64,000 nucleotides of DNA, taken from positions 434,001 through 498,000 of the forward strand of contig NZ_CP025117.1 of the NCBI RefSeq assembly GCF_002831645.1, in the 5' to 3' direction. The number at the start of each line of letters is the position of its first letter. The stretch's first letter is position 1. The notes beneath the pieces were generated by a model, which saw nothing but the letters and a program-made list of their open reading frames with translations, made no database searches and was not told the origin of the DNA. This DNA comes from Olleya sp. Bg11-27. Lineage in GTDB: Bacteria > Bacteroidota > Bacteroidia > Flavobacteriales > Flavobacteriaceae. Below, in pieces: positions 1-64,000 of this stretch. A program made the translations under genes and the position numbers.

Positions 1-1
1 A

Positions 2-823
2 CAGGATTTTATTAAACATTATTTTAAGCCTCAAAAACCTGTAGTTATAGAAGAGTTTATTACAGATTGGCCTGCCTATACTAAGTGGAATTTAGAATAC
101 ATAAAGACGGTTGCTGGAGATAAAATAGTCCCTTTGTATGATGACAGACCCGTTGATCATAAAGATGGATTTAATGAGCCTCACGCTAAAATGAAAATGA
201 GTGACTATGTAGATTTACTAAAACGTGAGCCTACAAAATTTAGAATATTTCTGTGGAATATTTTAAAAGAAGTTCCTCAACTTCAAAAGGATTTTAGCTT
301 TCCCGATTTTGGCTTACGATTAATGAAAGGGTTACCTATGTTATTTTTTGGTGGTCAGGATAGTTATACTTTCATGCATTACGATATAGATTTAGCTAAT
401 ATATTTCACTTCCATTTTGAAGGTGAAAAGCAAATTATATTATTTGACCAAAATCAAAACGAACATTTATATAAAGTCCCTCATGCATTAATAGCAAGAG
501 AAGACATAGATTTTTCAAACCCTGATTTTACTAAGTGGCCAGCGTTAAAAAATGCCAAAGGCTGGCAATGTCATTTAAGTCATGGTGAAGTATTGTATAT
601 GCCAGAAGGCTATTGGCATTACATGAAATATATCACCCCTGGATTCTCTATGAGCCTAAGAGCCATAGCCAGACAACCAAAAAATTTAGGAAAAGCCGTA
701 TACAATGTCTTTATAATGCGTAATTTTGACAACTTAATGCGTCGGATTAAAGGACAAAAATGGATTGATTGGAAAAATCAAAAAGCCATTACCGACACAA
801 ACAATAAATTAAAAGATAATTGA
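2..823 (+). CDS. Cupin-like (JmjC/cupin_8-type) protein, 5' end cut by window edge
   Basis: The reading frame is open from base 2 to the stop at 821-823, so the true start lies outside the window; the first ATG (134) is internal, because the codons before it continue the same protein. The core shows an HYD motif (His and Asp of an HxD-type iron-binding pair, about residue 80 after the internal ATG) and a later HLSHGEVLYMPEGYWHY stretch, where YMPEGYWH is the typical C-terminal cupin strand of JmjC-like oxygenases (FIH/TYW5/cupin_8 group). The family uses Fe(II) and 2-oxoglutarate; the substrate here is unknown. The next gene starts 5 nt downstream, so the two are probably co-transcribed. Confidence 0.8.
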   Translation, partial: QDFIKHYFKPQKPVVIEEFITDWPAYTKWNLEYIKTVAGDKIVPLYDDRPVDHKDGFNEPHAKMKMSDYVDLLKREPTKFRIFLWNILKEVPQLQKDFSFPDFGLRLMKGLPMLFFGGQDSYTFMHYDIDLANIFHFHFEGEKQIILFDQNQNEHLYKVPHALIAREDIDFSNPDFTKWPALKNAKGWQCHLSHGEVLYMPEGYWHYMKYITPGFSMSLRAIARQPKNLGKAVYNVFIMRNFDNLMRRIKGQKWIDWKNQKAITDTNNKLKDN

Positions 824-828
824 ATACA

Positions 829-1323
829 ATGAAAAAAGGACTACTATTAATGGCATTATTACTAACAGTAAGTTTAGTAAGTGCACAAGCTTTTGAAGGA
901 AAAGGAGATCAAAAACTTCAAATCGGAGCAAATCTTCAAAACAACGCAAATGGTATTGCATTGACTTATGATTATGGTATCGGTGAAAATATATCTATTG
1001 GTGTTGTTACTGGTTATGCTTTAAATCTAAGCAATGGATTATCTGCTAATTTTGAAGACCGTATTGAATTAGAAGGACGTTTTAATGCTAATTTAGGTAG
1101 TGTTTTAGATATCAGCGATAATTTTGACGTATATCCTGGTATTAGCTTAAGCTTAAAAAACTTTGGTGGTCACTTAGGGATGCGTTACTTTTTCTCTAGT
1201 GGTTTCGGAGTATTTTCTGAATTCGGTACTACTTTAGCAAAATATAACTCTGACGCGTTAACTGCTGCTGAAAAGATAAATAATCAATTCACTGTAAATA
1301 TTGGTGCTGTATTTAACTTATAG
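829..1323 (+). CDS. Small secreted outer-membrane beta-barrel-like protein
   Basis: This 164-residue protein starts with MKKGLLLMALLLTVSLVSAQ, a clear signal peptide ending at an AxA-like site. The mature part alternates short amphipathic strands with Gly/Asn turns and ends in FNL, as in small porin-like barrels (OmpW/OmpX-size class). An in-frame TTG at 820 would add three residues and overlap the upstream stop; the ATG at 829 is preferred because it places the signal peptide at the N terminus. It follows the cupin-like gene by 5 nt and is followed by a strong terminator. The function is unknown and membrane insertion is inferred. Confidence 0.75.
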   Translation: MKKGLLLMALLLTVSLVSAQAFEGKGDQKLQIGANLQNNANGIALTYDYGIGENISIGVVTGYALNLSNGLSANFEDRIELEGRFNANLGSVLDISDNFDVYPGISLSLKNFGGHLGMRYFFSSGFGVFSEFGTTLAKYNSDALTAAEKINNQFTVNIGAVFNL

Positions 1324-1343
1324 TCTTTATTTTCAAAATCAAT

Positions 1344-1379
1344 AAAAAAACCTTTCATTTAGTAATGAAAGGTTTTTTT
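1344..1379. terminator. Bidirectional intrinsic terminator
   Basis: Arms CCTTTCAT (1351-1358) and ATGAAAGG (1365-1372) around a 6-nt loop are flanked by A-tract and T-tract. The hairpin sits between the convergent barrel-protein and recX genes and can serve both strands. Confidence 0.9.
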
Positions 1380-1384
1380 ATGTC

Positions 1385-1861
1385 TTATTTGATCAATTCG
1401 CTTGCTTTCTCATAAACCAAATGACTTTCCCATCCCCTATATAGTAAATAGTCAATTAACTTTTTTCTTTTTTTATACTTATCACTTTCCTTTAAAGAAT
1501 TCACCTTTTTTTCGGCTAAATCATTAAATACTTCTATATATTCCGCTTCATCAATTTCCGTAAATGCTTGATTTACATTAAATTTAGCAATATCCTTTCG
1601 CTTTAATTCTAAAGTGATTCGGTATTTGCCCCATTTTTTTATTCTGAACTTACCTCTAGCATAAGCTCTGGCAAAACGTTCTTCATTAAGAAAGTTATGC
1701 TCCAAAAGATGAACCACAATAATATCTGCAGCCTCAGGTATCATATTCATGTCTCTTAGTTTCTGCTTTACTTCTTTATGACAACGTTCTTGATATGCGC
1801 AATAGTGTTCCAACTTTTTAGTTGCTTCTTCTACTGTGTAAGACTCTTGACTTTTAAACAT
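1385..1861 (-). CDS. recX: Regulatory protein RecX
   Basis: At 158 residues it has the usual RecX length and helical repeat pattern: an N-terminal YCAYQERCHKEVKQKL segment (the R-[CS]-xx-E-[LV]-xx-KL signature), then FLNEERFARAYARGKFRIKKWG, a hallmark stretch, then the third helical repeat ending in YLLYRGWE. RecX binds RecA filaments and limits their extension during recombination and the SOS response. It is a stand-alone gene here, convergent with the upstream barrel protein and divergent from the T9SS protein at 1905, with recA not in view. The start is the only ATG before the family motif. Confidence 0.95.
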   Translation of the reverse strand: MFKSQESYTVEEATKKLEHYCAYQERCHKEVKQKLRDMNMIPEAADIIVVHLLEHNFLNEERFARAYARGKFRIKKWGKYRITLELKRKDIAKFNVNQAFTEIDEAEYIEVFNDLAEKKVNSLKESDKYKKRKKLIDYLLYRGWESHLVYEKASELIK

Positions 1862-1904
1862 AAGTCAAAAATAAGCTATTAATCATTTAAAAAAACCACT
1901 ATTT

Positions 1905-4900
1905 ATGAAACAAATACCTATGCTATTTGCGCTACTACTCTTTAGTTCTATTACGTATGCTCAAACCGTTATTTATAACGAAAGTTTTATAAACGATAGT
2001 AACAAAGGGGCTATTTATAATACAACCACTGGAGCTACTGATATTAATATGTCCAGTGTAAATTGGTCTATTGACGTTTCTGGGACTAATTTTGATAGTA
2101 ATGAAGATAAATTTAGTGTTGAAAGTGGTTCCACATATCTAGAAGCAAGGGACACAAATGGACCAGCAATCTGGTATTCTCCAATTATAAATATTACAAA
2201 TTTTAATGATGTTACTTTTCTATTGGAAGCAGTTGATAATAGACCAACATTTGACGATTTAGAGCCTAATGACACCTTTACTACTGAATATAGTATTAAT
2301 GGAGGCCCATGGATAATAGCAGGTAATAACGGTGCGCTAAACGATGACATTGATACAATTACATCGGTATCACACAATCTGTTTTTAGCAGGAAGTACTA
2401 TACAGTTAAAAGTGACGATGGATAATAATGGTAATGATGAACGCTATAGATTAGATAACATACTAATTAGCGGTGTAGCTCTCACAACTCCCACAGTAAC
2501 TATTAATCCAAACACCAATTTAATATCGGGATTAAGTTGCGTAGAAGGTAATGTCGATTTATTACCAGAAACATTTACTGTGCAAGGTTCCTCAATTACA
2601 AATGACATTGTTATTACTACTTCTGGAAGTTTTGAAATAGCATTAAACCAAAATGGACCGTATTATAATGCTATAACTCTATCTCCAATTTTAAACACAG
2701 TAGAATTAACCACAATATATGCGAAACTGACCTATGGGTTAGCGGTCAATACGTATAATGAAAATATCCATATAACTTGTGACACCATCGTTTTAGACGT
2801 TAATGCTCAAGGCGAAATAATGCCTTACACACAACCTGTTGATTGTAGCGCATTACTTATTTCAGAATATCACGAAGCTGCAACCAACACACCAAACGAA
2901 AAATATATAGAACTCTATAATCCAACAAATGCTCCAATACCCCTTAAGAATTACCAATTAGCACGATTTGCCAACGGAAGGGTAAATTATAAACCACAAA
3001 TCAGGACGTTGCCCGAAGACGATATCATAGCGCCTTATTCCACTTATATTATAGCCAGAAATAATTCTGAATTATGTTTAAACGGAATAGCAAATTACTG
3101 TACTAGCTCTGTTGTTTTAGAGTCTGATGGTAATGACATTACCGCTCTACAAAACGCTGACGGTATCAACTTAGATATTATAGGCGTACTGAATGTCAAT
3201 AATAATTTTGTACAGAATACTAATCTTGTTAGAAATAGTAGCGTGCAAGCACCTACAGCAAGCTACATTGATTCTGATTGGACTACTAACACATCAAACA
3301 ATCTTACTTTTTTAGGTTATCACATAAATGTTTGCGCTTGTTCTGAATCAACTGTAACTTGGGATGGCACTGCCTGGTCCAATGGTATAGGCCCAAACAT
3401 AAATACACCTGTCATAATTAACGGACCATACAACACGAGTGCAGCGACTAGTTTTTCAGCCTGTCGTCTGACAATAAATGCAGAAGTCATTATTAATCCA
3501 AATACTTTTATAGAAGTAGAACATAATATTACAAACACTGCAAAGCTTATTATACAAGAAGCAGGGGCCTTAGTACAGAATAACGAAACCACAAAATTTA
3601 TAAATAATTCCGTAGAAATATTTCCAATAGAAGTCATAAAACGCACTGCACCCTTTGTTGCTTGGTATGAATATACGTATTGGGGATCACCATTAGCAGA
3701 TGCCTTACTTGAAAACTTAGTTCCGAACACAAGTAACGACAGAAAATTTACTTTTAATGGTGGGTCTTTTAATGATATGGAAGCAGAAGACTTAGGCAAC
3801 AACAATACCGTTACCGCCGGACAAGATGATATTGATGATGAGGGAGATGATTGGCAACTTTATCCCTCCGGAATAATGACTCCTGGAGTTGGATACGCAA
3901 CAACGATGGCACCTATGGACTTTGCCGGACCAAACATTGCAAGTATAGGCGTAAATTTATCCTTTTTTGGGTCAGCTGCAAACTCAGGTAAAATTAGTGT
4001 TCCAATAGTTAGAAACGACCTCTCTACACTAGATAATAATTGGCAATTTATAGGAAATCCTTACCCTAGCGCTATTGACGCGAATGCCTTCTTCACTCAA
4101 AACGCAACAACACTAGAGACGGTCAGCCCAGGAATTATAGATGGCGCCATCTATTTTTGGTCTCAAGCCACACCGCCTTCTGCCACGACTATTGGTAATC
4201 AGCAAATAAATTTTAGTAGTAATGATTACGCAATAATTAATTTTAGTGCCAATGTTGCAGGCGAACGCTATGCGCCAAATAACTTTATCCCGTCAGGTCA
4301 AGGTTTTTTTGTCAATTTCTCTGATAGCTTTGGAAGCACAACTAGTCACGTGATTTTTAATAATAGCATGCGCGTTATTGGCAATAATGACCAGTTCTTT
4401 CGTACTAACAATACAAGTCCTGACAATAAATTATGGTTAAATTTAACCAGTGATAATGGTGTCTTTAGTCAAATTGCCATCGCTTATGTTGCTGGCGCAA
4501 GCGATATGGATGACGGTCCATCTTACGATGCAAGACGTTATTATAGCGGAGGTTCTGCTATGCTAGTATCATTTGCAGACAATAGCAACATCCCTCTAGC
4601 AATTCAAGGAAAACAAAATGAAACATTAAACAATGATGAAGTCATTGTATTAGGCCTAAAAACAGGTATAACATCGCCTACTATTTACACGATAGCGATA
4701 GATCACTTTCAAGGCATTTTTTTGGCAGACCATGCTATTTACTTAAAAGACAACTTAGAGAATACTTCTCAGGATTTAACAACATCAGATTATAGTTTTA
4801 CTTCTGAATTAGGAGTATTTAATGACCGTTTTGAAATTGTATTTAACACAAACAACCTCACAACAAACACCTACAATGTTAGTCAGACTGATCTATCAAT

Positions 4901-5120
4901 AATTGAATTAGCTGATAATCAAGTTCAATTTACTGTGCCTAATAATATAAAAATTAAGACCATAAAAATAGTAGATATATTAGGAAAAATTATATATACA
5001 TTTAAAAGTCACAATAGTACTGAAATTGTAAATCTAGCCAACCTCAGCCAAGCACTTTATATAGCACAAGTAGAATTAAGTAATGGACAAGTTATTAGTA
5101 AGAAGGCAATTAAAAAATAA
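1905..5120 (+). CDS. T9SS-secreted protein with lamin-tail domain and type A sorting domain
   Basis: This 1071-residue protein has an N-terminal signal peptide (LLFSSITYAQT). A lamin-tail (LTD) domain lies at about residues 313-460, beginning CSALLISEYHEA and continuing EKYIELYNPTNAPIPLKNY. The last ~70 residues form a T9SS type A sorting domain (KIVDILGKIIYTF, LSQALYIAQVEL, final lysines). The product should cross the outer membrane through the type IX system and be attached or released at the surface. N-terminal and central beta-rich regions are unassigned. LTD domains in secreted bacterial proteins often accompany nucleases or adhesins, but no nuclease motif was seen here. A terminator follows. 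Confidence 0.85.
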   Translation: MKQIPMLFALLLFSSITYAQTVIYNESFINDSNKGAIYNTTTGATDINMSSVNWSIDVSGTNFDSNEDKFSVESGSTYLEARDTNGPAIWYSPIINITNFNDVTFLLEAVDNRPTFDDLEPNDTFTTEYSINGGPWIIAGNNGALNDDIDTITSVSHNLFLAGSTIQLKVTMDNNGNDERYRLDNILISGVALTTPTVTINPNTNLISGLSCVEGNVDLLPETFTVQGSSITNDIVITTSGSFEIALNQNGPYYNAITLSPILNTVELTTIYAKLTYGLAVNTYNENIHITCDTIVLDVNAQGEIMPYTQPVDCSALLISEYHEAATNTPNEKYIELYNPTNAPIPLKNYQLARFANGRVNYKPQIRTLPEDDIIAPYSTYIIARNNSELCLNGIANYCTSSVVLESDGNDITALQNADGINLDIIGVLNVNNNFVQNTNLVRNSSVQAPTASYIDSDWTTNTSNNLTFLGYHINVCACSESTVTWDGTAWSNGIGPNINTPVIINGPYNTSAATSFSACRLTINAEVIINPNTFIEVEHNITNTAKLIIQEAGALVQNNETTKFINNSVEIFPIEVIKRTAPFVAWYEYTYWGSPLADALLENLVPNTSNDRKFTFNGGSFNDMEAEDLGNNNTVTAGQDDIDDEGDDWQLYPSGIMTPGVGYATTMAPMDFAGPNIASIGVNLSFFGSAANSGKISVPIVRNDLSTLDNNWQFIGNPYPSAIDANAFFTQNATTLETVSPGIIDGAIYFWSQATPPSATTIGNQQINFSSNDYAIINFSANVAGERYAPNNFIPSGQGFFVNFSDSFGSTTSHVIFNNSMRVIGNNDQFFRTNNTSPDNKLWLNLTSDNGVFSQIAIAYVAGASDMDDGPSYDARRYYSGGSAMLVSFADNSNIPLAIQGKQNETLNNDEVIVLGLKTGITSPTIYTIAIDHFQGIFLADHAIYLKDNLENTSQDLTTSDYSFTSELGVFNDRFEIVFNTNNLTTNTYNVSQTDLSIIELADNQVQFTVPNNIKIKTIKIVDILGKIIYTFKSHNSTEIVNLANLSQALYIAQVELSNGQVISKKAIKK

Positions 5121-5137
5121 AAACAAATTTCATCAAT

Positions 5138-5171
5138 AAAAAAAGGCCTCAATCTAAATTGAGGCCTTTTT
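5138..5171. terminator. Bidirectional intrinsic terminator
   Basis: AAAAGGCCTCAAT and ATTGAGGCCTTTT form a 13-bp stem with flanking A- and T-tracts between two convergent genes. Confidence 0.9.
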
Positions 5172-7580
5172 TTATAAACTATATTTTAAAGAAACAATAA
5201 GGTTTCTACCAGGAGCAGCAATACCAGAAGAATAGGTCCTATAACGTTGATCCGTTATATTTTCTAAAGCAGCAGTTATTGTTACGTCATCTCCTATTTG
5301 ATACTGCGTTCTTAAGTTTAAAGTGTACCATGAAGGTGAATATGGATCTCCATTCTGATCTAAGGCATATATATAATCCTTCTCCGCTTCTGAAGGCGCA
5401 AGTTTATTAAATGACAACGCATTATTATAATTAACAAAACCATCAACCTTTACTCTATCCTTTTGCCAAACGACATGCGTGTTTCCAAAATTAGGGACAA
5501 CATGCCTAACAGGGACTTCCACGCCATCAGTTTCTTCTGTTCCACCAATAACATTATATTGAGATGTTAATTTAAATGATTTTGAAAAATTAACTTGCGC
5601 TCCAACTTCAAAACCGTAAATCCAAGATTTTGAAGCATTCTGTATAGATTGCACATTACTTAACTCTCCATCATATAAAATTTGTGTGTCACCATTTAAC
5701 GTCCCATTACGTCTAACTAGAGCATTATCTAAATAAGTATAATACGTTGCCATATCCAAAATAACAACTTTATCAAAATTCAGCTTTAATCCTAATTCAC
5801 CACTATACGCATATTCTGGATCTAAATTATCATTTGGCACGACAACAGAGCCTGGCTCTGAGTCAAACACTTTACCAGTATCATCAATATTTGGCGCTCT
5901 AAATGCTGAAGACAAATTAAATTTCCATTGCAACATTTGGGTAGGCAACCAAGTAACACCTGCTGTCCCTGTTAACGCATTTGCCGTATTATTCGACTCA
6001 GAAAAAGGTAAATCTAAAAACTGATTATTCTCAGTAAAATCTGCCTTTTGAGTGACAATATTATAACGTAAACCCGATTGAAATACAACCTTAGTATTTG
6101 GTTTATATTTATAGCTCGCATATACAGCTCCACTTTGCCATGTCGCACCATCGGGGTATCTTGATACTGTTTTATCCACTGTATTAGTCTCTATGTTTTC
6201 AGTATAACCTAAAGACCCGACAGTATTATAAACATATTCAAAACCATAAAATAAGTTTGATGTTTTGCTAAGTTTTTTTTCGAAATCGATATTAAAAGAT
6301 AAGGCATCAACGGACTCTTCCCTAACATTTCTATCGTTATCTTGAAAATCTCGATCCATTCTACTTTCTTGAAAATTTTGATAAGCTATTGTAGTTTTTA
6401 TATTATCATAAAACGTTGCATTACTACTTCGTTTGGTAACACTTAAGTTAGACATAAACCATTTTTGAGGACCATAATTCCATTCTGCAGATCGTAACGC
6501 ATCACCTCTATAGCGTATTAACCTATCATAGCGAGAATAATCTGATGTCGCTGTATAAAACAACCCTAAATCAATATCCAAATCTTCTGCAGCTTTATAA
6601 CTAACCTTCTGCATCAAATTAATTTGGTTGTATCCCGTAAATTTTTGGATTTTAGAATCGTTATTTTCTATAATAACATCTTGACCATTCTCCGTAATAA
6701 CATATTCTGGTCTTAAATAAGCGTCAGGACCATGACTTCCCATGGTTAAGTCATTAAAGTCAGTATAACTAATATTAGTTAAAAAAGCCCATTTTTGATA
6801 GCCTACATTCACATCTACATGCGCCGTTTTTTCTTGACTTGCAGTTGCATAACGCAACAACACATTACTCTTTACCTTTAGAGTATCTGAAAATGAAAAC
6901 TCTGGTTTTTTAGTATAAAAACTCATCACTCCTCCAATAGCATCACTTCCGTAAATGATTGAACCAGCACCCAGAGTAACTTCCGTGTTTTGTATTGACA
7001 AAGGATCAATAGAAATAACATTTTGAAGATTTCCGCCTCTAAAAATAGCATTATTCATTCTTACACCATCCACAGTAATTAGTAATCTATTGGTTGAAAA
7101 ACCTCTAATCATTGGACTACCTCCTCCCAATTGACTTTTCTGTATGTATACTTGACCTGTAGCCTCTAGCAGGTCTGCACTAGTTTGTGGATTATTAAAA
7201 GTAACGTCCTTAGCAGATACTGTTGCAATAGTTTTGGGAATATCTTTTTTCCGTTGTCCAAAGTTGGAAGCTGATATCACAATCTCATCCAGACCTTGTT
7301 GACTAGACGTTAAATAAACATGCTTATTTTTAATATTACTTTTTCTAATCTGCTTTAACTCATGAGAGATGTGCTGAAAGTGAAGCAAATCTGTAGATTT
7401 AAAGCTATCCAAACTTGCTTCTCCGCTAAGATTTGTGATTTCACTTTTAGATTTGTCTGTATTATAAATAGCCACTCCAAAAACGGGTTCGTTAGTGGTT
7501 TTATTTAGCACTTTTATAGTCTGTGCTGATACTGAAAATGAAAAAAAGAATAATAAACAAATGCTAAAAAAAAACTTCAT
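5172..7580 (-). CDS. TonB-dependent receptor
   Basis: This is an 802-residue outer-membrane receptor. It has a signal peptide (MKFFFSICLLFFFSFSVSAQ), an N-terminal carboxypeptidase-regulatory-like domain (about residues 20-105), a plug domain with GGGSPMIRGFSTNRLLITVDG and DAIGGV, and a ~550-residue 22-strand barrel ending in a terminal aromatic-containing strand (LIVSLKYSL). Longer starts exist upstream but overlap recO and lack a signal peptide; the ATG at 7580 lies 4 nt after the recO stop. It imports an unidentified ligand using TonB energy. Plug features and the missing SusD partner point to a siderophore, vitamin or metal rather than glycan. It is the last gene of the porZ-recO operon. 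Confidence 0.9.
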   Translation of the reverse strand: MKFFFSICLLFFFSFSVSAQTIKVLNKTTNEPVFGVAIYNTDKSKSEITNLSGEASLDSFKSTDLLHFQHISHELKQIRKSNIKNKHVYLTSSQQGLDEIVISASNFGQRKKDIPKTIATVSAKDVTFNNPQTSADLLEATGQVYIQKSQLGGGSPMIRGFSTNRLLITVDGVRMNNAIFRGGNLQNVISIDPLSIQNTEVTLGAGSIIYGSDAIGGVMSFYTKKPEFSFSDTLKVKSNVLLRYATASQEKTAHVDVNVGYQKWAFLTNISYTDFNDLTMGSHGPDAYLRPEYVITENGQDVIIENNDSKIQKFTGYNQINLMQKVSYKAAEDLDIDLGLFYTATSDYSRYDRLIRYRGDALRSAEWNYGPQKWFMSNLSVTKRSSNATFYDNIKTTIAYQNFQESRMDRDFQDNDRNVREESVDALSFNIDFEKKLSKTSNLFYGFEYVYNTVGSLGYTENIETNTVDKTVSRYPDGATWQSGAVYASYKYKPNTKVVFQSGLRYNIVTQKADFTENNQFLDLPFSESNNTANALTGTAGVTWLPTQMLQWKFNLSSAFRAPNIDDTGKVFDSEPGSVVVPNDNLDPEYAYSGELGLKLNFDKVVILDMATYYTYLDNALVRRNGTLNGDTQILYDGELSNVQSIQNASKSWIYGFEVGAQVNFSKSFKLTSQYNVIGGTEETDGVEVPVRHVVPNFGNTHVVWQKDRVKVDGFVNYNNALSFNKLAPSEAEKDYIYALDQNGDPYSPSWYTLNLRTQYQIGDDVTITAALENITDQRYRTYSSGIAAPGRNLIVSLKYSL

Positions 7581-7584
7581 ATTT

Positions 7585-8307
7585 TTAATTAAAAACGTCA
7601 TTAAGAATTTGTAAAGATTTTGGTTTTTTGAAATTCCCCAAATGTAATTCAAAATACACTAAAATAAGAGCCAAAAAAGATTGTCTTTGCTTTGCGTTAA
7701 TTTTGATACTATCTAAGTCATCAAATGACGTGCCTAAAAGCTGTTTTAATAGTGTTAAATTTTCTCCTGAGACATTATACTTAGAGATGCTCTCTTCTTG
7801 AAATTCGCCATCATACAAATTAAAACATAAAGCGGTTTCCATTTCTGTTTGATCTGGATAAAACCCTAAGTATTTAGTTAATTGTAAAAGAAACAATAAA
7901 TGAAAATTAGAATAACTATCATTGGTATCCAACCACTGTAAAGTTGTTTGGATATAACTATACAAAGAATCATTCTGTTCTTCTTCCTGTAAAGCATGCG
8001 ATAAAACTTCGGCCAAAAACATGACGATAGCACTCTTTAAAATATTGGTATGAAGCGACACATATAAAAAATCTGTTTTTATATCTTTTATATACTGCAA
8101 AGAACGGTTTGGCTTATAATCTGTATTTAATTGTAATTGTGAAAATGGCTGGAAATAAGCCACTTTTTTATTGCTTTTTTTTGAAGACAAAACACCCTTT
8201 AACAAATAACTAACAACACCCTGTTTTTGCGCGTAGCATTTAACAATTAAATCGTTATCCCTAAATCTAAGCTTAGACAGGACAATGGCATTAGTAGCGA
8301 CTAACAT
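7585..8307 (-). CDS. recO: DNA repair protein RecO
   Basis: At 240 residues, the protein begins MLVATNAIVLSKLRFRDND with the OB-fold typical of RecO (residues 1-80, including the GVVSYLLKGVLSSKK stretch), followed by the helical C-terminal domain. The Cys4 zinc finger of many RecO proteins is not evident; the ALCFN region retains one cysteine, as is common in Flavobacteriia. RecO works with RecR and RecF to load RecA onto SSB-coated DNA. The start codon overlaps the porZ stop by one base (TAATG), a sign of translational coupling. Confidence 0.93.
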   Translation of the reverse strand: MLVATNAIVLSKLRFRDNDLIVKCYAQKQGVVSYLLKGVLSSKKSNKKVAYFQPFSQLQLNTDYKPNRSLQYIKDIKTDFLYVSLHTNILKSAIVMFLAEVLSHALQEEEQNDSLYSYIQTTLQWLDTNDSYSNFHLLFLLQLTKYLGFYPDQTEMETALCFNLYDGEFQEESISKYNVSGENLTLLKQLLGTSFDDLDSIKINAKQRQSFLALILVYFELHLGNFKKPKSLQILNDVFN

Positions 8308-10676
8308 TATCTTATAACCATTACTTTTAACACCTTTGTTTCAAAAGTATCTAAATCGTTAAGCATAATTAAATACACGCCAGAGGCTACAATGTTGCCG
8401 CCTAAATTTTTACCATTCCATAATGCGGTTCCTCCATCTATTTCAAGATTATAGCCATTAAATCTAGAATTTGTTCTAGACTCTGCTTCTGCCACTAGAT
8501 TACCTTCAATATCAGTAATTTTGATATTTACATTTTCTGAAATATCTCTTATTTTAACTTTATCCGTTAAAATATTAAAGTTTGGTCGCACTGGGTTAGG
8601 ATAAACAAAGGCATCTTCTAGCGTTGATTGAGGCTTGGAAGCATCAGATCGAAAAGACACTAAGCCTTTATCTGTTGCGATATAAATAATACCATTAACA
8701 TCATCAATATCAACATCTAATACATCGTTTGTTGGTAAAGGTGAATTATCTTTAGTAAAATGAAAAATAGTTTTTTGCCCGTCTGAAGAAAAATAATATA
8801 GTCCTGTATCTAATGTCGCAATCCATTTGTTGTTGGAACCATCTACTTCGATATCTGTTATATATTGCTGAAACAATAACTCACTAGCGTCACCATCATC
8901 CAAAACAATAATATCATCTATTTCTGGGGTTCCATCTATAAAGTCGTTAGTATTATAAATAATTCTCAAACCTTTATCTGTTCCCATCCATAACTGTCCA
9001 TTTCTATCAATATCTAAAGCAATAACAGCGTCAGATGGCATACCCTCTGCTTCACCAATAGTATTAAAACTGTCAGTACTTTGGTTATAACCAATAATTC
9101 CAAAATTATATGACCCTGTAAAAATAGTATTATTAGCATCTACAACAATTGAAGCAAAGCCTTTATTATCCTGAGCCGGATCAATTACATCTAAATAGCT
9201 GAAAGAAGCCCATTGCCCTCCTTTATATCTATTTAAAGGAGAATCATATCGACTATTCATTACCCAAAACGTTCCTTCGGAATCAAAAACCGATGCATGC
9301 ACAAAATGATTGTTTGTAAAAAACGGATTTAAAGTACTATTATCCTCATTAAAAAACACTGCTGGTACATTATTCTCTAATTTTAAAAGCCCACCAATAG
9401 AAGAACTTATATACGCTTCATTCGCATTTAAAGGATCAATAGAGATATGAGATAAAGACCTAGGATCTGCAGTTATCTCCAAAATATTATCATAACTCAC
9501 ATTCTGCCAAGAATCCTCAAAATAATGACTAACACCAGCCCGCTGATTGCTAATTGCATAAGGGTCAAAACTAACATCATAACCGCCATGAGTACCATAT
9601 ATGTGACCCGATAAGGTTTTAATTTTGAAAAAATTATTTAACAATGGCCCATTTGGGTGAACTTCGGTTATGACAGCAGGATCATTAACTGTCGTTTTTA
9701 AAATCCCAAATCCAGTCTTACCTGTAACTGGATTTCCTTTTGTTCCAACATAAATTGTATTTGATTCGTCAATTAAAGCACACGTATAGTTAACGTCAAA
9801 TTCAACTGTATTAATAACTTGAGCTACCGTTGCAAAACTTTCCGGATTATACACATAAACCTCCCTTTGTGTTGTTACCACGAGTTGGTTACTAGCAATC
9901 CTCATATCTTCAATAAAATGTGCATATGTAGCCTTAAGCTGTGGCGTATTGCTCACAAACTCATACATTCTTTTATTAGAATCGGATAAAAACAATTGTT
10001 CACCGACAGCTTCTATTCCAATCCAATTACCAGCAACAACCTGTATCCACTCTTGATAATCTATAAGATTCGGATTAGTTAACAACCCTTTTTTTATTCC
10101 AGATGCAGTTGCCGCATAAATAAATCCATCGAAAATTGTTGTTTGAGAAATCACTATTTGCGAGCCACTAGCTCCTATATAATAAGTATCTCCAAATTCC
10201 AACCTATCTAAATTATAGACAGAAATACCATAATCTGTAGATATGTAAACAGTATCATCTACTAGATTAAAATGGTTTATTTTTTTATCGCTTTGAGGAA
10301 TGGTTGGTTTCTCTAAAATATCCACGACAGATAAAACAGAATTATTCACCTCATCATATATTTGAATTAAGCCATTTTCAAACCCAAGAAAAAGCAATCC
10401 ACTATCTTCTACATATTTTATAACTGATATTGTTTCTCCCGACAATCCATGTATCGTAGATAGTGTTTCAATCTGATTGGTGTTTTTATCATACACAAAA
10501 ACAGCGTTGTCTGAGGCTCCAAAGACTTTTTCACTACCTTGAGAAACATCCTTAACATTCAAATAAGAAAAATGACCAGTCCACTCATCAGAAAAATCCT
10601 GAGCACTACCGACTTGTATAGTTAAAAAACTTATACAGAAAATAAACAATTGAAAATTAATCTTATTTGTGAACAT
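8307..10676 (-). CDS. porZ: PorZ-like T9SS beta-propeller protein
   Basis: This 789-residue protein has a signal peptide (FCISFLTIQVGSAQ) followed directly by WTGHFSYLNVKDVSQG, the characteristic opening of the PorZ beta-propeller family. Two seven-bladed-propeller-like regions follow with repeated W-x-G/DxxGLRI blades (for example QLWMGTDKGLRI and NKWIATLDTGLYYF). The C-terminal ~90 residues are a type A sorting domain starting DAFVYPNPVRPNF. In Porphyromonas, PorZ is part of the outer-membrane attachment complex that delivers A-LPS to PorU. The ATG at 10676 is chosen over one 12 codons upstream because it sits just before the signal peptide and downstream of the promoter at 10701. The porZ-recO linkage matches other Flavobacteriaceae, as far as I recall. 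Confidence 0.85.
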   Translation of the reverse strand: MFTNKINFQLFIFCISFLTIQVGSAQDFSDEWTGHFSYLNVKDVSQGSEKVFGASDNAVFVYDKNTNQIETLSTIHGLSGETISVIKYVEDSGLLFLGFENGLIQIYDEVNNSVLSVVDILEKPTIPQSDKKINHFNLVDDTVYISTDYGISVYNLDRLEFGDTYYIGASGSQIVISQTTIFDGFIYAATASGIKKGLLTNPNLIDYQEWIQVVAGNWIGIEAVGEQLFLSDSNKRMYEFVSNTPQLKATYAHFIEDMRIASNQLVVTTQREVYVYNPESFATVAQVINTVEFDVNYTCALIDESNTIYVGTKGNPVTGKTGFGILKTTVNDPAVITEVHPNGPLLNNFFKIKTLSGHIYGTHGGYDVSFDPYAISNQRAGVSHYFEDSWQNVSYDNILEITADPRSLSHISIDPLNANEAYISSSIGGLLKLENNVPAVFFNEDNSTLNPFFTNNHFVHASVFDSEGTFWVMNSRYDSPLNRYKGGQWASFSYLDVIDPAQDNKGFASIVVDANNTIFTGSYNFGIIGYNQSTDSFNTIGEAEGMPSDAVIALDIDRNGQLWMGTDKGLRIIYNTNDFIDGTPEIDDIIVLDDGDASELLFQQYITDIEVDGSNNKWIATLDTGLYYFSSDGQKTIFHFTKDNSPLPTNDVLDVDIDDVNGIIYIATDKGLVSFRSDASKPQSTLEDAFVYPNPVRPNFNILTDKVKIRDISENVNIKITDIEGNLVAEAESRTNSRFNGYNLEIDGGTALWNGKNLGGNIVASGVYLIMLNDLDTFETKVLKVMVIR

Positions 10677-10700
10677 GCTTTTAAAATCAATAATAAAACT

Positions 10701-10730
10701 CAAAAATACCACAATTTATTGTATCCAAGA
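10701..10730 (-). promoter_or_regulatory. Bacteroidota-type promoter for porZ-recO-TonB receptor operon
   Basis: On the minus strand a TATTTTTG -7 element (10701-10708) is preceded by a TTGG-type -33 element near 10725-10728. The expected transcription start near 10694 supports the porZ start at 10676. Confidence 0.55.
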
Positions 10731-10747
10731 CATTAATATATAACACT

Positions 10748-10782
10748 AAAAAACCCCTAATCTTAATAAGATTAGGGGTTTT
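10748..10782. terminator. Intrinsic terminator of gdhA region
   Basis: The inverted repeat ACCCCTAATCTT / AAGATTAGGGGT has a 3-nt loop and A/T tracts. It lies upstream of the porZ promoter and downstream of gdhA, so it is likely bidirectional, ending read-through from the left. Confidence 0.85.
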
Positions 10783-10802
10783 AATACTTTCACTATTTTA
10801 TA

Positions 10803-12146
10803 TTATACTACGCCTTGCGCTAACATAGCATCAGCAACTTTTACAAAACCAGCAATATTTGCTCCTTTTACATAATCTACTGTACCATCTTTTTGAGTAC
10901 CATACTGCACACAAGAAGAGTGAATATCATCCATAATTTGATGAAGTTTAGCATCAACTTCTTCTCTAGTCCAATTGTAACGTAAAGAATTTTGGCTCAT
11001 TTCTAAACCTGAAGTAGCGACACCTCCTGCATTAGATGCTTTTCCTGGAGAAAACAACACTTTAGCTTTTTGAAGTACTTCAATAGCTTCTGGTGTCGTT
11101 GGCATATTTGCACCTTCAGCAACAACTAATACCTTATTATTAACTAACATTTCAGCTTCCGCTTTATCCAACTCATTTTGAGTTGCACATGGCATTGCTA
11201 TATCACAATTAACACTCCAAGGTCTTTCACCTTTATGGAACGTCGCCGAAGTATACTTATCTGCATACTCGCTAATTCTACCTCTGTTAATGTTTTTAAT
11301 TTCCATGATATACGCCAATTTCTCAGCATCTATACCATCTTTATCGTGAATATATCCAGAAGAATCTGACATTGTTACAACTTTACCACCTAACTCAGTT
11401 GCTTTTTCACAAGCATATTGAGCAACGTTTCCTGATCCAGAAATAACAACTGTTTTTCCTTCAAAAGAATCATTTTTAGTCGCTAGCATATTTTTTGCAA
11501 AATATACCGTACCATAACCAGTAGCTTCAGGTCTAATTAAAGATCCTCCGTAAGACAATCCTTTACCTGTAAGCACTCCTGTAAATTCGTTTGTCAAACG
11601 CTTATATTGACCAAACATATAACCAATTTCACGTCCTCCAACACCAATATCTCCTGCAGGCACATCTGTATTAGCTCCAATATGTCTAAACAATTCTGAC
11701 ATAAAAGATTGACAGAAACGCATCACTTCGTTATCGCTCTTTCCTTTTGGATCAAAATCACTTCCTCCTTTTCCTCCACCCATTGGTAAAGTTGTTAGAG
11801 AGTTTTTAAAGACTTGTTCGAAACCTAAAAACTTTAAAATACTAAGGTTTACTGATGGATGAAAACGTAATCCTCCTTTATAAGGCCCGATAGCCGAGTT
11901 AAATTCTACTCTAAACGCTCTGTTTACTTGTGTATTACCTTTATCATCAATCCAAGGCACTCTAAAAATTATTGTGCGCTCTGGTTCTACCATACGCTCC
12001 AATAACATCTTACCTTGATACTTTGGGTTATCCTCTATAAACGGAATTACAGTTTCTGCAACTTCGTGTACTGCTTGCAAAAATTCTGGCTCATTACCAT
12101 TTTTTTGTCTTACTAAATCTAAAAACGTTTCAATTTTATCTTTCAT
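10803..12146 (-). CDS. gdhA: Glutamate dehydrogenase (NADP-type, hexameric)
   Basis: This 447-residue protein has all family marks: GPYKGGLRFHPSVN with KFLGFEQ downstream (substrate-binding), LPMGGGKGGSDFDPKG with the catalytic lysine, DVPAGDIGVGGREIGYMFG, the nucleotide-binding GSGNVAQYA motif, and the C-terminal SNAGGVATSGLEMSQN. Length and motifs match the biosynthetic GdhA group (EC 1.4.1.4), which aminates 2-oxoglutarate with NADPH. The ATG at 12146 is preferred over one ten codons upstream, whose extra residues are hydrophobic and unrelated to the family. It is monocistronic, with its own promoter and terminator. Confidence 0.96.
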   Translation of the reverse strand: MKDKIETFLDLVRQKNGNEPEFLQAVHEVAETVIPFIEDNPKYQGKMLLERMVEPERTIIFRVPWIDDKGNTQVNRAFRVEFNSAIGPYKGGLRFHPSVNLSILKFLGFEQVFKNSLTTLPMGGGKGGSDFDPKGKSDNEVMRFCQSFMSELFRHIGANTDVPAGDIGVGGREIGYMFGQYKRLTNEFTGVLTGKGLSYGGSLIRPEATGYGTVYFAKNMLATKNDSFEGKTVVISGSGNVAQYACEKATELGGKVVTMSDSSGYIHDKDGIDAEKLAYIMEIKNINRGRISEYADKYTSATFHKGERPWSVNCDIAMPCATQNELDKAEAEMLVNNKVLVVAEGANMPTTPEAIEVLQKAKVLFSPGKASNAGGVATSGLEMSQNSLRYNWTREEVDAKLHQIMDDIHSSCVQYGTQKDGTVDYVKGANIAGFVKVADAMLAQGVV

Positions 12147-12193
12147 TATGTAAATAATTACGATACTGTTATACAATCCATAAATATGTACTG

Positions 12194-12201
12194 CAAAGAT
12201 A
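12194..12201 (-). promoter_or_regulatory. -7 element of gdhA promoter
   Basis: Minus-strand TATCTTTG followed by C matches the TAnnTTTG consensus of the Bacteroidota primary sigma factor, about 50 nt before the gdhA ATG. No clear -33 TTG was fixed. Confidence 0.5.
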
Positions 12202-12309
12202 CATTATCTTTAATACAGCACCTACTTTTTTTTTATTTTCGCAATCGTTATAGTTGATTTAGATATATTAAAATAATTAAATTAAGATGATGCGTTTTAT
12301 CCTTAAAAT

Positions 12310-12339
12310 TTGCGGGTTCGTCGGGATTTTATATATTTG
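12310..12339 (+). promoter_or_regulatory. Bacteroidota-type promoter for gene at 12372
   Basis: TTG (12310-12312) and TATATTTG (12332-12339) are separated by 19 nt, a canonical -33/-7 pair. Transcription would begin about 25 nt before the ATG. Confidence 0.65.
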
Positions 12340-12371
12340 CCTTATAAATAGCCTCTAAACAAAGCCTTATT

Positions 12372-13172
12372 ATGCTTAACCCTAAACAATTGATATTAGC
12401 TGTACTTATATTATTAAGTACTAGCCCTGCGTTTTCTCAATTAGGCTTTTCTCACGAAATCGGTATAATCACTGGGCCCGTAGCCTTTAAATCGGACTTT
12501 GGAGAACGTCAAGATTCTGATACAAACTCTGGTAATACTGGTTTTGGTATTGGTTTAGTTCACTACATGAACTTTGCTTATCAAGCCAATTGTAATTGCT
12601 ATACGACTGATAATTATTTTAATGATCACTTTAAATTACGTACAGAGATTTCTTATAATAAAACAAAGCTTAAACACTTAGGGCATTGGGTTCAAGAATC
12701 CAAAGTCAGTGATGGAGCAGACCGATTAAGAGGTCATACTGGTGAATCTAGCAATTTTGATATCGGAATGCAATTAGAATTTTATCCTTTAAGCATCCGC
12801 TCTTTTCAAGCATTTGGATACAAGTTAGCTCCATTTGTAAGTTTAGGAGCGCACTTTGTTTCATACAATCCAGAAGTATACACAGATTATGATAATGGTA
12901 ACAATGATGTTGGCAACGTATTAGATAGCAATAATTTTTACTCCCTATGGGAACCAGGTTCTGTTAGCCCTGAATCAGGATCTACTTGGGCTATCGTTTC
13001 CAGTATTGGTGTGAGATATAAATTAGACCGCTCATCAGATTTGATGTTAGATCTTAGAGGTCAGTATTATTTTAGCGATTGGGTTGACGGTCTGGACCAT
13101 CAATTAAATTCTAACAAAAACAACGATTGGTTAGTTTGGTTAAATGTAGGTTACATTTACTACTTAAATTAA
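12372..13172 (+). CDS. Secreted outer-membrane-type protein (resembles THC0290_0291 family)
   Basis: This 266-residue protein has a signal peptide (LILLSTSPAFSQ) and a beta-rich body opening LGFSHEIGIITGPVAFKSDF, with a central CNCY cysteine pair. It alternates strands in a pattern expected of an outer-membrane barrel and ends in VWLNVGYIYYLN. From memory it resembles the Flavobacteriaceae family that databases name THC0290_0291, whose function is not known. It is an isolated gene with its own promoter and a strong downstream terminator. Function is unknown; outer-membrane placement is inferred. Confidence 0.7.
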   Translation: MLNPKQLILAVLILLSTSPAFSQLGFSHEIGIITGPVAFKSDFGERQDSDTNSGNTGFGIGLVHYMNFAYQANCNCYTTDNYFNDHFKLRTEISYNKTKLKHLGHWVQESKVSDGADRLRGHTGESSNFDIGMQLEFYPLSIRSFQAFGYKLAPFVSLGAHFVSYNPEVYTDYDNGNNDVGNVLDSNNFYSLWEPGSVSPESGSTWAIVSSIGVRYKLDRSSDLMLDLRGQYYFSDWVDGLDHQLNSNKNNDWLVWLNVGYIYYLN

Positions 13173-13195
13173 CAGATAAAATATAGTGTTAAAAT

Positions 13196-13227
13196 AAAAA
13201 AACTCAAGTTTACACTTGAGTTTTTTT
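13196..13227. terminator. Bidirectional intrinsic terminator
   Basis: AAAACTCAAGT and ACTTGAGTTTT form a stem with a short loop between convergent genes, with flanking A and T runs. Confidence 0.9.
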
Positions 13228-13247
13228 GTTTTCAAAATCATCATAAA

Positions 13248-14387
13248 TTAACCTAAAGCCTGACGTAAATCGTTTATTAAATCGGCCTCATCCTCGATAC
13301 CAACACTTAAACGTATTAAGCTATCTACAACACCTATCCTTTCACGTTCTTCCTTTGGGATACTAGCATGTGTCATACTTGCAGGATGACCACAAAGTGA
13401 TTCCACACCACCCAAAGATTCAGCTAAAGTAAAGACCTTAAGGTTTTCGACAAACTTAATGGCTTCGTCATACTTATTTCCTTTAGCTACAAAACTCACC
13501 ATACCACCAAAACCACTCATTTGTGCTTTTGCAATATCATGGTTGGGATGATTTTCAAAACCTGGCCAATATACTTTTTCCACTTTAGGGTGTGTATTCA
13601 AAAATTCGGCTACAGCCTTACCATTCTCACAATGACGCTGCATTCTAACATGTAAAGTCTTAATACCACGCAACGCTAAAAAAGCATCTTGTGGGCCACA
13701 TATCGCGCCACTTGCATTTTGTATAAAATACAATTTATCTGCCAGCGCTTTATCTTTTACGATTAAAGCCCCCATGACTAAATCACTATGTCCGCCAAGA
13801 TATTTTGTTGCGGAGTGCATAACAATATCCGCCCCAAGCTCTAAAGGCTGTTGTAAATACGGAGTTGCAAACGTATTATCCACAGCTAATAGCACGTTAT
13901 GCTGTTTCGCTATTTTTGCAATAGCCACAATATCAATAATATTTAGCATTGGGTTAGTTGGTGTCTCTACCCAAATCAATTTAGTGTTATCAGTAATAAA
14001 CCCCTCAATATCAGAAGCCTTTTGCATATCAACAAAATGAAATTGAATTCCAAACCCTTCAAAAATCTTAGTAAACAAACGATAGGTACCACCATATAAG
14101 TCACTAGTACAAATCACCTCGTCACCAGGCTTTAAAATTTTCATGACTGCATCAATCGCCGCTAATCCTGATCCAAATGCCAATCCAAAGGCACCATTTT
14201 CTAAACTTGCAAAGGCATTTTCTAAAGCTTGACGAGTTGGATTATGTGATCTTGAATACGCAAATCCTTTATGTCCCCCTGGTGTTGTTTGCGCATAAGT
14301 AGACGTTTGATATATTGGTGGCATCACAGCTCCATACGCCGGATCTGGTGTTTGACCACCATGTATTGTTTTTGTGTTAAATTTCAT
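13248..14387 (-). CDS. metB: Trans-sulfuration PLP enzyme (cystathionine gamma-synthase/lyase)
   Basis: This 379-residue Cys/Met-metabolism PLP enzyme has the N-terminal IHGGQ...YGAVMPPIYQTSTYAQ, the phosphate-binding FGSGLAAIDAV, the tyrosine-containing DLYGGTYRLF, and the PLP lysine in MHSATKYLGGHSDLVMG. The C-terminal SLGGVESLCGHPASMTHASI is typical. Family members make cystathionine from O-acyl-homoserine and cysteine, or cleave it to cysteine, ammonia and 2-oxobutyrate; sequence alone does not firmly separate the two directions. The gene stands alone between a terminator and a divergent lipoprotein gene. Confidence 0.88.
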   Translation of the reverse strand: MKFNTKTIHGGQTPDPAYGAVMPPIYQTSTYAQTTPGGHKGFAYSRSHNPTRQALENAFASLENGAFGLAFGSGLAAIDAVMKILKPGDEVICTSDLYGGTYRLFTKIFEGFGIQFHFVDMQKASDIEGFITDNTKLIWVETPTNPMLNIIDIVAIAKIAKQHNVLLAVDNTFATPYLQQPLELGADIVMHSATKYLGGHSDLVMGALIVKDKALADKLYFIQNASGAICGPQDAFLALRGIKTLHVRMQRHCENGKAVAEFLNTHPKVEKVYWPGFENHPNHDIAKAQMSGFGGMVSFVAKGNKYDEAIKFVENLKVFTLAESLGGVESLCGHPASMTHASIPKEERERIGVVDSLIRLSVGIEDEADLINDLRQALG

Positions 14388-14479
14388 GGCAAAAATCTTT
14401 GTTAGCCACGAAATTAGTTTTTAAATTCGTGGTATTCAAACTAGAACAATACCTTTAGTCTATGTTTAACACTTTATCT

Positions 14480-15205
14480 ATGTCAAAATCAACAGTATTT
14501 GCTGTGTTTACCTGTTTATTATTAACTGTTTCTTGTCAAAAAGACAAAGTCCTAACGTTTTCTGAAACTCAAATTTCAAAAGAAAAAGAAACCTTTGTAG
14601 AAATAATTATCCCAAAAGCACAGGGAAAATCTAAAACCGCTAAAAATATAAACAAAACACTAATTGGATTTGCGTGCGATGTATTAAATATAGACAGCGG
14701 TAAAAACAAAAAAGAATCGATAGAAGAAAGCATCACAGCCTTTAACGACGCCTATATTAATTTTAACAAAACGTTACTTGCCGAATTTGACACCAAATTT
14801 CCGAGATGGGAAGCACTTATTGACGGTGAAGTATCTTACCAAAGTGAAGGCCTTGTAAGCATTGCCATGAATGGGAGCATCACTACAGGAGCAGCCAGCA
14901 GTAACTTACGATTTAAGTTTTTTAATTTTGATATAGCAAACGGAAAATCACTAGCCACTAAAGACATCATCAATAACATGGATGCCTTTAAAACCATCGC
15001 TAAAAAGTATTATGACAAAGAAATACTAACGACTTATACTAGCGTATCAAACGGTGCTAAAAACTTTGAACTTCCAGAAACCATCGGCTTTAACGACGAC
15101 GGTGTTATTATTGTCTACGATAATTTTGAATTGGACAATTTTACTACAGAGCTTATTGAATTCACCATTCCTTTTACAGTAATAGATCAATATCTAAATT
15201 ACTAG
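14480..15205 (+). CDS. Lipoprotein with DUF3298/RsiV-like domain
   Basis: It has a lipoprotein signal with LLLTVSC ahead of QKDK, then about 210 residues resembling DUF3298/DUF4163 (periplasmic RsiV-like fold): an alpha/beta N-terminal part, GEVSYQSEGLVSIAMNGSI, and a C-terminal strand region YDNFELDNFTTELIEFTIPF. A start at 14462 would add six residues; the ATG at 14480 gives the better lipoprotein leader. Such proteins sit in the periplasm and often bind peptidoglycan fragments or lysozyme; no sigma factor is adjacent, so an anti-sigma role is not supported. Its stop overlaps the stop of the convergent DinB gene. Confidence 0.75.
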   Translation: MSKSTVFAVFTCLLLTVSCQKDKVLTFSETQISKEKETFVEIIIPKAQGKSKTAKNINKTLIGFACDVLNIDSGKNKKESIEESITAFNDAYINFNKTLLAEFDTKFPRWEALIDGEVSYQSEGLVSIAMNGSITTGAASSNLRFKFFNFDIANGKSLATKDIINNMDAFKTIAKKYYDKEILTTYTSVSNGAKNFELPETIGFNDDGVIIVYDNFELDNFTTELIEFTIPFTVIDQYLNY

Positions 15206-15657
15206 ATATTTTTTTTAAGTGCTAAAATATATCCTAAATGAATCCCTTCGTGGAAGGTATTAAATGTAATGGCATCTTCCGCTGTACTTAACGTACTTTT
15301 GGTAGATACCGTGTATTCATTATACGTTTTAAAGACTTTATTATTATAATCGTCTTTCGTTTTTTCGATAGTAGAAAACAACAACCCTTTTACTTCATCA
15401 ACCTCAGCCTGCGTCACATCGCCTTCCGTTTTTGTTCCCTTTTTATAAGCTTCGACTAGCTTATCACTAATAAGCATATCCAAACCAGATAATTTATACA
15501 CCAATAATTGTTGCGTTACAACCGTGTGCGCCACATTCCAAAAAATATTATTAGTATAACCTTCTGGCACTTTATTTAGCTGCTCTAAAGTAAATTTTTC
15601 TAAAAAATGGTTTAATAAGTGTCTATTTTTTATAGTTACATCAAAAGTAAAGTCCAT
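15202..15657 (-). CDS. DinB-family protein
   Basis: This 151-residue four-helix-bundle protein has the DinB/YfiT pattern: NNIFWNVAHTVVTQQLLVY in helix 2 (metal-ligand His) and FNTFHEGIHLGYILALK at the C terminus, giving the three-histidine site. DinB-like proteins include bacillithiol/mycothiol transferases and damage-induced proteins; the thiol cofactor and substrate here are unknown. It may act in thiol or redox stress, as OsmC- and ArsC-like genes are next on the other strand. The terminal CTAG (15202-15205) contains the stop codons of both convergent genes. Confidence 0.85.
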   Translation of the reverse strand: MDFTFDVTIKNRHLLNHFLEKFTLEQLNKVPEGYTNNIFWNVAHTVVTQQLLVYKLSGLDMLISDKLVEAYKKGTKTEGDVTQAEVDEVKGLLFSTIEKTKDDYNNKVFKTYNEYTVSTKSTLSTAEDAITFNTFHEGIHLGYILALKKNI

Positions 15658-15748
15658 AGTATTTCAATTTTTGCCACAAGTAACTAAATAAAAAAAACTT
15701 AAACTAATTACAATTGGATTTTTAACTTTAGACCTTAATATTTTAAAA

Positions 15749-16225
15749 ATGAAAACCCACCATTATCAAGCGACAATACATTGGACAGGCAATCTAGGAC
15801 AAGGCACCTCGCATTACAAAACGTATAATCGCAACCATAGTATAACCGCAAAAGATAAAACGCAACCTATTTTAGCCAGTGCAGATCCTGCCTTTTTAGG
15901 TGATCAGACGCGCTATAATCCAGAGGAATTATTAGTATCCTCAATCGCCTCTTGCCACATGCTTTGGTACTTACACCTCTGTGCAACTAATAACGTAATA
16001 GTCTTAAGTTACACAGACCAACCCGAAGGTACGATGGAAGAAAACAATAACGGAAGTGGCCAATTTACAAATGTTACATTACACCCTAAGGTTACTGTCC
16101 AAAATACAAGTATGATAGACAAGGCCAATCAATTACATCACGACGCCAACGCCATGTGCTTTATAGCGCGATCCTGTAATTTTCCGATTTTACATAACGC
16201 TTTCGCGGAAGCTCCGCCGTGCTAA
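15749..16225 (+). CDS. OsmC-family peroxiredoxin-like protein
   Basis: At 158 residues it carries the two redox cysteines of the OsmC/Ohr fold: SSIASCHMLWYLHLC (first Cys in the central helix) and AMCFIARSCNFPI (second). The N-terminal WTGNLGQGT strand and NPEELLVSSIASCH match the OsmC group rather than Ohr. Family members reduce organic hydroperoxides using thiol cofactors. It is the first of three rightward genes, with the ArsC-like gene 70 nt downstream, which suggests a loose stress-response group. Confidence 0.9.
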   Translation: MKTHHYQATIHWTGNLGQGTSHYKTYNRNHSITAKDKTQPILASADPAFLGDQTRYNPEELLVSSIASCHMLWYLHLCATNNVIVLSYTDQPEGTMEENNNGSGQFTNVTLHPKVTVQNTSMIDKANQLHHDANAMCFIARSCNFPILHNAFAEAPPC

Positions 16226-16295
16226 AACTAGTTTTAATTAAAAAATAGAGGTCTTTTTATCAAAAAAAACGACCTTTGACAAAATGTTTACCCTT

Positions 16296-16652
16296 ATGAA
16301 AAAAGTATACTACCTAAAAACCTGCAGTACTTGTTTACGTATTTTAAAAGAACTTGATCTGCCTTCAGATTTTGAACTTCAAGACATCAAAACAAATCCT
16401 TTAACAGTAGGCCAAGTTGAACAATTAAAAGCATTATCAGGTAGTTACGAAGCGTTATTTAGCAAGCGCGCCAAACTATATAAAGAGAAGGGACTTAAAG
16501 ATCAAAACTTAACCGAAAAAGATTACAAACAGTATCTTTTAGAACATTATACCTTTTTAAGCAGACCAGTAATAGTAATTAACGACGCTATATTTATCGG
16601 AAATTCTAAAAAAACAACGGAGGCCACAAAACTAGTACTTAATGAAAGCTAG
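16296..16652 (+). CDS. ArsC/Spx-family thioredoxin-fold protein
   Basis: This 118-residue ArsC-like protein has YYLKTCSTCLRIL with a CSTC redox pair (classical ArsC has a single catalytic Cys followed by a different pattern; YffB/Spx-like proteins vary). The C-terminal FLSRPVIVINDAIFIG is the cis-proline strand of the ArsC family. Without the Arg triad being clear, true arsenate reduction is doubtful; a general thiol reductase role is equally likely. An ATG four codons upstream (16284) is possible. It overlaps the next gene by 11 nt, so the two are coupled. Confidence 0.85.
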   Translation: MKKVYYLKTCSTCLRILKELDLPSDFELQDIKTNPLTVGQVEQLKALSGSYEALFSKRAKLYKEKGLKDQNLTEKDYKQYLLEHYTFLSRPVIVINDAIFIGNSKKTTEATKLVLNES

Positions 16653-17538
16653 GTATTGGGCATTACTGGCGGCATTATTAGTACAAGTCTTATATGGCTT
16701 AAACTATACATTCGCTAAAAACGTCATGGTTGGCGGTTTTATAAAACCCTTTGGCTTTATCGTACTTCGCGTAGGCGGTGCAACACTTTTATTTTGGCTA
16801 TTTAGTTTTTTAGGACCAAAGGAAAAAATAGAGAAGAAAGACTTTTTAACCTTACTCTACGCTGCCTTTTTTGGCGTTGCTACAAATATGCTTTTATTTT
16901 TTAAAGGTCTTGAGCTAACTACGCCAATACACGCATCGGTGATAATGATTATCACTCCTATTATTGTATTATTACTATCTTCTTTTTATTTACAAGAAAA
17001 AATTACACGATTAAAAATAGTAGGTGTCATTTTTGGATTTACAGGTGCCGCAATTTTAACCATTTATGGTAAATCAGCAAGTCCAGGAGACAATGTGTTT
17101 TTAGGTAATCTCATGATTTTATTTAATGCTATCTCCTATAGTATTTACATTATAATCATCAAAAAGCTAACTTACAGATACCATCCCTTTACATTTATAA
17201 GATGGTTGTTTTTAATAGGTTTCTTTATGGTACTACCGTTTGGATTTAACGATATTCTGGCTATTAACCTGTCCTCATTTACCCCATACATCTGGTTCTC
17301 GGTACTATTTGTTATAGTGGGTGCTACTTTTGGGACTTATTTATTAAACCCTTTAGCTTTACGACATTTAAAAGCCTCTACAGTAACCGTATTTATTTAC
17401 CTACAACCATTAATAGCAGGTATTTATGCAGTAATCGCGGGTAGTGATGCTGTAACAGCGGTAAAACTAACAGCATCATCCCTAATCTTTTTTGGTGTGT
17501 ATTTGGTTACTAAAAAACCTAAAGTTTTAAATCCTTAG
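16642..17538 (+). CDS. DMT-superfamily (EamA) transporter
   Basis: This 298-residue inner-membrane protein has ten predicted hydrophobic segments arranged as two EamA repeats (about residues 5-135 and 150-290). Diagnostic stretches are ASVIMIITPIIVLLLSS at the end of repeat one and ASTVTVFIYLQPLIAGIYAV in repeat two. Members export amino acids or other metabolites; substrate cannot be told. It overlaps the ArsC-like gene by 11 nt upstream, and its 3' end overlaps the convergent thioesterase gene by 20 nt. Confidence 0.92.
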   Translation: MKARYWALLAALLVQVLYGLNYTFAKNVMVGGFIKPFGFIVLRVGGATLLFWLFSFLGPKEKIEKKDFLTLLYAAFFGVATNMLLFFKGLELTTPIHASVIMIITPIIVLLLSSFYLQEKITRLKIVGVIFGFTGAAILTIYGKSASPGDNVFLGNLMILFNAISYSIYIIIIKKLTYRYHPFTFIRWLFLIGFFMVLPFGFNDILAINLSSFTPYIWFSVLFVIVGATFGTYLLNPLALRHLKASTVTVFIYLQPLIAGIYAVIAGSDAVTAVKLTASSLIFFGVYLVTKKPKVLNP

Positions 17539-17998
17539 GTAAACGTCCATGCAAGCGCATGTCCTCTTTAGTTAAAATTTTAAAGTCTTCCGTTTTCGGA
17601 AATTTATTAGCCATTTCTAATAAGTCTGCAGATAACCCTGTCAGCTTTCTAGTTTCTAAATTAATCCATGCGCCTACAATTTCGCAAAATGCTAAATTTT
17701 GACCTTTACTATTATAAAAGTTGTGATCAAATTTAAAAAACATCCCATCCTCACTTAAACCAGACACTTCTAAACTAACCGTTATTGGCTGTCCTAAAAA
17801 AGCTTCCTTAAAATAGTGCACATGCTCATGGAAAACAACTGGACCAATACCTGCCTTACTTAAGGCCATTAAAGAAAACCCATGGTCTTGTAAAAAAGCG
17901 GTTCTAGTATGAGACATGTAGTTAATATAAGCAGAGTTTGCTAAATGTCTATTAGCATCAATATCACTCCATCTAATTTCAAAATCCTTTTTGTACAT
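17519..17998 (-). CDS. Acyl-CoA thioesterase, hotdog fold
   Basis: This 159-residue 4HBT-type protein opens with FEIRWSDIDANRHLANSAYINY, where the Asp and His/Asn pattern (DIDxNxH) is the active-site signature of YbgC/FatA-like thioesterases. The rest matches the hotdog fold (FFKFDHNFYNSKGQNLAFCEIVGAWINL). It hydrolyses acyl-CoA esters in the cytosol; chain-length preference is unknown. The ATG at 17998 is preferred over one three codons upstream by position relative to the motif. Its 3' end overlaps the convergent transporter gene by 20 nt. Confidence 0.9.
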   Translation of the reverse strand: MYKKDFEIRWSDIDANRHLANSAYINYMSHTRTAFLQDHGFSLMALSKAGIGPVVFHEHVHYFKEAFLGQPITVSLEVSGLSEDGMFFKFDHNFYNSKGQNLAFCEIVGAWINLETRKLTGLSADLLEMANKFPKTEDFKILTKEDMRLHGRLPKDLKL

Positions 17999-18086
17999 AA
18001 TTTTCAACTTTTGTTATTTCAAAATTACAATAATTAGAACGTGGCTCATAATAAATTTTCGATTTCTTAACCGTTAACATTTTACT

Positions 18087-18094
18087 TACCTTTG
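18087..18094 (+). promoter_or_regulatory. -7 element of the yicC-gmk(-nadD) promoter
   Basis: TACCTTTG fits TAnnTTTG and lies 21 nt before the yicC ATG. This excludes the longer TTG start at 18092, which would sit inside the promoter. Confidence 0.55.
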
Positions 18095-18115
18095 TCGCAA
18101 TTAATTAGTGTGTAT

Positions 18116-18976
18116 ATGATTTATTCAATGACAGGTTATGGCAAATCTGTATTACAATTGCCAACAAAGAAGATAACTATAGAGTTAAAATCGCTTAACA
18201 GTAAAAACCTAGATTTGAATGCACGCATGCCTTCAATTTACAGAGAAAAAGAACTAGACTTACGTAAGCTAATGGCTAAGCAATTAGAACGTGGTAAAGT
18301 AGACTTCTCTATATACGTAGAAACAACTGCAGATGATACCTCAACACAAATAAATGCCCCAGTTGTTAAGCAATACATGCAACAACTAAAGGCTGTTTAT
18401 AATGATGGTAATGATATCGAATTACTAAAAATGGCGGTTCGTTTTCCTGATGCTTTAAATACCGTTAGAGAAGAAATTGACAATACAGAGTGGGCACAAA
18501 TTGAAGCCGAAATAACAGTCGCTTTAAATAGCTTAAAAGACTACAGACTAAACGAAGGTAAAGTCCTAGAACAAGATTTTAACGATCGTATAAAAAATAT
18601 AGCAGCGCTATTAGCGCAAGTTATCGCTATGGATCCTGACCGTATTGAAGGTGTGAAAGAGCGTTTAAGAAAAGGCGTTGAAGAACTAAAAGAGAAGTAT
18701 GACGAAAACCGTTTTGAACAAGAACTGGTCTACTATATCGAAAAATTTGACATTACTGAAGAAAAAGTACGTTTGGACAATCACTTAAACTACTTTATAG
18801 AAAGCATAAACAGTACAGATTCTAACGGAAAAAAATTAGGATTTATCGCACAAGAAATTGGACGAGAAGTTAATACTATTGGGTCAAAAAGTAATTATGC
18901 ACCAATGCAACAATTGGTTGTACAAATGAAAGACGAATTAGAAAAAATTAAGGAACAATTATTAAACGTCCTTTAA
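18116..18976 (+). CDS. YicC-family endoribonuclease
   Basis: This 286-residue protein has the family N terminus IYSMTGYGKS and the ELKSLNSKNLDLNARMP stretch, plus the C-terminal DUF1732 segment GKKLGFIAQEIGREVNTIGSKSN. YicC in E. coli is an endoribonuclease that targets small RNAs such as RyhB. The ATG at 18116 is used because the upstream TTG at 18092 overlaps the promoter. It is followed after 12 nt by gmk in the same frame, an arrangement seen widely in bacteria. Confidence 0.92.
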   Translation: MIYSMTGYGKSVLQLPTKKITIELKSLNSKNLDLNARMPSIYREKELDLRKLMAKQLERGKVDFSIYVETTADDTSTQINAPVVKQYMQQLKAVYNDGNDIELLKMAVRFPDALNTVREEIDNTEWAQIEAEITVALNSLKDYRLNEGKVLEQDFNDRIKNIAALLAQVIAMDPDRIEGVKERLRKGVEELKEKYDENRFEQELVYYIEKFDITEEKVRLDNHLNYFIESINSTDSNGKKLGFIAQEIGREVNTIGSKSNYAPMQQLVVQMKDELEKIKEQLLNVL

Positions 18977-18988
18977 AAAACTAGACTT

Positions 18989-19576
18989 TTGACTGAACAC
19001 ACTAAAAAACAAGGTAAACTAATCGTATTTTCAGCACCTTCAGGTTCTGGAAAAACAACCATAGTAAGACACTTACTAAAACAAGACCAACTAAACTTAG
19101 CCTTTTCTATCTCTGCCACCTCTAGAGAGAAACGCGGTACAGAAGAAAACGCAAAAGACTACTACTTTTTATCTGCTTCAGACTTTAAGCAGCACATCAA
19201 ACACGACGACTTTTTAGAATGGGAAGAAGTGTACAGAGATAACTTTTACGGGACTTTGAAAACAGAAGTCGAACGCATTTGGGCTTTAGGTAAAAACGTA
19301 ATTTTTGATATTGATGTTTCTGGAGGCTTACGTATTAAGCGTAAATTTCCAGAAGAAACCATTGCCATTTTTGTTAAGCCACCAAGTATTGACGAGCTTA
19401 AAATACGTTTAAAAAAGCGCAAGACAGAAACTGACGACAAGATAAACATGCGTATTAGTAAAGCCAGTGCAGAACTTGCCACTGCCCCTTTATTTGATGT
19501 TATTATAGAAAATGATAATCTTGACAAAGCATTACAAGAAGCAGAACATTTAGTTAGCGATTTTATTAAAAAATAA
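18989..19576 (+). CDS. gmk: Guanylate kinase
   Basis: This 195-residue kinase has the P-loop FSAPSGSGKTTIVRHLL, the GMP-binding ISATSREKRGTEENAKDYYFLS and EWEEVYRDNFYGTLK, and DIDVSGGLRIK. It phosphorylates GMP to GDP. Translation must start at TTG 18989: no ATG lies between the yicC stop and the P-loop, and the next in-frame ATG is far inside. The weak start fits a gene closely coupled to yicC, 12 nt upstream in the same frame. Confidence 0.95.
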   Translation: MTEHTKKQGKLIVFSAPSGSGKTTIVRHLLKQDQLNLAFSISATSREKRGTEENAKDYYFLSASDFKQHIKHDDFLEWEEVYRDNFYGTLKTEVERIWALGKNVIFDIDVSGGLRIKRKFPEETIAIFVKPPSIDELKIRLKKRKTETDDKINMRISKASAELATAPLFDVIIENDNLDKALQEAEHLVSDFIKK

Positions 19577-19673
19577 TCACAGACTGTCAACTCTGGTGGT
19601 TTTTGAAGTGTAAAAAGGTATAGCACCAACACTAAAAGCACTTTGACTACACTAAATATGACACCATTAAAAA

Positions 19674-20252
19674 ATGAAAATAGGCTTATACTTTGGATCT
19701 TTTAACCCAATACACATTGGGCATTTAATAATTGCTAACCAAATGGTAGAAAATAGCGATTTGGATCAAATTTGGTTTGTGGTAACGCCACACAACCCAT
19801 TTAAAAAGAAAAGCTCGTTGTTAGATAACTACCAACGCTTAGAAATGGTATATCTAGCCACTAAAGACTACGACACGCTTAAAGAGAGTGATATCGAGTT
19901 TAACTTACCTCAACCCAATTACACCGTTAATACCTTAGCGTATTTAACAGAAAAGTATCCTGACAAGGATTTTTCTTTAATTATGGGAGAAGACAACTTG
20001 AAAAGCTTTCATAAATGGAAAAACTATCAAGTGATTCTAGACAACCATCATATTTACGTCTATCCAAGAATAAGTACTGGCACAATAGAAACCCAATTTG
20101 ATAACCACCCTAAAATACATTCTGTTGAAGCACCAATCATGGAAATATCTTCAACCTTACTACGTAATAGTATTAAAGCCGGTAAAAACATCAAACCATT
20201 ATTACCAGAACATGTCTGGGCATATTTGGATGAGATGAATTTTTATAGGTAG
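19674..20252 (+). CDS. nadD: Nicotinate-nucleotide adenylyltransferase
   Basis: This 192-residue nucleotidyltransferase has MKIGLYFGSFNPIHIGHLII, containing the GxFxPxHxGH nucleotide-binding motif, WFVVTPHNPFKKK, and the C-terminal ISSTLLRNSIKAGK (SxTxxR motif). It makes deamido-NAD from nicotinate mononucleotide in NAD synthesis. It follows gmk by 97 nt and is probably the third gene of the yicC-gmk-nadD run. No clear terminator was found after it. Confidence 0.95.
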   Translation: MKIGLYFGSFNPIHIGHLIIANQMVENSDLDQIWFVVTPHNPFKKKSSLLDNYQRLEMVYLATKDYDTLKESDIEFNLPQPNYTVNTLAYLTEKYPDKDFSLIMGEDNLKSFHKWKNYQVILDNHHIYVYPRISTGTIETQFDNHPKIHSVEAPIMEISSTLLRNSIKAGKNIKPLLPEHVWAYLDEMNFYR

Positions 20253-20560
20253 GCTAATTTTCTTATTTGACTTGTTAAGATGTTTGATTTGATTCCTTTA
20301 AATTCCAATCAAATTGATTCAAACGGAACCTTAATGACCATTGATTACACTCAATTAAAACAAATAACAACCTGAGTAACAAAACCTATAGAAAACTAGC
20401 TTATTTTGGATGTTTATCACTTAAAACACCTCCTGGAAGCGTCTAGAAATGTTCCGTAAGCAAAAAAAACTTTCTATCAGATATTTCTCTCTGTTACTAC
20501 ATTTCATCTTCCAACCTAAACAGCCTACCACGCTCAGAAAACTAACAACTCAATAAAACC

Positions 20561-20583
20561 TTATTTAGATTTATTGTAAATAA
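20561..20583. promoter_or_regulatory. Candidate iron-responsive operator, copy A
   Basis: Arms TTATTTA and TAAATAA are separated by 9 nt. The same architecture occurs at 20626 and, with one arm mismatch, at 48777 ahead of a heme receptor. A TAnTTTGC-like promoter element overlaps its right end. The assignment to Fur or another metal regulator is inferred from the genes served. Confidence 0.6.
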
Positions 20584-20625
20584 TTTGCGTATATCAAAAT
20601 ACCAAAATATATTTGTCAAAACCTC

Positions 20626-20648
20626 TTATTTAAATTTAGTCTAAATAA
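20626..20648. promoter_or_regulatory. Candidate iron-responsive operator, copy B
   Basis: Arms TTATTTA and TAAATAA are separated by 9 nt (AATTTAGTC), 65 nt downstream of copy A. It ends 6 nt before an ATG that opens only a 35-codon frame. Confidence 0.6.
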
Positions 20649-20893
20649 ATATAAATGAAATACCTAACATCAAACTTAACCTCTTTACTTCTAACAAACT
20701 TACCATCCATTAAAACGGGACACTATCCAGAACCACTTTACAACAACCAAACAGCTCTTTAATAAAAAGCGAGATTAAAGATTAATTACGTCTCAAGAAA
20801 AAGACATTGTAAATTACTAGTAAAAGCAGGATTTAACCAAGCACTACGTCTTTTCAATCTTTTATTTATTCCGTATTTATAACAAAAAACAAA

Positions 20894-21223
20894 ATGATAT
20901 CCGGTAGTATTTTATTAATTTTCATAGCCATCCTTGTGTTTTTCAACACGTCAAAAAAAGCGGAACTATCTTCTAATACAAGCCTAGAACGATGGATTCA
21001 AAACAATACAAACTATTCCAAAATTAGTGGTTGTTTACTTCTAATTTGTGCTTTGTTCCTAATAATTTATAGCTTCGGAATCACTTCAGGCATACTATTT
21101 TGGCTTATTATGTTAATGTCTATTTTAAGTTTAATCATTGTTATTTTTCCTTTAAAAAAGGTAACCTATAAACATCTCACAATAGTGTTTCTACTACTAT
21201 TAATTTTTGAATTCACATTATAA
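20894..21223 (+). CDS. Small membrane protein, DUF3325-like (iron-uptake accessory)
   Basis: This 109-residue protein has three to four hydrophobic helices. The first helix is followed by a polar stretch (SSNTSLERWIQNN) and then a helical hairpin ISGCLLLICALFLIIY / GILFWLIMLMSILSLIIV. Size, helix layout and position beside DUF3649- and PepSY-like genes match the DUF3325 proteins of proteobacterial siderophore loci; this is recognition from memory. Role unknown, probably in ferric-siderophore handling at the inner membrane. The next gene begins 2 nt after its stop. Confidence 0.65.
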   Translation: MISGSILLIFIAILVFFNTSKKAELSSNTSLERWIQNNTNYSKISGCLLLICALFLIIYSFGITSGILFWLIMLMSILSLIIVIFPLKKVTYKHLTIVFLLLLIFEFTL

Positions 21224-21225
21224 CC

Positions 21226-21531
21226 ATGCCTGCAAACACAAAATACTTAAACACCTCTCCTTGGCAACAATTTGCTAAAATATCTGCTGGTATTTTGGGA
21301 GGCTATATAATCTCAGCAGTATTACATATGTGTTTATCGCTTTGGCTACCAAACCCAAAAGCGGTTTTAATTACATCCATAGTTACATTATTTATAGTTT
21401 GGTGTGCATTACTAATTATCCCTTTTTTATTTAAAAACGGATGGAAAGCTTGGTTACTTTATATCGTAATTATTACTCTGTTGTATAGCATCTATCTTAT
21501 AGGAAATCAAAACAATCCCTTTGTATCATGA
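21226..21531 (+). CDS. Small membrane protein, DUF3649-like (iron-uptake accessory)
   Basis: This 101-residue protein has three hydrophobic helices: KISAGILGGYIISAVLHMCL, an AVLITSIVTLFIVWCALLI hairpin helix, and AWLLYIVIITLLYSIYLI. The GGY in helix one and the tryptophan-containing second loop resemble DUF3649 proteins that accompany PiuB-type PepSY proteins. It overlaps the next start by 4 nt (ATGA at 21528-21531), so it is translationally coupled. Function is not established. Confidence 0.65.
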   Translation: MPANTKYLNTSPWQQFAKISAGILGGYIISAVLHMCLSLWLPNPKAVLITSIVTLFIVWCALLIIPFLFKNGWKAWLLYIVIITLLYSIYLIGNQNNPFVS

Positions 21532-23597
21532 GCAACAGAAACTACAATGTATTCTTTAATACCCATACAGTAAGCGGTATTGTAATAAGCGTTGCTTTAT
21601 ATATTATCTTTTTTGCTGGTGCATTTTCATTATTTAAAGAAGAAATAGGTCTTTGGCAAGAAGGAACAGCAGAAAGTCATACAGAAAGAAAAAATATTGA
21701 TTACGATAATATTTTTAAAATTTTAGAAAAAAACTATGCACTCACAGGACGGGATCTACAATTAAATCTCAATGAAAAAAGTGATAAAATACATATTTTA
21801 CTAAGCAAGAGTAAAGATGCTTTAGCGTCTGACAAAGTCAATAAAAAAGAGTATTTCTCCGTAGATATAAAATCTGCAGACACCAAAGGATATGTTGAAA
21901 GTTATAGCTTAGGTGAGTTTATATATCGCTTACATTTATTTGCCCAGTTTCCGTACATAGGCATATATCTTGCTGGTTTTGTATCACTATTTTTTTTGTT
22001 CGCCATAGCTACGGGAGTTATAGTACATTGGAAAAAAATAATAGCTAACTTCTACACATTTAATCCGAAGAATGCTTTAAAACGTGTCTGGACAGATGCA
22101 CACACAGCACTTGGTGTTATCGGTTTACCTTTTCAATTTATGTTTGCTGTAACAGGCGCATACTTTTGTTTAAGTATTTTGGTATTAGTGCCTGCAAATT
22201 TTTTGTATGGAGGAGACCAAGGTCAATTAATGGCAGATCTAAGACCAGAACGTAAAACTTATGAATGGGTTGCCAAGTCTGAAAAAGAAATGCCCAGTTT
22301 TAATGCTTTTGCTCAAACAACAGCCAATAGATGGGAGGATTTTCATTTAACCACAGGTTTTGTTAGAAATTATGGTGGTACAAATATGAAATACGTTATC
22401 ACTGGCCAACTAACAGATAATAAAAGTTTTACAGGTACTGGTCGCATTGTATATAACGCCTACTCTGGTGACATTGAAGAAGAAAGAGATCCTCATAATT
22501 TAGTCTATTCAGAAGATATACAGCGCGTCATTAGTAGATTACATTTTGGTGATTTTGGAGGACTTCCAATGAAGTTTATCTACTTCATTTTATCACTAAT
22601 TACTTGTTTTGTTATCGTTACAGGTGTCTTAATTTATGTGGAAGCACGTAACAAAAAAAGCAATACTTTAAAGCAAAGGCGGTATACAACTAAAGTTGGA
22701 CATATTTATATGGCAATATGCCTGTCTATGTTCCCCGTAACTGCACTAGCTTTTTTATTCGTAAAAATCACTAACACCTATTTTGTAAATAAACAAACCG
22801 CCATCTATAGTTTTTTCTTTGTGCTTTGGCTCCTTGCTATTCTATATTTTAGGTTTAAAAGAGATAATTACTACACCAACAAAGTAACCTTATTATCAGG
22901 TGCAATTCTTGGACTATTAATTCCAATTACTAGTGGTATTGTTTCCAATAATTGGATTTGGACGACTTATAAAAATAATCAATTCGAAATCCTTTCAGTA
23001 GATATACTTTGGATCCTATTATCCATAACAGCCTTTCTAGTTTACTTAAAAATCAAACCGTCTATTAAAGACAAAAGTGCTTCTAGTAAAAACCCTATTG
23101 ATTACAAAAACATTAAAGCTCTAAAAGCCGAAGACGACAAGAAATTACAACCCACACAAGATCAAATAAAAACACTATCACCAAAACAAAAAGACGAAAA
23201 TCACATAGAAATGAGAACAAAAATTATTATTCTTTGGCTATTTTTAGGATTAGGATGGATCGTACATCATATATATGGCCTTTTCAATATCTATTACAAC
23301 GAAACCTTAATTATCGAAAACGCAACAGGTGCTGTACCTGTGGCCCATCATATTTACAGAATCCTATTTGAAGGCTTATGTTTACTTTTTGCACTACTTA
23401 CAATTGAAATCTCCAAAAATTGGTTTAAGTGGACGGCTTTTGTATGGGCTATAATTGCAGGTTTATATAATGTCTATCATTTTGTAGAAGCCATACTTTT
23501 TGAACGTTCCAATATTTCAGAAATTTTCACACTATTACTAGTATCCGTAGCAAGTGTTTTCTTGGTAAAGAATTTATATTTATGGATAAAGGAATAA
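21528..23597 (+). CDS. PepSY-associated transmembrane protein (PiuB-like)
   Basis: This 689-residue inner-membrane protein has an N-terminal PepSY_TM unit (HTVSGIVISVALYIIFFAGAF), a periplasmic loop, then FLFAIATGVIVHWKKI with WTDAHTALGVIGLPFQFMFAVTGAYF, the family's second and third helices carrying conserved His residues. RLHFGDFGGLPMKFIYFILSL follows, and the C-terminal part adds about six further helices. Such proteins are thought to reduce ferric-siderophores or heme at the inner membrane. The C-terminal extension is longer than the usual ~450-residue PepSY_TM protein. It is the last of three coupled genes and is followed by a terminator. Confidence 0.85.
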   Translation: MSNRNYNVFFNTHTVSGIVISVALYIIFFAGAFSLFKEEIGLWQEGTAESHTERKNIDYDNIFKILEKNYALTGRDLQLNLNEKSDKIHILLSKSKDALASDKVNKKEYFSVDIKSADTKGYVESYSLGEFIYRLHLFAQFPYIGIYLAGFVSLFFLFAIATGVIVHWKKIIANFYTFNPKNALKRVWTDAHTALGVIGLPFQFMFAVTGAYFCLSILVLVPANFLYGGDQGQLMADLRPERKTYEWVAKSEKEMPSFNAFAQTTANRWEDFHLTTGFVRNYGGTNMKYVITGQLTDNKSFTGTGRIVYNAYSGDIEEERDPHNLVYSEDIQRVISRLHFGDFGGLPMKFIYFILSLITCFVIVTGVLIYVEARNKKSNTLKQRRYTTKVGHIYMAICLSMFPVTALAFLFVKITNTYFVNKQTAIYSFFFVLWLLAILYFRFKRDNYYTNKVTLLSGAILGLLIPITSGIVSNNWIWTTYKNNQFEILSVDILWILLSITAFLVYLKIKPSIKDKSASSKNPIDYKNIKALKAEDDKKLQPTQDQIKTLSPKQKDENHIEMRTKIIILWLFLGLGWIVHHIYGLFNIYYNETLIIENATGAVPVAHHIYRILFEGLCLLFALLTIEISKNWFKWTAFVWAIIAGLYNVYHFVEAILFERSNISEIFTLLLVSVASVFLVKNLYLWIKE

Positions 23598-23649
23598 CTT
23601 TTCACACTAAACTACCGTGATACATACTATTAAACTAACACTAACTCCC

Positions 23650-23680
23650 AAAAACGCCAACCTCACAGTTGGCCTTTTTC
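23650..23680. terminator. Intrinsic terminator after the PepSY gene
   Basis: GCCAACctcacaGTTGGC with flanking A and T tracts. The stem-loop is nearly identical to the terminator at 36206-36238. Confidence 0.85.
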
Positions 23681-23722
23681 ATTTATAAACAGCCACTCTA
23701 GTCTAAAGCAGTAACACGTACC
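23650..23722 (-). pseudogene. Relic of the 3' end of a BON-LysM gene plus its terminator
   Basis: About 70 bp match 36206-36280, the terminator and last codons of the intact LysM protein at 36255. Read on the minus strand, 23698-23722 encodes VRVTALD then TAG, against VLRIPALD then TAG in the intact gene. Nothing upstream of these codons resembles LysM: the similarity fades before 23730 and the next gene ends at 23767. This looks like the tail of an ancient paralogue, or a copied terminator segment. Confidence 0.65.
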
Positions 23723-23766
23723 CACGTCTTTTTTATCTAAATCTGATGGCATTTACTTAAAAACAT

Positions 23767-25977
23767 TTATTTCAAGGTGCCACTTTTAATTTTTTGAAGC
23801 GTTTCCGTGTATCCTTTTAATGCTTCATCGTCTTTGTTGTCCGTAGCCAATGTAATCGCTTCGGATTCCATTTGAATTGCTTTTTCTAAACTACCCGTAA
23901 AATACAATAAGTGTGCATAAGTATCCATGTAATAATGATTTTCAGGCTCTATTTCCAAACTCAACTTAGACCAATCTAAAGCCCTTTTTAATAATTGTTT
24001 ATCCGTATTTTGCTTGGTCACAACCTGCCAAGCCACGGTATTAGAAGCTTCCGACAATTGATCACTCAGTCTATTTATCTCATTATGAGGATACATTTCG
24101 TCTGGACTTAATAAATAACTATTATAATATTGCTCGATTTGATTTTTATAATTACCCTGCTTACTTATTATGGATTTGTAAAACGAATCAAAAGCATCAT
24201 AAGGACTGGTATTATTCAAAATTAAATAATTAAGATAGTTACCTATAAATTGCGAATTGAACCCTTTAAGCAACATTATATTTTCATAAGTTGGAATCAC
24301 TAATTCTGGATACTGTAAAGCACCCTTTTTATTTAATCCAAATCCAATAGCATAAATATTATTGTCATAATTAGAATATCTGACTTTTATTTGAGCAATC
24401 TGTGTTGCAAACCTGGACAAATAAAGACTAAACTCAAAATAAATCTTAGATTTACTAAATGACTCATAACCGATAAAATCATTAAAATTATAATCGTAAG
24501 ACACATAATTAATTGCAAGATTAGCATAAACACTATCTAAAACTTTATCTGTTTTATGTTTAATTGTCAGCCTTGTTAATTCGTCTTTTAATTGGACCGC
24601 CGCAATACTTTTCCAATAAAATTGCGCAGTGGTTTTTCTATTTCTTTCCTTGTTGCTCGAATACCTCTCACTAACTTCTGTGACTTCCGTAACACTCTCA
24701 TGCTCTCCTGTTAGATTTTTAAATAAGAAATCTTTATCCTCTATTTGATTTAAATTTAAAAAGTCCTTAGCCGAAGTTATTTTAGCCTTGATTTTTTTAT
24801 CTATGACATGAACGGCATTTAAATTTATTAATTTTTTATCCAGCTCTAACGTACTTAAACTAAGGCCATACTTATTTCTAAATCTATTACTCCAAATCTG
24901 TTCTGTATAAAGCGTTTCTAAATGTGAATTAATAGCAATAACTTCATTTGCATTCTCAGAGTTAAATTTAACTAAAGCCTTTCTATCTTCAGGCTTAGAT
25001 AAGTATACTATGATATTTTTTAAATGGGCATCGTAATCACCCCTTGAATAATTATTTAATCCCCTTGCAAATTCTTCAAAATAGGCTTGAGCATTATTAT
25101 CTAATAATTGATTAAAGATTAATAAGATTTTAGAATCATCTGCTTGTACCAACTCTAAAGCCGCATCCAAACTTTCTATCTTTGGAAAATGATCGTCATA
25201 AGTTGTTGGACTAATATTTAAGACAGGTTGATAACTTAATTTAGGATTGTCAAATTTTTTATAAGCCTCCTGCTCCACTTTTAAAGGCACCGTCCAATTT
25301 TTAATAGAATCTGTTGCTGTTTTTTTAACATAATCACCTTTAGGGTTATCCGTAGAAAACAGTCTTTTATTCACCTTTAGCTTACCTGCACCATCGATTT
25401 CTGCAAACAAATTTAAGTTTGATTTTTTATTGTAATTATATTTAAAATCAAAGAAAAGATTAGAGGTGTTTTTAGGAAGTTTAAAACTTTCTAAATAACT
25501 TAAATTAATATATTCCTCTTCATATACTAATTGTAAATAATTAGACTTTGGTATTTTTAATTGGTAGGTTTTACTATTTGACGTTGTATTAAATAAGCGT
25601 GATTCAATGATAAGATTAACGTATGTGTAGTCATCATTAGCATTTTGCTTATAGCCAATATATGTATTATCTGCTGATGAAATAATATCATATACCGACA
25701 CACTAATTGTAATACTATCCGTTTTTTGTTCAGAATTACTAATCACTGTAAAGCGACTTTGATCTATCTCAGGAGTTTTAAATACTATATATTTATTTTC
25801 TAAGGTTGAAAAAGACGTTTCGTTTTTAATGATCTTATACGTGTTGTCTTCAAATACACAAACGGCAGCCCCACCAGTACCAGGCACACCATAATAGATT
25901 GTTTTTTGTTGCGCTATACCTGATAAAACAGACATGTAAAATAAGAAAAATACTATTTGTTTTTTGTTCAAAGTCAT
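23767..25977 (-). CDS. Large secreted protein of unknown function with C-terminal TPR-like helices
   Basis: This 736-residue protein has a signal peptide (FFLFYMSVLSGIAQ) and no lipobox. Residues ~20-230 are beta-rich; ~265-370 contain an alpha/beta segment (DSKILLIFNQLLDNNAQAYF), possibly thioredoxin-like; the last ~70 residues look like a tetratricopeptide pair (PENHYYMDTYAHLLYFTGSL, KAIQMESEAITL). No catalytic motif was recognised and there is no T9SS sorting domain. It stands alone, convergent with the PepSY locus. It is probably a periplasmic or outer-membrane-associated protein; function unknown. Confidence 0.7.
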   Translation of the reverse strand: MTLNKKQIVFFLFYMSVLSGIAQQKTIYYGVPGTGGAAVCVFEDNTYKIIKNETSFSTLENKYIVFKTPEIDQSRFTVISNSEQKTDSITISVSVYDIISSADNTYIGYKQNANDDYTYVNLIIESRLFNTTSNSKTYQLKIPKSNYLQLVYEEEYINLSYLESFKLPKNTSNLFFDFKYNYNKKSNLNLFAEIDGAGKLKVNKRLFSTDNPKGDYVKKTATDSIKNWTVPLKVEQEAYKKFDNPKLSYQPVLNISPTTYDDHFPKIESLDAALELVQADDSKILLIFNQLLDNNAQAYFEEFARGLNNYSRGDYDAHLKNIIVYLSKPEDRKALVKFNSENANEVIAINSHLETLYTEQIWSNRFRNKYGLSLSTLELDKKLINLNAVHVIDKKIKAKITSAKDFLNLNQIEDKDFLFKNLTGEHESVTEVTEVSERYSSNKERNRKTTAQFYWKSIAAVQLKDELTRLTIKHKTDKVLDSVYANLAINYVSYDYNFNDFIGYESFSKSKIYFEFSLYLSRFATQIAQIKVRYSNYDNNIYAIGFGLNKKGALQYPELVIPTYENIMLLKGFNSQFIGNYLNYLILNNTSPYDAFDSFYKSIISKQGNYKNQIEQYYNSYLLSPDEMYPHNEINRLSDQLSEASNTVAWQVVTKQNTDKQLLKRALDWSKLSLEIEPENHYYMDTYAHLLYFTGSLEKAIQMESEAITLATDNKDDEALKGYTETLQKIKSGTLK

Positions 25978-26166
25978 AAGATTGCTTTTTTAGCAGCTGC
26001 AATATATGCACTAAAACAGTCATAACCATAACTCTCCTTTTGTATCTCTGGTCGCACTTATTTTGTATTAGATAATTCTAATCTAAAAACGTAAACCCTT
26101 TATTGTCTGATTATATAAGACCTGTTTATACACGTTAAATTTCTACCGGCACCAAAGCTATTGGTC

Positions 26167-26197
26167 TTGACTTAGTCAAAAATGACAACTAACTTTG
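26167..26197 (+). promoter_or_regulatory. Bacteroidota-type promoter for the small gene at 26222
   Basis: TTG (26167-26169) and TAACTTTG (26190-26197) are 20 nt apart, the expected -33/-7 spacing, placing the transcription start about 20 nt before the small ATG. Confidence 0.6.
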
Positions 26198-26221
26198 TTT
26201 CACTTCGAATAAATAGGATGT

Positions 26222-26392
26222 ATGCGTTCTTATAGTTTTGATAAACACATTTTTGAAATGGCTAAAAGAAATTATCCAGACTGGATTGGTTTTGATAAAT
26301 CTAGATGTTCATACAACCCAGAAATATCGGAAAGAATACTAAGGATAAGAAAAGTTGTAGATTGGAGATTTCAAAAATTATTAGACGCTTAA
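26222..26392 (+). CDS. Small basic protein, 56 residues, unknown function
   Basis: The ORF is short but has a promoter in the right place (26167-26197), a terminator behind it (26458-26483) and normal codon use. The product is basic and hydrophilic with no signal peptide: it contains MAKRNYPDWIGFDKSRCSY, then a helix-like ISERILRIRKVVDWRFQKLL tail. The look is of a small DNA- or RNA-contacting or regulatory protein, but no family is recognised. An overlapping ATG at 26218 is in another frame and stops after five codons. Confidence 0.6.
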   Translation: MRSYSFDKHIFEMAKRNYPDWIGFDKSRCSYNPEISERILRIRKVVDWRFQKLLDA

Positions 26393-26757
26393 AATAAAAG
26401 CAAATATTTATAAATAAACGTTCTTGCAACAACATATAACTTGTAGTAACAGTCATTAAACCACCTAACCAAGTGGTTTTTTTATACTTTTTTTACCGTT
26501 TTACGGAAACCCGTAAAAATTAATCATTACATCGTTGTAACTTAGGCGTAACAAATAAAATCACGTAGTTATACCTGTTTTAAACACGTCATAATAATTG
26601 TAAGTTTGTGGACGAGCACTTAAGTAAATCAAGAATAAAAATGCCACATATTCCGCAATTCTTATGGGATATGTGCTACTTTAGTTCTTGTATAAGTAGT
26701 TTTAGGTAATTAGTAGCAAGAACTTATGAAATAAATACTAGAGCCTTTTTATATAAA
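26393..26757. other. Gene-free leader region with hairpins; possible left edge of the cassette array
   Basis: Contains the terminator at 26458, a hairpin TTTTACGG/CCGTAAAA (26499-26518), a possible cassette junction CG/TTGTAA at 26533-26540, and two further inverted repeats in the leader of the next gene: CACATATTCC/GGGATATGTG (26644-26675) and AGTTCTTG/CAAGAACT (26683-26724). A -7-like TAAGTTTG lies at 26601-26608. No coding frame was seen. Confidence 0.45.
26458..26483 (+). terminator. Intrinsic terminator after the small gene
   Basis: AAACCAC (26458-26464) and GTGGTTT (26473-26479) form a stem followed by a T run. Confidence 0.8.
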
Positions 26758-27741
26758 ATGGAAAAAAAAATCATTGTAGTCCCAAGTCATCTCATATTTG
26801 ACCAAACACTAAATTTCATAAATACTTTCAAGAATTTAAGAGAAGAAAGAGAATACGTCTTTGATTTTAAAAACCTAAATAGAATTGACCCTTTTTCTCT
26901 TCTTTGCCTAAGTAGTGAGATGGCAATTTTTAAAAAGAATAATACTAATTCTAAGTTTTCTGCAAAAAATTTTGAACATAGAACTTACGAAGCTCATATG
27001 GGCTTTTTTAAATCTTTTGGTTTAAATTTTGGAAAAACACCTGGTGAAGCGAATAACAATGATAATTACATACCAATAACGCTATATTCAGTACAAGAAA
27101 TTCTAGAAGAATCTCGAGAATTAATGATTCCACCTGGTGAATTTTTAACTAATAAAGCAGAAGAAATAAGTAAAGTACTAACAAGAAACTCTAATAATGA
27201 ACTAAAGGAAGTATTGACCTATTCAATACGTGAAATTTTCAGAAATATTGTTGAGCATAGCCATACAGATACATTTGGATTTTGCGCACAATATTTACCA
27301 AGTAAAAACAAAGTTGTTTTTGCTGTATTAGATCGTGGAATTGGAATAAAAAAATCTTTAACTGATAATCCAAAACTAAATCTAAACTCTGACAAGGAAG
27401 CAATTTCAAAAAGCTTGGAACCAGGGGTTTCTGGTAAAATTTATGCAGGTCAAAAACGCAAACCAAAAGGTGAATGGGCTAATTCAGGTTATGGATTATA
27501 TATGACCAGCAACATATGTAAGAAAGGAGGATTATTCTTTATAGCAAGTAATACAAGCGGACTTCTTTTAGGAAAGGATAGTTCAAAGGAATTTGAATTT
27601 AATCTAACAGGAACTGGACTCTCATTAACTATTAACACAAATTCAATTGACAAATTAAATGATATGCTAAAAGAATTAAGAGATATAGTACCTAGAAAAG
27701 TTAAAATTAAAGCGTCTAAATCAAGTATGAATAAAAGTTAA
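26758..27741 (+). CDS. STAS-like plus GHKL-type ATPase protein (cassette A)
   Basis: In this 327-residue protein, residues 1-95 look like a STAS fold (YVFDFKNLNRIDPFSLLCLSSE). A HATPase_c domain occupies about 140-290, with N-box EIFRNIVEHSHTD, G1 box VLDRGIGIK and G2-like WANSGYGLYMTSNICKKGG. No histidine-kinase dimerisation helix is present, so it is closer to anti-sigma/SpoIIAB-like ATPases than to sensor kinases. Its usual partners (for example a separate STAS-like small protein) are absent. It is the first gene of the cassette-like region; its 3' end carries CTACAAC (27747-27753), which may pair with a start-side GTTGTAA at 26534-26540. Role unknown; regulatory or defence-linked signalling is plausible. 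Confidence 0.75.
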   Translation: MEKKIIVVPSHLIFDQTLNFINTFKNLREEREYVFDFKNLNRIDPFSLLCLSSEMAIFKKNNTNSKFSAKNFEHRTYEAHMGFFKSFGLNFGKTPGEANNNDNYIPITLYSVQEILEESRELMIPPGEFLTNKAEEISKVLTRNSNNELKEVLTYSIREIFRNIVEHSHTDTFGFCAQYLPSKNKVVFAVLDRGIGIKKSLTDNPKLNLNSDKEAISKSLEPGVSGKIYAGQKRKPKGEWANSGYGLYMTSNICKKGGLFFIASNTSGLLLGKDSSKEFEFNLTGTGLSLTINTNSIDKLNDMLKELRDIVPRKVKIKASKSSMNKS

Positions 27742-27746
27742 ACCAC

Positions 27747-27935
27747 CTACAACAACGTTTATAACTAATGGCTATTACAGGCTTTTTGAGCGGTTTTTGC
27801 TTATTTACAAAGTAGTCATTTTTTTATTTGATTATATTTATAAACGAAAATAAAACATGAAAACGAAAAATTCGGCTCGTGCTAAATCCGAAAAGTTAGT
27901 GTCTTTTTACACGCTACGTTTCATACACAAGATCG
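27747..27935 (+). repeat. attC-like recombination site after cassette A
   Basis: The left side CTACAACAACGTTTATAACT continues to AATGGC. The right arm GCTACGTTTCATACACAAGATCG ends in the CG/TT junction at 27934-27937. The reverse complement of the left arm aligns with the right arm with mismatches, the weakest pairing of the array. The right half shares TTCGGCTCGTGCTAAA and CTACGTTTCATACAC with the sites after cassettes B, C and D. Confidence 0.6.
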
Positions 27936-27955
27936 TTAGCTGTTATTAAAAAAAT

Positions 27956-28639
27956 ATGAACTTATTAAAAATCTCAATCATTTTACTGTTATTTATAAGT
28001 TGTTCTTCTAAGAAAAAAGAAAATGAAGCACAATCTGAAAAATTGAAAAATGAACAATTATCTATTAAGAATACGACCATTACTAAAAAAGATAGTATTG
28101 TCATACAGAACCTTATAAGAAAAGTTTATAAATGGAATAAAAGTAATAATCGTAATTATTTTAACATTGGAATTGAAGACAATGATTATTCAGTTGTTAG
28201 CTGGAGCCCTGAAGGAGAAAAAGCAATTAAGTATATAGGAATTGACTGGAATGAATTTGATTCTATTAAAAATGATTTAGAGAAAACCGATTACTTCTCA
28301 AAGGGCTTCATTGATAATTACAGAGAAATTTTAAAGAACATAGATAATAAGGTTAAGAATGGAAAGTATGAATGGTACAAAGGTTATCTTCCTCCATTTG
28401 GAACGGGGGCTAATGAATGGTGTCATTGCCAAGACTATCCTGATGAATATTGGAATACTATGATAATTAACACTATTGAATTAAAAAATGATTCTGTTAA
28501 TTTAACTTGGGATTTTGGGAAAGACATTAAATGGAATTGGATAAATGATTATAAAACAGGTTATCCTTTAACTGTGATTAAGGAATCTGAAAATTGGAAA
28601 ATATCATATATGGATGGATTTGACAAAAAACATTATTAA
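27956..28639 (+). CDS. Putative lipoprotein (cassette B)
   Basis: This 227-residue protein has a lipoprotein leader, LLLFISCSS, placing a lipidated Cys at about residue 17, followed by a charged linker (KKKENEAQSEKLKNEQ). The mature part is aromatic- and Asn-rich (GYLPPFGTGANEWCHCQDYP, LTWDFGKDIKWNWINDY) with no known family. The gene is enclosed by the complementary cassette ends TTAGCTGTT (27936-27944) and AACAGCTAA (28650-28658). There is only ~12 nt between the cassette start and the ATG, so expression probably depends on an upstream promoter or one within the preceding site. Confidence 0.7.
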   Translation: MNLLKISIILLLFISCSSKKKENEAQSEKLKNEQLSIKNTTITKKDSIVIQNLIRKVYKWNKSNNRNYFNIGIEDNDYSVVSWSPEGEKAIKYIGIDWNEFDSIKNDLEKTDYFSKGFIDNYREILKNIDNKVKNGKYEWYKGYLPPFGTGANEWCHCQDYPDEYWNTMIINTIELKNDSVNLTWDFGKDIKWNWINDYKTGYPLTVIKESENWKISYMDGFDKKHY

Positions 28640-28649
28640 AATCAAAAAC

Positions 28650-28843
28650 AACAGCTAATAAGGTATAAAAAACATAGGGCGTTTGTGCTAAACCGAAAGT
28701 TCTGTATTTATTTACAAAGTCCGCTAAATATAAAAATTGGCATTTATAGTAGAAAAAGATAAAAGCAAAATATTTATATTTAGCTAAGTAATAAACCAAA
28801 ACGAAAGTGCTTATCAACTGCCCTACGTTTCTTATACTTAACG
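28650..28843 (+). repeat. attC-like recombination site after cassette B
   Basis: Left arm GGTATAAAAAACATAGGGC (28662-28680); right arm GCCCTACGTTTCTTATACTT (28820-28839), then AACG/TTGTGC. The reverse complement of the left arm matches the right arm at 16 of 19 positions. The outer AACAGCTAA pairs with the cassette's own start TTAGCTGTT once circularised. This is the R''-L''...L'-R' layout of integron attC sites, ~194 nt long. Confidence 0.8.
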
Positions 28844-28874
28844 TTGTGCCTTATTTGAGAAAAATCCAGAATAA

Positions 28875-31118
28875 ATGATAAAAAGAGTTAATAAAATTGA
28901 AAAATTTGGTGTTTTTAAAGACTACAAAAGAACTGGAAACATAGAAGACTTTAAGAAGTTAAATATCATATATGGATGGAATTATTCAGGAAAAACTACC
29001 TTATCAAGAATAATTGGTTGTTTTAATGAAAACCAAATCTCTACGGATTATAATCAAGCAAATTTTGAGATTTTAGATAACAACTCTAAATCATTTAATA
29101 AAGACAATTTAGCTGATTATACAAACCCAGTAAGAGTTTTCAATTCTGATTTTCTTAAAAATAATCTAAAATGGGATGGAGAAACCTTTAACCCTGTTTT
29201 ACTTCTTGGAGAAGAATCAATTGAAAAAGAAAAGGAAATTGAAGAACTATCAAAAAAAGTTGACCGTTTAATAAGTATAAATGGAAAACTTAAAAACATT
29301 TCAAGTTCTTTAAAAAGCAGTATTGAAAATGGTTTAACTACAAAAGCTTCGTTTATAACAGCAAAATTAGGTATTGTTGAGTCTTTTACAAAAGTACAAT
29401 TAAGACCTATTTTTAATCAAATTAAAGATAGTTACGCTACCTACAAATTAAGTTCTAGTCAAATAGCTGAGTACATAATTAGTGCTAAAATGTCTGAAAG
29501 TGATAAGAAAAATGATATACAACTAGTAAACGTTAACTTAAATTTTTCAGATATATATAGTAAAACTACTAAATTACTTTCTGAGACACCAGCCTTTTCT
29601 AAAACTATTGATTTTTTATTAGAGAATCCAAATATTTCAGAATGGGTAGAAAAAGGAGTTGATTTACATAGCGAAAAACAAAATTGCTTATACTGTCATA
29701 ATGAAATTTCAGAGACAAGAAAAAATGACCTTTTAGCACATTTTTCAGAAGACTTAAAGAAACACAAAGGTGATTTAAATAAATTACTTGAGATATTGGA
29801 AGAATCTAAAATTAGTATTAAAAAACTTGACTCAAGGGATTTTTATTCTTCATTAAATATAGAACCTAAATCTATAAATTTACAGATTACGGAGAAAGTA
29901 AATAATTATAATAACCAAATTGAGTTGTTAAAAGATAAAGTCAATTCAAAACTGACTAACACTTTTACACCCATAATTGATTTTTCAGAAATTACAAATT
30001 TGTCTGATTCAATCTCTACACTTGTAATCGAAATCAATGAAAAATATAATTTAAACAACCAATACACATTAGAGTTTAATAAAAAGAAGTCTGATGCATT
30101 AAAAAAACTAAAACAACATTATGCATCAGAATTAATTAAAAGTTTAAACCTTAAATATAAAGAGTCTAAAATCACAACTTATAACAATAGGTTTTCATCT
30201 TTTGAATTAAAAATAAATGAATTCAATACTAATATTAAACTAATAGAAGCCGAAATAAGTAATGCTCAAAAAGGTCGAGAAAAAATAAATGAATTCATTC
30301 ATTCCTTTTTAGGTCGTGAAGAAATAAATATCGAAGTTATTAATGAAAATGGCAATGAATTTTTTACACTAAAACGTAATGATGACATTGCTAAAAACTT
30401 AAGTGAAGGAGAGAAAACTGCAATCGCTTTTTCTTTTTTTTTAACTAAATTATTAGAAGTTCCTAATTTTGAAACTTCTATTATTTATATAGATGACCCC
30501 ATTTCAAGCTTAGATAGCAACCATATTTTTCAGGTAAATGCTTTAATTAAAGACTTTTTCTTTAAGGATGAGGAAAATGGACCAAATAGTTTAAAATGTT
30601 TACAGTTATTCCTCTCAACTCATAATTTTGAATTTTTTAATCTACTAAGAGAACTACCATTAGGTAAAAGAGATACTGAATATTATTTTATAAGAAGGAT
30701 TGCAGAAAGTGAATCAGGTCTTTACAGGTTACCAAAAGCAATAAGAGATTATAAGTCCGAATATCATTATTTATTTAACGAATTATACAAGTTTCATAAT
30801 TCTGCTAATAAAGAAGATTATGAGGCTTTAATGAATATACCAAACTCTATGAGACGTTTTGTAGAATTATATTCATATTCTAAGATTCCAGGAAATTATA
30901 ACTCTAAAGTTGATGAAAGAACAGACAAAATATTTGGAATCGAAAAATCAAAAAGGATAATGAAAGTTTTACATTATTTCAGTCATTCAAACAGTATAAA
31001 TAGAATGATGGTAAATAGTGATTTATTATGTGACATTGAGTTTGCTGTTTCTGATTTAATTACAGAACTTGAAAAGGATACTTTGCATTACGAAGAACTA
31101 TGTAAGTCTATAGAATAA
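28875..31118 (+). CDS. RloC/PrrC-like AAA ATPase, probable anticodon nuclease (cassette C)
   Basis: This 747-residue protein has Walker A GWNYSGKT (34-41), long coiled coils interrupted by a zinc-hook CLYC (271-274), ABC signature LSEGEKTA (about 509-516), Walker B IIYIDDPISSLDS (about 535-547) and H-loop LFLSTHNF. The C-terminal ~110 residues hold R660-x3-E664 and H700/H704, spaced like the Arg-Glu-His nuclease triad of PrrC (R320, E324, H356). The RloC group combines a Rad50-like hook with an anticodon nuclease that cuts host tRNA during phage infection or DNA damage. PrrC's restriction partner genes are absent, as expected for RloC. It is bounded by cassette ends TTGTGCCTT (28844) and AAGGCACAA (31123). 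Nuclease activity is inferred. Confidence 0.82.
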   Translation: MIKRVNKIEKFGVFKDYKRTGNIEDFKKLNIIYGWNYSGKTTLSRIIGCFNENQISTDYNQANFEILDNNSKSFNKDNLADYTNPVRVFNSDFLKNNLKWDGETFNPVLLLGEESIEKEKEIEELSKKVDRLISINGKLKNISSSLKSSIENGLTTKASFITAKLGIVESFTKVQLRPIFNQIKDSYATYKLSSSQIAEYIISAKMSESDKKNDIQLVNVNLNFSDIYSKTTKLLSETPAFSKTIDFLLENPNISEWVEKGVDLHSEKQNCLYCHNEISETRKNDLLAHFSEDLKKHKGDLNKLLEILEESKISIKKLDSRDFYSSLNIEPKSINLQITEKVNNYNNQIELLKDKVNSKLTNTFTPIIDFSEITNLSDSISTLVIEINEKYNLNNQYTLEFNKKKSDALKKLKQHYASELIKSLNLKYKESKITTYNNRFSSFELKINEFNTNIKLIEAEISNAQKGREKINEFIHSFLGREEINIEVINENGNEFFTLKRNDDIAKNLSEGEKTAIAFSFFLTKLLEVPNFETSIIYIDDPISSLDSNHIFQVNALIKDFFFKDEENGPNSLKCLQLFLSTHNFEFFNLLRELPLGKRDTEYYFIRRIAESESGLYRLPKAIRDYKSEYHYLFNELYKFHNSANKEDYEALMNIPNSMRRFVELYSYSKIPGNYNSKVDERTDKIFGIEKSKRIMKVLHYFSHSNSINRMMVNSDLLCDIEFAVSDLITELEKDTLHYEELCKSIE

Positions 31119-31122
31119 AAAC

Positions 31123-32030
31123 AAGGCACAATCGAGTAGACGGCTCCGACTAAAATAGCCGGAGTGCGCCTCTCACACCACCGTACATACGCAACTACGT
31201 TAGTCCTTTCGCCTCTATTGCTACCCGCAACAGCACTCAGGAACGTATACGGCGGTTCGTAAATCATCACGCCAAAGGGCTTTTCACCCTTGACACTATC
31301 TTCTAATTTAGGCATAGGCTACCACTAGTGCTCCTATGCGAATTTTGAAGAGAATTACGCTCCCTCCTTCCTTACTTGTGAGACCTTCTGAGGTATTGCC
31401 TCAACTCGTGTCCTGTAAGTACTATGACCTCTGCTGACTTCTCCAAATAGTCAACTCGTAACTTTGGACACCTCCCCAGGTAATGGCATCTGCTTTCACT
31501 CAATCACTGCCGTATCTACATAATTACCCTTTTGGTAATCGTTGGGCGTTACAATGCTATGCTTGCTTACCCGAATAACTATGCCTCTGTATACGATTTC
31601 TGTTTAGTTTATGCTGAGCGCAGCCGAAGTATCAGTACCGAGTTTTGTAGTGGTATTTGCTCATTAATCAATCACAAATAGCCTTCAGATGTAACCTCGC
31701 GATTACCAACCTTGCGACTTACTAATGCTTCAATAAGCCTGTCCTGAGCGTAGCCGAAGGGTTACTCCTGCGCATAAGGGACTTGCACCCTCTAGATTAA
31801 TTATTTACCTTTAGGTAAATTAAAAGAGGCCCATGCTGGGCACACACAATGTGTATAATTAATGCGGGTTTTATTTTTAATCCAAAGTTTTGTGTGTTTT
31901 TACCAAGTACGTCAAATCATTTTGATTTGACTTTAGACAAAAACAAGATAAAGCCAAACAAAATGCTTTGCCTCGTGCTAAACTGAAAGTCTTCTGACTT
32001 TCAATTCCCGCACTAACCATACACGCAACG
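31123..32030 (+). repeat. attC-like site after cassette C, split by a group II intron
   Basis: With the intron (31131-31845) removed, GGCACA joins ACAATGTGTATAATTAATG. The reverse complement of GTGTATAATTAATGCGGG (31851-31868) matches the right arm CCCGCACTAACCATACAC (32007-32024) at 15 of 18 positions, followed by GCAACG/TTGTGC. The inner part contains hairpins GTCAAATCA/TGATTTGAC and GAAAGTC/GACTTTC. Confidence 0.8.
31131..31845 (-). mobile_element. Group II intron, ORF-less, 715 nt, copy 1
   Basis: Minus strand, 5' end GTGTGCCCAGCATGGGC (the GUGYG start and Domain I opening). GAGGGTGCAAGTCCC and GGTAATCGCGAGGTTACATC follow. A Domain V-like hairpin has lower helix ACCGCCGTA/TACGGTGGT, a TG bulge and upper TACG/CGTA helix, then a Domain VI-like stem CTCCGGCTA/TAGTCGGAG and 3' end CTACTCGAT. 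No reverse transcriptase frame is present, so mobility would need help in trans. The exact 3' boundary may shift by one base. It is inserted antisense to the cassette genes in the R'' side of an attC-like site. Confidence 0.85.
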
Positions 32031-32055
32031 TTGTGCAACATATGACAAGAAACTT

Positions 32056-32541
32056 ATGAAAGAATGGTTTAAATATGAATTTGGATATGTAAATATAGAT
32101 TCTGAATATCTTTATTTAACAAATACTGGGAATTGGAGTGAAATTTCAAGTTTGAATGAAAAAGCAAAAAGAATCGCAAATAAAAATGACAATAAAAGTT
32201 CTCGAATTCTCTTCTTTTTAATTGTTATAGCTTGCTTTTTTGGATTTTTACTTTATAAAAATATTTTGAGTGGAAAAGTTAGCTTGACTTTGATTTTCTT
32301 GACTGTTTTTGGGGGTTACAAATTATATGAATATATGAAAACCGAAATTGGTTGGAAATTTAAAATTCCGATAAAAAAAATAACAGAAATAAAAACTAAT
32401 GATAGAAATATAGAACTCGTTTTTTTGAATGGTGAAAACATATCTGATTTTCATAAATTAAATCGAATAGATGAAAAAGGAATAGATATTATTAATAAAC
32501 TAAAAAATACGTTGCACAATCGAGTAGACGGCTCCGACTAA
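32056..32541 (+). CDS. Small membrane protein with intron-altered C terminus (cassette D)
   Basis: This 161-residue protein has a soluble N-terminal part, two adjacent hydrophobic helices (ILFFLIVIACFFGFLLY and VSLTLIFLTVFGGYKLY) and a C-terminal beta-rich half. The two helices followed by a PH-like C-terminal domain recall small bacterial YcxB-like proteins, only tentatively. The frame runs through the cassette end GTTGCACA into the antisense intron, which supplies the last residues (NRVDGSD) and stop. Removing the intron gives NNVYKK and a TAG at 33249, the likely ancestral end. It is bounded by cassette ends TTGTGCAAC (32031-32039) and GTTGCACAA (32511-32519). Confidence 0.7.
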   Translation: MKEWFKYEFGYVNIDSEYLYLTNTGNWSEISSLNEKAKRIANKNDNKSSRILFFLIVIACFFGFLLYKNILSGKVSLTLIFLTVFGGYKLYEYMKTEIGWKFKIPIKKITEIKTNDRNIELVFLNGENISDFHKLNRIDEKGIDIINKLKNTLHNRVDGSD

Positions 32542-33421
32542 AATAGTCGGAGTGCGCCTCTCACATCACCGTACATATGCAACTACGTTGATCCTTTCGT
32601 CTCTATTGCTACCAGCAATAGCACTCAGGAACGTATACGGCGGTTCGTAAATCATCAAGCCAAAGGGCTTTTCACCCTTGACACTATCTTCTAATTTAGG
32701 CATAGGCTACCACTAGTGCTCATATGCGAATTTTGAAGAGAATTACGTTCAGTACTTCCTTACTTGTGAGACCTTCTGAGGTATTGCCTCAACTCGCGTC
32801 CTGTAAGTACTATGACCTCTGCTGACTTCTCCATATAGCTAACTCGTAACTTTGGAGACCTCCCCAGGTAATGACATCTTCTTTCTCTCAATCACTGCCG
32901 TATCTACATAATTACCCTTTTGGTAATCGTTGGGCGTTACAATGCTATGCTTGCTTACCCGAATAACTATGCCTCTGTATACGATTTCTGCTTGGCCTGT
33001 CCTGAGCGTAGACGAAGGGTCAGTACCGAGTTTTGTAGTGGTATTTGCTCATTAATCAATCACAAATAGCCTTCAGATGTAACCTTGCGATTACCACCCT
33101 TGCGACTTACTAATGCTTCAATAAGCCTGTCCTGAGCGTAGCCGAAGGGTTACTCCTGCGCATAAGGGACTTGCACCCTCTAGATTAATTATTTACCTTT
33201 AGGTAAATTAAAAGAGGCCCATGCTGGGCACACACAATGTATATAAAAAATAGCGCAAGTCTCTACTAACACTAAGGTTTGGGCATTTTTGGAAAGTCGC
33301 CAAATTTTCAAATTTGACAAATTCCCAAAAATAAAATAATTAATAAAATTTAAAAATTCGGCTTGTGTATTATTCGAAATTTATCGCTTATTTTCAGCGC
33401 TACATTTCATATACGAGACGT
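32511..33421 (+). repeat. attC-like site after cassette D, split by a group II intron
   Basis: With the intron removed the left arm is GTTGCACA joined to ACAATGTATATAAAAAATAG and CGC. Its reverse complement aligns with the right arm GCGCTACATTTCATATAC (33398-33415), followed by GAGACG/TTAGTG. A CAAATTT/AAATTTG hairpin and a TTCGGCTTGTG segment lie inside. Confidence 0.8.
32519..33233 (-). mobile_element. Group II intron, ORF-less, 715 nt, copy 2
   Basis: It has the same length, ends and domains as copy 1, with scattered substitutions and no length change, inserted at the same position of its attC-like site and in the same antisense orientation. The 5' exon reads ACATTGT and the 3' exon TGTGCA. 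It carries two copies of a 24-bp CCTGTCCTGAGCGTAGCCGA-type repeat (32996-33019 and 33126-33149). Confidence 0.85.
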
Positions 33422-33445
33422 TAGTGGCAATTAAAAAAAAGACCT

Positions 33446-33910
33446 GTGAGATATACTTCGATTTACATACTTATTTTGACTATTATGTTTGTTTCATGTG
33501 GACGAACTGATAACAAAAAAATAGATAGTGAAAAGCAAGAGGTTTCCCCTTCATCAGACAGTTTATCGGTTGAACTCAGTTCAGAACATCAAAATATCCT
33601 AGGCATTTGGACCAACTGCGCAACAAATCATAATGGAGTTATAATGACAGCAAACGTTTGTAAAACAATAGAATTTAAAACTGACAATTCAGGTAGTGTA
33701 ATGTATCCTTCGCAAGAAATACGAACATTTAGTTGGGCTTTCACAGACGATATACTTACTGTGAATTTAACAGATGACAAAATGGAAAGTTACAGAACTC
33801 TTTCAGAGAGCCCATTTCAAATCCAATTAACAGAAGACAGTTTGGGTTTCGATTTAGAATTAAAATCTAAGAATGAAAATAAGATCTATTATCTAGGACG
33901 ACAGAAATAG
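33446..33910 (+). CDS. Putative lipocalin-like lipoprotein (cassette E)
   Basis: This 154-residue protein uses a GTG start, with no ATG in frame before the leader. The leader ILILTIMFVSCGR is a lipobox with Cys at about residue 18. A Ser-rich linker precedes a compact beta domain (ILGIWTNCATNHNGV, KTIEFKTDNSGSV, FSWAFTDDILTVN) resembling lipocalin-like proteins of Bacteroidota. Ligand and role are unknown. The gene is bounded by cassette ends TTAGTGGCA (33422-33430) and TGCCACTAA (33930-33938); the latter touches the truncated third intron. Confidence 0.7.
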   Translation: MRYTSIYILILTIMFVSCGRTDNKKIDSEKQEVSPSSDSLSVELSSEHQNILGIWTNCATNHNGVIMTANVCKTIEFKTDNSGSVMYPSQEIRTFSWAFTDDILTVNLTDDKMESYRTLSESPFQIQLTEDSLGFDLELKSKNENKIYYLGRQK

Positions 33911-33937
33911 ATATGATGAAAGAAAAAACTGCCACTA

Positions 33938-34059
33938 ATCGAGTAGACGGCTCCGACTAATATAGCCGGAGTGCGCCTCTCACACCACCGCACGTACGCA
34001 ACTACGTTAGTCCTTTCGTCTCCATTGCTACTAGCAATAGCACTCAGGAACTCATACGG
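33938..34059 (-). mobile_element. Group II intron, truncated copy 3 (3' end only)
   Basis: About 120 nt match the 3' end of copies 1 and 2 (Domain VI, Domain V 3' strand and its apical insert), again directly after a cassette end. Similarity stops at CATACGGT (34052-34059), where a REP-like repeat begins. The 5' ~590 nt are missing. Confidence 0.8.
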
Positions 34060-34121
34060 TATTAAGAATTGATACTATTGCTTCTTATGATAAACATGTA
34101 CGACACTCGTTACAAACGAGC
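34057..34121. repeat. REP-like repeat, copy 1
   Basis: GTATTAAGAATTGATACTAT and following bases recur at 34938-35003. The right part holds an imperfect inverted repeat CGCTCGTT/AACGAG-type (ACACTCGTT, ACAAACGAGC). No transposase is nearby. Confidence 0.65.
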
Positions 34122-34170
34122 GCTAACGGAGGCAAACAACATTCACAGGTAATTGTAATGACTAATAATT

Positions 34171-34650
34171 ATGTATAAAAAAACAATAACTATAATAATA
34201 TTAATATTTTTAATTGAATCTTGTAAGACAAAAGATATTGTTTTTACAGACAACCATCAGGCAATTTTTGTTTTAGCAAACAAGAATAATGGTAATTATT
34301 TTTCGAAAAATAAATTTGAAAGTCATAAAACTCAAAAAAAACAAAGTTACTTATATACTTATTATTTTTCTGATAATTCTAATAAGATACAGTTAGTATA
34401 CAAAGAATATGAAAGCTTTGATGATTTTGAAATGAACAACTCAACTCCATATTTTAATGTTAACATAAGGTTTTTAAAAAACAATAAAACGAACATTTAC
34501 AACATAAAAAAATTACGAGCAATTGGTTATAAAGAATCACATAAAATATTTAAAAATGCAAAACATATTTTTTTAATAGAAAAAGATTTAAAAAACAGTG
34601 AAAATTTAATAATTAAAAAAGTAAGAACGTTTGAAATTGGTGAGATTTAA
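34171..34650 (+). CDS. Putative lipoprotein, unknown function (possible cassette F)
   Basis: This 159-residue, lysine- and asparagine-rich protein has leader TIIILIFLIESCKT giving a lipidated Cys. No domain is recognised. Composition is AT-richer than neighbouring core genes and similar to genes of the cassette array. No matching complementary cassette ends were found, perhaps because the preceding attC-like site was destroyed when the third intron was truncated. Confidence 0.6.
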   Translation: MYKKTITIIILIFLIESCKTKDIVFTDNHQAIFVLANKNNGNYFSKNKFESHKTQKKQSYLYTYYFSDNSNKIQLVYKEYESFDDFEMNNSTPYFNVNIRFLKNNKTNIYNIKKLRAIGYKESHKIFKNAKHIFLIEKDLKNSENLIIKKVRTFEIGEI

Positions 34651-35058
34651 AAAACTATAAAACATAAATTTCATAATCCAACAACAGCACATTTTGTTTC
34701 GTTTTCTAAAGTATATTGTATAGATGCCTTTACAAGGTAAGACTATTTTAATATTCTAATAGAAAGTATAGACTATTGAAAAAAAAGAAAAAGGCATAGA
34801 ATTATATTGAGTTATGGAGTACTACAGTTATAAAACAAAAAATAGAGTACATCCATAACGCCCCTATTTTTTCTGGTTTTGTTAGTCCCCAATAGATTCG
34901 AAATATAGTAGCGCTAAGCATTTTGCAGACGATCATACAGTATTAAGAATTGATACTATTGCTTCTTATGATAACATGACGACACTCGTTACAAACGAGT
35001 GATAGCTGGGATTGCAGAATACCAAACAGACTTCCTTCCAGTGTTTGAGTCTAATTAA
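34651..35058. other. Gene-free region with a REP-like repeat
   Basis: No credible coding frame is seen across 408 bp. It contains AT-rich sequence and, at 34938-35003, the second copy of the REP-like repeat. It marks the right edge of the accessory region before the azoreductase gene. Confidence 0.5.
34938..35003. repeat. REP-like repeat, copy 2
   Basis: Matches 34057-34121 over about 65 nt with a few changes. It contains the palindrome CACTCGTT-ACA-AACGAGTG (34983-35001). Confidence 0.7.
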
Positions 35059-35673
35059 TTAAAACCAATCATCACTTAAAGCATTAATTTCATTTTTAGA
35101 TTGCTCTAATAAACTATCGACCTTATCCGCATATTGTTGCAAACCAAACGCAGTAATATTTTTAGATGGAATACCCATTAATCCAAAGCAAGCGTTTAAT
35201 AAAGGTGTTGCAAAATTCATGCTTTTTAATGGCTCGATATTAAAATCACTTCCGCTAGTCATTAGCACTAAAGCTTGTTTATTTTCGCATAGTCCTTTTG
35301 GTCCCATTTCGGTTTGTGTAAAAGTAACGCCTGCCTGGATCACAACATCTATCCATGCTTTAACTGTAGCAGGAACAGACATATTAAATATTGGGCTGGC
35401 TATAACAATAAAATCAGACTCTAAAACCTGAGCCACCATTGTATCATTGTTTGCTAATAATAACTGCTCTTGATCCGTTAATGTAACACCACCAAAATTA
35501 CGTTTAACATATAAGTTTAATCTGTCTTCCAATAGTAAATCCGGTGTGTTTTTGGCTAAATTTAGTTCCGTAATTTCTGTTTTACTTTTGTTATTTTCAA
35601 TAAAATAATCTACAAGTTTTTTTGTATTAGAGTTTTCTCTAGGCGTATAACTTACAACTAATGTCTTTGTCAT
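35059..35673 (-). CDS. azoR: FMN-dependent NADH-azoreductase / quinone reductase
   Basis: This 204-residue flavodoxin-like-fold protein has TKTLVVSYTPRENSNTKKLV (FMN phosphate loop), SDFIVIASPIFNMSVPATVK (the PxYN-like flavin-binding stretch typical of AzoR) and a KAWIDVVIQAGVTF helix. It reduces quinones and azo compounds with NAD(P)H, a common detoxification step. The ATG at 35673 is chosen over one 13 codons upstream, whose extension has no family match. It is divergent from the HxlR regulator and shares its operator, so it is very likely that regulator's target. Confidence 0.88.
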   Translation of the reverse strand: MTKTLVVSYTPRENSNTKKLVDYFIENNKSKTEITELNLAKNTPDLLLEDRLNLYVKRNFGGVTLTDQEQLLLANNDTMVAQVLESDFIVIASPIFNMSVPATVKAWIDVVIQAGVTFTQTEMGPKGLCENKQALVLMTSGSDFNIEPLKSMNFATPLLNACFGLMGIPSKNITAFGLQQYADKVDSLLEQSKNEINALSDDWF

Positions 35674-35758
35674 CTGTTTTGTTTTTAAAATTGAATGAAT
35701 ACTATACTTCAATTTTTATTATTTTCAAAAGTAGCCTATATTTGGTATACTTTATATA

Positions 35759-35798
35759 TCACTATACTAAAGTATACCGCTATACTTTAGTATAGTGA
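35759..35798. promoter_or_regulatory. 40-bp perfect palindromic operator between azoR and hxlR
   Basis: Arms TCACTATACTAAAGTATA (35759-35776) and TATACTTTAGTATAGTGA (35781-35798) are exact reverse complements around CCGC. Each arm is itself nearly palindromic (TATACTAAAGTATA), giving two adjacent dyads as expected for two HxlR-type dimers. A further GTATACTTTATATAT half lies at 35746. It ends 20 nt before the regulator's ATG and 86 nt before azoR. Confidence 0.75.
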
Positions 35799-35818
35799 CA
35801 CCGTTACAAGCACATAAC

Positions 35819-36184
35819 ATGAAAACAATAAAAAACGACACTACCAGTTATACGCCCACAGAATGTAAAACATTTATCCTACCCGTACGTGATGTGATTG
35901 ATATTATTGGCGGAAAATGGAGACTACCTATTATTATTGCGCTGTCTTTTAAAAACCATAGATTTAAAGAATTAGAACGCCAAATAGAAGGCATTACTCC
36001 TAGAATGTTGTCTAAAGAACTAAAAGATTTAGAAATTAACGGTTTAGTAAACAGAACTGTTTTTAACACCACTCCCGTTGCTGTGGAATACAGCCTAACA
36101 GAATACGGTAAATCGTTAGATAAAGTTATCGAAACCATTCGAGAATGGGGTATTACACATCGTGAAAAAATTAAAAACAGCTAA
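35819..36184 (+). CDS. HxlR-family transcriptional regulator
   Basis: This 121-residue winged-helix protein has the HxlR signature: DIIGGKWRLPIIIAL, RFKELERQIEGITPRMLSKELKDLE (recognition helix) and YSLTEYGKSLDKVI. Members often sense quinones, aldehydes or other electrophiles through a cysteine; one cysteine (TECKTF) lies near the N terminus. The ATG at 35819 is preferred; a GTG at 35795 would lie inside the operator. It is divergent from the azoreductase gene. The regulator probably represses both genes. Confidence 0.9.
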   Translation: MKTIKNDTTSYTPTECKTFILPVRDVIDIIGGKWRLPIIIALSFKNHRFKELERQIEGITPRMLSKELKDLEINGLVNRTVFNTTPVAVEYSLTEYGKSLDKVIETIREWGITHREKIKNS

Positions 36185-36205
36185 TAGTACTTCTGCTTTA
36201 AACAA

Positions 36206-36238
36206 AAAAAACGCCAACCTCACAGTTGGCGTTTTTTA
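36206..36238. terminator. Bidirectional intrinsic terminator
   Basis: ACGCCAAC ctcaca GTTGGCGT with A and T tracts between the convergent hxlR-type and LysM genes. A near copy occurs at 23650-23680. Confidence 0.9.
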
Positions 36239-36254
36239 TATATAAAAATATACT

Positions 36255-36749
36255 CTAGTCTAAAGCAGGAATACGCAATACTTGTCCGACATAAATTTTA
36301 TCTGGATCGGTTAGCAATGGTTTATTAGCTTCAAAAATTTCTGGATACTTCATAGCATTACCATAATATTTTTTAGCAATCTTACCCAAAGTGTCTCCGT
36401 TTATCACGGCATGAAACTGCGCTTCTGGTATAACTACTGCTGCTACTGCCACCGTCATTTTATCGTCCACTGTTGCAATACCATCGCTATTACCTACTAA
36501 AAGCACCACTTTTTCTTTAGTTGCTTGATCTGCTGCTTCACCAGAAATAGTTGCTGCATCAGCATCTATAAATATAGTTAATCCCTCCACCACTAAATCT
36601 AAATCTCTTGCTGTTTCTTCTAGTTTCCTGGCAGCTAATGCTTCTATTTTAACTTCAGCTGCAGCTGCTTCTGCGACTTCTTCTTTATCTGTTTGTCCTA
36701 GCCCAAAAACTTTTGCTCCTGCGTTTTTAATAAATGAAAATAATCCCAT
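36255..36749 (-). CDS. BON-LysM protein (YgaU/Kbp-like)
   Basis: In this 164-residue protein, a BON domain lies at about residues 30-100 (LTIFIDADAATISGEAADQA, KVVLLVGNSDGIATV) and a LysM domain at about 110-164 (HAVINGDTLGKIAKKYYGNA, KIYVGQVLRIP). This architecture matches E. coli Kbp (YgaU), a cytoplasmic potassium-binding protein; no signal peptide is present here either. The N terminus contains an Ala/Glu-rich helix. Its last codons and terminator have a relic copy at 23650-23722. Confidence 0.9.
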   Translation of the reverse strand: MGLFSFIKNAGAKVFGLGQTDKEEVAEAAAAEVKIEALAARKLEETARDLDLVVEGLTIFIDADAATISGEAADQATKEKVVLLVGNSDGIATVDDKMTVAVAAVVIPEAQFHAVINGDTLGKIAKKYYGNAMKYPEIFEANKPLLTDPDKIYVGQVLRIPALD

Positions 36750-36886
36750 AATTGTGTTTATTAGTTTAATTGTTACTTAATAATTATAAAGTTAAAACAT
36801 TAGTTACCCAACGCCAACTTATAGTAACAGCTCTTATGCTAAGTCTTTGTTAAAACACCTGTAGCAACCTTGTTTTAACTAAAAAT

Positions 36887-36923
36887 AAAAAACCGTTTAA
36901 AGCATATGCCTTAAACGGTTTTT
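36887..36923. terminator. Intrinsic terminator
   Basis: AAAAACCGTTTAA and TTAAACGGTTTTT form a 13-bp stem with a 10-nt loop, downstream of the lipoprotein gene at 36945 (minus strand). Confidence 0.88.
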
Positions 36924-36944
36924 ACAAACTAATTAACTAACTTT

Positions 36945-37895
36945 TTATGTTCTAGAATTGTCTCTAGCATTATCCTTTTTCTCTGTGTGTTGTACACGCT
37001 TTTTAAGCCCAGATGCTTTAGATTTATTGGTTTCTGTACCAACCCTTAAATATTCGATATAACCTCTTCCTGTAAACTCGTATACTGTTCCAGAACTTGG
37101 GTGATATAACTCGATACGTTGATCATTAAGTATACTTAATTCAAATTGTTCGTTATCAAAATAATCGTAATCTAAAACCAATGTTTTTAAATACATGTTT
37201 CCACTTACGTTTCCTACGCCATACAATCCTGTATAATCCCAATATAAATTGTTTGGATTAATACCATTTGCATCTTGACTGCTTCGGAACGTATTATCAT
37301 TTCCTCCAGATAAAAATTGCAAGTAGTTTTCGTTATCAAACTCATTTAAAGCTCCAAAATTACTAGTGTATGTTTTTTCCCAACCCTCATATTCTTGTAA
37401 AAAATATTGGATGTTATCGTAAAACACAAAGTCATAATCAAAATTACTACGTTGGTAACCATGTAAAAAATACGAGGTATCTGTAAATGGGTTGTATAAT
37501 TCTATAGTATTATTGTCTATTTGATAAACATCAAAACTATCATTTCCATCAATATCGTGGTCTACATCTAAGATATTGTCGTAGGCGTTATAATACCCTA
37601 TTGGGATACCATAACCATTACCCTGACTACCAATCCCTACTAAGTTATTATTCGCGTAAAGCGTCCCATTTCTAAAAGAGACTGTAAATGCGATTTGTAA
37701 AAAAGGAGACTCGCCATAACCGATAGTTTCCTCAACCGCAACATACCACAACTCGTTAGAGTTTAATACTTGGTTAATATTTATCAGAATTGGGTCATTA
37801 TAGCCATTATAGTCATCAACTACAACTTCTGTATAACAAGACGTAAATAATGTTGCTATTAAAGCAAAACCTGTAAGTAGTTTTATAGTCTTCAT
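36945..37895 (-). CDS. Lipoprotein of unknown function
   Basis: This 316-residue protein has leader LLTGFALIATLFTSC giving a lipidated Cys at about residue 20. The body is rich in Tyr, Asn and Asp and seems to contain two related halves: GNGYGIPIGYYNAYDNILDV...NNTIELYNPFTDTSYFLHG and GNVSGNMYLKTLVLDYDYFD...DQRIELYHPSSGTVYEFTG both end in an I/R-E-L-Y-x-P strand. This suggests a duplicated beta domain. The tail is basic and probably disordered (KSKASGLKKRVQHTEKKDN). No enzyme motif was seen. Confidence 0.75.
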   Translation of the reverse strand: MKTIKLLTGFALIATLFTSCYTEVVVDDYNGYNDPILININQVLNSNELWYVAVEETIGYGESPFLQIAFTVSFRNGTLYANNNLVGIGSQGNGYGIPIGYYNAYDNILDVDHDIDGNDSFDVYQIDNNTIELYNPFTDTSYFLHGYQRSNFDYDFVFYDNIQYFLQEYEGWEKTYTSNFGALNEFDNENYLQFLSGGNDNTFRSSQDANGINPNNLYWDYTGLYGVGNVSGNMYLKTLVLDYDYFDNEQFELSILNDQRIELYHPSSGTVYEFTGRGYIEYLRVGTETNKSKASGLKKRVQHTEKKDNARDNSRT

Positions 37896-37997
37896 AATCT
37901 GTCGTTTTAAGGATTGATATTTAAGTCTATTTCAAAAGCTGTGCCAAAAACGATATAACATTGATAAATCATTAACATATAACACTAAAATTTTCCG

Positions 37998-38005
37998 TAT
38001 TTTTG
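37998..38005 (+). promoter_or_regulatory. -7 element of gpsA promoter
   Basis: TATTTTTG fits TAnnTTTG, 22 nt before the gpsA ATG. Confidence 0.5.
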
Positions 38006-38026
38006 ATATTGATATAACCCCATTTT

Positions 38027-39028
38027 ATGAGTCAACAATTAAAATACGCTGTTTTTGGATCCGGAAGTTGGGCCACTGCAATTGTAAAAATGCTTTGCGA
38101 AAACTTAGACGAAGTCGGATGGTACATGCGTAGCGTTTACACCAAAGAGCATTTATTAAAAGAGCAACATAATCCTAGTTATTTAAGTTCTGTCGAGTTT
38201 CATTTAGAGCAATTAAAACTAAGTAACGATATTAACGAAATGGCAGAATATGCCGATGTGCTAATTTTTGTAGTCCCATCCGCATTTATACATTCTGAAT
38301 TACAAAAACTAACCGTAGATATTACTAATAAAACAGTGGTCTCTGCAGTAAAAGGTATTCTTCCAGAAACAGGAATGCTTTTAGGAGAATATTTTCACGA
38401 CAGCTATAAAATACCTTTCGAGAACATTGCGGTTATCGCAGGACCATGTCACGCAGAAGAGGTAGCGTTAGAGCGTTTATCGTACTTAACCATATCTTGT
38501 GCCGATCAGAAAAAAGCACAAGCTATTGCAGATGTATTGTCAAGCGATTATATAAAAACTAAAACTAGCGATGATGTTATTGGTACAGAATATGCCGTAA
38601 TGCTTAAAAACATTTATGCTATTGCTGCCGGAATCGCACACGGTTTGGGCTACGGAGATAACTTCCAAAGTGTATTAATGAGTAACGCGATCCGAGAAAT
38701 GAAGCGTTTTATTAAAAAAATGCACAAAATGAAACGTAACATAAATAACTCCGCTTACTTAGGCGATTTATTAGTTACCGGATACTCTACCTTTTCTAGA
38801 AACCGTTTATTTGGAAACATGATTGGTAAAGGGTACACTGTAAAATCTGCACAAATGGAAATGAGTATGGTAGCAGAAGGCTATTACGCCACTAAAAGTG
38901 CTCATTTATTAAACGAGAAAAACAAAAAGAAAACACGTTTACCAATAGTCGATGCTGTTTATGCTGTACTATACGAAGGTAAAGACGCCAAAAAGGTGTT
39001 TCAGAAATTAACAGATAAATTAGATTAA
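38027..39028 (+). CDS. gpsA: NAD(P)H-dependent glycerol-3-phosphate dehydrogenase
   Basis: This 333-residue protein has the Rossmann motif AVFGSGSWATAIVKML, the VVSAVKGILPETG and IAGPCHAEEVA stretches, the catalytic-lysine region GTEYAVMLKNIYAIAAGIAHGLGYGDN, and DLLVTGYSTFSRNRLFG. It reduces dihydroxyacetone phosphate to sn-glycerol 3-phosphate for phospholipid synthesis. It is monocistronic with its own promoter and terminator, divergent from the lipoprotein gene. Confidence 0.95.
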   Translation: MSQQLKYAVFGSGSWATAIVKMLCENLDEVGWYMRSVYTKEHLLKEQHNPSYLSSVEFHLEQLKLSNDINEMAEYADVLIFVVPSAFIHSELQKLTVDITNKTVVSAVKGILPETGMLLGEYFHDSYKIPFENIAVIAGPCHAEEVALERLSYLTISCADQKKAQAIADVLSSDYIKTKTSDDVIGTEYAVMLKNIYAIAAGIAHGLGYGDNFQSVLMSNAIREMKRFIKKMHKMKRNINNSAYLGDLLVTGYSTFSRNRLFGNMIGKGYTVKSAQMEMSMVAEGYYATKSAHLLNEKNKKKTRLPIVDAVYAVLYEGKDAKKVFQKLTDKLD

Positions 39029-39067
39029 AAAAAGTCCCTTTGTATAAATTATATAAAGGGACTTTTT
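39027..39067 (+). terminator. Intrinsic terminator of gpsA
   Basis: AAAAAGTCCCTTT (39029-39041) and AAAGGGACTTTTT (39055-39067) form a 13-bp stem overlapping the stop codon region. Confidence 0.9.
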
Positions 39068-39084
39068 AATTTTCACATCTATTT

Positions 39085-39168
39085 GGGCGTTACCTAAAGG
39101 TCGCGCTTTACGTTGCAATCTTTTTAATCGTGCCTCATAAAAAGGATTTACACTACAATCGCTAACGC
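39085..39168 (+). repeat. Dispersed MITE/REP-like repeat, copy 1
   Basis: Begins GGGCGTTACC, continues AAGGTCGCGCTTTACGTTGC and ends AATCGCTAACGC; the GCGTTA/TAACGC ends are inverted. A related element in opposite orientation lies at 60340-60433. No coding capacity. Confidence 0.65.
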
Positions 39169-39270
39169 AACTACCAGCCAAAGGTTTTTAACACAATAGT
39201 GTAACAAACCTACTATTAAGTTATCCTTATTAAAAGCCATAATTTAACTTTTATTATAACCGTAAATAGT

Positions 39271-40752
39271 ATGAAATTTAAAGCCATCCTTTTAATCATT
39301 TTTATAAGTATACTAAGCTGTAAATCCAATAAAGAAGAAAAACTAGACCCTTTTAAAAAAATCACAAAACTAGTAGACACCTACGCTAACCAAACTTTAG
39401 AGAAAAACAACATTAACTCTTTAGCGTTTGCTATTTATAAAGACGGAAAACTATATAAAAACTATTATGGCGAAATTGATAAAGGTGCAAACAACAGACC
39501 AGACGACAATACATTATATGAAATAGCATCTATAACCAAAGTATTTGCAGGCTCTTTAGCAGCAAAAGCGGTTTTAGAAAAAAAGATTAACCTTAATGAT
39601 GATATTAGAAAACACCTAAAAGGAGATTATGCTAATTTAGAATTTGAAGGCACACCAATAACCATCAAAAATCTGCTTACACACACCATAGGTTTAAAAA
39701 ACAAAACACCAAAAAGACTAAAAGAAGTAACAGACAGTGTAAATAATGGTTATTTTAAAAACAAACCATTTTCTTATAACATTAATCACCTTTTAGAAGA
39801 ACTTAAAACTGTAACAGTAAATAAAAAACCAGGCACCGTTTACGCATACAGCTCTGTTGGACCAGAACTTGTTGCTTATATTTTAGAACAAGTGTACCAA
39901 AAACCATATCCTGTTTTATTGCAAGATTTTTTAGACCAATTAGGCATGAAAAACACCTATTTACTAGGTTCTGATTTTGATGAAAACCGAATAGTAAACA
40001 GCTATAAAAATGGCAAATTGGCTCCATTAGACAAAAACCCCTTACTTGGTGGAGCAGCTGGACTTATTTCAACACTACCAGATTTAATTACGTTTATGAA
40101 GTTTCAACTAGAAAGCGACAACCCTATTGTTAAAGAGTCTGTTAAACAGCTTTTTGAAGACAATGACGATAATCTAGTTGGATACCTATGGGAAGGTTTA
40201 GGTGTTGGAGAAGAAGAAGGTTTTTACTATTCTAAAACAGGAACATCAAATGGTACACAAAGCGGACTTTTATTATGTCCAGATAGCGATTATGGTATAA
40301 TTTTAATTATGAATAGTAACTCTGATGCTGCTTTAAATAATTGGGAAAATTTATTTTTTAGTACAGAAAACGAACTCATTAAATACCCCAAATTAAACAG
40401 CGTTGCCTTTTTTGAAAACACTTTATTGCATGACACCAATAATGGCATTAAGCAATTAAGACAACAACTTAGAGATACGACTAATTACTATACAAATAAT
40501 GATAATTTAAATGCCATAGCATACCAACTTCTTAATAATAAAAAGACCGAAGATGCTCTAAAAATATTTAACCTTCAACTAGAAATGTTTCCAGAGCATT
40601 TTAATTCTTACGATAGTTTGGGTGAATTCTATTTTACAACCAAAGATTACACTAAAGCATTAGTTAATTACAAAAAATCTTTAGAGTTTAATCCAGACAA
40701 TGAAAACGCTAAAATCTTTATTCAAAAAATAGAAGCAATAACTGGCAAGTAA
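39271..40752 (+). CDS. Serine hydrolase (class C beta-lactamase fold) lipoprotein with TPR tail
   Basis: This 493-residue protein has lipoprotein leader IIFISILSCKS. The beta-lactamase-related domain (about 45-370) has the SxxK motif in YEIASITKVFAGSLAA, a YSS second motif (VYAYSSVGPELVAY) and SKTGTSNGT as the third. The C-terminal ~80 residues form tetratricopeptide-like helices (FNLQLEMFPEHFNSYDSLGE, FTTKDYTKALVNYKKSLEF). This fusion is common in Bacteroidota, where such enzymes act as D-aminopeptidases, esterases or carboxypeptidases rather than antibiotic-resistance lactamases. Substrate unknown. Confidence 0.85.
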   Translation: MKFKAILLIIFISILSCKSNKEEKLDPFKKITKLVDTYANQTLEKNNINSLAFAIYKDGKLYKNYYGEIDKGANNRPDDNTLYEIASITKVFAGSLAAKAVLEKKINLNDDIRKHLKGDYANLEFEGTPITIKNLLTHTIGLKNKTPKRLKEVTDSVNNGYFKNKPFSYNINHLLEELKTVTVNKKPGTVYAYSSVGPELVAYILEQVYQKPYPVLLQDFLDQLGMKNTYLLGSDFDENRIVNSYKNGKLAPLDKNPLLGGAAGLISTLPDLITFMKFQLESDNPIVKESVKQLFEDNDDNLVGYLWEGLGVGEEEGFYYSKTGTSNGTQSGLLLCPDSDYGIILIMNSNSDAALNNWENLFFSTENELIKYPKLNSVAFFENTLLHDTNNGIKQLRQQLRDTTNYYTNNDNLNAIAYQLLNNKKTEDALKIFNLQLEMFPEHFNSYDSLGEFYFTTKDYTKALVNYKKSLEFNPDNENAKIFIQKIEAITGK

Positions 40753-40757
40753 AGGAG

Positions 40758-41153
40758 CTACTTAACCAAAACACCTTTTGCTTCCATTAAAGGTACAGCC
40801 TGCAAAGCGTTTAAGTTAATCGTGTTTTTTCTAAAGGTATAGGTTTTATCAAACATTGCATTACCTTCAAAAAAGGTCACTTTAAACTGGTTATTTAAAG
40901 TAAACAAATCTTCCTGCATCAATTCGATCTTAGCATAACTCTTTTTAGGTAGTTTGTCTAGTTTTTTTCTAAAAATAGAAGTCATTTTATCATCAGAATA
41001 CCCGCTAGTTACAATTAAAACCATTTCTAAATCAACGTCTTTATCGTTAATGATATAAGCGTTCCAATCTTGTGTTTTATAAAGGTCATTATACTCGTTA
41101 ACAACAGCAATATAAACGTTTTCTACTTTAGGGATGTCAATGTCTTTTTTCAT
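40758..41153 (-). CDS. Conserved cytosolic protein of unknown function
   Basis: This 131-residue protein has no signal peptide and an alpha/beta composition: VENVYIAVVNEYNDLYKTQD, AYIINDKDVDLEMVLIVTSG and FKVTFFEGNAMFDKTYTFRK are the main strands. Similar Flavobacteriaceae proteins are, as I recall, sometimes labelled phenylalanyl-tRNA synthetase alpha subunit in databases, which this sequence does not support; the real pheS is at 59276. The ATG at 41153 is used instead of one 12 codons upstream. It is convergent with the serine hydrolase, 5 nt apart. Function unknown. Confidence 0.75.
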   Translation of the reverse strand: MKKDIDIPKVENVYIAVVNEYNDLYKTQDWNAYIINDKDVDLEMVLIVTSGYSDDKMTSIFRKKLDKLPKKSYAKIELMQEDLFTLNNQFKVTFFEGNAMFDKTYTFRKNTINLNALQAVPLMEAKGVLVK

Positions 41154-41266
41154 AAAAATATAATAAACTTGAACGAACAAGTCCTGCAAAAATATAGATT
41201 AGTACTAAGGATTATGTAACATTCGGTAAGTTTTTATTACATATATTAGCACTAAATTAATAACCA

Positions 41267-42049
41267 ATGACCTTTTTTAGACCTTTTTTACTTTTATCCT
41301 TTTTATCAATAGCCCTTTTTTCTTGTGTAGATGATGCTTCAAAAGCCCACACAGCAGCAGCTGAGGAAGATATCCCTGACTGTAAAATAATGATTATTCT
41401 TGGTGATGACAGAAGTGGCTCATCACAAAGTATTCAAAAATTAGACAAAGCAGATTATGAAGCTGTAATAAATATTATTACCGAAAATGGTAATGGGTAT
41501 TTTGCATCAACCATTATTGGGAATCCAGCGCCAAACTCTAAAGAGATTTTTAGATTAAAAGTAAGCGCCTTAAAACCTTATGAAGATATCTTAACGTCAG
41601 ACAACCCAACACTAACGGAGCAAGCAAAACAAAAAAAGCATAACGAAAAGATTAAAGCCAAAAACGAAAAGATTAAAAAGAAAAATCAATCCCGTGTAAA
41701 CACTTTTTTATCTAAAACGTTAACGTCTTCCATTTTAACTTACGAACCTTATAAAGGGAATGACATTACTAATATCGATTTAGCCTTTAACCACATTAAT
41801 AAGCTTTTAAAAGAACCTAACATGGATGACTACGACAAGATAATCGTCGTATTATTTACAGATGGTGTTAATGAGCCTGTTAGATCTGGTAAAATTGAAG
41901 CGATTGAAAACACTTTAGAACTTACTGATAATGCAGAATTGTATTTAGTAGGTTGGAAAGACACTTCCGTATTTGGAGGTGCCGAGATTAATGAATTTGA
42001 GGGTAAAGAAGGCTTTTTTAGCTACCTTGAAGATTTTGAATGTTTATAA
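41267..42049 (+). CDS. VWA-domain-like lipoprotein
   Basis: This 260-residue protein has leader LSFLSIALFSCVDD with a lipidated Cys. The mature part has an alpha/beta fold with MIIILGDDRSGSSQS-type N-terminal strand (D-R-S-G-S fits the DxSxS metal-binding MIDAS motif) and KIIVVLFTDGVNEP (the second conserved Asp of VWA domains), with a lysine-rich helix insert (KKHNEKIKAKNEKIKKKN). The spacing fits a divergent VWA domain. It is followed after 20 nt by a four-helix membrane protein and probably works with it. Role unknown. Confidence 0.75.
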   Translation: MTFFRPFLLLSFLSIALFSCVDDASKAHTAAAEEDIPDCKIMIILGDDRSGSSQSIQKLDKADYEAVINIITENGNGYFASTIIGNPAPNSKEIFRLKVSALKPYEDILTSDNPTLTEQAKQKKHNEKIKAKNEKIKKKNQSRVNTFLSKTLTSSILTYEPYKGNDITNIDLAFNHINKLLKEPNMDDYDKIIVVLFTDGVNEPVRSGKIEAIENTLELTDNAELYLVGWKDTSVFGGAEINEFEGKEGFFSYLEDFECL

Positions 42050-42069
42050 TAAACCACACATAACCAATT

Positions 42070-43203
42070 ATGATTGTTAACTGGAATCAACCATCTACAG
42101 ACGAGTCTGAGAATTTATACACCATCTCTGACGAAGTCGCATCAAGAGCAAACTCTGCCTCAAAACGCGCAAGAGATACTTTTGAAATTTTAAAACCTGA
42201 AGAGAAAAAACTAAGCCAATGGGACAAAATAATGTCCAATGCTTATGTTGTGCCTTTCACTATTTCGTTTATTGTAATTTGTATTTTAGAATACTACTTT
42301 AGTCGCGAAATTTATCGTGACATCTTACCTCAAGCGCCTTGGGTTATTGGGATTGGAATTATTTTTATATCGATAGTTATTGCCGAGCTTTTAGTAGGAA
42401 TGCTAAGTTCTCATACTAGAAACAGACGTTTTTTTGAGGATAAAAAGATAAGCGCAAATGCCTCTACACCAGATTCTGATATTGTTAGAGGCGTATACAA
42501 ACATGCTAGAGGTCAATTTATCTTTGGTGTTGTTTTGTTTATTGCTATTGGAGGTGCCATCTTCTATTTTTCTAAAGAGCGTGTTGCCAGAGAAATTGCT
42601 GCTGGAATTAGAGAATCTGCTTTTGGAATTCAAGATATCTTACCCGTTTTATTTTATGTTTTAGAAGTATTAGCTGGACTGTTTGTCTTTTACTTATTCA
42701 AACGTTCTGTAGTGGCTTACAAAAACTATAGCAACAGAAAAAAATACAGTAAAGAGGTTGAAATTGCTAGATTACACACCAGCGAATCTTGTAAATATTT
42801 TGACAATGCTGAGAAAAAAGGATACAATACCTTTTTAGACGATGTGAGTAGTAACTTACATTTAGGCTTTTACAGAAACAAACATCAAAATACAAATCAG
42901 CAACATTTAAATTATGTTAATGAGCCTGAGATTGAAGAACAGTTTTTTAAAGCTAAGTTTTTAAATGTCAATGGACATCCGGCTCAAGTGACTATTGATG
43001 TCTTAACAGAATACAAGTTTAAAGAAAGTAAAACTAGCGATTCTAGTGGCTTAATAGAGTTGAGCATCCACGCTTACCCTCAGGACCAAATTAAGCAGTT
43101 TAGAATTACTTATTTTAATACCAACGACGAGAAAGTGATAGAAGATATTTCTGGAAATTACTCTCTAAACAATGAGGTGCCCTACGAGATTATTTTAAAA
43201 TAG
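42070..43203 (+). CDS. Four-helix membrane protein, partner of the VWA lipoprotein
   Basis: This 377-residue protein has a polar N terminus and four hydrophobic helices: VPFTISFIVICILEYYF, WVIGIGIIFISIVIAELLVG, FIFGVVLFIAIGGAIFYF and ILPVLFYVLEVLAGLFVFYL. A cytosolic C-terminal half of ~160 residues contains a coiled-coil-like KEVEIARLHTSESCKYFDNA segment and a beta-rich end. No family is recognised. It is 20 nt downstream of the VWA lipoprotein and shares its terminator, so a two-gene operon is likely. Confidence 0.7.
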   Translation: MIVNWNQPSTDESENLYTISDEVASRANSASKRARDTFEILKPEEKKLSQWDKIMSNAYVVPFTISFIVICILEYYFSREIYRDILPQAPWVIGIGIIFISIVIAELLVGMLSSHTRNRRFFEDKKISANASTPDSDIVRGVYKHARGQFIFGVVLFIAIGGAIFYFSKERVAREIAAGIRESAFGIQDILPVLFYVLEVLAGLFVFYLFKRSVVAYKNYSNRKKYSKEVEIARLHTSESCKYFDNAEKKGYNTFLDDVSSNLHLGFYRNKHQNTNQQHLNYVNEPEIEEQFFKAKFLNVNGHPAQVTIDVLTEYKFKESKTSDSSGLIELSIHAYPQDQIKQFRITYFNTNDEKVIEDISGNYSLNNEVPYEIILK

Positions 43204-43225
43204 GTCACAACAAAATAAATCCAAT

Positions 43226-43258
43226 AAAAAGCCCATTTGACTAGTCAAATGGGCTTTT
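43226..43258. terminator. Bidirectional intrinsic terminator
   Basis: AAAAGCCCATTTGACTAGTC and the complementary AAATGGGCTTTT form a near-perfect 16-bp-arm palindrome between convergent operons. Confidence 0.9.
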
Positions 43259-43277
43259 ACTATTTTAAGAATTTAGA

Positions 43278-43634
43278 CTAATTAATAATTAAAGTGTAAT
43301 CAATATCATCTACAGAAAGTATTGTATTAAACACATCCTTATCTTTTCCGCTAACTAATGCCTTCAGCTCTTTAATTTCCTGCCGATTAAACATTAGCAC
43401 TAAATTATCTTGTAAGGTTGGAATTGGTATTTTACGTTTAACATTAGCACAAGCATATTTATGCTCCCAATAATCTGCTTCCACAAATAAGATATACGTT
43501 TTAAATTGCTCATATTCCTTAGGCGTAAATTCGAAATAAATATTATTAAATTCAAGATGAAATTGCTGACACCCTTTACAGAAATTTAATTCGCCTTTAG
43601 AGGTTTTAGATATTGATTTTATATTGTTGCACAT
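43278..43634 (-). CDS. DUF6686-like small protein
   Basis: This 118-residue cytosolic protein has cysteine pairs typical of the family: MCNN near the start and FCKGCQQFHLEFNNIYFEF. The paired cysteines suggest metal or redox binding. It resembles what databases call DUF6686, from memory. It is the last gene of the leftward iron-linked operon, 16 nt after the PepSY-flavodoxin gene. Function unknown. Confidence 0.7.
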   Translation of the reverse strand: MCNNIKSISKTSKGELNFCKGCQQFHLEFNNIYFEFTPKEYEQFKTYILFVEADYWEHKYACANVKRKIPIPTLQDNLVLMFNRQEIKELKALVSGKDKDVFNTILSVDDIDYTLIIN

Positions 43635-43650
43635 AATGATATATTTAGAA

Positions 43651-45849
43651 TCAATAACAGTCTTTTTTTATTTGATTATTGGCCTCAAAAAAGGACAATG
43701 GTTGCTGCAGTTTAGATGCTGTGATGTGTTGTAACACTCCTAGAACCTTATTTTGCATAGCTATAGAGCCACAAATAAATATAACACCGTTGTCTTTTAA
43801 AACCTGAGCTATTACGTCTTGGTTACTAGCAACGACATCCTGAACATAAATTTTATCTTGTTGCTCTTGCGATAATGCAAGATGAAAACTAGATAGCGTT
43901 TTGTGTTTTAAACTGTTATCAATATGGTTTTTATATAGTTGTAAAGACTGTTTTGTACGCCCGCCCCAAAACAAATGTTTGGTTATTGGATTAGACTGAC
44001 TTATCATACCCAGAAAAGGACCGATTCCTGTTCCATTAGCAATTAAAACAGCACTTTTATTTGTTTTAGATTCAGGTAAATTAAAAGACGGATTACGTTT
44101 AATCACTGCTTTTACCTGATCTCCTTTTTGCAAAGCACTAAAATAATTAGAACAAATGCCGTGCTCGTGTTTTTTTACACTAATTATTATCTGATTGTTT
44201 ATTTCTGCAATAGAATATAAGCGTTCCACACCATCTACTTTTGGAACCATTGATAATAAATCTCCGGAAGTAAATCTTACTTTTTTACTAGGTTTTAGTG
44301 TTACTAAAAAAGTGTTATCTATATTTAATACTGAGACATCCAACACTTTAAAAGTTTGTTCTTTTCTTGGTTTAGTAATCGTTTTAATAGTTGAAACATC
44401 TAAATTTAAACCAATCACAGATTGCCATTGCAACACCCAATCTTTAAAACGGTCTTCCGATTGATTATGGATTTTAAACAACTCTAAATTGGGTTGAAAT
44501 TTTGAATCTAACTGTAAACTCGCATCTACGATTTGTGCGTACTTGCAATACTCCTTATATTGTAAAGATCCAAATCCAACCACCGCGTAATTAAGTATTT
44601 GCTCTTGCTGCACACTTTTTAAAAGTGACACAAACTGTTTTGCATTTATTGGCGCTTCTCCTTCTCCATAAGTAGAAGTAAACACCACTAATTGTTTGGC
44701 TTGCTTGTATGTTGAATAACTGTTTAAGTCTGCAATAAACACCGTTTGCCCATTAGCCAATAATGCTTTAAAAAAGGATGTTGCCAAACCATATGTACTG
44801 CCCGTTTCCGATCCCACAAGAATGATATACTCGGCTTTATCCTTAGTAAACTTGTTTTTTGGTAAGACCGTTTTTTTTCTTCTATCTATAGTCATTTTAA
44901 AACCTGAATAGATAAAAAATAGAATATTTAAACACGCAATTAACAATACTATAGACCACCAAATACTCCCTTTACCAGTATGTAATAGCAAACTTAAATC
45001 TGATAAAAAAGTAACCATTGGATAATCAATCTGACTTAACACTACACCAGAATACTGATGTACAATAAGTTCTTTCTCTTTCAATTTTAAAGTAAAATAA
45101 TCTTCTTCATCTTCCGAGAAAGGAAATTCTAAAGCAACAACCTCATCTAACATTACCGTACTAAACAGATGGCTACCAGGCTGCTTTTCAGCGAAAGCGG
45201 TCGTATTAAAATCAACCGAATGCGAAGGTTTGTTTTCTGTAATAACATCAAACTTTAACAGTGATAAATACACGCCTGTCAACGTAATAATTATAATAGG
45301 AATTAAGGATAATCGACCTAAAACAACATGCCAATATTGCGAGAAATCTTCTTTAATAATCTTAGCAAAAAAACGAGTAATACCGCTTTGACGCTTAATG
45401 ATTAAAATAAAACCCGAAAAAGCAATTAGAAACAATAAAAAAGACCCTAAACCAACAAAAAAACGCCCCATCCCCTTTAAAAATAAGGAACGATGCAAAT
45501 TTGTTGTGAATTTAAAAAAGTTTGAAATCTCTGGTTTCTCTCCTAAAAAAGCGGCTGTTTTCGGATTAAAATAACCATTTAAGGACTGACCTGCTTTAGT
45601 AATAACAGAAGCAGACACAAATTGATTTGCGTCTACTTCTATAGTTATAATCTCCGGGTATTGTGTTTTAAATGTCGCAACAGTTTGTTTTAAAACAAGT
45701 TGCTCTAACCCTTCTATTTTATAGGATTGTATCTGCTCTGATATAGGCTGAAATGCTAGTACAATACCTGTTATTGTTGCTAGAAATACAAAGACAAAAG
45801 AAGCTATAGCTAATGTTAGGTGACTATACCTCCAAATAGAAATGGTCAT
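43651..45849 (-). CDS. PepSY-flavodoxin-FAD/NAD reductase fusion
   Basis: This 732-residue protein has an N-terminal PepSY_TM region (about 1-315) with four helices and periplasmic PepSY segment. A flavodoxin domain (about 340-475) starts IILVGSETGSTYGLATSFF with VVFTSTYGEGEAPINAKQF. A ferredoxin-NADP-reductase-like module (about 495-720) has VERLYSIAEI, the FAD RxYS variant, GTGIGPFLGMI for NADPH and a C-terminal VIFICGSIAMQNKVLGVL. Electrons would pass from NAD(P)H through FAD and FMN to the membrane part, reducing heme- or siderophore-bound iron. Its place in the operon opposite the heme receptor supports this. Confidence 0.88.
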   Translation of the reverse strand: MTISIWRYSHLTLAIASFVFVFLATITGIVLAFQPISEQIQSYKIEGLEQLVLKQTVATFKTQYPEIITIEVDANQFVSASVITKAGQSLNGYFNPKTAAFLGEKPEISNFFKFTTNLHRSLFLKGMGRFFVGLGSFLLFLIAFSGFILIIKRQSGITRFFAKIIKEDFSQYWHVVLGRLSLIPIIIITLTGVYLSLLKFDVITENKPSHSVDFNTTAFAEKQPGSHLFSTVMLDEVVALEFPFSEDEEDYFTLKLKEKELIVHQYSGVVLSQIDYPMVTFLSDLSLLLHTGKGSIWWSIVLLIACLNILFFIYSGFKMTIDRRKKTVLPKNKFTKDKAEYIILVGSETGSTYGLATSFFKALLANGQTVFIADLNSYSTYKQAKQLVVFTSTYGEGEAPINAKQFVSLLKSVQQEQILNYAVVGFGSLQYKEYCKYAQIVDASLQLDSKFQPNLELFKIHNQSEDRFKDWVLQWQSVIGLNLDVSTIKTITKPRKEQTFKVLDVSVLNIDNTFLVTLKPSKKVRFTSGDLLSMVPKVDGVERLYSIAEINNQIIISVKKHEHGICSNYFSALQKGDQVKAVIKRNPSFNLPESKTNKSAVLIANGTGIGPFLGMISQSNPITKHLFWGGRTKQSLQLYKNHIDNSLKHKTLSSFHLALSQEQQDKIYVQDVVASNQDVIAQVLKDNGVIFICGSIAMQNKVLGVLQHITASKLQQPLSFFEANNQIKKDCY

Positions 45850-45858
45850 AAATAAATT

Positions 45859-46344
45859 TTAATTTGGCATTAAACGCACGTAACGTATAAATCCGGTCCC
45901 TTCTGTTTTACTTTTTACGCTTTCTGATGTTAGTACAAACTCTACATCTTTAGTGTAATATTCTTGATCCTCTACTGCAGATTCAAAGCGAATACTATAG
46001 CCTGTATCAATTTTAGAATCTTCAATTTGAATGACGCTTATAGCGCGTTCTCCTCCAGAAATAGTAGCGCCAGTTAAAGCGTCAATATCGGCTCTTACTT
46101 TACCTTGAAATTTCCACCATTCTGTGATGTCATGATACCACTCTTCATCATCACCTTGGACGTATAACGTTTTTTCGTAGTCGCCATCAGGATTAATTAA
46201 TGAAATAGCGACATAAGCGCCTTCTCCGCTGTAATTAGTCATCTGCACCATACATTTATACTTGGATGACGTTGTAAGGTTTGTAAAAGAAAACAAACTG
46301 ATACAAAGGACTGTTAGGCTAAAAATTAGTTTAATGTTTTTCAT
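45859..46344 (-). CDS. DUF2271 periplasmic protein
   Basis: This 161-residue protein has a signal peptide (LIFSLTVLCISLFSFTN) and a DUF2271 body: NYSGEGAYVAISLINPDGDY, TLYVQGDDEEWYHDITEWWK and GATISGGERAISVIQ. DUF2271 proteins are usually encoded beside PepSY proteins and are thought to be periplasmic partners in iron handling. It lies 9 nt before the PepSY-flavodoxin gene and 8 nt after the ankyrin gene. Confidence 0.88.
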   Translation of the reverse strand: MKNIKLIFSLTVLCISLFSFTNLTTSSKYKCMVQMTNYSGEGAYVAISLINPDGDYEKTLYVQGDDEEWYHDITEWWKFQGKVRADIDALTGATISGGERAISVIQIEDSKIDTGYSIRFESAVEDQEYYTKDVEFVLTSESVKSKTEGTGFIRYVRLMPN

Positions 46345-46352
46345 TTAAAGTT

Positions 46353-47816
46353 CTATTTTAAAAAATCTAAAGCGACTTGATTACTCATTAAAATTTCGTT
46401 TTCTGATGCTAAATCAAAAACACTCTCATCAAAGCTAGTCTTAATTGTTTTATCTGCTCCGATTGACAATAAATATCTAATAATTGTAGTATTAGTCCCT
46501 TTCATTGCTGCTAAATGTAAAGCTGTGTAACCTTCTTTGTTAACCGTATTTACATCAACCTCAAATTGATTGATTTGTTTTAAAAAGTCAATATCGTTTT
46601 TATCTAAAGCGACATGAAGTAACGTATTTCCATTGTTTTGAGGTGTTGTAAAATCAAACCCATTACTTTCTAAAAGTTGTAATTTGTTTTTAAAATTAGT
46701 CTCATCTCTAGGTGTATAAGATTCGATTAAATAATACGCTAAATTATTACCATTACTATCAACATTAGCTGTCTTTGCGCCTTTCGCTAATAATAATTTT
46801 ACAACCTCATGACTATTATTTTGAATCGCTAACATTAATGCAGACTGTCCTTTTTTATTGGTATAGTCAATAGCTTTTACTTGTTCTAAAAGTGCTGTAA
46901 CAATTTTAACATCATTACCTCGTGCTGCATTTAAAAATGGTGTGTTTCCATTTTTATCTGCGTCGTTTACAGCATTACCTTTTTCAATAAAATAATTAAT
47001 AACCTCTAAGTCTTTATTTCTAGAAGCTACATTATGTAATGGTGTAATACCCTCTGCTGTTTTAGTTTTTGGGTTTAAACCAACACTTTCTAAGTAGTTG
47101 TAAACCTCTAATCCATTCGTTTTACCTCTAGTCCCCTGACTCGCGAATATAAACGCTTGATCGGTTCCTTTTTTACCCTCTTTAATTAGTCCTTTAAGCA
47201 ATTCTAAATTACCAGTTTTAGCCACGTAATTAAAAATTCCGTTGCCGTTATTATCAACACTTTTATCACTTAAACCTTTATAAATAAAATAGCCCGTTAA
47301 CCTAATATCATTAGGTGCTGCCAATAATAAAGCATTAGCACCATCATGATTAACATCGTTTTTTAAGTCAGCGCCATTTGCAATACAAATGTCATATACT
47401 TTAGTATTGGTTTGTCCTGCATTTGCAGCAAAATTTAAAGCGGTTAAACCGTGATCATCCAAAATATCTGTCTTAGCACCTTTACTAATTAAGTATTCCA
47501 TTATTTTATCGTTACCAGCATACGCTGCCCAAAAAATATACGTACGTCCATCATGCGTTAATTTGTTAACATCATTCCCTTTTAAAGACACTAGATACTC
47601 TAACACCTCATTTGGTGCCGACTGCAAAATAGCATACACAACAGGATCAAAATTATTATCATTTAACTCGGATGGATTATTGCCGGCATCAATTTGTGCT
47701 TTAACCGCATCGATAGTTATTGTCGGATTCCAAAACCCTCTACTTAAAAACACATTATCTTGTGCACTGACTGATATACTTAATAGAAGTATACAAACTG
47801 TAATTATTTTTTTCAT
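46353..47816 (-). CDS. Secreted ankyrin-repeat protein
   Basis: This 487-residue protein has a signal peptide (ITVCILLLSISVSAQ) and about a dozen ankyrin repeats from residue 50 to the end, with consensus units such as DDHGLTALNFAANAGQ, GITPLHNVASRNKDLEVINY, NGNTPFLNAARGNDVKIVTA and EGYTALHLAAMKGTN. It is periplasmic by its leader and probably a protein-binding scaffold. The second gene of the DUF6607-led operon, it is separated by only 8-12 nt from its neighbours, so it belongs to the same iron-linked transcript; ankyrin proteins are also paired with catalase in other bacteria. Confidence 0.88.
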   Translation of the reverse strand: MKKIITVCILLLSISVSAQDNVFLSRGFWNPTITIDAVKAQIDAGNNPSELNDNNFDPVVYAILQSAPNEVLEYLVSLKGNDVNKLTHDGRTYIFWAAYAGNDKIMEYLISKGAKTDILDDHGLTALNFAANAGQTNTKVYDICIANGADLKNDVNHDGANALLLAAPNDIRLTGYFIYKGLSDKSVDNNGNGIFNYVAKTGNLELLKGLIKEGKKGTDQAFIFASQGTRGKTNGLEVYNYLESVGLNPKTKTAEGITPLHNVASRNKDLEVINYFIEKGNAVNDADKNGNTPFLNAARGNDVKIVTALLEQVKAIDYTNKKGQSALMLAIQNNSHEVVKLLLAKGAKTANVDSNGNNLAYYLIESYTPRDETNFKNKLQLLESNGFDFTTPQNNGNTLLHVALDKNDIDFLKQINQFEVDVNTVNKEGYTALHLAAMKGTNTTIIRYLLSIGADKTIKTSFDESVFDLASENEILMSNQVALDFLK

Positions 47817-47828
47817 TTATTCTCTCTT

Positions 47829-48737
47829 TTACTTTTTAATAAAACGTTCAATTATAGGATCTATTTGCTCTGATGTCGAGTAATTTTCGTCATCAAATAA
47901 ATATTTGAATAATACTTTATTATCCACTTTTGGTTCTAAAGCTAAATCTTGATGTCTTGCAAAAACAGACGCCCATTTAGTACGGACTTTAGCCCATTTT
48001 TCTTGTCCTTCTTTCCACCAGTCTTGCGCCGCTTGACATTTATTGTCATCAACCTTAACATACGTATTATATCCTTTCTCTTTGGCTAAAATAACATCTT
48101 CTTCTCCATTTTCTCTAATAATTTTCTCATTGTCTTGATCATGTACCCAACCATAGTCTGTTGTTTGGTGTCTATTACCTCTTAAAGTGATGTTATAATC
48201 ACTTCTTTTAGTATATTCTCGTCTTGGTAAAGGTGCTGTTGTTGTATTTTCCCAAAAGCTTTTACCATCGACATGTACCCAAGTTGCAGACCCTTCGTAA
48301 CGCGGACTATCATCCACCTGATATACTTTTTGCGTCCATTGGTTTTTTACCTCTTTTTTTGGTTTTGACACATACGTCCATTGGTTGTCGCCATTAAACA
48401 TATAAAAATCTGTGTTTTCAAACAACCAATCTTGTCGCCAATGCTTTACAATATAAAGTGATTCAGGAGTTCCCACTTGTAATAAATGCTGAATTACAAT
48501 TTCATCATCACTATCCTCTACCAATTGCGCCCATTCCAAACCTGAAGCAATCTTAGTTTCTGATGGTTTATACAAGGAATCTTTGCTATAGTTAAACGTC
48601 TCTGTAAAATTGAACGTCACCTCATAACAACCACACATGTTTTTTATGGCGTTTTGATCTTGTTTCTTCTTGTTTTGCGCATGTAACGATACAGAAAATG
48701 CTAAAAGTAATACTGGTAAAACTGCTAATTGCTTCAT
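47829..48737 (-). CDS. DUF6607 secreted protein
   Basis: This 302-residue protein has a signal peptide (VLPVLLLAFSVSLHAQ). The mature start MCGCYEVTFNFTETF and the Trp-rich WRQDWLFENTDFYMFNGDNQ and YVSKPKKEVKNQWTQKVYQV stretches match the DUF6607 family as I recall it. Family function is unknown; here it leads an operon with DUF2271 and PepSY-reductase genes opposite a heme receptor, so a role in heme or iron handling is likely. Its start is 92 bp from the divergent receptor, with the operator between. Confidence 0.8.
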   Translation of the reverse strand: MKQLAVLPVLLLAFSVSLHAQNKKKQDQNAIKNMCGCYEVTFNFTETFNYSKDSLYKPSETKIASGLEWAQLVEDSDDEIVIQHLLQVGTPESLYIVKHWRQDWLFENTDFYMFNGDNQWTYVSKPKKEVKNQWTQKVYQVDDSPRYEGSATWVHVDGKSFWENTTTAPLPRREYTKRSDYNITLRGNRHQTTDYGWVHDQDNEKIIRENGEEDVILAKEKGYNTYVKVDDNKCQAAQDWWKEGQEKWAKVRTKWASVFARHQDLALEPKVDNKVLFKYLFDDENYSTSEQIDPIIERFIKK

Positions 48738-48776
48738 TTGTAATGATTTGGTTTTTTATTAAAAATAATACTGTTC

Positions 48777-48799
48777 TTATTTAGACTGAATTAAAATAA
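48777..48799. promoter_or_regulatory. Candidate iron-responsive operator, copy C
   Basis: The 23-bp site begins TTATTTA and ends AAAATAA with a 9-nt centre, the same layout as copies at 20561 and 20626 with one arm mismatch. It sits in the -33 region of the receptor promoter and 40 nt from the divergent DUF6607 start, so one site could control both transcripts. Confidence 0.65.
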
Positions 48800-48803
48800 C
48801 TTC

Positions 48804-48811
48804 TATATTTG
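48804..48811 (+). promoter_or_regulatory. -7 element of the heme receptor promoter
   Basis: TATATTTG followed by C is a perfect TAnnTTTG element 18 nt before the receptor ATG and 4 nt after the operator. Confidence 0.65.
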
Positions 48812-48829
48812 CAGCAAATTTAATCAAGA

Positions 48830-50989
48830 ATGATTCTAAATAAAAACTATTTAACGGTTTATTTTATATTTTTTTGTGTGGTAATACTTTCGGCACAAGA
48901 AAAGACTAAAAACACCACTAATATTGAAGTTTTAGAAGAAGTTATTATTACTGGAGAAAGTAATGTTATGTCTTTGAGTAAAAAACTATTTACAGTTAAT
49001 ACCATAAAGAGAAAAGACATTGAAAATGTAGCAGGAAATACATTAGCAGATGTACTATTTAATAACTTAAATATTTCCATTAACCCTGATGCATCAAGCG
49101 GCAAATCTACAGTTAGTTTATTTGGTTTAGATGGTCAATATGTAAAAATATTGATTGACGGAATACCAATTGTAAGTGATAATGGTGTTGGTAACAACAT
49201 AGATATTACACAAATAAATTTAGATGATGTGGAACGCGTTGAAATTGTTGAAGGCTCAATGGGTGTTTTATATGGTGATAATGCAGTTGCTGGAGTTATC
49301 AATATTATTACAAAAAGAGGGTTGAAAAATAATGGTTGGGAGCTTCAACTAGCATTACAAGAAGAATCTGTAGGTAACGAATTTGATTTTTTTAATAAAG
49401 GAAGACATATCCAAAATTTTAAAATAACTAATCAAGTTAACGACAAATTATCCTATTCAATTGGTACCTCTAGAAACGATTTTTCAGGTTTTTACAATGA
49501 TTATAAAGGCCAAAATTATGTAAACGTACAAGATGGCGCTGTTGTTAATGATGGTTTACGTGGTACAGAATGGAATCCTAAGGATCAAATTACGACCTCT
49601 TTAAACGTTGATTTAGATTTAGGTAAGCATAATTTCTTTTACAAATTACAGTATTTTAATGAAGATTTAGAAATCTATAACAGATCTGTTAATGGACGTT
49701 ATGAAGACGGGCGACTTAACCCAACAGCTTTAGATAAAAACTACAGAACTAATAGATGGGTAAGTAATTTAAACGCATCTGGTAGCTTAATTGGTGACAC
49801 CAAATATAATTTATCACTATCCTATCAAAATCAAAAACGAAATTATAAGGAGTATGTCTATAATATTTTAAACCAAAAAACAGAATCTATACAGACCGAT
49901 GCTGTTAGTCAATCAAGTAACATTTGGTACTCTAAAGCTTTTGTAAATAATATTATACCAAATTCTGAAGTCTTTAATTTCCAATTAGGATATGAATTTA
50001 CCAACCAATCTGGATATGATGCCATTGCTACAGGAAACTACTCTAGTGATGTAGTAAAAAATACGATAACAAATTATGAGTTATTTGGTATCACAGAGTT
50101 TAATGTAAACAAAAAATTATCTATAAATCCTGGAATTAGATTTACACATAGTTCACAGTTTAATAATCATCTTATTTGGTCATTATCTTCAACATATGAT
50201 TTTACAGAAAAACTAAAATTAAAAGCTGTTGTTGGCTCTGCTTATAGAGCTCCTAATTTTGAAGAACTTTTCTTTTATTTTGTAGACTCTAACCATAATG
50301 TAAGAGGAAATCCTAATCTACAACCTGAAGATGGACTGTCAGTTTTTGTTAATCTAAAAGATAACTATAAAATTAATGAAGACGCTTATTTAAAAGCAGG
50401 GTTTAATACTTTTTATATTGAATTAAATGATGCTATTGCTAGCGTAACTTCAGAGGATGATAACGGCAGTGTCTTATTTACACAAGATAATATAGATTAC
50501 AGTAAACGTTTAGGATTTACTTTAGACAATAATTTTATTTATAAAAACTGGAATATTGGACTTGGAGCCACATATCTCGGGACAACTAACGCAATAAATA
50601 AGTCACTTAACAACACATCTGATTATCTATGGGCTTTAAATCTTCAAACCTCTATTAATTATAAAATTGAAAAGTGGAATACTAATATTTCTAGCCAACT
50701 TAAATACAACGGTAAAACGCAAGGTATTTTTTATGACACTAATGGTGAATTATTTATTGGTGAAACTGATGCATATACCTGGTTAAATCTATCACTAAAA
50801 ACAAATATAACGCCTAAATTATCTACAACATTAGGTGTAAGAAACCTTTTGGATGTTGTCGACATTAATACAGGTGTTTCAGCAGGAGCCCATTCTTCCT
50901 CCACCTCAACCTCTAGATTGATTGGTAACGGTCGGTCATTTTTTTTAAAACTAACCTATAATTTAAACTTTAATACAAATAAAAAATGA
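48830..50989 (+). CDS. TonB-dependent receptor, probable heme receptor
   Basis: This 719-residue receptor has a signal peptide (FIFFCVVILSAQ), plug domain with EVLEEVIITGESNVMSLSK, NISINPDASSGKSTVSLFG, VKILIDGIPIVSDNG and GVLYGDNAVAGVINIITKRG, then a barrel ending in FFLKLTYNLNF. It lacks the N-terminal carboxypeptidase-like domain of SusC receptors, and FEELFFYFVDSNHNVRGNPNLQPEDG carries the barrel NP[ND]L motif. It is coupled by 4-nt overlap (ATGA) to an HmuY-like gene, so the ligand is most likely heme. Confidence 0.9.
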   Translation: MILNKNYLTVYFIFFCVVILSAQEKTKNTTNIEVLEEVIITGESNVMSLSKKLFTVNTIKRKDIENVAGNTLADVLFNNLNISINPDASSGKSTVSLFGLDGQYVKILIDGIPIVSDNGVGNNIDITQINLDDVERVEIVEGSMGVLYGDNAVAGVINIITKRGLKNNGWELQLALQEESVGNEFDFFNKGRHIQNFKITNQVNDKLSYSIGTSRNDFSGFYNDYKGQNYVNVQDGAVVNDGLRGTEWNPKDQITTSLNVDLDLGKHNFFYKLQYFNEDLEIYNRSVNGRYEDGRLNPTALDKNYRTNRWVSNLNASGSLIGDTKYNLSLSYQNQKRNYKEYVYNILNQKTESIQTDAVSQSSNIWYSKAFVNNIIPNSEVFNFQLGYEFTNQSGYDAIATGNYSSDVVKNTITNYELFGITEFNVNKKLSINPGIRFTHSSQFNNHLIWSLSSTYDFTEKLKLKAVVGSAYRAPNFEELFFYFVDSNHNVRGNPNLQPEDGLSVFVNLKDNYKINEDAYLKAGFNTFYIELNDAIASVTSEDDNGSVLFTQDNIDYSKRLGFTLDNNFIYKNWNIGLGATYLGTTNAINKSLNNTSDYLWALNLQTSINYKIEKWNTNISSQLKYNGKTQGIFYDTNGELFIGETDAYTWLNLSLKTNITPKLSTTLGVRNLLDVVDINTGVSAGAHSSSTSTSRLIGNGRSFFLKLTYNLNFNTNKK

Positions 50990-52176
50990 AAAACAAATTT
51001 TTAACATTAATAGTCTGCTTAACTGCTTTAGCTTTTACAAACTGTAGTAGTGATGATGATATCACAAATCCTACAACAACAACTCCAACTCCTGCTTCTT
51101 CAGGTGGTATAATAGACCCAACAGTTGGTGGTTTTAACCAACCAAATCGTGTCTATTTTGATTTAAGTACAGGTGAAGAAGTAGCGGTACAGCGTGACAC
51201 TTGGGAACTAGCTGTTTATAATGGATCAGAAAACAGAGTGTACCTTAATAATTCATTATTAGTATCTGCTGCTGAGTTAAGCGGTATTACAGATATTACA
51301 TCTGTAACAGAAACTACAGAATTAAGCGCACCTTTGACTTTAAACACAATAGACCAAACTTACTCACCTATAACAGCAACTGTCACTACAGTTGAAGAAC
51401 TAATTGAAGGGTTACCTGTAAACTATTTTCAATATGGTAACCTTGAAGAAGGGATTTCTTTTACGGATAGTAAAGAAGGAGAATTGACAGGAACTGCCTT
51501 TGGAGAAATTTCAACAACAGATAGCGAAAACAATGTTTATATCGTAAACTTAGGTAACCAAATACCTACTGAAGATAATGGTGGATTAAATCATATTGGA
51601 GATGCTAGAGGTTTTATGAAAGTAAGAATCCTAAGCGACGGAAATACTTATACTATTCAATACGCAGAATTAAGTAATACAACAGATTTTTCTGAAATTA
51701 CCGTAACTAAAGATAGTAGTTACAATTTGACTGCTGTAAGCTTAACTAATGGTCAAATAATAGATACAGAGCCAATGTCTTCTGATTGGGATTTAGATTT
51801 AGGAGGTGTCTTTTCTTATTATGGGTCACAAGGTATTGATGCAGGATTAACTTATTCTGATTACACATTACATAATACGCTAAGTGGTGTAGGTTTATAC
51901 CAAATTGATGTAGAAGATGACACAACACCAACCTATACTAATTTTTCATTTAGTGATATTAACGAAGTAAATTTAGTATTTGATAATCGTGCGCATATAG
52001 GGAGTGGTTGGAGAAATGTTGATTATTTAACAGGTGAAACCTCTGTTACTGCAAACAGATATTACATAATAAAAGATACTGATGCTAACTACTATAAATT
52101 AAGATTTACAGCTGTTGAAAGTGAAACTGGAGAAAGAGGTAATCCTCAATTTCAGTATGAATTACTGGAAGAATAA
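50986..52176 (+). CDS. HmuY-like heme-binding lipoprotein
   Basis: This 396-residue protein has leader LTALAFTNCSSDDD with a lipidated Cys, followed by a low-complexity Thr/Pro/Ser linker. The body opens NQPNRVYFDLSTGEEVAVQR with DTWELAVYNGSENRVYLNNS, the HmuY-family beginning, and the C-terminal RYYIIKDTDANYYKLRFTAV is the conserved strand pair. HmuY proteins are surface hemophores that strip heme from host or environmental proteins. It overlaps the receptor gene by 4 nt. It is longer than P. gingivalis HmuY (about 216 residues), as are many flavobacterial relatives. Confidence 0.85.
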   Translation: MKNKFLTLIVCLTALAFTNCSSDDDITNPTTTTPTPASSGGIIDPTVGGFNQPNRVYFDLSTGEEVAVQRDTWELAVYNGSENRVYLNNSLLVSAAELSGITDITSVTETTELSAPLTLNTIDQTYSPITATVTTVEELIEGLPVNYFQYGNLEEGISFTDSKEGELTGTAFGEISTTDSENNVYIVNLGNQIPTEDNGGLNHIGDARGFMKVRILSDGNTYTIQYAELSNTTDFSEITVTKDSSYNLTAVSLTNGQIIDTEPMSSDWDLDLGGVFSYYGSQGIDAGLTYSDYTLHNTLSGVGLYQIDVEDDTTPTYTNFSFSDINEVNLVFDNRAHIGSGWRNVDYLTGETSVTANRYYIIKDTDANYYKLRFTAVESETGERGNPQFQYELLEE

Positions 52177-52219
52177 ATCCTTAAAAATACTATTCCCTAT
52201 TTTTTAATTAGTCTGTCTC

Positions 52220-52256
52220 AAAAAAGCCTTAACAATAAATGTTAAGGCTTTTTTTT
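52220..52256. terminator. Bidirectional intrinsic terminator
   Basis: AAAAGCCTTAAC and GTTAAGGCTTTT form a stem with A and T tracts between the heme locus and the convergent efflux operon. Confidence 0.9.
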
Positions 52257-52262
52257 ATTGTG

Positions 52263-52856
52263 CTATTCCATATATCGGTTAGTGTAATCACTACTAACTA
52301 TTCCTTTTAAATTATAAATCACTAAGTGTTTAAATAAGTCCTCTTCGGTATATAATTCGAATAAATTAGTCGACTTAAACAATAAATTATCCACTCTAAA
52401 AAAGTAAATCTTCACTACTAACTCTATATTGACTTCCGCCTTAATACTACCTTCAACTTTGGCTTGTGTTAAAAGTTTAAACACTATTGTATTAGACAGG
52501 TCTTCTATAAAGCTATCAAACAATTGACTCGCTTTTGGGTAGTACTTCTCCAATCCAAATAAAAAAGAGGGCTTAAAGTATTTTAAATACTCAAACCCTC
52601 TACGGTAAATTAATATAACACAAAAAACAGGATCTTTACCATTGCTATTAACAATCCCATCTATATCCTCTCTAAACTCCTTTAATAAACTATCAAGACT
52701 AGCAGTGACCAGATCTTCCTTGTTTTTAAAAAAAGAATAGATTGTTTTTTTTGATATCCCAAGCGCACTTGCCAACTCATCTAAAGTCACATGTTTACTA
52801 CCACATTGCGTAAACTTAGTAATAGCATGTTTTAGCAACTCCGCTTTGGTAATCAT
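52263..52856 (-). CDS. TetR-family regulator
   Basis: In this 197-residue regulator, the N-terminal helix-turn-helix KHVTLDELASALGISKKTIYSFFKNKEDLV is typical of TetR/AcrR. The C-terminal ligand-binding domain is not assignable. It is the last gene of the leftward efflux operon, 11 nt after the outer-membrane factor, an unusual place compared with the common divergent arrangement; it may regulate the operon or act elsewhere. Confidence 0.9.
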   Translation of the reverse strand: MITKAELLKHAITKFTQCGSKHVTLDELASALGISKKTIYSFFKNKEDLVTASLDSLLKEFREDIDGIVNSNGKDPVFCVILIYRRGFEYLKYFKPSFLFGLEKYYPKASQLFDSFIEDLSNTIVFKLLTQAKVEGSIKAEVNIELVVKIYFFRVDNLLFKSTNLFELYTEEDLFKHLVIYNLKGIVSSDYTNRYME

Positions 52857-52867
52857 TACTTTCTATT

Positions 52868-54286
52868 TTATCTCCATCCACCACCAAGTGCTTCATATAA
52901 ATCTACGATAGACACTAATTGTTGTAATCGGCTATCAATTATATTAAGCTCAGCACTTAAGGCACTTTGTCTTGCAGTTAACAAGTCTAAATACGTTGCG
53001 TAACCATTTTTAAGCAACTCTTCAGAGTTTGATTCTGCAGTACGTAATGCTTCCACTTCATTTTCTCTAAATTCAAATTTCTTGATTTCAGACTCATAAG
53101 AAAACAATGCATTGGACACTTCACTTCCTGCAATTAACAAGGTCTTTTTAAACTGAAGCAATGCTTGTTCTTGTTGTGCAATAGCCACTTCTTTTTGTGT
53201 TTTTAAAGCCCTTTTATTAAATAATGGTTGCGTTAATCCGCCCACTATATTTGCAAAGATTGAGTTTGCGTTAAATAATTTATCTATCTCTAAACTTTGT
53301 AATCCACCTGAAGCTGTTAATTTTAAAGAAGGATACAAATTACTTTTAGCAACATTAGTCAACTCAAAAGATTGAATCAAATTATACTCTGCAGACATCA
53401 CATCTGGTCGGTTACTTAATAGTGTTGCAGGAACACCAAGTTTAAGTTGCTCGTCAATTTTCTGAATATCTAAATTGCTTCTTTCAAAATGTTGTGCCGA
53501 TTTACCAAGTAAAATACTTAACGTATTTTCTGTTTTAAAAATAGCTGTTTCAATATCTACCTGCAACGCTTGCGCACTATTGTATTGCGCCACATTTTGA
53601 TCTACAGCAACTTGTGTCACTTGCCCCGCGTCTTTCAAAGCTTTAATAGTTTCGACACTTGTTTTTCTAGTCGCAATAGTTTCTTTAGTAACTTCCAATT
53701 GCGCATCTAAGGCCAATAAGTTGTAATACGTATTTGCTATGCTTGAAATCAATTGTGTTTTAACCGCTTGATGTCCTGCTACACTTTGTAAATAAGCCGC
53801 TTGCGTTGCTCTTTTATTACTACGTATTTTACCCCAAATATCTGCTTCCCAAGATAAATTTGCAGTAACGTCAAATTGATCTGTAGACGTATCCGTTAAA
53901 AACGCACCAAATTGTGTATTTTTAGACAACTCTTGATGTGTCCAATTAGTCCCAACACTTACAGATGGTAAATATCCTGCTTTACCTTGCTTTGCATAGG
54001 CTTGCGCAGCTACCATTTGTTGTATTGCAATACGCACATCCATGTTATTTTGTAAACCCTCCTCTATGTACTGTTGTAAATATTGGTCCGTAAATAAGGC
54101 TTTCCAAGAGACATCTGCAATAGACACGCTATCTGATGGTAAATTATCTGTTCGGTACAGTGTTTCACTTACCGGTAGCTCCGGTCTTACATAATCTTGT
54201 GCAACAAAACAACTTTGTAATGTTAGCGCAACGACTAGTATTAGTGCTCCTTTACTAAAATTTCTATGTTTTATATTAACTTTCAT
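52868..54286 (-). CDS. RND efflux outer-membrane factor (NodT/OprM type)
   Basis: This 472-residue outer-membrane lipoprotein has leader LVVALTLQSCFV with a lipidated Cys followed by AQDYVRPELPVSETL, the NodT-family start. Two OEP repeats follow, each with long helices; NRPDVMSAEYNLIQSFELTN and YPSLKLTASGGLQS are family landmarks. It forms the trimeric tunnel of the tripartite pump. It is 5 nt downstream of the RND transporter gene. Confidence 0.93.
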   Translation of the reverse strand: MKVNIKHRNFSKGALILVVALTLQSCFVAQDYVRPELPVSETLYRTDNLPSDSVSIADVSWKALFTDQYLQQYIEEGLQNNMDVRIAIQQMVAAQAYAKQGKAGYLPSVSVGTNWTHQELSKNTQFGAFLTDTSTDQFDVTANLSWEADIWGKIRSNKRATQAAYLQSVAGHQAVKTQLISSIANTYYNLLALDAQLEVTKETIATRKTSVETIKALKDAGQVTQVAVDQNVAQYNSAQALQVDIETAIFKTENTLSILLGKSAQHFERSNLDIQKIDEQLKLGVPATLLSNRPDVMSAEYNLIQSFELTNVAKSNLYPSLKLTASGGLQSLEIDKLFNANSIFANIVGGLTQPLFNKRALKTQKEVAIAQQEQALLQFKKTLLIAGSEVSNALFSYESEIKKFEFRENEVEALRTAESNSEELLKNGYATYLDLLTARQSALSAELNIIDSRLQQLVSIVDLYEALGGGWR

Positions 54287-54291
54287 TGTTC

Positions 54292-57200
54292 TTATTCTTG
54301 AATAGTTTGTACTGCTGGTTTACTAGAAACTTTTTCTTGTAACCACTGAAATAATATAAATAGGACAGGGATTACAAAGACCCCTAAAATGGTTCCGATT
54401 AACATACCTCCTACAGCTCCTGTACCAATAGAATTGTTTCCTTCAGACCCAACACCTTTTGCAAGTACTAATGGCATCAATCCTAAAATAAAGGCGAAAG
54501 ATGTCATTAAAATTGGACGTAAACGTGATTTTGCACCATCAATTGCTGCATCTACAATACTTTCTCCATGTTTACGTCTGGCTAATGCAAACTCTACAAT
54601 AAGAATCGCATTCTTGGCGAGCAGACCAATAAGCATTATCAGGGCAATTTGGAAGTAAATGTTGTTTTCTAAGCCAAAAAGATAAGTACTGATATATGCT
54701 CCAAAGACACCAAATGGCAATGATAATATTACTGCAAATGGTAGTAAGTAACTTTCATATTGTGCACTTAATAAGAAATACACAAACAAGATACTTAAAG
54801 CAAAAATAAAGGTGGTTTGGTTACCTGCACTAACTTCCTCTCTAGTTAAACCAGAATAAGCTACTGTGTAATTACTTGGTAGTTTAGCAACTTCCTCTTC
54901 AATAACTCTAATCGCATCCCCTGTACTGTATCCATCATTGGTAGCACCTGATATACTTGTCGAGTTAAATAAGTTGAAACGTGTAACCGATTGTGGTCCA
55001 TACACACGTTTTAAGTTCACAAACTGTGTAATTGGTGACATTTCTCCAGAATCTGTTCTAACAAACATGCTATTTAAAGCATCTACATCTGCTCTGTCAT
55101 CTGGTAATGCCTGAATGTATACTCTAAATTGTTTACCAAATTTAGAGAAATCTGAAGCATAAACCCCTCCAATATACCCTTGTAATGTTGAAAATATACT
55201 ATTAATTGGCACCCCTTTTTCTTTGGCTAAAGGCACATTAATTTCCATTTCGTATTGTGGGTAATTAGTACTAAAAGACGATTGCGCATATTTAATTTCT
55301 GGATGACCCATTAACGCCATCGAGAAATCTTTATTTGCTTGATCTAAATCTGTAAACTCGCCACCAAACTTATCTAATAAATTGACTTCAAAACCTGCCG
55401 AGTTACCAAAACCACGGATACTTGGAGGTGAGAAGAAAATAATTTTAGCTTCTGGCATTGTTGCTACCACACCAAATAGTTTTCCTGTAATAGCTTGTAC
55501 TGATGTCGAAGGATCTTCACGATCACCCCAATCTGCTAATTTTATAATACCAAAACCATAGTTACTACCTGCACCACTAATTAAACTACGTCCTTTAATA
55601 AAGTTTACTGCGACAATACCATCAATACCATTGATTTTCTCGTATAAATCTCTTGACACAGCATCGGTTCTATCTAAAGACGCACCAGCTGGCAACTCGA
55701 TGTTTGCGAAAATGATTCCTCTATCTTCATTAGGTACAAACCCTGTAGGTGTGTTTTGTGATGCCCAGAAAATTCCAACAATAGCTAATCCTAATAACAC
55801 CACTGACACCCATTTTCTTTTGTATAAAAAGTGAAGTGATTGACCATAACGTTGTATTGTTGCATTAAATCCACGGTTAAATAATCTATAAAAACGTTTT
55901 AATGGACTTTTACCTTTTAGCTCTTCGTCATCCTTGTGCGATTTTAATAATAAAGCACATAACGCAGGACTCAAGGTCAAGGCATTTACTGCCGAAATAA
56001 GAATCGCAATAATTAGTGTCACCCCAAACTGTTCGTAAAAGACACCCGTTGGTCCCGTTATAAACGTTACCGGAATAAATACCGCTGCCATTACTAAAGT
56101 AATAGATATGATGGCTCCTGATATTTCATTCATAGCAGTTAGTGTCGCTGTCTTAGGATCTTTTTCACCTTCATCCAATTTAGCATGTACGGCTTCCACA
56201 ACCACAATAGCATCATCCACTACAATACCAATAGCGAGGACTAATGCAAATAGCGTTAATAAGTTAATAGAATACCCAAACACATTTAGGAAAAAGAATG
56301 TACCAATAATAGATACTGGTACTGCAATTGCCGGAATTAATGTCGAACGGAAATCTTGCAAAAAGATAAACACTACTAAGAACACCAATAAAAAGGCTTC
56401 CATTAACGTACTAATTACCTTCTCGATAGATGCATTTAAAAACAAACTTGTATCATAAGGTACAAACACATCCAATCCTTCAGGCAGGTCTTTTTTAACA
56501 CCTTCTAAAGTTGTTTTAATGTTTTCAATAATTACTCTTGCATTAGATCCCTTTGTTTGGAAAATCCCCATAAATACCGCAGGATTACCCTTACTCATCG
56601 CATTAGATGCATAAGATTGTGCATCCAACTCGATAGTTGCCACATCACTCAAACGTAAAAACTGCCCATTACCTAAAGCTTTTATAACAATATCTTCATA
56701 TTGTTTTTGTTCTTTAAAACGTCCACTATACGTTAATGTATAAGAAAATGCTTCTCCGTTATTTTGTCCTAAAGATCCTGCTGCTGCTTCTAAGTTTTGC
56801 TCTGCTAACGCTTCAGAAATATCTGAAGGTATTAATTTATAGGCTGCTAATTTCTCAGGCTTTAACCAAATACGCATAGCATAATCTTGTTGCGAGAATA
56901 CACTAACATCACCAACACCACTAATACGTTGCATGGCAGGAATTACGTTAATTTTTAAGTAATTCTGAATATACGTTGCATCATAATCCTCGTTCTCCGA
57001 GTACATTGAAATAAACATCAAGGCACTTGTTTCTTGCTTTTGAGTCGTTACACCTGTTTGAAGTACTTCTTGAGGTAATAATGAACTTGCTCTAGACACA
57101 CGGTTTTGTACGTTTACCGCTGCGATATCTGCATCCATCTCCTGATTAAAGTACACCGTGATTTCTGCTGTTCCTGTATTTGAAGCTGTAGAGGTAATGT

Positions 57201-57429
57201 ATGTCATTCCTTCTACACCGTTAATTTGTTCTTCAATAGGGACAATTACACTTTCTAATACCGTTTCTGCATTGGCACCAGGGTATGATGCAGTCACTTT
57301 AATCGTTGGTGGTGCAATATCTGGATACTCCTCTATAGGTAAGCTTGTTATACTAATAACCCCTAGTATGACTATGATAATAGAGATTACTGTTGAAAGC
57401 ACTGGTCTTTCAATAAATGTTTTTAACAT
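54292..57429 (-). CDS. RND efflux transporter (HAE1 family)
   Basis: This 1045-residue inner-membrane pump of normal HAE1 length opens MLKTFIERPVLSTVISIIIV and has FALVLAIGIVVDDAIVVVEA (transmembrane 4, with the two proton-relay Asp residues), GFVPNEDRGIIFANIELPAG, and IALIMLIGLLAKNAILIVEF. The repeat of two 12-helix halves with large periplasmic loops is complete. It exports hydrophobic or amphipathic compounds, probably drugs or bile-like detergents, in exchange for protons. It is the central gene of the regulator-adaptor-pump-tunnel operon. Confidence 0.96.
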   Translation of the reverse strand: MLKTFIERPVLSTVISIIIVILGVISITSLPIEEYPDIAPPTIKVTASYPGANAETVLESVIVPIEEQINGVEGMTYITSTASNTGTAEITVYFNQEMDADIAAVNVQNRVSRASSLLPQEVLQTGVTTQKQETSALMFISMYSENEDYDATYIQNYLKINVIPAMQRISGVGDVSVFSQQDYAMRIWLKPEKLAAYKLIPSDISEALAEQNLEAAAGSLGQNNGEAFSYTLTYSGRFKEQKQYEDIVIKALGNGQFLRLSDVATIELDAQSYASNAMSKGNPAVFMGIFQTKGSNARVIIENIKTTLEGVKKDLPEGLDVFVPYDTSLFLNASIEKVISTLMEAFLLVFLVVFIFLQDFRSTLIPAIAVPVSIIGTFFFLNVFGYSINLLTLFALVLAIGIVVDDAIVVVEAVHAKLDEGEKDPKTATLTAMNEISGAIISITLVMAAVFIPVTFITGPTGVFYEQFGVTLIIAILISAVNALTLSPALCALLLKSHKDDEELKGKSPLKRFYRLFNRGFNATIQRYGQSLHFLYKRKWVSVVLLGLAIVGIFWASQNTPTGFVPNEDRGIIFANIELPAGASLDRTDAVSRDLYEKINGIDGIVAVNFIKGRSLISGAGSNYGFGIIKLADWGDREDPSTSVQAITGKLFGVVATMPEAKIIFFSPPSIRGFGNSAGFEVNLLDKFGGEFTDLDQANKDFSMALMGHPEIKYAQSSFSTNYPQYEMEINVPLAKEKGVPINSIFSTLQGYIGGVYASDFSKFGKQFRVYIQALPDDRADVDALNSMFVRTDSGEMSPITQFVNLKRVYGPQSVTRFNLFNSTSISGATNDGYSTGDAIRVIEEEVAKLPSNYTVAYSGLTREEVSAGNQTTFIFALSILFVYFLLSAQYESYLLPFAVILSLPFGVFGAYISTYLFGLENNIYFQIALIMLIGLLAKNAILIVEFALARRKHGESIVDAAIDGAKSRLRPILMTSFAFILGLMPLVLAKGVGSEGNNSIGTGAVGGMLIGTILGVFVIPVLFILFQWLQEKVSSKPAVQTIQE

Positions 57430-57450
57430 GACTAATATATTTGTTAGTTA

Positions 57451-58584
57451 CTAGTTTTTAAATAATACGGCTACTGGCTTAATCGCCTCCTCAAATGATG
57501 TTTCTTGCGGCGCAATTGCCATTCCAGTTTTTAATTTACCGACACCAGATACAATAATCTTATCCTTTAAGTCTACTCCAGACTCTACAACATATAGATT
57601 ATCAATTGTTGCTTTTATTTTTACTATTGAAGTCACAACCTTATTATCTGCTCCAACTTTAAATATCATTACATTTCCTTGTTGCTCATAAGTAGCCTGC
57701 TGAGGAATAATAATTGCATTCTCATACACGGTTGGAATTTGGATTGTACCACTATTACCATTCGTTAATAATTGATTTGGGTTATCAAACACCGCTCTTA
57801 AACTTACCGTACCTGTATTCTTGTTAACTTGACCAGTACTTGTTTCGATTTTACCTTTTTCAGAATAGGTACTTCCGTTAGCTAACACCAAATTGATGTC
57901 AGCGTAGTTGGCTAATTTCTCTTTCAAGTTTTTTCCTTCTGCGCTTTGCAAGAAGTCTAAATACTGAGATTCGTTTAAACTAAAAAACGCATACACTTTA
58001 CTAATATCACTTACACTAGTTAAAGGCGTTGGATCTGCAGGGCTAACTAAAGCACCTTCTCTATAATTAATAGCACCAACGTAACCATCGACTTGACTTC
58101 TAATTGTACCATAACCGATACTTGCAGAGACACTACTATAATTAGCTTTTGCTTGTGCTAAATTAGCTTTGGCCGTTTCTAACTGTACAGGGCTAATAAT
58201 ATTTTTTTGTACTAAGGGAACCAATTTATCAACCTCTACTTGTGCTACGTTAACACGAGCTTTTGCAGCGCCAGCATCTTGGTTTAAAGACTGTGTTTCT
58301 AATTTAAATAACACTTGCCCTTTACGTACTTTTTGCCCTTCGTCCACCATTACTTTTTGAATGTAACCAGAAACTTTGGCTCTTACATCACTGTTAACGA
58401 TACCTTCTAAATTTGTTGGATATGCTTTAAAACCAGTTACCGTTTTAGTTTGTATTTGGGTTACAGGAAAAGGGGCAGCTGGAGCTTGAGCTGCTGCTGC
58501 AGGACTATCTTGCTTACCTCCACAACTTAAAATGACTAAAAAGGCACTTAGCGCTAGTAACGTTACTATTTTATTATGTTTCAT
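57451..58584 (-). CDS. RND efflux periplasmic adaptor
   Basis: This 377-residue lipoprotein adaptor has leader LLALSAFLVILSCGGK. The body has the biotinyl-lipoyl half-domain VSGYIQKVMVDEGQKVRKGQ, an alpha-hairpin of ~60 residues, VDGYVGAINYREGALVSPAD as the second half, and C-terminal beta-barrel and membrane-proximal parts. It is 21 nt ahead of the RND pump. It links pump and outer-membrane tunnel. Confidence 0.94.
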   Translation of the reverse strand: MKHNKIVTLLALSAFLVILSCGGKQDSPAAAAQAPAAPFPVTQIQTKTVTGFKAYPTNLEGIVNSDVRAKVSGYIQKVMVDEGQKVRKGQVLFKLETQSLNQDAGAAKARVNVAQVEVDKLVPLVQKNIISPVQLETAKANLAQAKANYSSVSASIGYGTIRSQVDGYVGAINYREGALVSPADPTPLTSVSDISKVYAFFSLNESQYLDFLQSAEGKNLKEKLANYADINLVLANGSTYSEKGKIETSTGQVNKNTGTVSLRAVFDNPNQLLTNGNSGTIQIPTVYENAIIIPQQATYEQQGNVMIFKVGADNKVVTSIVKIKATIDNLYVVESGVDLKDKIIVSGVGKLKTGMAIAPQETSFEEAIKPVAVLFKN

Positions 58585-58596
58585 TTTTTACTTAGT

Positions 58597-59100
58597 TTAA
58601 ATATCGAATTGATTGTCTGTAATTTTTGTTCTTAAATCTTTAATAGAAGCACTAGCTCCATCTATAAATTTGATATAATCATCATGAAAGTTTAAATCAA
58701 ATTTTTCATCTTCATTTTCTATTTTAGTGTTGTTAATAGTCTCTTTATAATCTTTAATCTCTAAATGTATTATGCGTTCTTCGGTCCAATGATTTACCAT
58801 CTTATCGATATGTTGAATAATGGTATCTTTTTTAATTACAAAATACTTTTTACGGTCTCCTGTTTTTGTGAAGTATTGAATCTTGTTTAAATCCTGTAAA
58901 TGATTTAAATGTGTAGAGATTGTACTTTTACTAGCACATAATACGGTTACCATATCTTCAAATGTGGTTCCTTTTTTACCCGTAAGAATTATATAAGCCA
59001 ATATACGAGCAGCAACAGGCGCTAATTGCTCTCTGTTTTCTAAATGCACGCCTAGTTTTTCCACTAACGCCATTTTTTCTTTGCAGATCTCTTCTTTCAT
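58597..59100 (-). CDS. GbsR/MarR-type transcriptional regulator
   Basis: This 167-residue winged-helix protein has REQLAPVAARILAYIILTGK, then TFEDMVTVLCASKSTISTHL as the recognition helix-turn-helix and TKTGDRKKYFVIKKD as the wing, matching the GbsR group of MarR-like regulators. A long C-terminal helical tail probably mediates dimerisation. The ATG at 59100 is used; a start 13 codons upstream is unlike the family and lies near the promoter. It leads the efflux operon, so it likely represses it through the operator at 59174-59207. Confidence 0.88.
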   Translation of the reverse strand: MKEEICKEKMALVEKLGVHLENREQLAPVAARILAYIILTGKKGTTFEDMVTVLCASKSTISTHLNHLQDLNKIQYFTKTGDRKKYFVIKKDTIIQHIDKMVNHWTEERIIHLEIKDYKETINNTKIENEDEKFDLNFHDDYIKFIDGASASIKDLRTKITDNQFDI

Positions 59101-59161
59101 TTCTAAACAATTTAATTTCTGAAATTTTAAACATAGCAATCTATTAAAACTATATTCTCTG

Positions 59162-59169
59162 CAAATTTA
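59162..59169 (-). promoter_or_regulatory. -7 element of the efflux operon promoter
   Basis: Minus-strand TAAATTTG followed by C fits TAnnTTTG, 61 nt before the regulator ATG; the operator lies just upstream, over the -33 region. Confidence 0.55.
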
Positions 59170-59173
59170 TAGA

Positions 59174-59207
59174 TTAGTTCGGAACTAACCGAACTAACCG
59201 AAGTTAA
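59174..59207. promoter_or_regulatory. Operator of the efflux operon
   Basis: TTAGTTCGG (59174-59182) and CCGAACTAA (59189-59197) form a perfect 9-bp dyad around AACTAA; the tract continues with CCGAAGTTAA, giving three ACTAACCGA-like direct units. Probably bound by the GbsR/MarR-type regulator encoded next to it. Confidence 0.6.
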
Positions 59208-59220
59208 AATGTTGTTAAAT

Positions 59221-59250
59221 AAAAAAGCCTACTGTTAACAGTAGGCTTTT
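59221..59250. terminator. Intrinsic terminator of pheS
   Basis: AAAAGCCTACTGTT and AACAGTAGGCTTTT form a 14-bp perfect palindromic stem. Confidence 0.88.
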
Positions 59251-59275
59251 AAAGTATATAATATTGAGGTTTAGA

Positions 59276-60295
59276 CTATAAGGCTGATTTAAATTGCTCT
59301 AAAAATCTAACATCATTTTCGCTTAATAAACGTATATCACTAATTTGATGCAATAACATTGCTATACGATCGATACCTACACCAAAAGCAAATCCAGAGT
59401 ATTCTTCTGCATCTATACCGCAATTAGTTAAGACATTTGGATCTACCATACCACAACCTCCAATCTCTAACCACCCCGTTCCTTTGGTGATTTTGTGATC
59501 AGTTTCTGTTTCTAATCCCCAATACACATCTATCTCGGCACTTGGCTCTGTAAACGGGAAGTATGACGGACGTAATCTAATTTTAGATTTCCCGAAAAGC
59601 TCTGTTGTAAAATATTGTAAAGTTTGTTTTAAATCTGCAAAACTCACATCTTTATCGATATACAACCCTTCCACTTGATGAAAGAAACAATGTGAACGCG
59701 CCGATATTGCTTCGTTACGATACACACGTCCCGGTGATATTGTACGTATAGGCGGTTGATTATTTTCCATATAACGGACTTGTACAGAACTAGTGTGCGT
59801 ACGTAATAAAATATCTGGATTGGTTTGCACAAAAAAGGTATCCTGCATGTCTCTTGCCGGATGGTATTCTGGTAAGTTAAGTGCTGTAAAGTTGTGCCAA
59901 TCGTCTTCTATTTCTGGACCTTCGCTGACATTAAACCCAATGTTAGAAAAGATATCGATGATTTGATTTTTTACGATAGATATTGGGTGACGTGATCCAA
60001 TAGTTATTGGCTCTCCTGGTCTTGATAAATCCCCACTTATACCTTCGTCTTGTGTATTATTATCTAGCTCTTCTTTTAAAGCATTCACTTTATTTTGAGC
60101 GGTATTTTTTAAGGTATTGATCACTTGACCAAATTCTTTTTTCTGGTCTTTTGCTACGTTTTTAAATTCGGCAAAATAGTCGTTAAGCAATCCTTTTTTA
60201 CCTAAATATTTTATACGAAACGCTTCAACCTCTTCTTTGGTTTGTGCTTTAAAGGCGTCTGCTTCTGCTATAAGTTCTTTTATCTTATCTATCAT
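59276..60295 (-). CDS. pheS: Phenylalanine--tRNA ligase alpha subunit
   Basis: This 339-residue class II synthetase subunit has an N-terminal coiled-coil arm (about 1-85). The catalytic core contains HPISIVKNQIIDIFSNIGF, YHPARDMQDTFFV, HTSSVQVRYM, motif 2 VYRNEAISARSHCFFHQVEG and motif 3 FAFGVGIDRIAMLLHQI. GGCGMVDPNVL is also conserved. It pairs with PheT, not in this window, to charge tRNA-Phe. A dispersed repeat lies upstream of the gene. Confidence 0.96.
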   Translation of the reverse strand: MIDKIKELIAEADAFKAQTKEEVEAFRIKYLGKKGLLNDYFAEFKNVAKDQKKEFGQVINTLKNTAQNKVNALKEELDNNTQDEGISGDLSRPGEPITIGSRHPISIVKNQIIDIFSNIGFNVSEGPEIEDDWHNFTALNLPEYHPARDMQDTFFVQTNPDILLRTHTSSVQVRYMENNQPPIRTISPGRVYRNEAISARSHCFFHQVEGLYIDKDVSFADLKQTLQYFTTELFGKSKIRLRPSYFPFTEPSAEIDVYWGLETETDHKITKGTGWLEIGGCGMVDPNVLTNCGIDAEEYSGFAFGVGIDRIAMLLHQISDIRLLSENDVRFLEQFKSAL

Positions 60296-60339
60296 AATCT
60301 TCTAAATGATTGGCAAATTTATGAATTTTATCGTGATTT

Positions 60340-60433
60340 GCGTTAGCGATGAAGGCATTTGTTGAAGCTCTTTTATTTGCCAAAAAGCAAATTAAAAGCG
60401 ACTGCCGATAGCGCGACCCTTGTGGTAACGCCC
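60340..60433 (-). repeat. Dispersed MITE/REP-like repeat, copy 2
   Basis: Reads GCGTTAGCGATGAAGGC at the left and GATAGCGCGACCCTTGTGG then TAACGCCC at the right; it is the reverse-orientation relative of 39085-39168, sharing the ends and the GGTCGCGCT block. The central parts differ. Confidence 0.65.
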
Positions 60434-60438
60434 AAAAT

Positions 60439-60795
60439 TTACTTAATATATTCGGTTTCCAAAAAGTAATTAACGATCGCTTCTTTCATTAAAACACTTT
60501 GTTCTCCTGCTTTTAAGTTTGGTAACTCGCCGATCGTTTTATAGTGTGGCCATCCATCTTCATCGGCAAACTCAAACTCGTAATACCCATAAGGTACTAA
60601 CAATTTACAGATCGCAATGTGCATTAAATCTAGTTTGTGATCCTTTTTAAATGTACGTTCCAACTGTCCTAATTCTTGTACACCAATTAAATAAATTATT
60701 GCATCTAAGTCTAGTGTGTCTCCGTCTGCAAATTGGTTAGATAGCTTAGTCACTATCTCCTGCCATCTCTCTTTTAACTGTTCGTCTCTTGCCAT
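60439..60795 (-). CDS. Conserved small protein, unknown function
   Basis: This 118-residue acidic cytosolic protein contains the helical segment RDEQLKERWQEIVTKLSNQF, then LDLDAIIYLIGVQELGQLER and a YYEFEFADEDGWPHY strand. No enzyme motif is seen. It is divergent from cvpA, sharing a 51-bp promoter region, and upstream of a dispersed repeat. It looks like a family restricted to Bacteroidota; function unknown. Confidence 0.75.
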   Translation of the reverse strand: MARDEQLKERWQEIVTKLSNQFADGDTLDLDAIIYLIGVQELGQLERTFKKDHKLDLMHIAICKLLVPYGYYEFEFADEDGWPHYKTIGELPNLKAGEQSVLMKEAIVNYFLETEYIK

Positions 60796-60811
60796 AATAA
60801 TTTTAAAGTCG

Positions 60812-60830
60812 CAAAGTTAATTTATATTTG
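60812..60830. promoter_or_regulatory. Overlapping divergent promoters
   Basis: Minus-strand TAACTTTG (60812-60819) and plus-strand TATATTTG (60823-60830) are two -7 elements facing away from each other within 19 bp; the two promoters must overlap. Confidence 0.6.
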
Positions 60831-60846
60831 CCTAAAATCTAACTTT

Positions 60847-61401
60847 ATGGCTGTAATTGATATTGTTTTAGGTGCTTTACTATTATTTGGTTTAGTTCGC
60901 GGATTGTTTAAAGGACTTTTTGTCGAGCTAGCATCGATTGTGGCATTAATTGCTGGTGTTTATGGCGCCATCCATTTTAGCTATTTTGTTGCCGAATTTT
61001 TGATGGACAAAACCTCTTGGAACGAGAAAACAATTAACACGACTGCGTTTGCTATAACTTTTGTGATTATCATTTTGGTGATTAGTTTAGCTGGAAAAGC
61101 ATTGACAAAGTTAGCCGATTTTGCCTCTTTAGGAATTTTAAACAAACTATTAGGCGCCTTGTTTGGAGCGCTGAAAATAGGACTTATTTTAAGTGTTTTA
61201 TTGATTGTTTTTGATAAAATGAATAACGCCATCCCATTTGTTCAGGATGAGGACATTGCCGATTCTATCTTATATGCTCCTGTAAAATCTTTGGCACCAT
61301 TAGTTTTTCCAAGTATTATTAAATCTGATGATGACAATGAAGAAAACGAAGACAATCAAATTATTGATCCTGCTGAACCTACTAACGAGTCTGAAGCTTA
61401 A
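60847..61401 (+). CDS. CvpA-family membrane protein
   Basis: This 184-residue protein has four hydrophobic helices: IDIVLGALLLFGLVRGLFKG (the family opening, with the conserved RGLFKG), an IVALIAGVYGAIHFSYFVA helix, FAITFVIIILVISLAG, and LGALFGALKIGLILSVLLIV. The tail is acidic. CvpA was first found through colicin V production and is linked to envelope stress and bile resistance. It has its own promoter and is convergent with the carbonic anhydrase gene. Confidence 0.92.
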   Translation: MAVIDIVLGALLLFGLVRGLFKGLFVELASIVALIAGVYGAIHFSYFVAEFLMDKTSWNEKTINTTAFAITFVIIILVISLAGKALTKLADFASLGILNKLLGALFGALKIGLILSVLLIVFDKMNNAIPFVQDEDIADSILYAPVKSLAPLVFPSIIKSDDDNEENEDNQIIDPAEPTNESEA

Positions 61402-61404
61402 GGA

Positions 61405-62034
61405 TTAATCTAAATGGTAGATTTCCATAATATCTTCTAAATAGTGATCAAAATCTATTTTTAAGTCTATTAGCTTACCGGTGTGCACATCAAATACCCA
61501 ACCGTGCACTTTTAAACCTCTGTCCCTATATGCTTTTTGTACAGCTGCCGTTTTGAGCAAGTTTACACATTGCTCCTTGACGTTAAGTTCCACCAAACGG
61601 TCGTACTTTTTCTCCTCGTCTTTAATCGCGTTTAATTCGTCTTTATGTATGCGATACACATCACGGATATTACGTAACCAAGAATTTAAAATACCTAAAT
61701 CTGCAGATTGCATAGCTGCTTTAACACCTCCACAAGCATAGTGCCCACAAACCACAACATGGTTTACTTTAAGATGTACTACTGCATATTCCACAACGGA
61801 CATTGCACTTAAGTCATTACCCGAAACCATATTTGCGATGTTACGATGTACAAACACTTCACCTGGACCTAAACCCATTAAATCTTCGGCCGTTACACGA
61901 CTATCACTGCAGCCTATGTAAAGTAATTCTGGACTTTGTCCTTTTCCTAAGTTTTCAAAATAGTCTTTGTCTATGGATAGCTTTGCTTTTACAAATTTTT
62001 CATTGTTATCAAACACCCTTTTTATATCCATCAA
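61405..62034 (-). CDS. Beta-class carbonic anhydrase
   Basis: This 209-residue enzyme has the zinc ligands in IGCSDSRVTAEDLMGLGPGE (Cys with the catalytic Asp-Arg dyad) and VVVCGHYACGGVKAAM (His and Cys). HRNIANMV is also conserved. It interconverts carbon dioxide and bicarbonate. It lies 8 nt downstream of the SulP transporter gene, which suggests a joint role in bicarbonate supply or pH balance. Ahead of the first Met is one extra Met codon; the start is not certain by one residue. Confidence 0.95.
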   Translation of the reverse strand: MMDIKRVFDNNEKFVKAKLSIDKDYFENLGKGQSPELLYIGCSDSRVTAEDLMGLGPGEVFVHRNIANMVSGNDLSAMSVVEYAVVHLKVNHVVVCGHYACGGVKAAMQSADLGILNSWLRNIRDVYRIHKDELNAIKDEEKKYDRLVELNVKEQCVNLLKTAAVQKAYRDRGLKVHGWVFDVHTGKLIDLKIDFDHYLEDIMEIYHLD

Positions 62035-62042
62035 ATTATTAT

Positions 62043-63905
62043 TTAAAATTGATCTTTTACGTTGTTTTTAATCCATTGTAAACACGAATTAAAATCTTTA
62101 AAAATGTGCTCCTTTGGAATTAAATCAGGAATGATATCAATACGCTCCATCATATACCTAGGTTGCTTTAGTAAGTTTACAAATAATACATTAATACCTT
62201 GTTTTCTTAAATCTACTAAAACATCTTCCATTGCATACAAACCGGATTGATCCATATACTGCATACGTCCCAATCTAATAACAACGGTTCTTGCTGTGCT
62301 TGGAATTTGCTTTGCTAGTTGCTGAAAATCTGACGTAGAGCCAAAAAACAATGGGCCTTTTATATGTTTGATAAATACCTCTTCTTTTAAAATTGAAGGA
62401 AAGTCAATCTCATCCGACCATGCTTCTTCTTTTAATGGTTTTACATCTGAACGCTGCGCCGTTAAATCTCCTATTTTTTTCATGAATAACAGCGAGGCTA
62501 TCACCAATCCAATACCTACTGCGTATATTAAATCCCATGTACTAGATAAGACCAACACGACTAACATAATAAGCACTTCTGAACTAAGCTTAATTGGTCC
62601 AATTTTCATGTCTTTTGGTAATGCAGGAATAGCCTTTAAACCTTTGTAATCCATTACACCAATACCAACCGTTAGTAAAATACCTGCCAAAACAGCAGCC
62701 GGGATTTTTGAAGCAACAGGACCAAGAGCTAACAAAACAAACAATAACATAACCCCTGCAATCATACCTGATAATCGTGTTCTTCCTCCTGCATTAATGT
62801 TGACAACGGTTCTAATAGTCGCTCCCGCTCCTGGAATACCTCCAAAAAGAGAAGCGATACTATTACCAATCCCTTGTCCTATTAATTCTTTATTTGGGTT
62901 GTGTTTTGTTTTAGTCATGTTATCCGCAACAACACTAGTTAATAAGGAATCTATGGCCCCTAAAAGCGCTAAAGTAATAGCCGTAAATATATAGGGCGTA
63001 ATACTTTTTAAGCTAAATCCAGTAATGACTTCAAAATGGAGTTCTGGCAATCCTGATGGAATTTCTTCAATTGCACGATAGTCTAAATCAAAACCATACG
63101 CCACACCAGATACGACAACTAACGCCACTAATGCACTTGGTATTTTAGTGGTTATTCTTTTAAACCCATAAACTATAAAAATGGTAGATAATGCTAAAGC
63201 TAACTCCAGCCAATTAATATTTTGTATTGCTCTTGGTAATATTTTTAATGTTCCTAATACTCCTGAAGTTTCCGTTTTCGCTAATGTTTTAGACTCTTTA
63301 TCAATAGCTTCTGGTTGCAACTCTCCTGCTCTTTTAATGGTTTCTTTAAAATCTTCTAAAACCAAAATGCCCTCACCAGCTTCTTCTTTCAATATGTTTT
63401 GTAAAATCAACTCTTCCGCTTGTGGTTTAAACTGATTAACATATTCTGTATCTTCTTTGGGGTAATACCCAATGGAAGGTAATATCTGAGTGACTAATAT
63501 AATAATACCAATAGCTGTCATAAAACCTGAAACTACAGGGTAGGGTATGTATTTAATGTACTTACCAAAACCTAAGGCGCCCAACCCGATTTGAACTAAT
63601 CCAGCTAATAAAAATACAGAGAGAATATACGGTAATGCTTTAGCAACATCACCATCATTAGTTGCAATAATACCAGCAATAACAACCATACTAACTGCTG
63701 TCATTGGTGCAGTTGGGCCAGAAATTTGCGTTGGCGTACCACCAAAAAAGGCTGCAAAAAAACTAATAAAAATAGCGCCATACAAACCAGCACTAGGCCC
63801 TAAACCTGACGAAACTCCAAACGCTAAAGCTAATGGCAAAGCAACAATACCCGCTGTTATACCTCCAAATGCGTCTCCCTTAAAATTGGCGAAAAACTTC
63901 TTCAT
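62043..63905 (-). CDS. SulP-family anion transporter with STAS domain
   Basis: This 620-residue inner-membrane transporter has the N-terminal DAFGGITAGIVALPLALAFG motif and ISGPTAPMTAVSMVVI of SulP proteins. A central insert of ~60 residues (about 140-210) holds EELILQNILKEEAGEGILVL, and the C-terminal STAS domain (about 510-615) has RLGRMQYMDQSGLYAMEDVL. It carries sulfate, bicarbonate or related anions; the next gene is a beta-carbonic anhydrase, so bicarbonate uptake (BicA-like) is the most likely role. Upstream is AT-rich sequence to the window end. Confidence 0.93.
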   Translation of the reverse strand: MKKFFANFKGDAFGGITAGIVALPLALAFGVSSGLGPSAGLYGAIFISFFAAFFGGTPTQISGPTAPMTAVSMVVIAGIIATNDGDVAKALPYILSVFLLAGLVQIGLGALGFGKYIKYIPYPVVSGFMTAIGIIILVTQILPSIGYYPKEDTEYVNQFKPQAEELILQNILKEEAGEGILVLEDFKETIKRAGELQPEAIDKESKTLAKTETSGVLGTLKILPRAIQNINWLELALALSTIFIVYGFKRITTKIPSALVALVVVSGVAYGFDLDYRAIEEIPSGLPELHFEVITGFSLKSITPYIFTAITLALLGAIDSLLTSVVADNMTKTKHNPNKELIGQGIGNSIASLFGGIPGAGATIRTVVNINAGGRTRLSGMIAGVMLLFVLLALGPVASKIPAAVLAGILLTVGIGVMDYKGLKAIPALPKDMKIGPIKLSSEVLIMLVVLVLSSTWDLIYAVGIGLVIASLLFMKKIGDLTAQRSDVKPLKEEAWSDEIDFPSILKEEVFIKHIKGPLFFGSTSDFQQLAKQIPSTARTVVIRLGRMQYMDQSGLYAMEDVLVDLRKQGINVLFVNLLKQPRYMMERIDIIPDLIPKEHIFKDFNSCLQWIKNNVKDQF

Positions 63906-64000
63906 AGTTCTAAAATTGATTTATACTAAATTAACATTTTTTCTTAACAATAACAGTTTAGATTAGTGTATTGCTTCCTAATTAACAGTAAATTATGAGC

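What the first reader, a model, noticed from the sequence alone, without database searches (positions are those of the whole stretch)
27747..33938. Integron-like gene-cassette array with attC-type sites and no integrase in the window
Seen directly: four consecutive genes are enclosed by cassette-specific 9-nt ends that are exact reverse complements: TTAGCTGTT/AACAGCTAA (27936, 28650), TTGTGCCTT/AAGGCACAA (28844, 31123), TTGTGCAAC/GTTGCACAA (32031, 32511), TTAGTGGCA/TGCCACTAA (33422, 33930). Every start follows CG (CG/TT). The spacers after cassettes B, C and D fold so that the left arm pairs with the right arm (GCCCTA..TTATAC, CCCGCA..ATACAC, GCGCTA..ATATAC) once introns are removed; the spacer after A pairs less well. 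This reproduces the R''-L''/L'-R' logic of integron attC sites, in which a circular cassette's ends pair and recombination occurs at G/TT. The outer 9-mers differ between cassettes but match within each, which chance repeats cannot explain. Sites are long (about 185-195 nt) and share TTCGGCTnGTG and CTACGTTTCATAC blocks. Integrons are poorly documented in Bacteroidota, so this may be an undescribed integron type or a CALIN.
Basis: partly seen in the sequence, partly recalled or inferred. Interest (0 to 1): 0.95.

Follow-up and report, generated by a model that had tools for sequence, protein, structure and literature searches.

The report
Integron-like cassette system of Flavobacteria
This stretch of a bacterial chromosome holds a row of gene cassettes with matching ends and hairpin-forming sites, the same kind of row that follows a distinct recombinase gene in many Flavobacteriaceae, so it likely belongs to an integron-like gene-swapping system that the papers searched here do not describe.

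Summary
All four 9-nt pairs are exact, and pairing continues past one A/C mismatch to 11 of 12 positions. The spacers are attC-like sites (cut inferred at G|TT); two are split by 715-nt group II introns at TTGT/T of the bottom strand, the IIC-attC target. The window also holds a fifth cassette and a decayed attI-like platform. Such sites occur in 260 of 299 genomes of the family. An attI-like junction follows a tyrosine recombinase gene in 41 of 43 named loci; strict cassette walking gave 78 steps from 21 of these 41, against 2 of 1720 control starts. The recombinase lacks the IntI insertion, scores below the IntI cut-off and has an extra N-terminal domain. Bottom strands fold better in 66 of 67 sites. 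Cassettes recur within and between species with similarity ending at G|TT, and eight same-genus genomes differ at this very locus. Against: no activity was tested; the own recombinase is frame-broken; two window sites are weak. Rated a new variant of the integron kind.

The parts
26458..26699 (+). decayed attI-like platform (ACGTAGTTATACC near 26563; GGGATATGTG; junction G|TT at 26699|26700)
   Evidence: aligns with 31 platform copies of the own genome and with orthologous platforms in G415 (76%) and G413 (84-85%); not found by the 27-nt attI model R2
26700..27935 (+). cassette 0: ORF 26758-27741 plus attC-like site; its start TTTTAGGTA matches its R'' (CCACCTACAAC, 27743-27753) only imperfectly
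   Evidence: no Pfam match; weak PADLOC DrmA match, 28.3 bits, E 5.5e-08
27744..27944 (-). attC-like site 0 (bottom strand modelled)
   Evidence: R1 36.9 bits; does not fold better on the bottom strand (-14.3 vs -15.3)
27936..28843 (+). cassette A: TTAGCTGTT ... AACAGCTAA, ORF 27956-28639 (no Pfam match)
28650..28852 (-). attC-like site A (185-nt class)
   Evidence: R1 17.5 bits, E 0.22; bottom -24.7 vs top -20.5
28844..32030 (+). cassette B: TTGTGCCTT ... AAGGCACAA, ORF 28875-31118 (AAA_13; PDC-S06 candidate defence protein)
31131..31845 (-). 715-nt group II intron in site B, bottom-strand junction TTGT/T; too short for an intron-encoded protein of usual size
   Evidence: Rfam RF02001 83.5 bits; boundaries by joining the flanks
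31837..32039 (-). attC-like site B (remainder, after the intron)
   Evidence: R1 32.1 bits; intronless fold bottom -37.7 vs top -32.3
32031..33420 (+). cassette C: TTGTGCAAC ... GTTGCACAA, ORF 32056-32541 (no Pfam match; its listed stop lies inside the intron)
32519..33233 (-). 715-nt group II intron in site C, bottom-strand junction TTGT/T
   Evidence: Rfam RF02001 77.2 bits
33225..33429 (-). attC-like site C (remainder, after the intron)
   Evidence: R1 37.4 bits; intronless fold bottom -23.4 vs top -20.5
33421..34059 (+). cassette D: TTAGTGGCA ... TGCCACTAA (33930-33938), ORF 33446-33910; its site is replaced by a 3' intron fragment 33938-34059

Best explanation
The window holds an array of integron-type gene cassettes (decayed attI-like platform, cassettes 0 and A to D, attC-like sites, two of them split by group II introns) that was likely assembled, and would be moved, by a Flavobacteriaceae tyrosine recombinase which lacks the IntI-specific insertion. 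Shown by sequence: each cassette starts G|TTNNNNNNN and ends in the reverse complement NNNNNNNAA(C); behind it lie L'' and L' arms, and then the next G|TT. Inferred: in the excised circle, or in the folded bottom strand, a cassette's own ends pair (R''/R') and the L arms form a continuous stem with G.T pairs; the recombinase cuts between G and TT, and the cassette is inserted at attI or at another attC. Shown: the intact recombinase genes end 24-48 nt before a conserved junction TATATTTG-like...CATATAACNMG|TT, and the cassettes follow on the same strand. Inferred: TATATTTG is a Bacteroidetes-type promoter -7 box (consensus TAnnTTTG recalled), which would make this an attI with a built-in cassette promoter. 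Shown in the own genome: one recombinase gene of this family (frame broken in this assembly) but 31 platform copies in the stretches fetched, 30 of them away from that gene. Inferred: the platforms are served in trans, and the window array is one such remote platform.
For: Exact ends and extension. Ends pair within a cassette (8.57 of 9, but selected for at least 8) and not with the neighbour (4.5 of 9; 0 of 64 exact, 1 of 64 at 8 or more). Strict cassette walking from the attI-like junction: 78 steps from 21 of 41 loci, and 19 of the 24 loci with more than 1.5 kb beyond it; control 2 of 1720 starts. attI-like motif in 41 of 43 recombinase loci against 5 of 359 upstream 1-kb pieces; a junction of this form at the expected place in the 20 further loci, 6 of which repeat genomes already counted (equal contig lengths). 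Site structure: 14 of 20 predicted pairs have compensatory double changes. Bottom strand more stable in 66 of 67 sites, L stem in 67 of 67, control 142 of 300. Site model R1: 86 matches in the own genome at E<=0.1, 260 of 299 family genomes at E<=1e-5. Of the 20 site-less genomes listed there (39 in all), 3 had a recombinase match, against 128 of 299 overall. Introns at TTGT/T of R'', the IIC-attC target (PMC7923331, passages). Mobility: four copies of one cassette, 96.6-99.8% alike, in one array; cross-species cassettes at 92.5% (1063 nt), 87.8% (532 nt) and 92.1% (660 nt); two of these sit directly behind attI in one species and elsewhere in the other. Same-locus comparison in eight congeners.
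Against: No recombination was measured. The own recombinase reads in two overlapping frames; the break lies at a run of A and could be a sequencing error. Site 0 does not show the bottom-strand preference and site A scores low with R1. The window attI is decayed and escapes the attI model. 5 of the 24 loci with more than 1.5 kb beyond the junction gave no strict step (L063, L069, L079, L080, L096). One of six intact homologues (P0080) passes the curated cut-off of the XerA-type model NF040815 (223.7 against 220), so a Xer-type role of the family is not excluded by sequence. Recombinase matches near 1e-10 may include other recombinases. Dispersed platforms are clear in the own genome; with model R2 only 5 of 9 genomes had two or more. 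Site-less genomes are often small or incomplete.
Confidence: 0.88

Rival explanations
1. Ordinary CALIN left by a classical IntI integron: the sites are plain attC sites moved by a canonical IntI that was lost or acts from elsewhere.
For: Same box logic and G|TT as attC; one attC of Polaribacter phage P12002L was recombined by IntI1 (PMC9892861, passages), and R1 finds 10 matches at E<=1 in that phage. Integrons are on record for Bacteroidota (PMC8618304, passage).
Against: No IntI above the curated cut-off in the own genome (IntI was not searched in other genomes). The arrays follow a different recombinase with its own conserved junction in 41 of 43 loci, in a family where sites are near universal.
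Confidence: 0.06
2. A REP/RAYT-like or IS200/IS605-like element: hairpins are moved by a Y1 HUH transposase and the genes between are passengers.
For: Hairpins with strand asymmetry are also hallmarks of HUH substrates (recalled).
Against: Cassette-specific ends that match within but not between cassettes are not expected of a fixed-end element; a tyrosine recombinase with a fixed junction precedes the arrays. HUH genes were not searched for.
Confidence: 0.02
3. Cassette-like blocks are shuffled by RecA-dependent homologous recombination between the repeated sites, with no site-specific enzyme at work today.
For: Sites are abundant repeats; the own recombinase copy is frame-broken, and stops occur inside several family members. 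In several rows the similarity ends before the attC, so bodies and sites can be mixed.
Against: For the full-length cases similarity ends at G|TT, not inside the 120-nt site; single cassettes sit directly behind attI, which shares little sequence with attC beyond G|TT.
Confidence: 0.04

Closest known systems
Integron (IntI, attI, attC cassettes)
   Same: tyrosine recombinase + attI-like site + cassettes with R''-L''-L'-R' sites, AAC/GTT boxes, G|TT point (inferred cut), better folding of the bottom strand, cassette exchange
   Different: recombinase lacks the IntI insertion and the IntI score, has an extra N-terminal domain, is transcribed towards the array; many remote platforms in one chromosome; long sites (118-124 and 182-195 nt in the 67 walked); an end sequence of 8-9 nt private to each cassette
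CALIN (cluster of attC sites lacking an integrase)
   Same: the window array has sites and no integrase
   Different: it has its own decayed attI-like platform, and the genome carries the associated recombinase about 0.65 Mb away
Reverse-oriented integrons of Spirochaetota
   Same: integrase orientation unlike the usual one (Spirochaetota IntIs 'generally in reverse orientation', PMC9668308, passage)
   Different: those are IntI; here the enzyme is not, by the curated model
attC sites in Polaribacter phage P12002L (PMC9892861)
   Same: R1 matches the phage at 10 places at E<=1, some only 61-71 nt long; one phage attC was active with IntI1
   Different: phage CALIN without integrase; the passages I saw do not link it to a flavobacterial integrase. 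I did not see the coordinates of its attC1/attC2
XerA / XerC / XerD chromosome resolvases
   Different: the own XerC-type gene is a separate gene beside hpf-, tRNA- and tuf-like genes (names from sequence and recall); Xer enzymes act on dif (recalled)

Membership tests
Integron | integrase of the IntI family with the IntI-specific insertion and curated score | tested here: not met
   TIGR02249 196-213 bits in six intact homologues, cut-off 265; IntI4 residues 184-246 against only residues 280-299 of P0005, about 43 residues fewer; own genome 0 over cut-off. [quoted passage not shown]
Integron | active-site residues of a tyrosine recombinase | tested here: met
   R231, H320, R323, H346 and Y355 of P0005 invariant in the 66 homologues aligned; the own copy is frame-broken
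Integron | attI beside the integrase gene | tested here: met
   conserved junction 24-48 nt behind the stop of intact genes; motif in 41 of 43 loci, control 5 of 359
Integron | attC sites: R''-L''-L'-R', AAC...GTT, folded bottom strand | tested here: met
   bottom strand better in 66 of 67; in the window 3 of 4; IntegronFinder's own model not run
Integron | cassettes gained, lost and reordered as units | tested here: met
Integron | integrase-catalysed recombination at G|TT | not testable with these tools
   no experiment; P12002L attC2 x attI1 by IntI1 is published for a related-looking phage site
Integron | cassette promoter (Pc) at attI | tested here: inconclusive
   TATATTTG-like box in A5; the promoter consensus is recalled, no expression data
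CALIN | two or more attC-like sites with no integrase nearby | tested here: met
   four sites; recombinase and IntI matches lie outside the window
Group IIC-attC introns | group II intron in the attC bottom strand at TTGT/T of R'' | tested here: met
   target from PMC7923331 (passages)
Group IIC-attC introns | class C ribozyme and intron-encoded protein lineage | not tested
   no intron-encoded protein seen in the 715 nt; only Rfam RF02001 matched
HARP domain (N-terminal domain of the recombinase) | sequence or fold match to HARP | tested here: inconclusive
   PF07443 E 0.042 in 1 of 11; no PDB sequence match to the N-terminal part at E<=10 beyond recombinases and a ribosomal protein; structure search dominated by residues 95-365

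The most novel reading that the evidence does not exclude
A separate kind of integron runs through Flavobacteriaceae: a XerA/IntI-like recombinase with an added N-terminal domain does, without the IntI insertion, what IntI needs it for (reading folded single-stranded attC). One such enzyme serves dozens of promoter-bearing attI platforms scattered over a chromosome in trans, making a distributed integron.
Probability: 0.6. Interest if true: 0.95.

Novelty: new variant of a known kind. Interest (0 to 1): 0.92.

Why it matters
Integrons are the best-known machines for swapping ready-made genes. Reviews list Bacteroidota among the phyla with integrons (PMC8618304 and PMC9668308, passages), but the IntegronFinder 2.0 survey reports only In0 elements earlier and then a complete integron in Salinibacter for Bacteroidetes proper (PMC9024848, passages). 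If the present reading is right, such surveys missed a system present in most genomes of a large bacterial family, plausibly because its integrase fails the IntI model. It makes one open question directly testable: can a tyrosine recombinase read folded attC without the IntI insertion, and does the N-terminal domain replace it? It also opens a large cassette reservoir, candidate phage defence included.

Tried and rejected
IntI in the own genome: only sub-threshold Xer-type matches; the 1734-kb hit is a XerC-type gene among housekeeping-looking genes. Single-sequence AlphaFold of P0005 was useless (pLDDT 34); the 66-sequence alignment gave 79.7. A HARP identity of the N-terminal domain, suggested by the recalled look of the sequence, could not be shown; no match to it was listed, which is no evidence against. 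A short attI model (R2) is too weak for decayed platforms. A reverse-complement 8-mer alone is not specific (control 251 of 860; that script also began one base early), so only the strict walk is used. In one search the attI start was misplaced in L058, L071, L095 and L096 (67 steps, 18 loci); one search repeats the walk from the junctions (78 steps, 21 loci). Fold and pairing statistics use the 67 sites. The first control contained runs of N; one search repeats it without. The upstream neighbour gene matched in only one other genome of 26, so gpsA-like 38027-39028 was used. The generic cassette finder also lists chance matches and opposite-strand mirror hits, so its total (67) is not used as a count of cassettes. 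Literature: ten searches in open-licence PMC papers only; no bioRxiv, most subscription journals missing. No paper listed there showed, by title or abstract, a flavobacterial integrase/attI system of this kind; the papers themselves were seen as passages only. That is not proof of absence.
Full report
What is in the window. The four pairs of 9-mers are exact. In all four cassettes the pairing runs on past one A/C mismatch at position 10 and then pairs again at 11 and 12. Of the 67 cassettes walked, 38 have nine pairs, and all 38 have the same A opposite C at position 10; the other 29 have their first mismatch at position 9. On the bottom strand an A/C mismatch is a T.G pair. The window also holds a fifth cassette in front (ORF 26758-27741 with site 27744-27944) and, before it, a decayed platform (26458-26699) that aligns with 31 others of the own genome.

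The sites. From the end of one cassette to the next G|TT the order is R'' (NNNNAAC), L'' (such as GTATAAAATTAATTGC), a variable part, L' (such as GCAACTAATCTTATAC), and G|TTNNNN. In the 67 sites the length is 118-124 nt in 61 and 182-195 nt in 6; the window's A-to-B site (185) belongs to the long class, and window sites share the TTCGGCT-GTG and CTACGTTTCATAC blocks seen in several long sites. Consensus folding of 41 of the 61 short sites (chosen by hand to thin near-identical ones) on the bottom strand gives 20 pairs, 14 of them with changes on both sides that keep the pair. With DNA parameters the bottom strand is the more stable one in 66 of 67 sites, and its L stem in 67 of 67; random 120-mers give 142 of 300. 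In the window three of four sites follow this and site 0 does not. The ends pair within a cassette and hardly between neighbours, as in a circular cassette. This comparison has a limit: cassettes were selected for at least 8 of 9.

Introns as an independent witness. Two group II introns, each 715 nt, sit on the minus strand between TTGT and T of the bottom-strand R''. PMC7923331 (passages) gives exactly this as the target of group IIC-attC introns.

Distribution. With the site model R1, 86 places match in the own genome at E<=0.1, 260 of 299 genomes of the family at E<=1e-5, and 39 of 118 genomes sampled over the phylum at E<=1e-6 (some single weak matches there may be other hairpins). The recombinase's N-terminal part matches 128 of the 299 at E<=1e-10; weak matches may be other enzymes, and diverged true ones may be missed, so far more genomes have sites than a detected enzyme. 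Of the 20 site-less genomes that one search lists (of 39), 3 (G062, G127, G161) had a recombinase match.

Many platforms, one enzyme. In the stretches of the own genome that I fetched, 31 attI-like platforms occur (one further motif match, L049 minus 13137, was dropped because it lacked the platform sequence), 30 of them away from the recombinase gene, which is the only one in those stretches by tblastn and the only match in the whole genome to its N-terminal part. Thirteen of the 31 start a cassette under the rule. Most carry a palindrome of the type TACGTAGTTNTACGTA upstream. With the short model R2, 5 of 9 complete genomes have two or more such junctions. Action in trans is inferred.

Mobility. 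Among 155 cassettes of 35 loci, 22 pair rows reach near full length (reciprocal rows counted). One array (L137) has four copies of a 557-560-nt cassette, 96.6-99.8% alike, with left flanks at 0.55-0.60 identity, in one pair 0.83, and right flanks at 0.51-0.55, against a background mean of 0.48. Between species, L137/L139 share a cassette at 92.5% over its full length of about 1.06 kb, and L140/L058 at 87.8% over 532 of 641 nt; in L139 and L058 it stands directly behind attI, in the partner elsewhere. Olleya sediminilitoris (L062) shares one with the own genome at 92.1% over 660 of 776 nt. At the window locus itself, flanks up to 20252 and from about 36.2 kb (36.9 kb in G414) are conserved in eight congeners. 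The window interval (15.9 kb) also holds two other genes (21528-25977). G415 and G413 have the orthologous platform with other first cassettes (TTGGCATTA, TTGTAAATA; window TTTTAGGTA) and three and seven R1 sites in the interval. Five have 0.14-1.9 kb there, and R1 finds nothing in those five loci at E<=0.1; G171 has 3.3 kb and one site. The first cassette of G413 ends in its own reverse complement; for that of G415 I found no such end.

Relation to print. IntegronFinder 2.0 (passages) reports, for Bacteroidetes, only In0 earlier and then a complete integron in Salinibacter; the eleven attC models of PMC8352920 contain no Bacteroidota (passages). PMC9892861 (passages) found attC sites in Polaribacter phage P12002L; the bottom strand of its attC2 was recombined with attI1 by IntI1, attC1 was not. 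R1 matches this phage at 10 places at E<=1, so flavobacterial-type sites can perhaps be read by a classical integrase; I did not see which coordinates were tested.

Verdict. It works like an integron in the features that sequence can show, but its enzyme fails the defining IntI test, so I do not file it as a member of the IntI integrons: a new variant of the kind. Cargo here includes a candidate defence protein (cassette B, PDC-S06) and proteins without Pfam match.

Noticed in passing
window 34052-34125 and 34933-35004: Two direct repeats (98% and 92%) about 880 nt apart flank ORF 34171-34650; the truncated intron behind cassette D ends where the first repeat begins, which suggests a mobile element or deletion there.
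   Followed up: partly
window 39095-39176 (-): Flavo-1 RNA (RF01705, 54 bits) behind the gpsA-like gene.
   Followed up: no
L052 5798-7357 and 3534-4526; L047, L048: A DDE transposase element (IS1182-like by recall) and an IS110-family element (Pfam) sit inside attC-like sites of the own genome; the first seems to duplicate five bases.
   Followed up: partly
platforms in L046-L049, L177-L195; window near 26563: A conserved palindrome TACGTAGTTNTACGTA upstream of most attI-like junctions, possibly an operator.
   Followed up: no
L196 (Polaribacter phage P12002L): Ten R1 matches at E<=1, several beside DNA methyltransferase genes, some only 61-71 nt long.
   Followed up: partly
loci: Many draft contigs end within 2 kb behind the recombinase gene, as expected if repeated sites break assemblies.
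   Followed up: no
Several genomes carry the recombinase gene with stops inside, so decay of the enzyme beside arrays may be common.
   Followed up: no
Related recombinases (31-39% identity, 90% or more covered) lie on plasmids of Chryseobacterium, Persicobacter, Rufibacter and Pontibacter; mobile versions may exist.
   Followed up: no
L049 125, 2855, 5064: Three attI-led cassette starts in a row, each with its own platform copy.
   Followed up: partly
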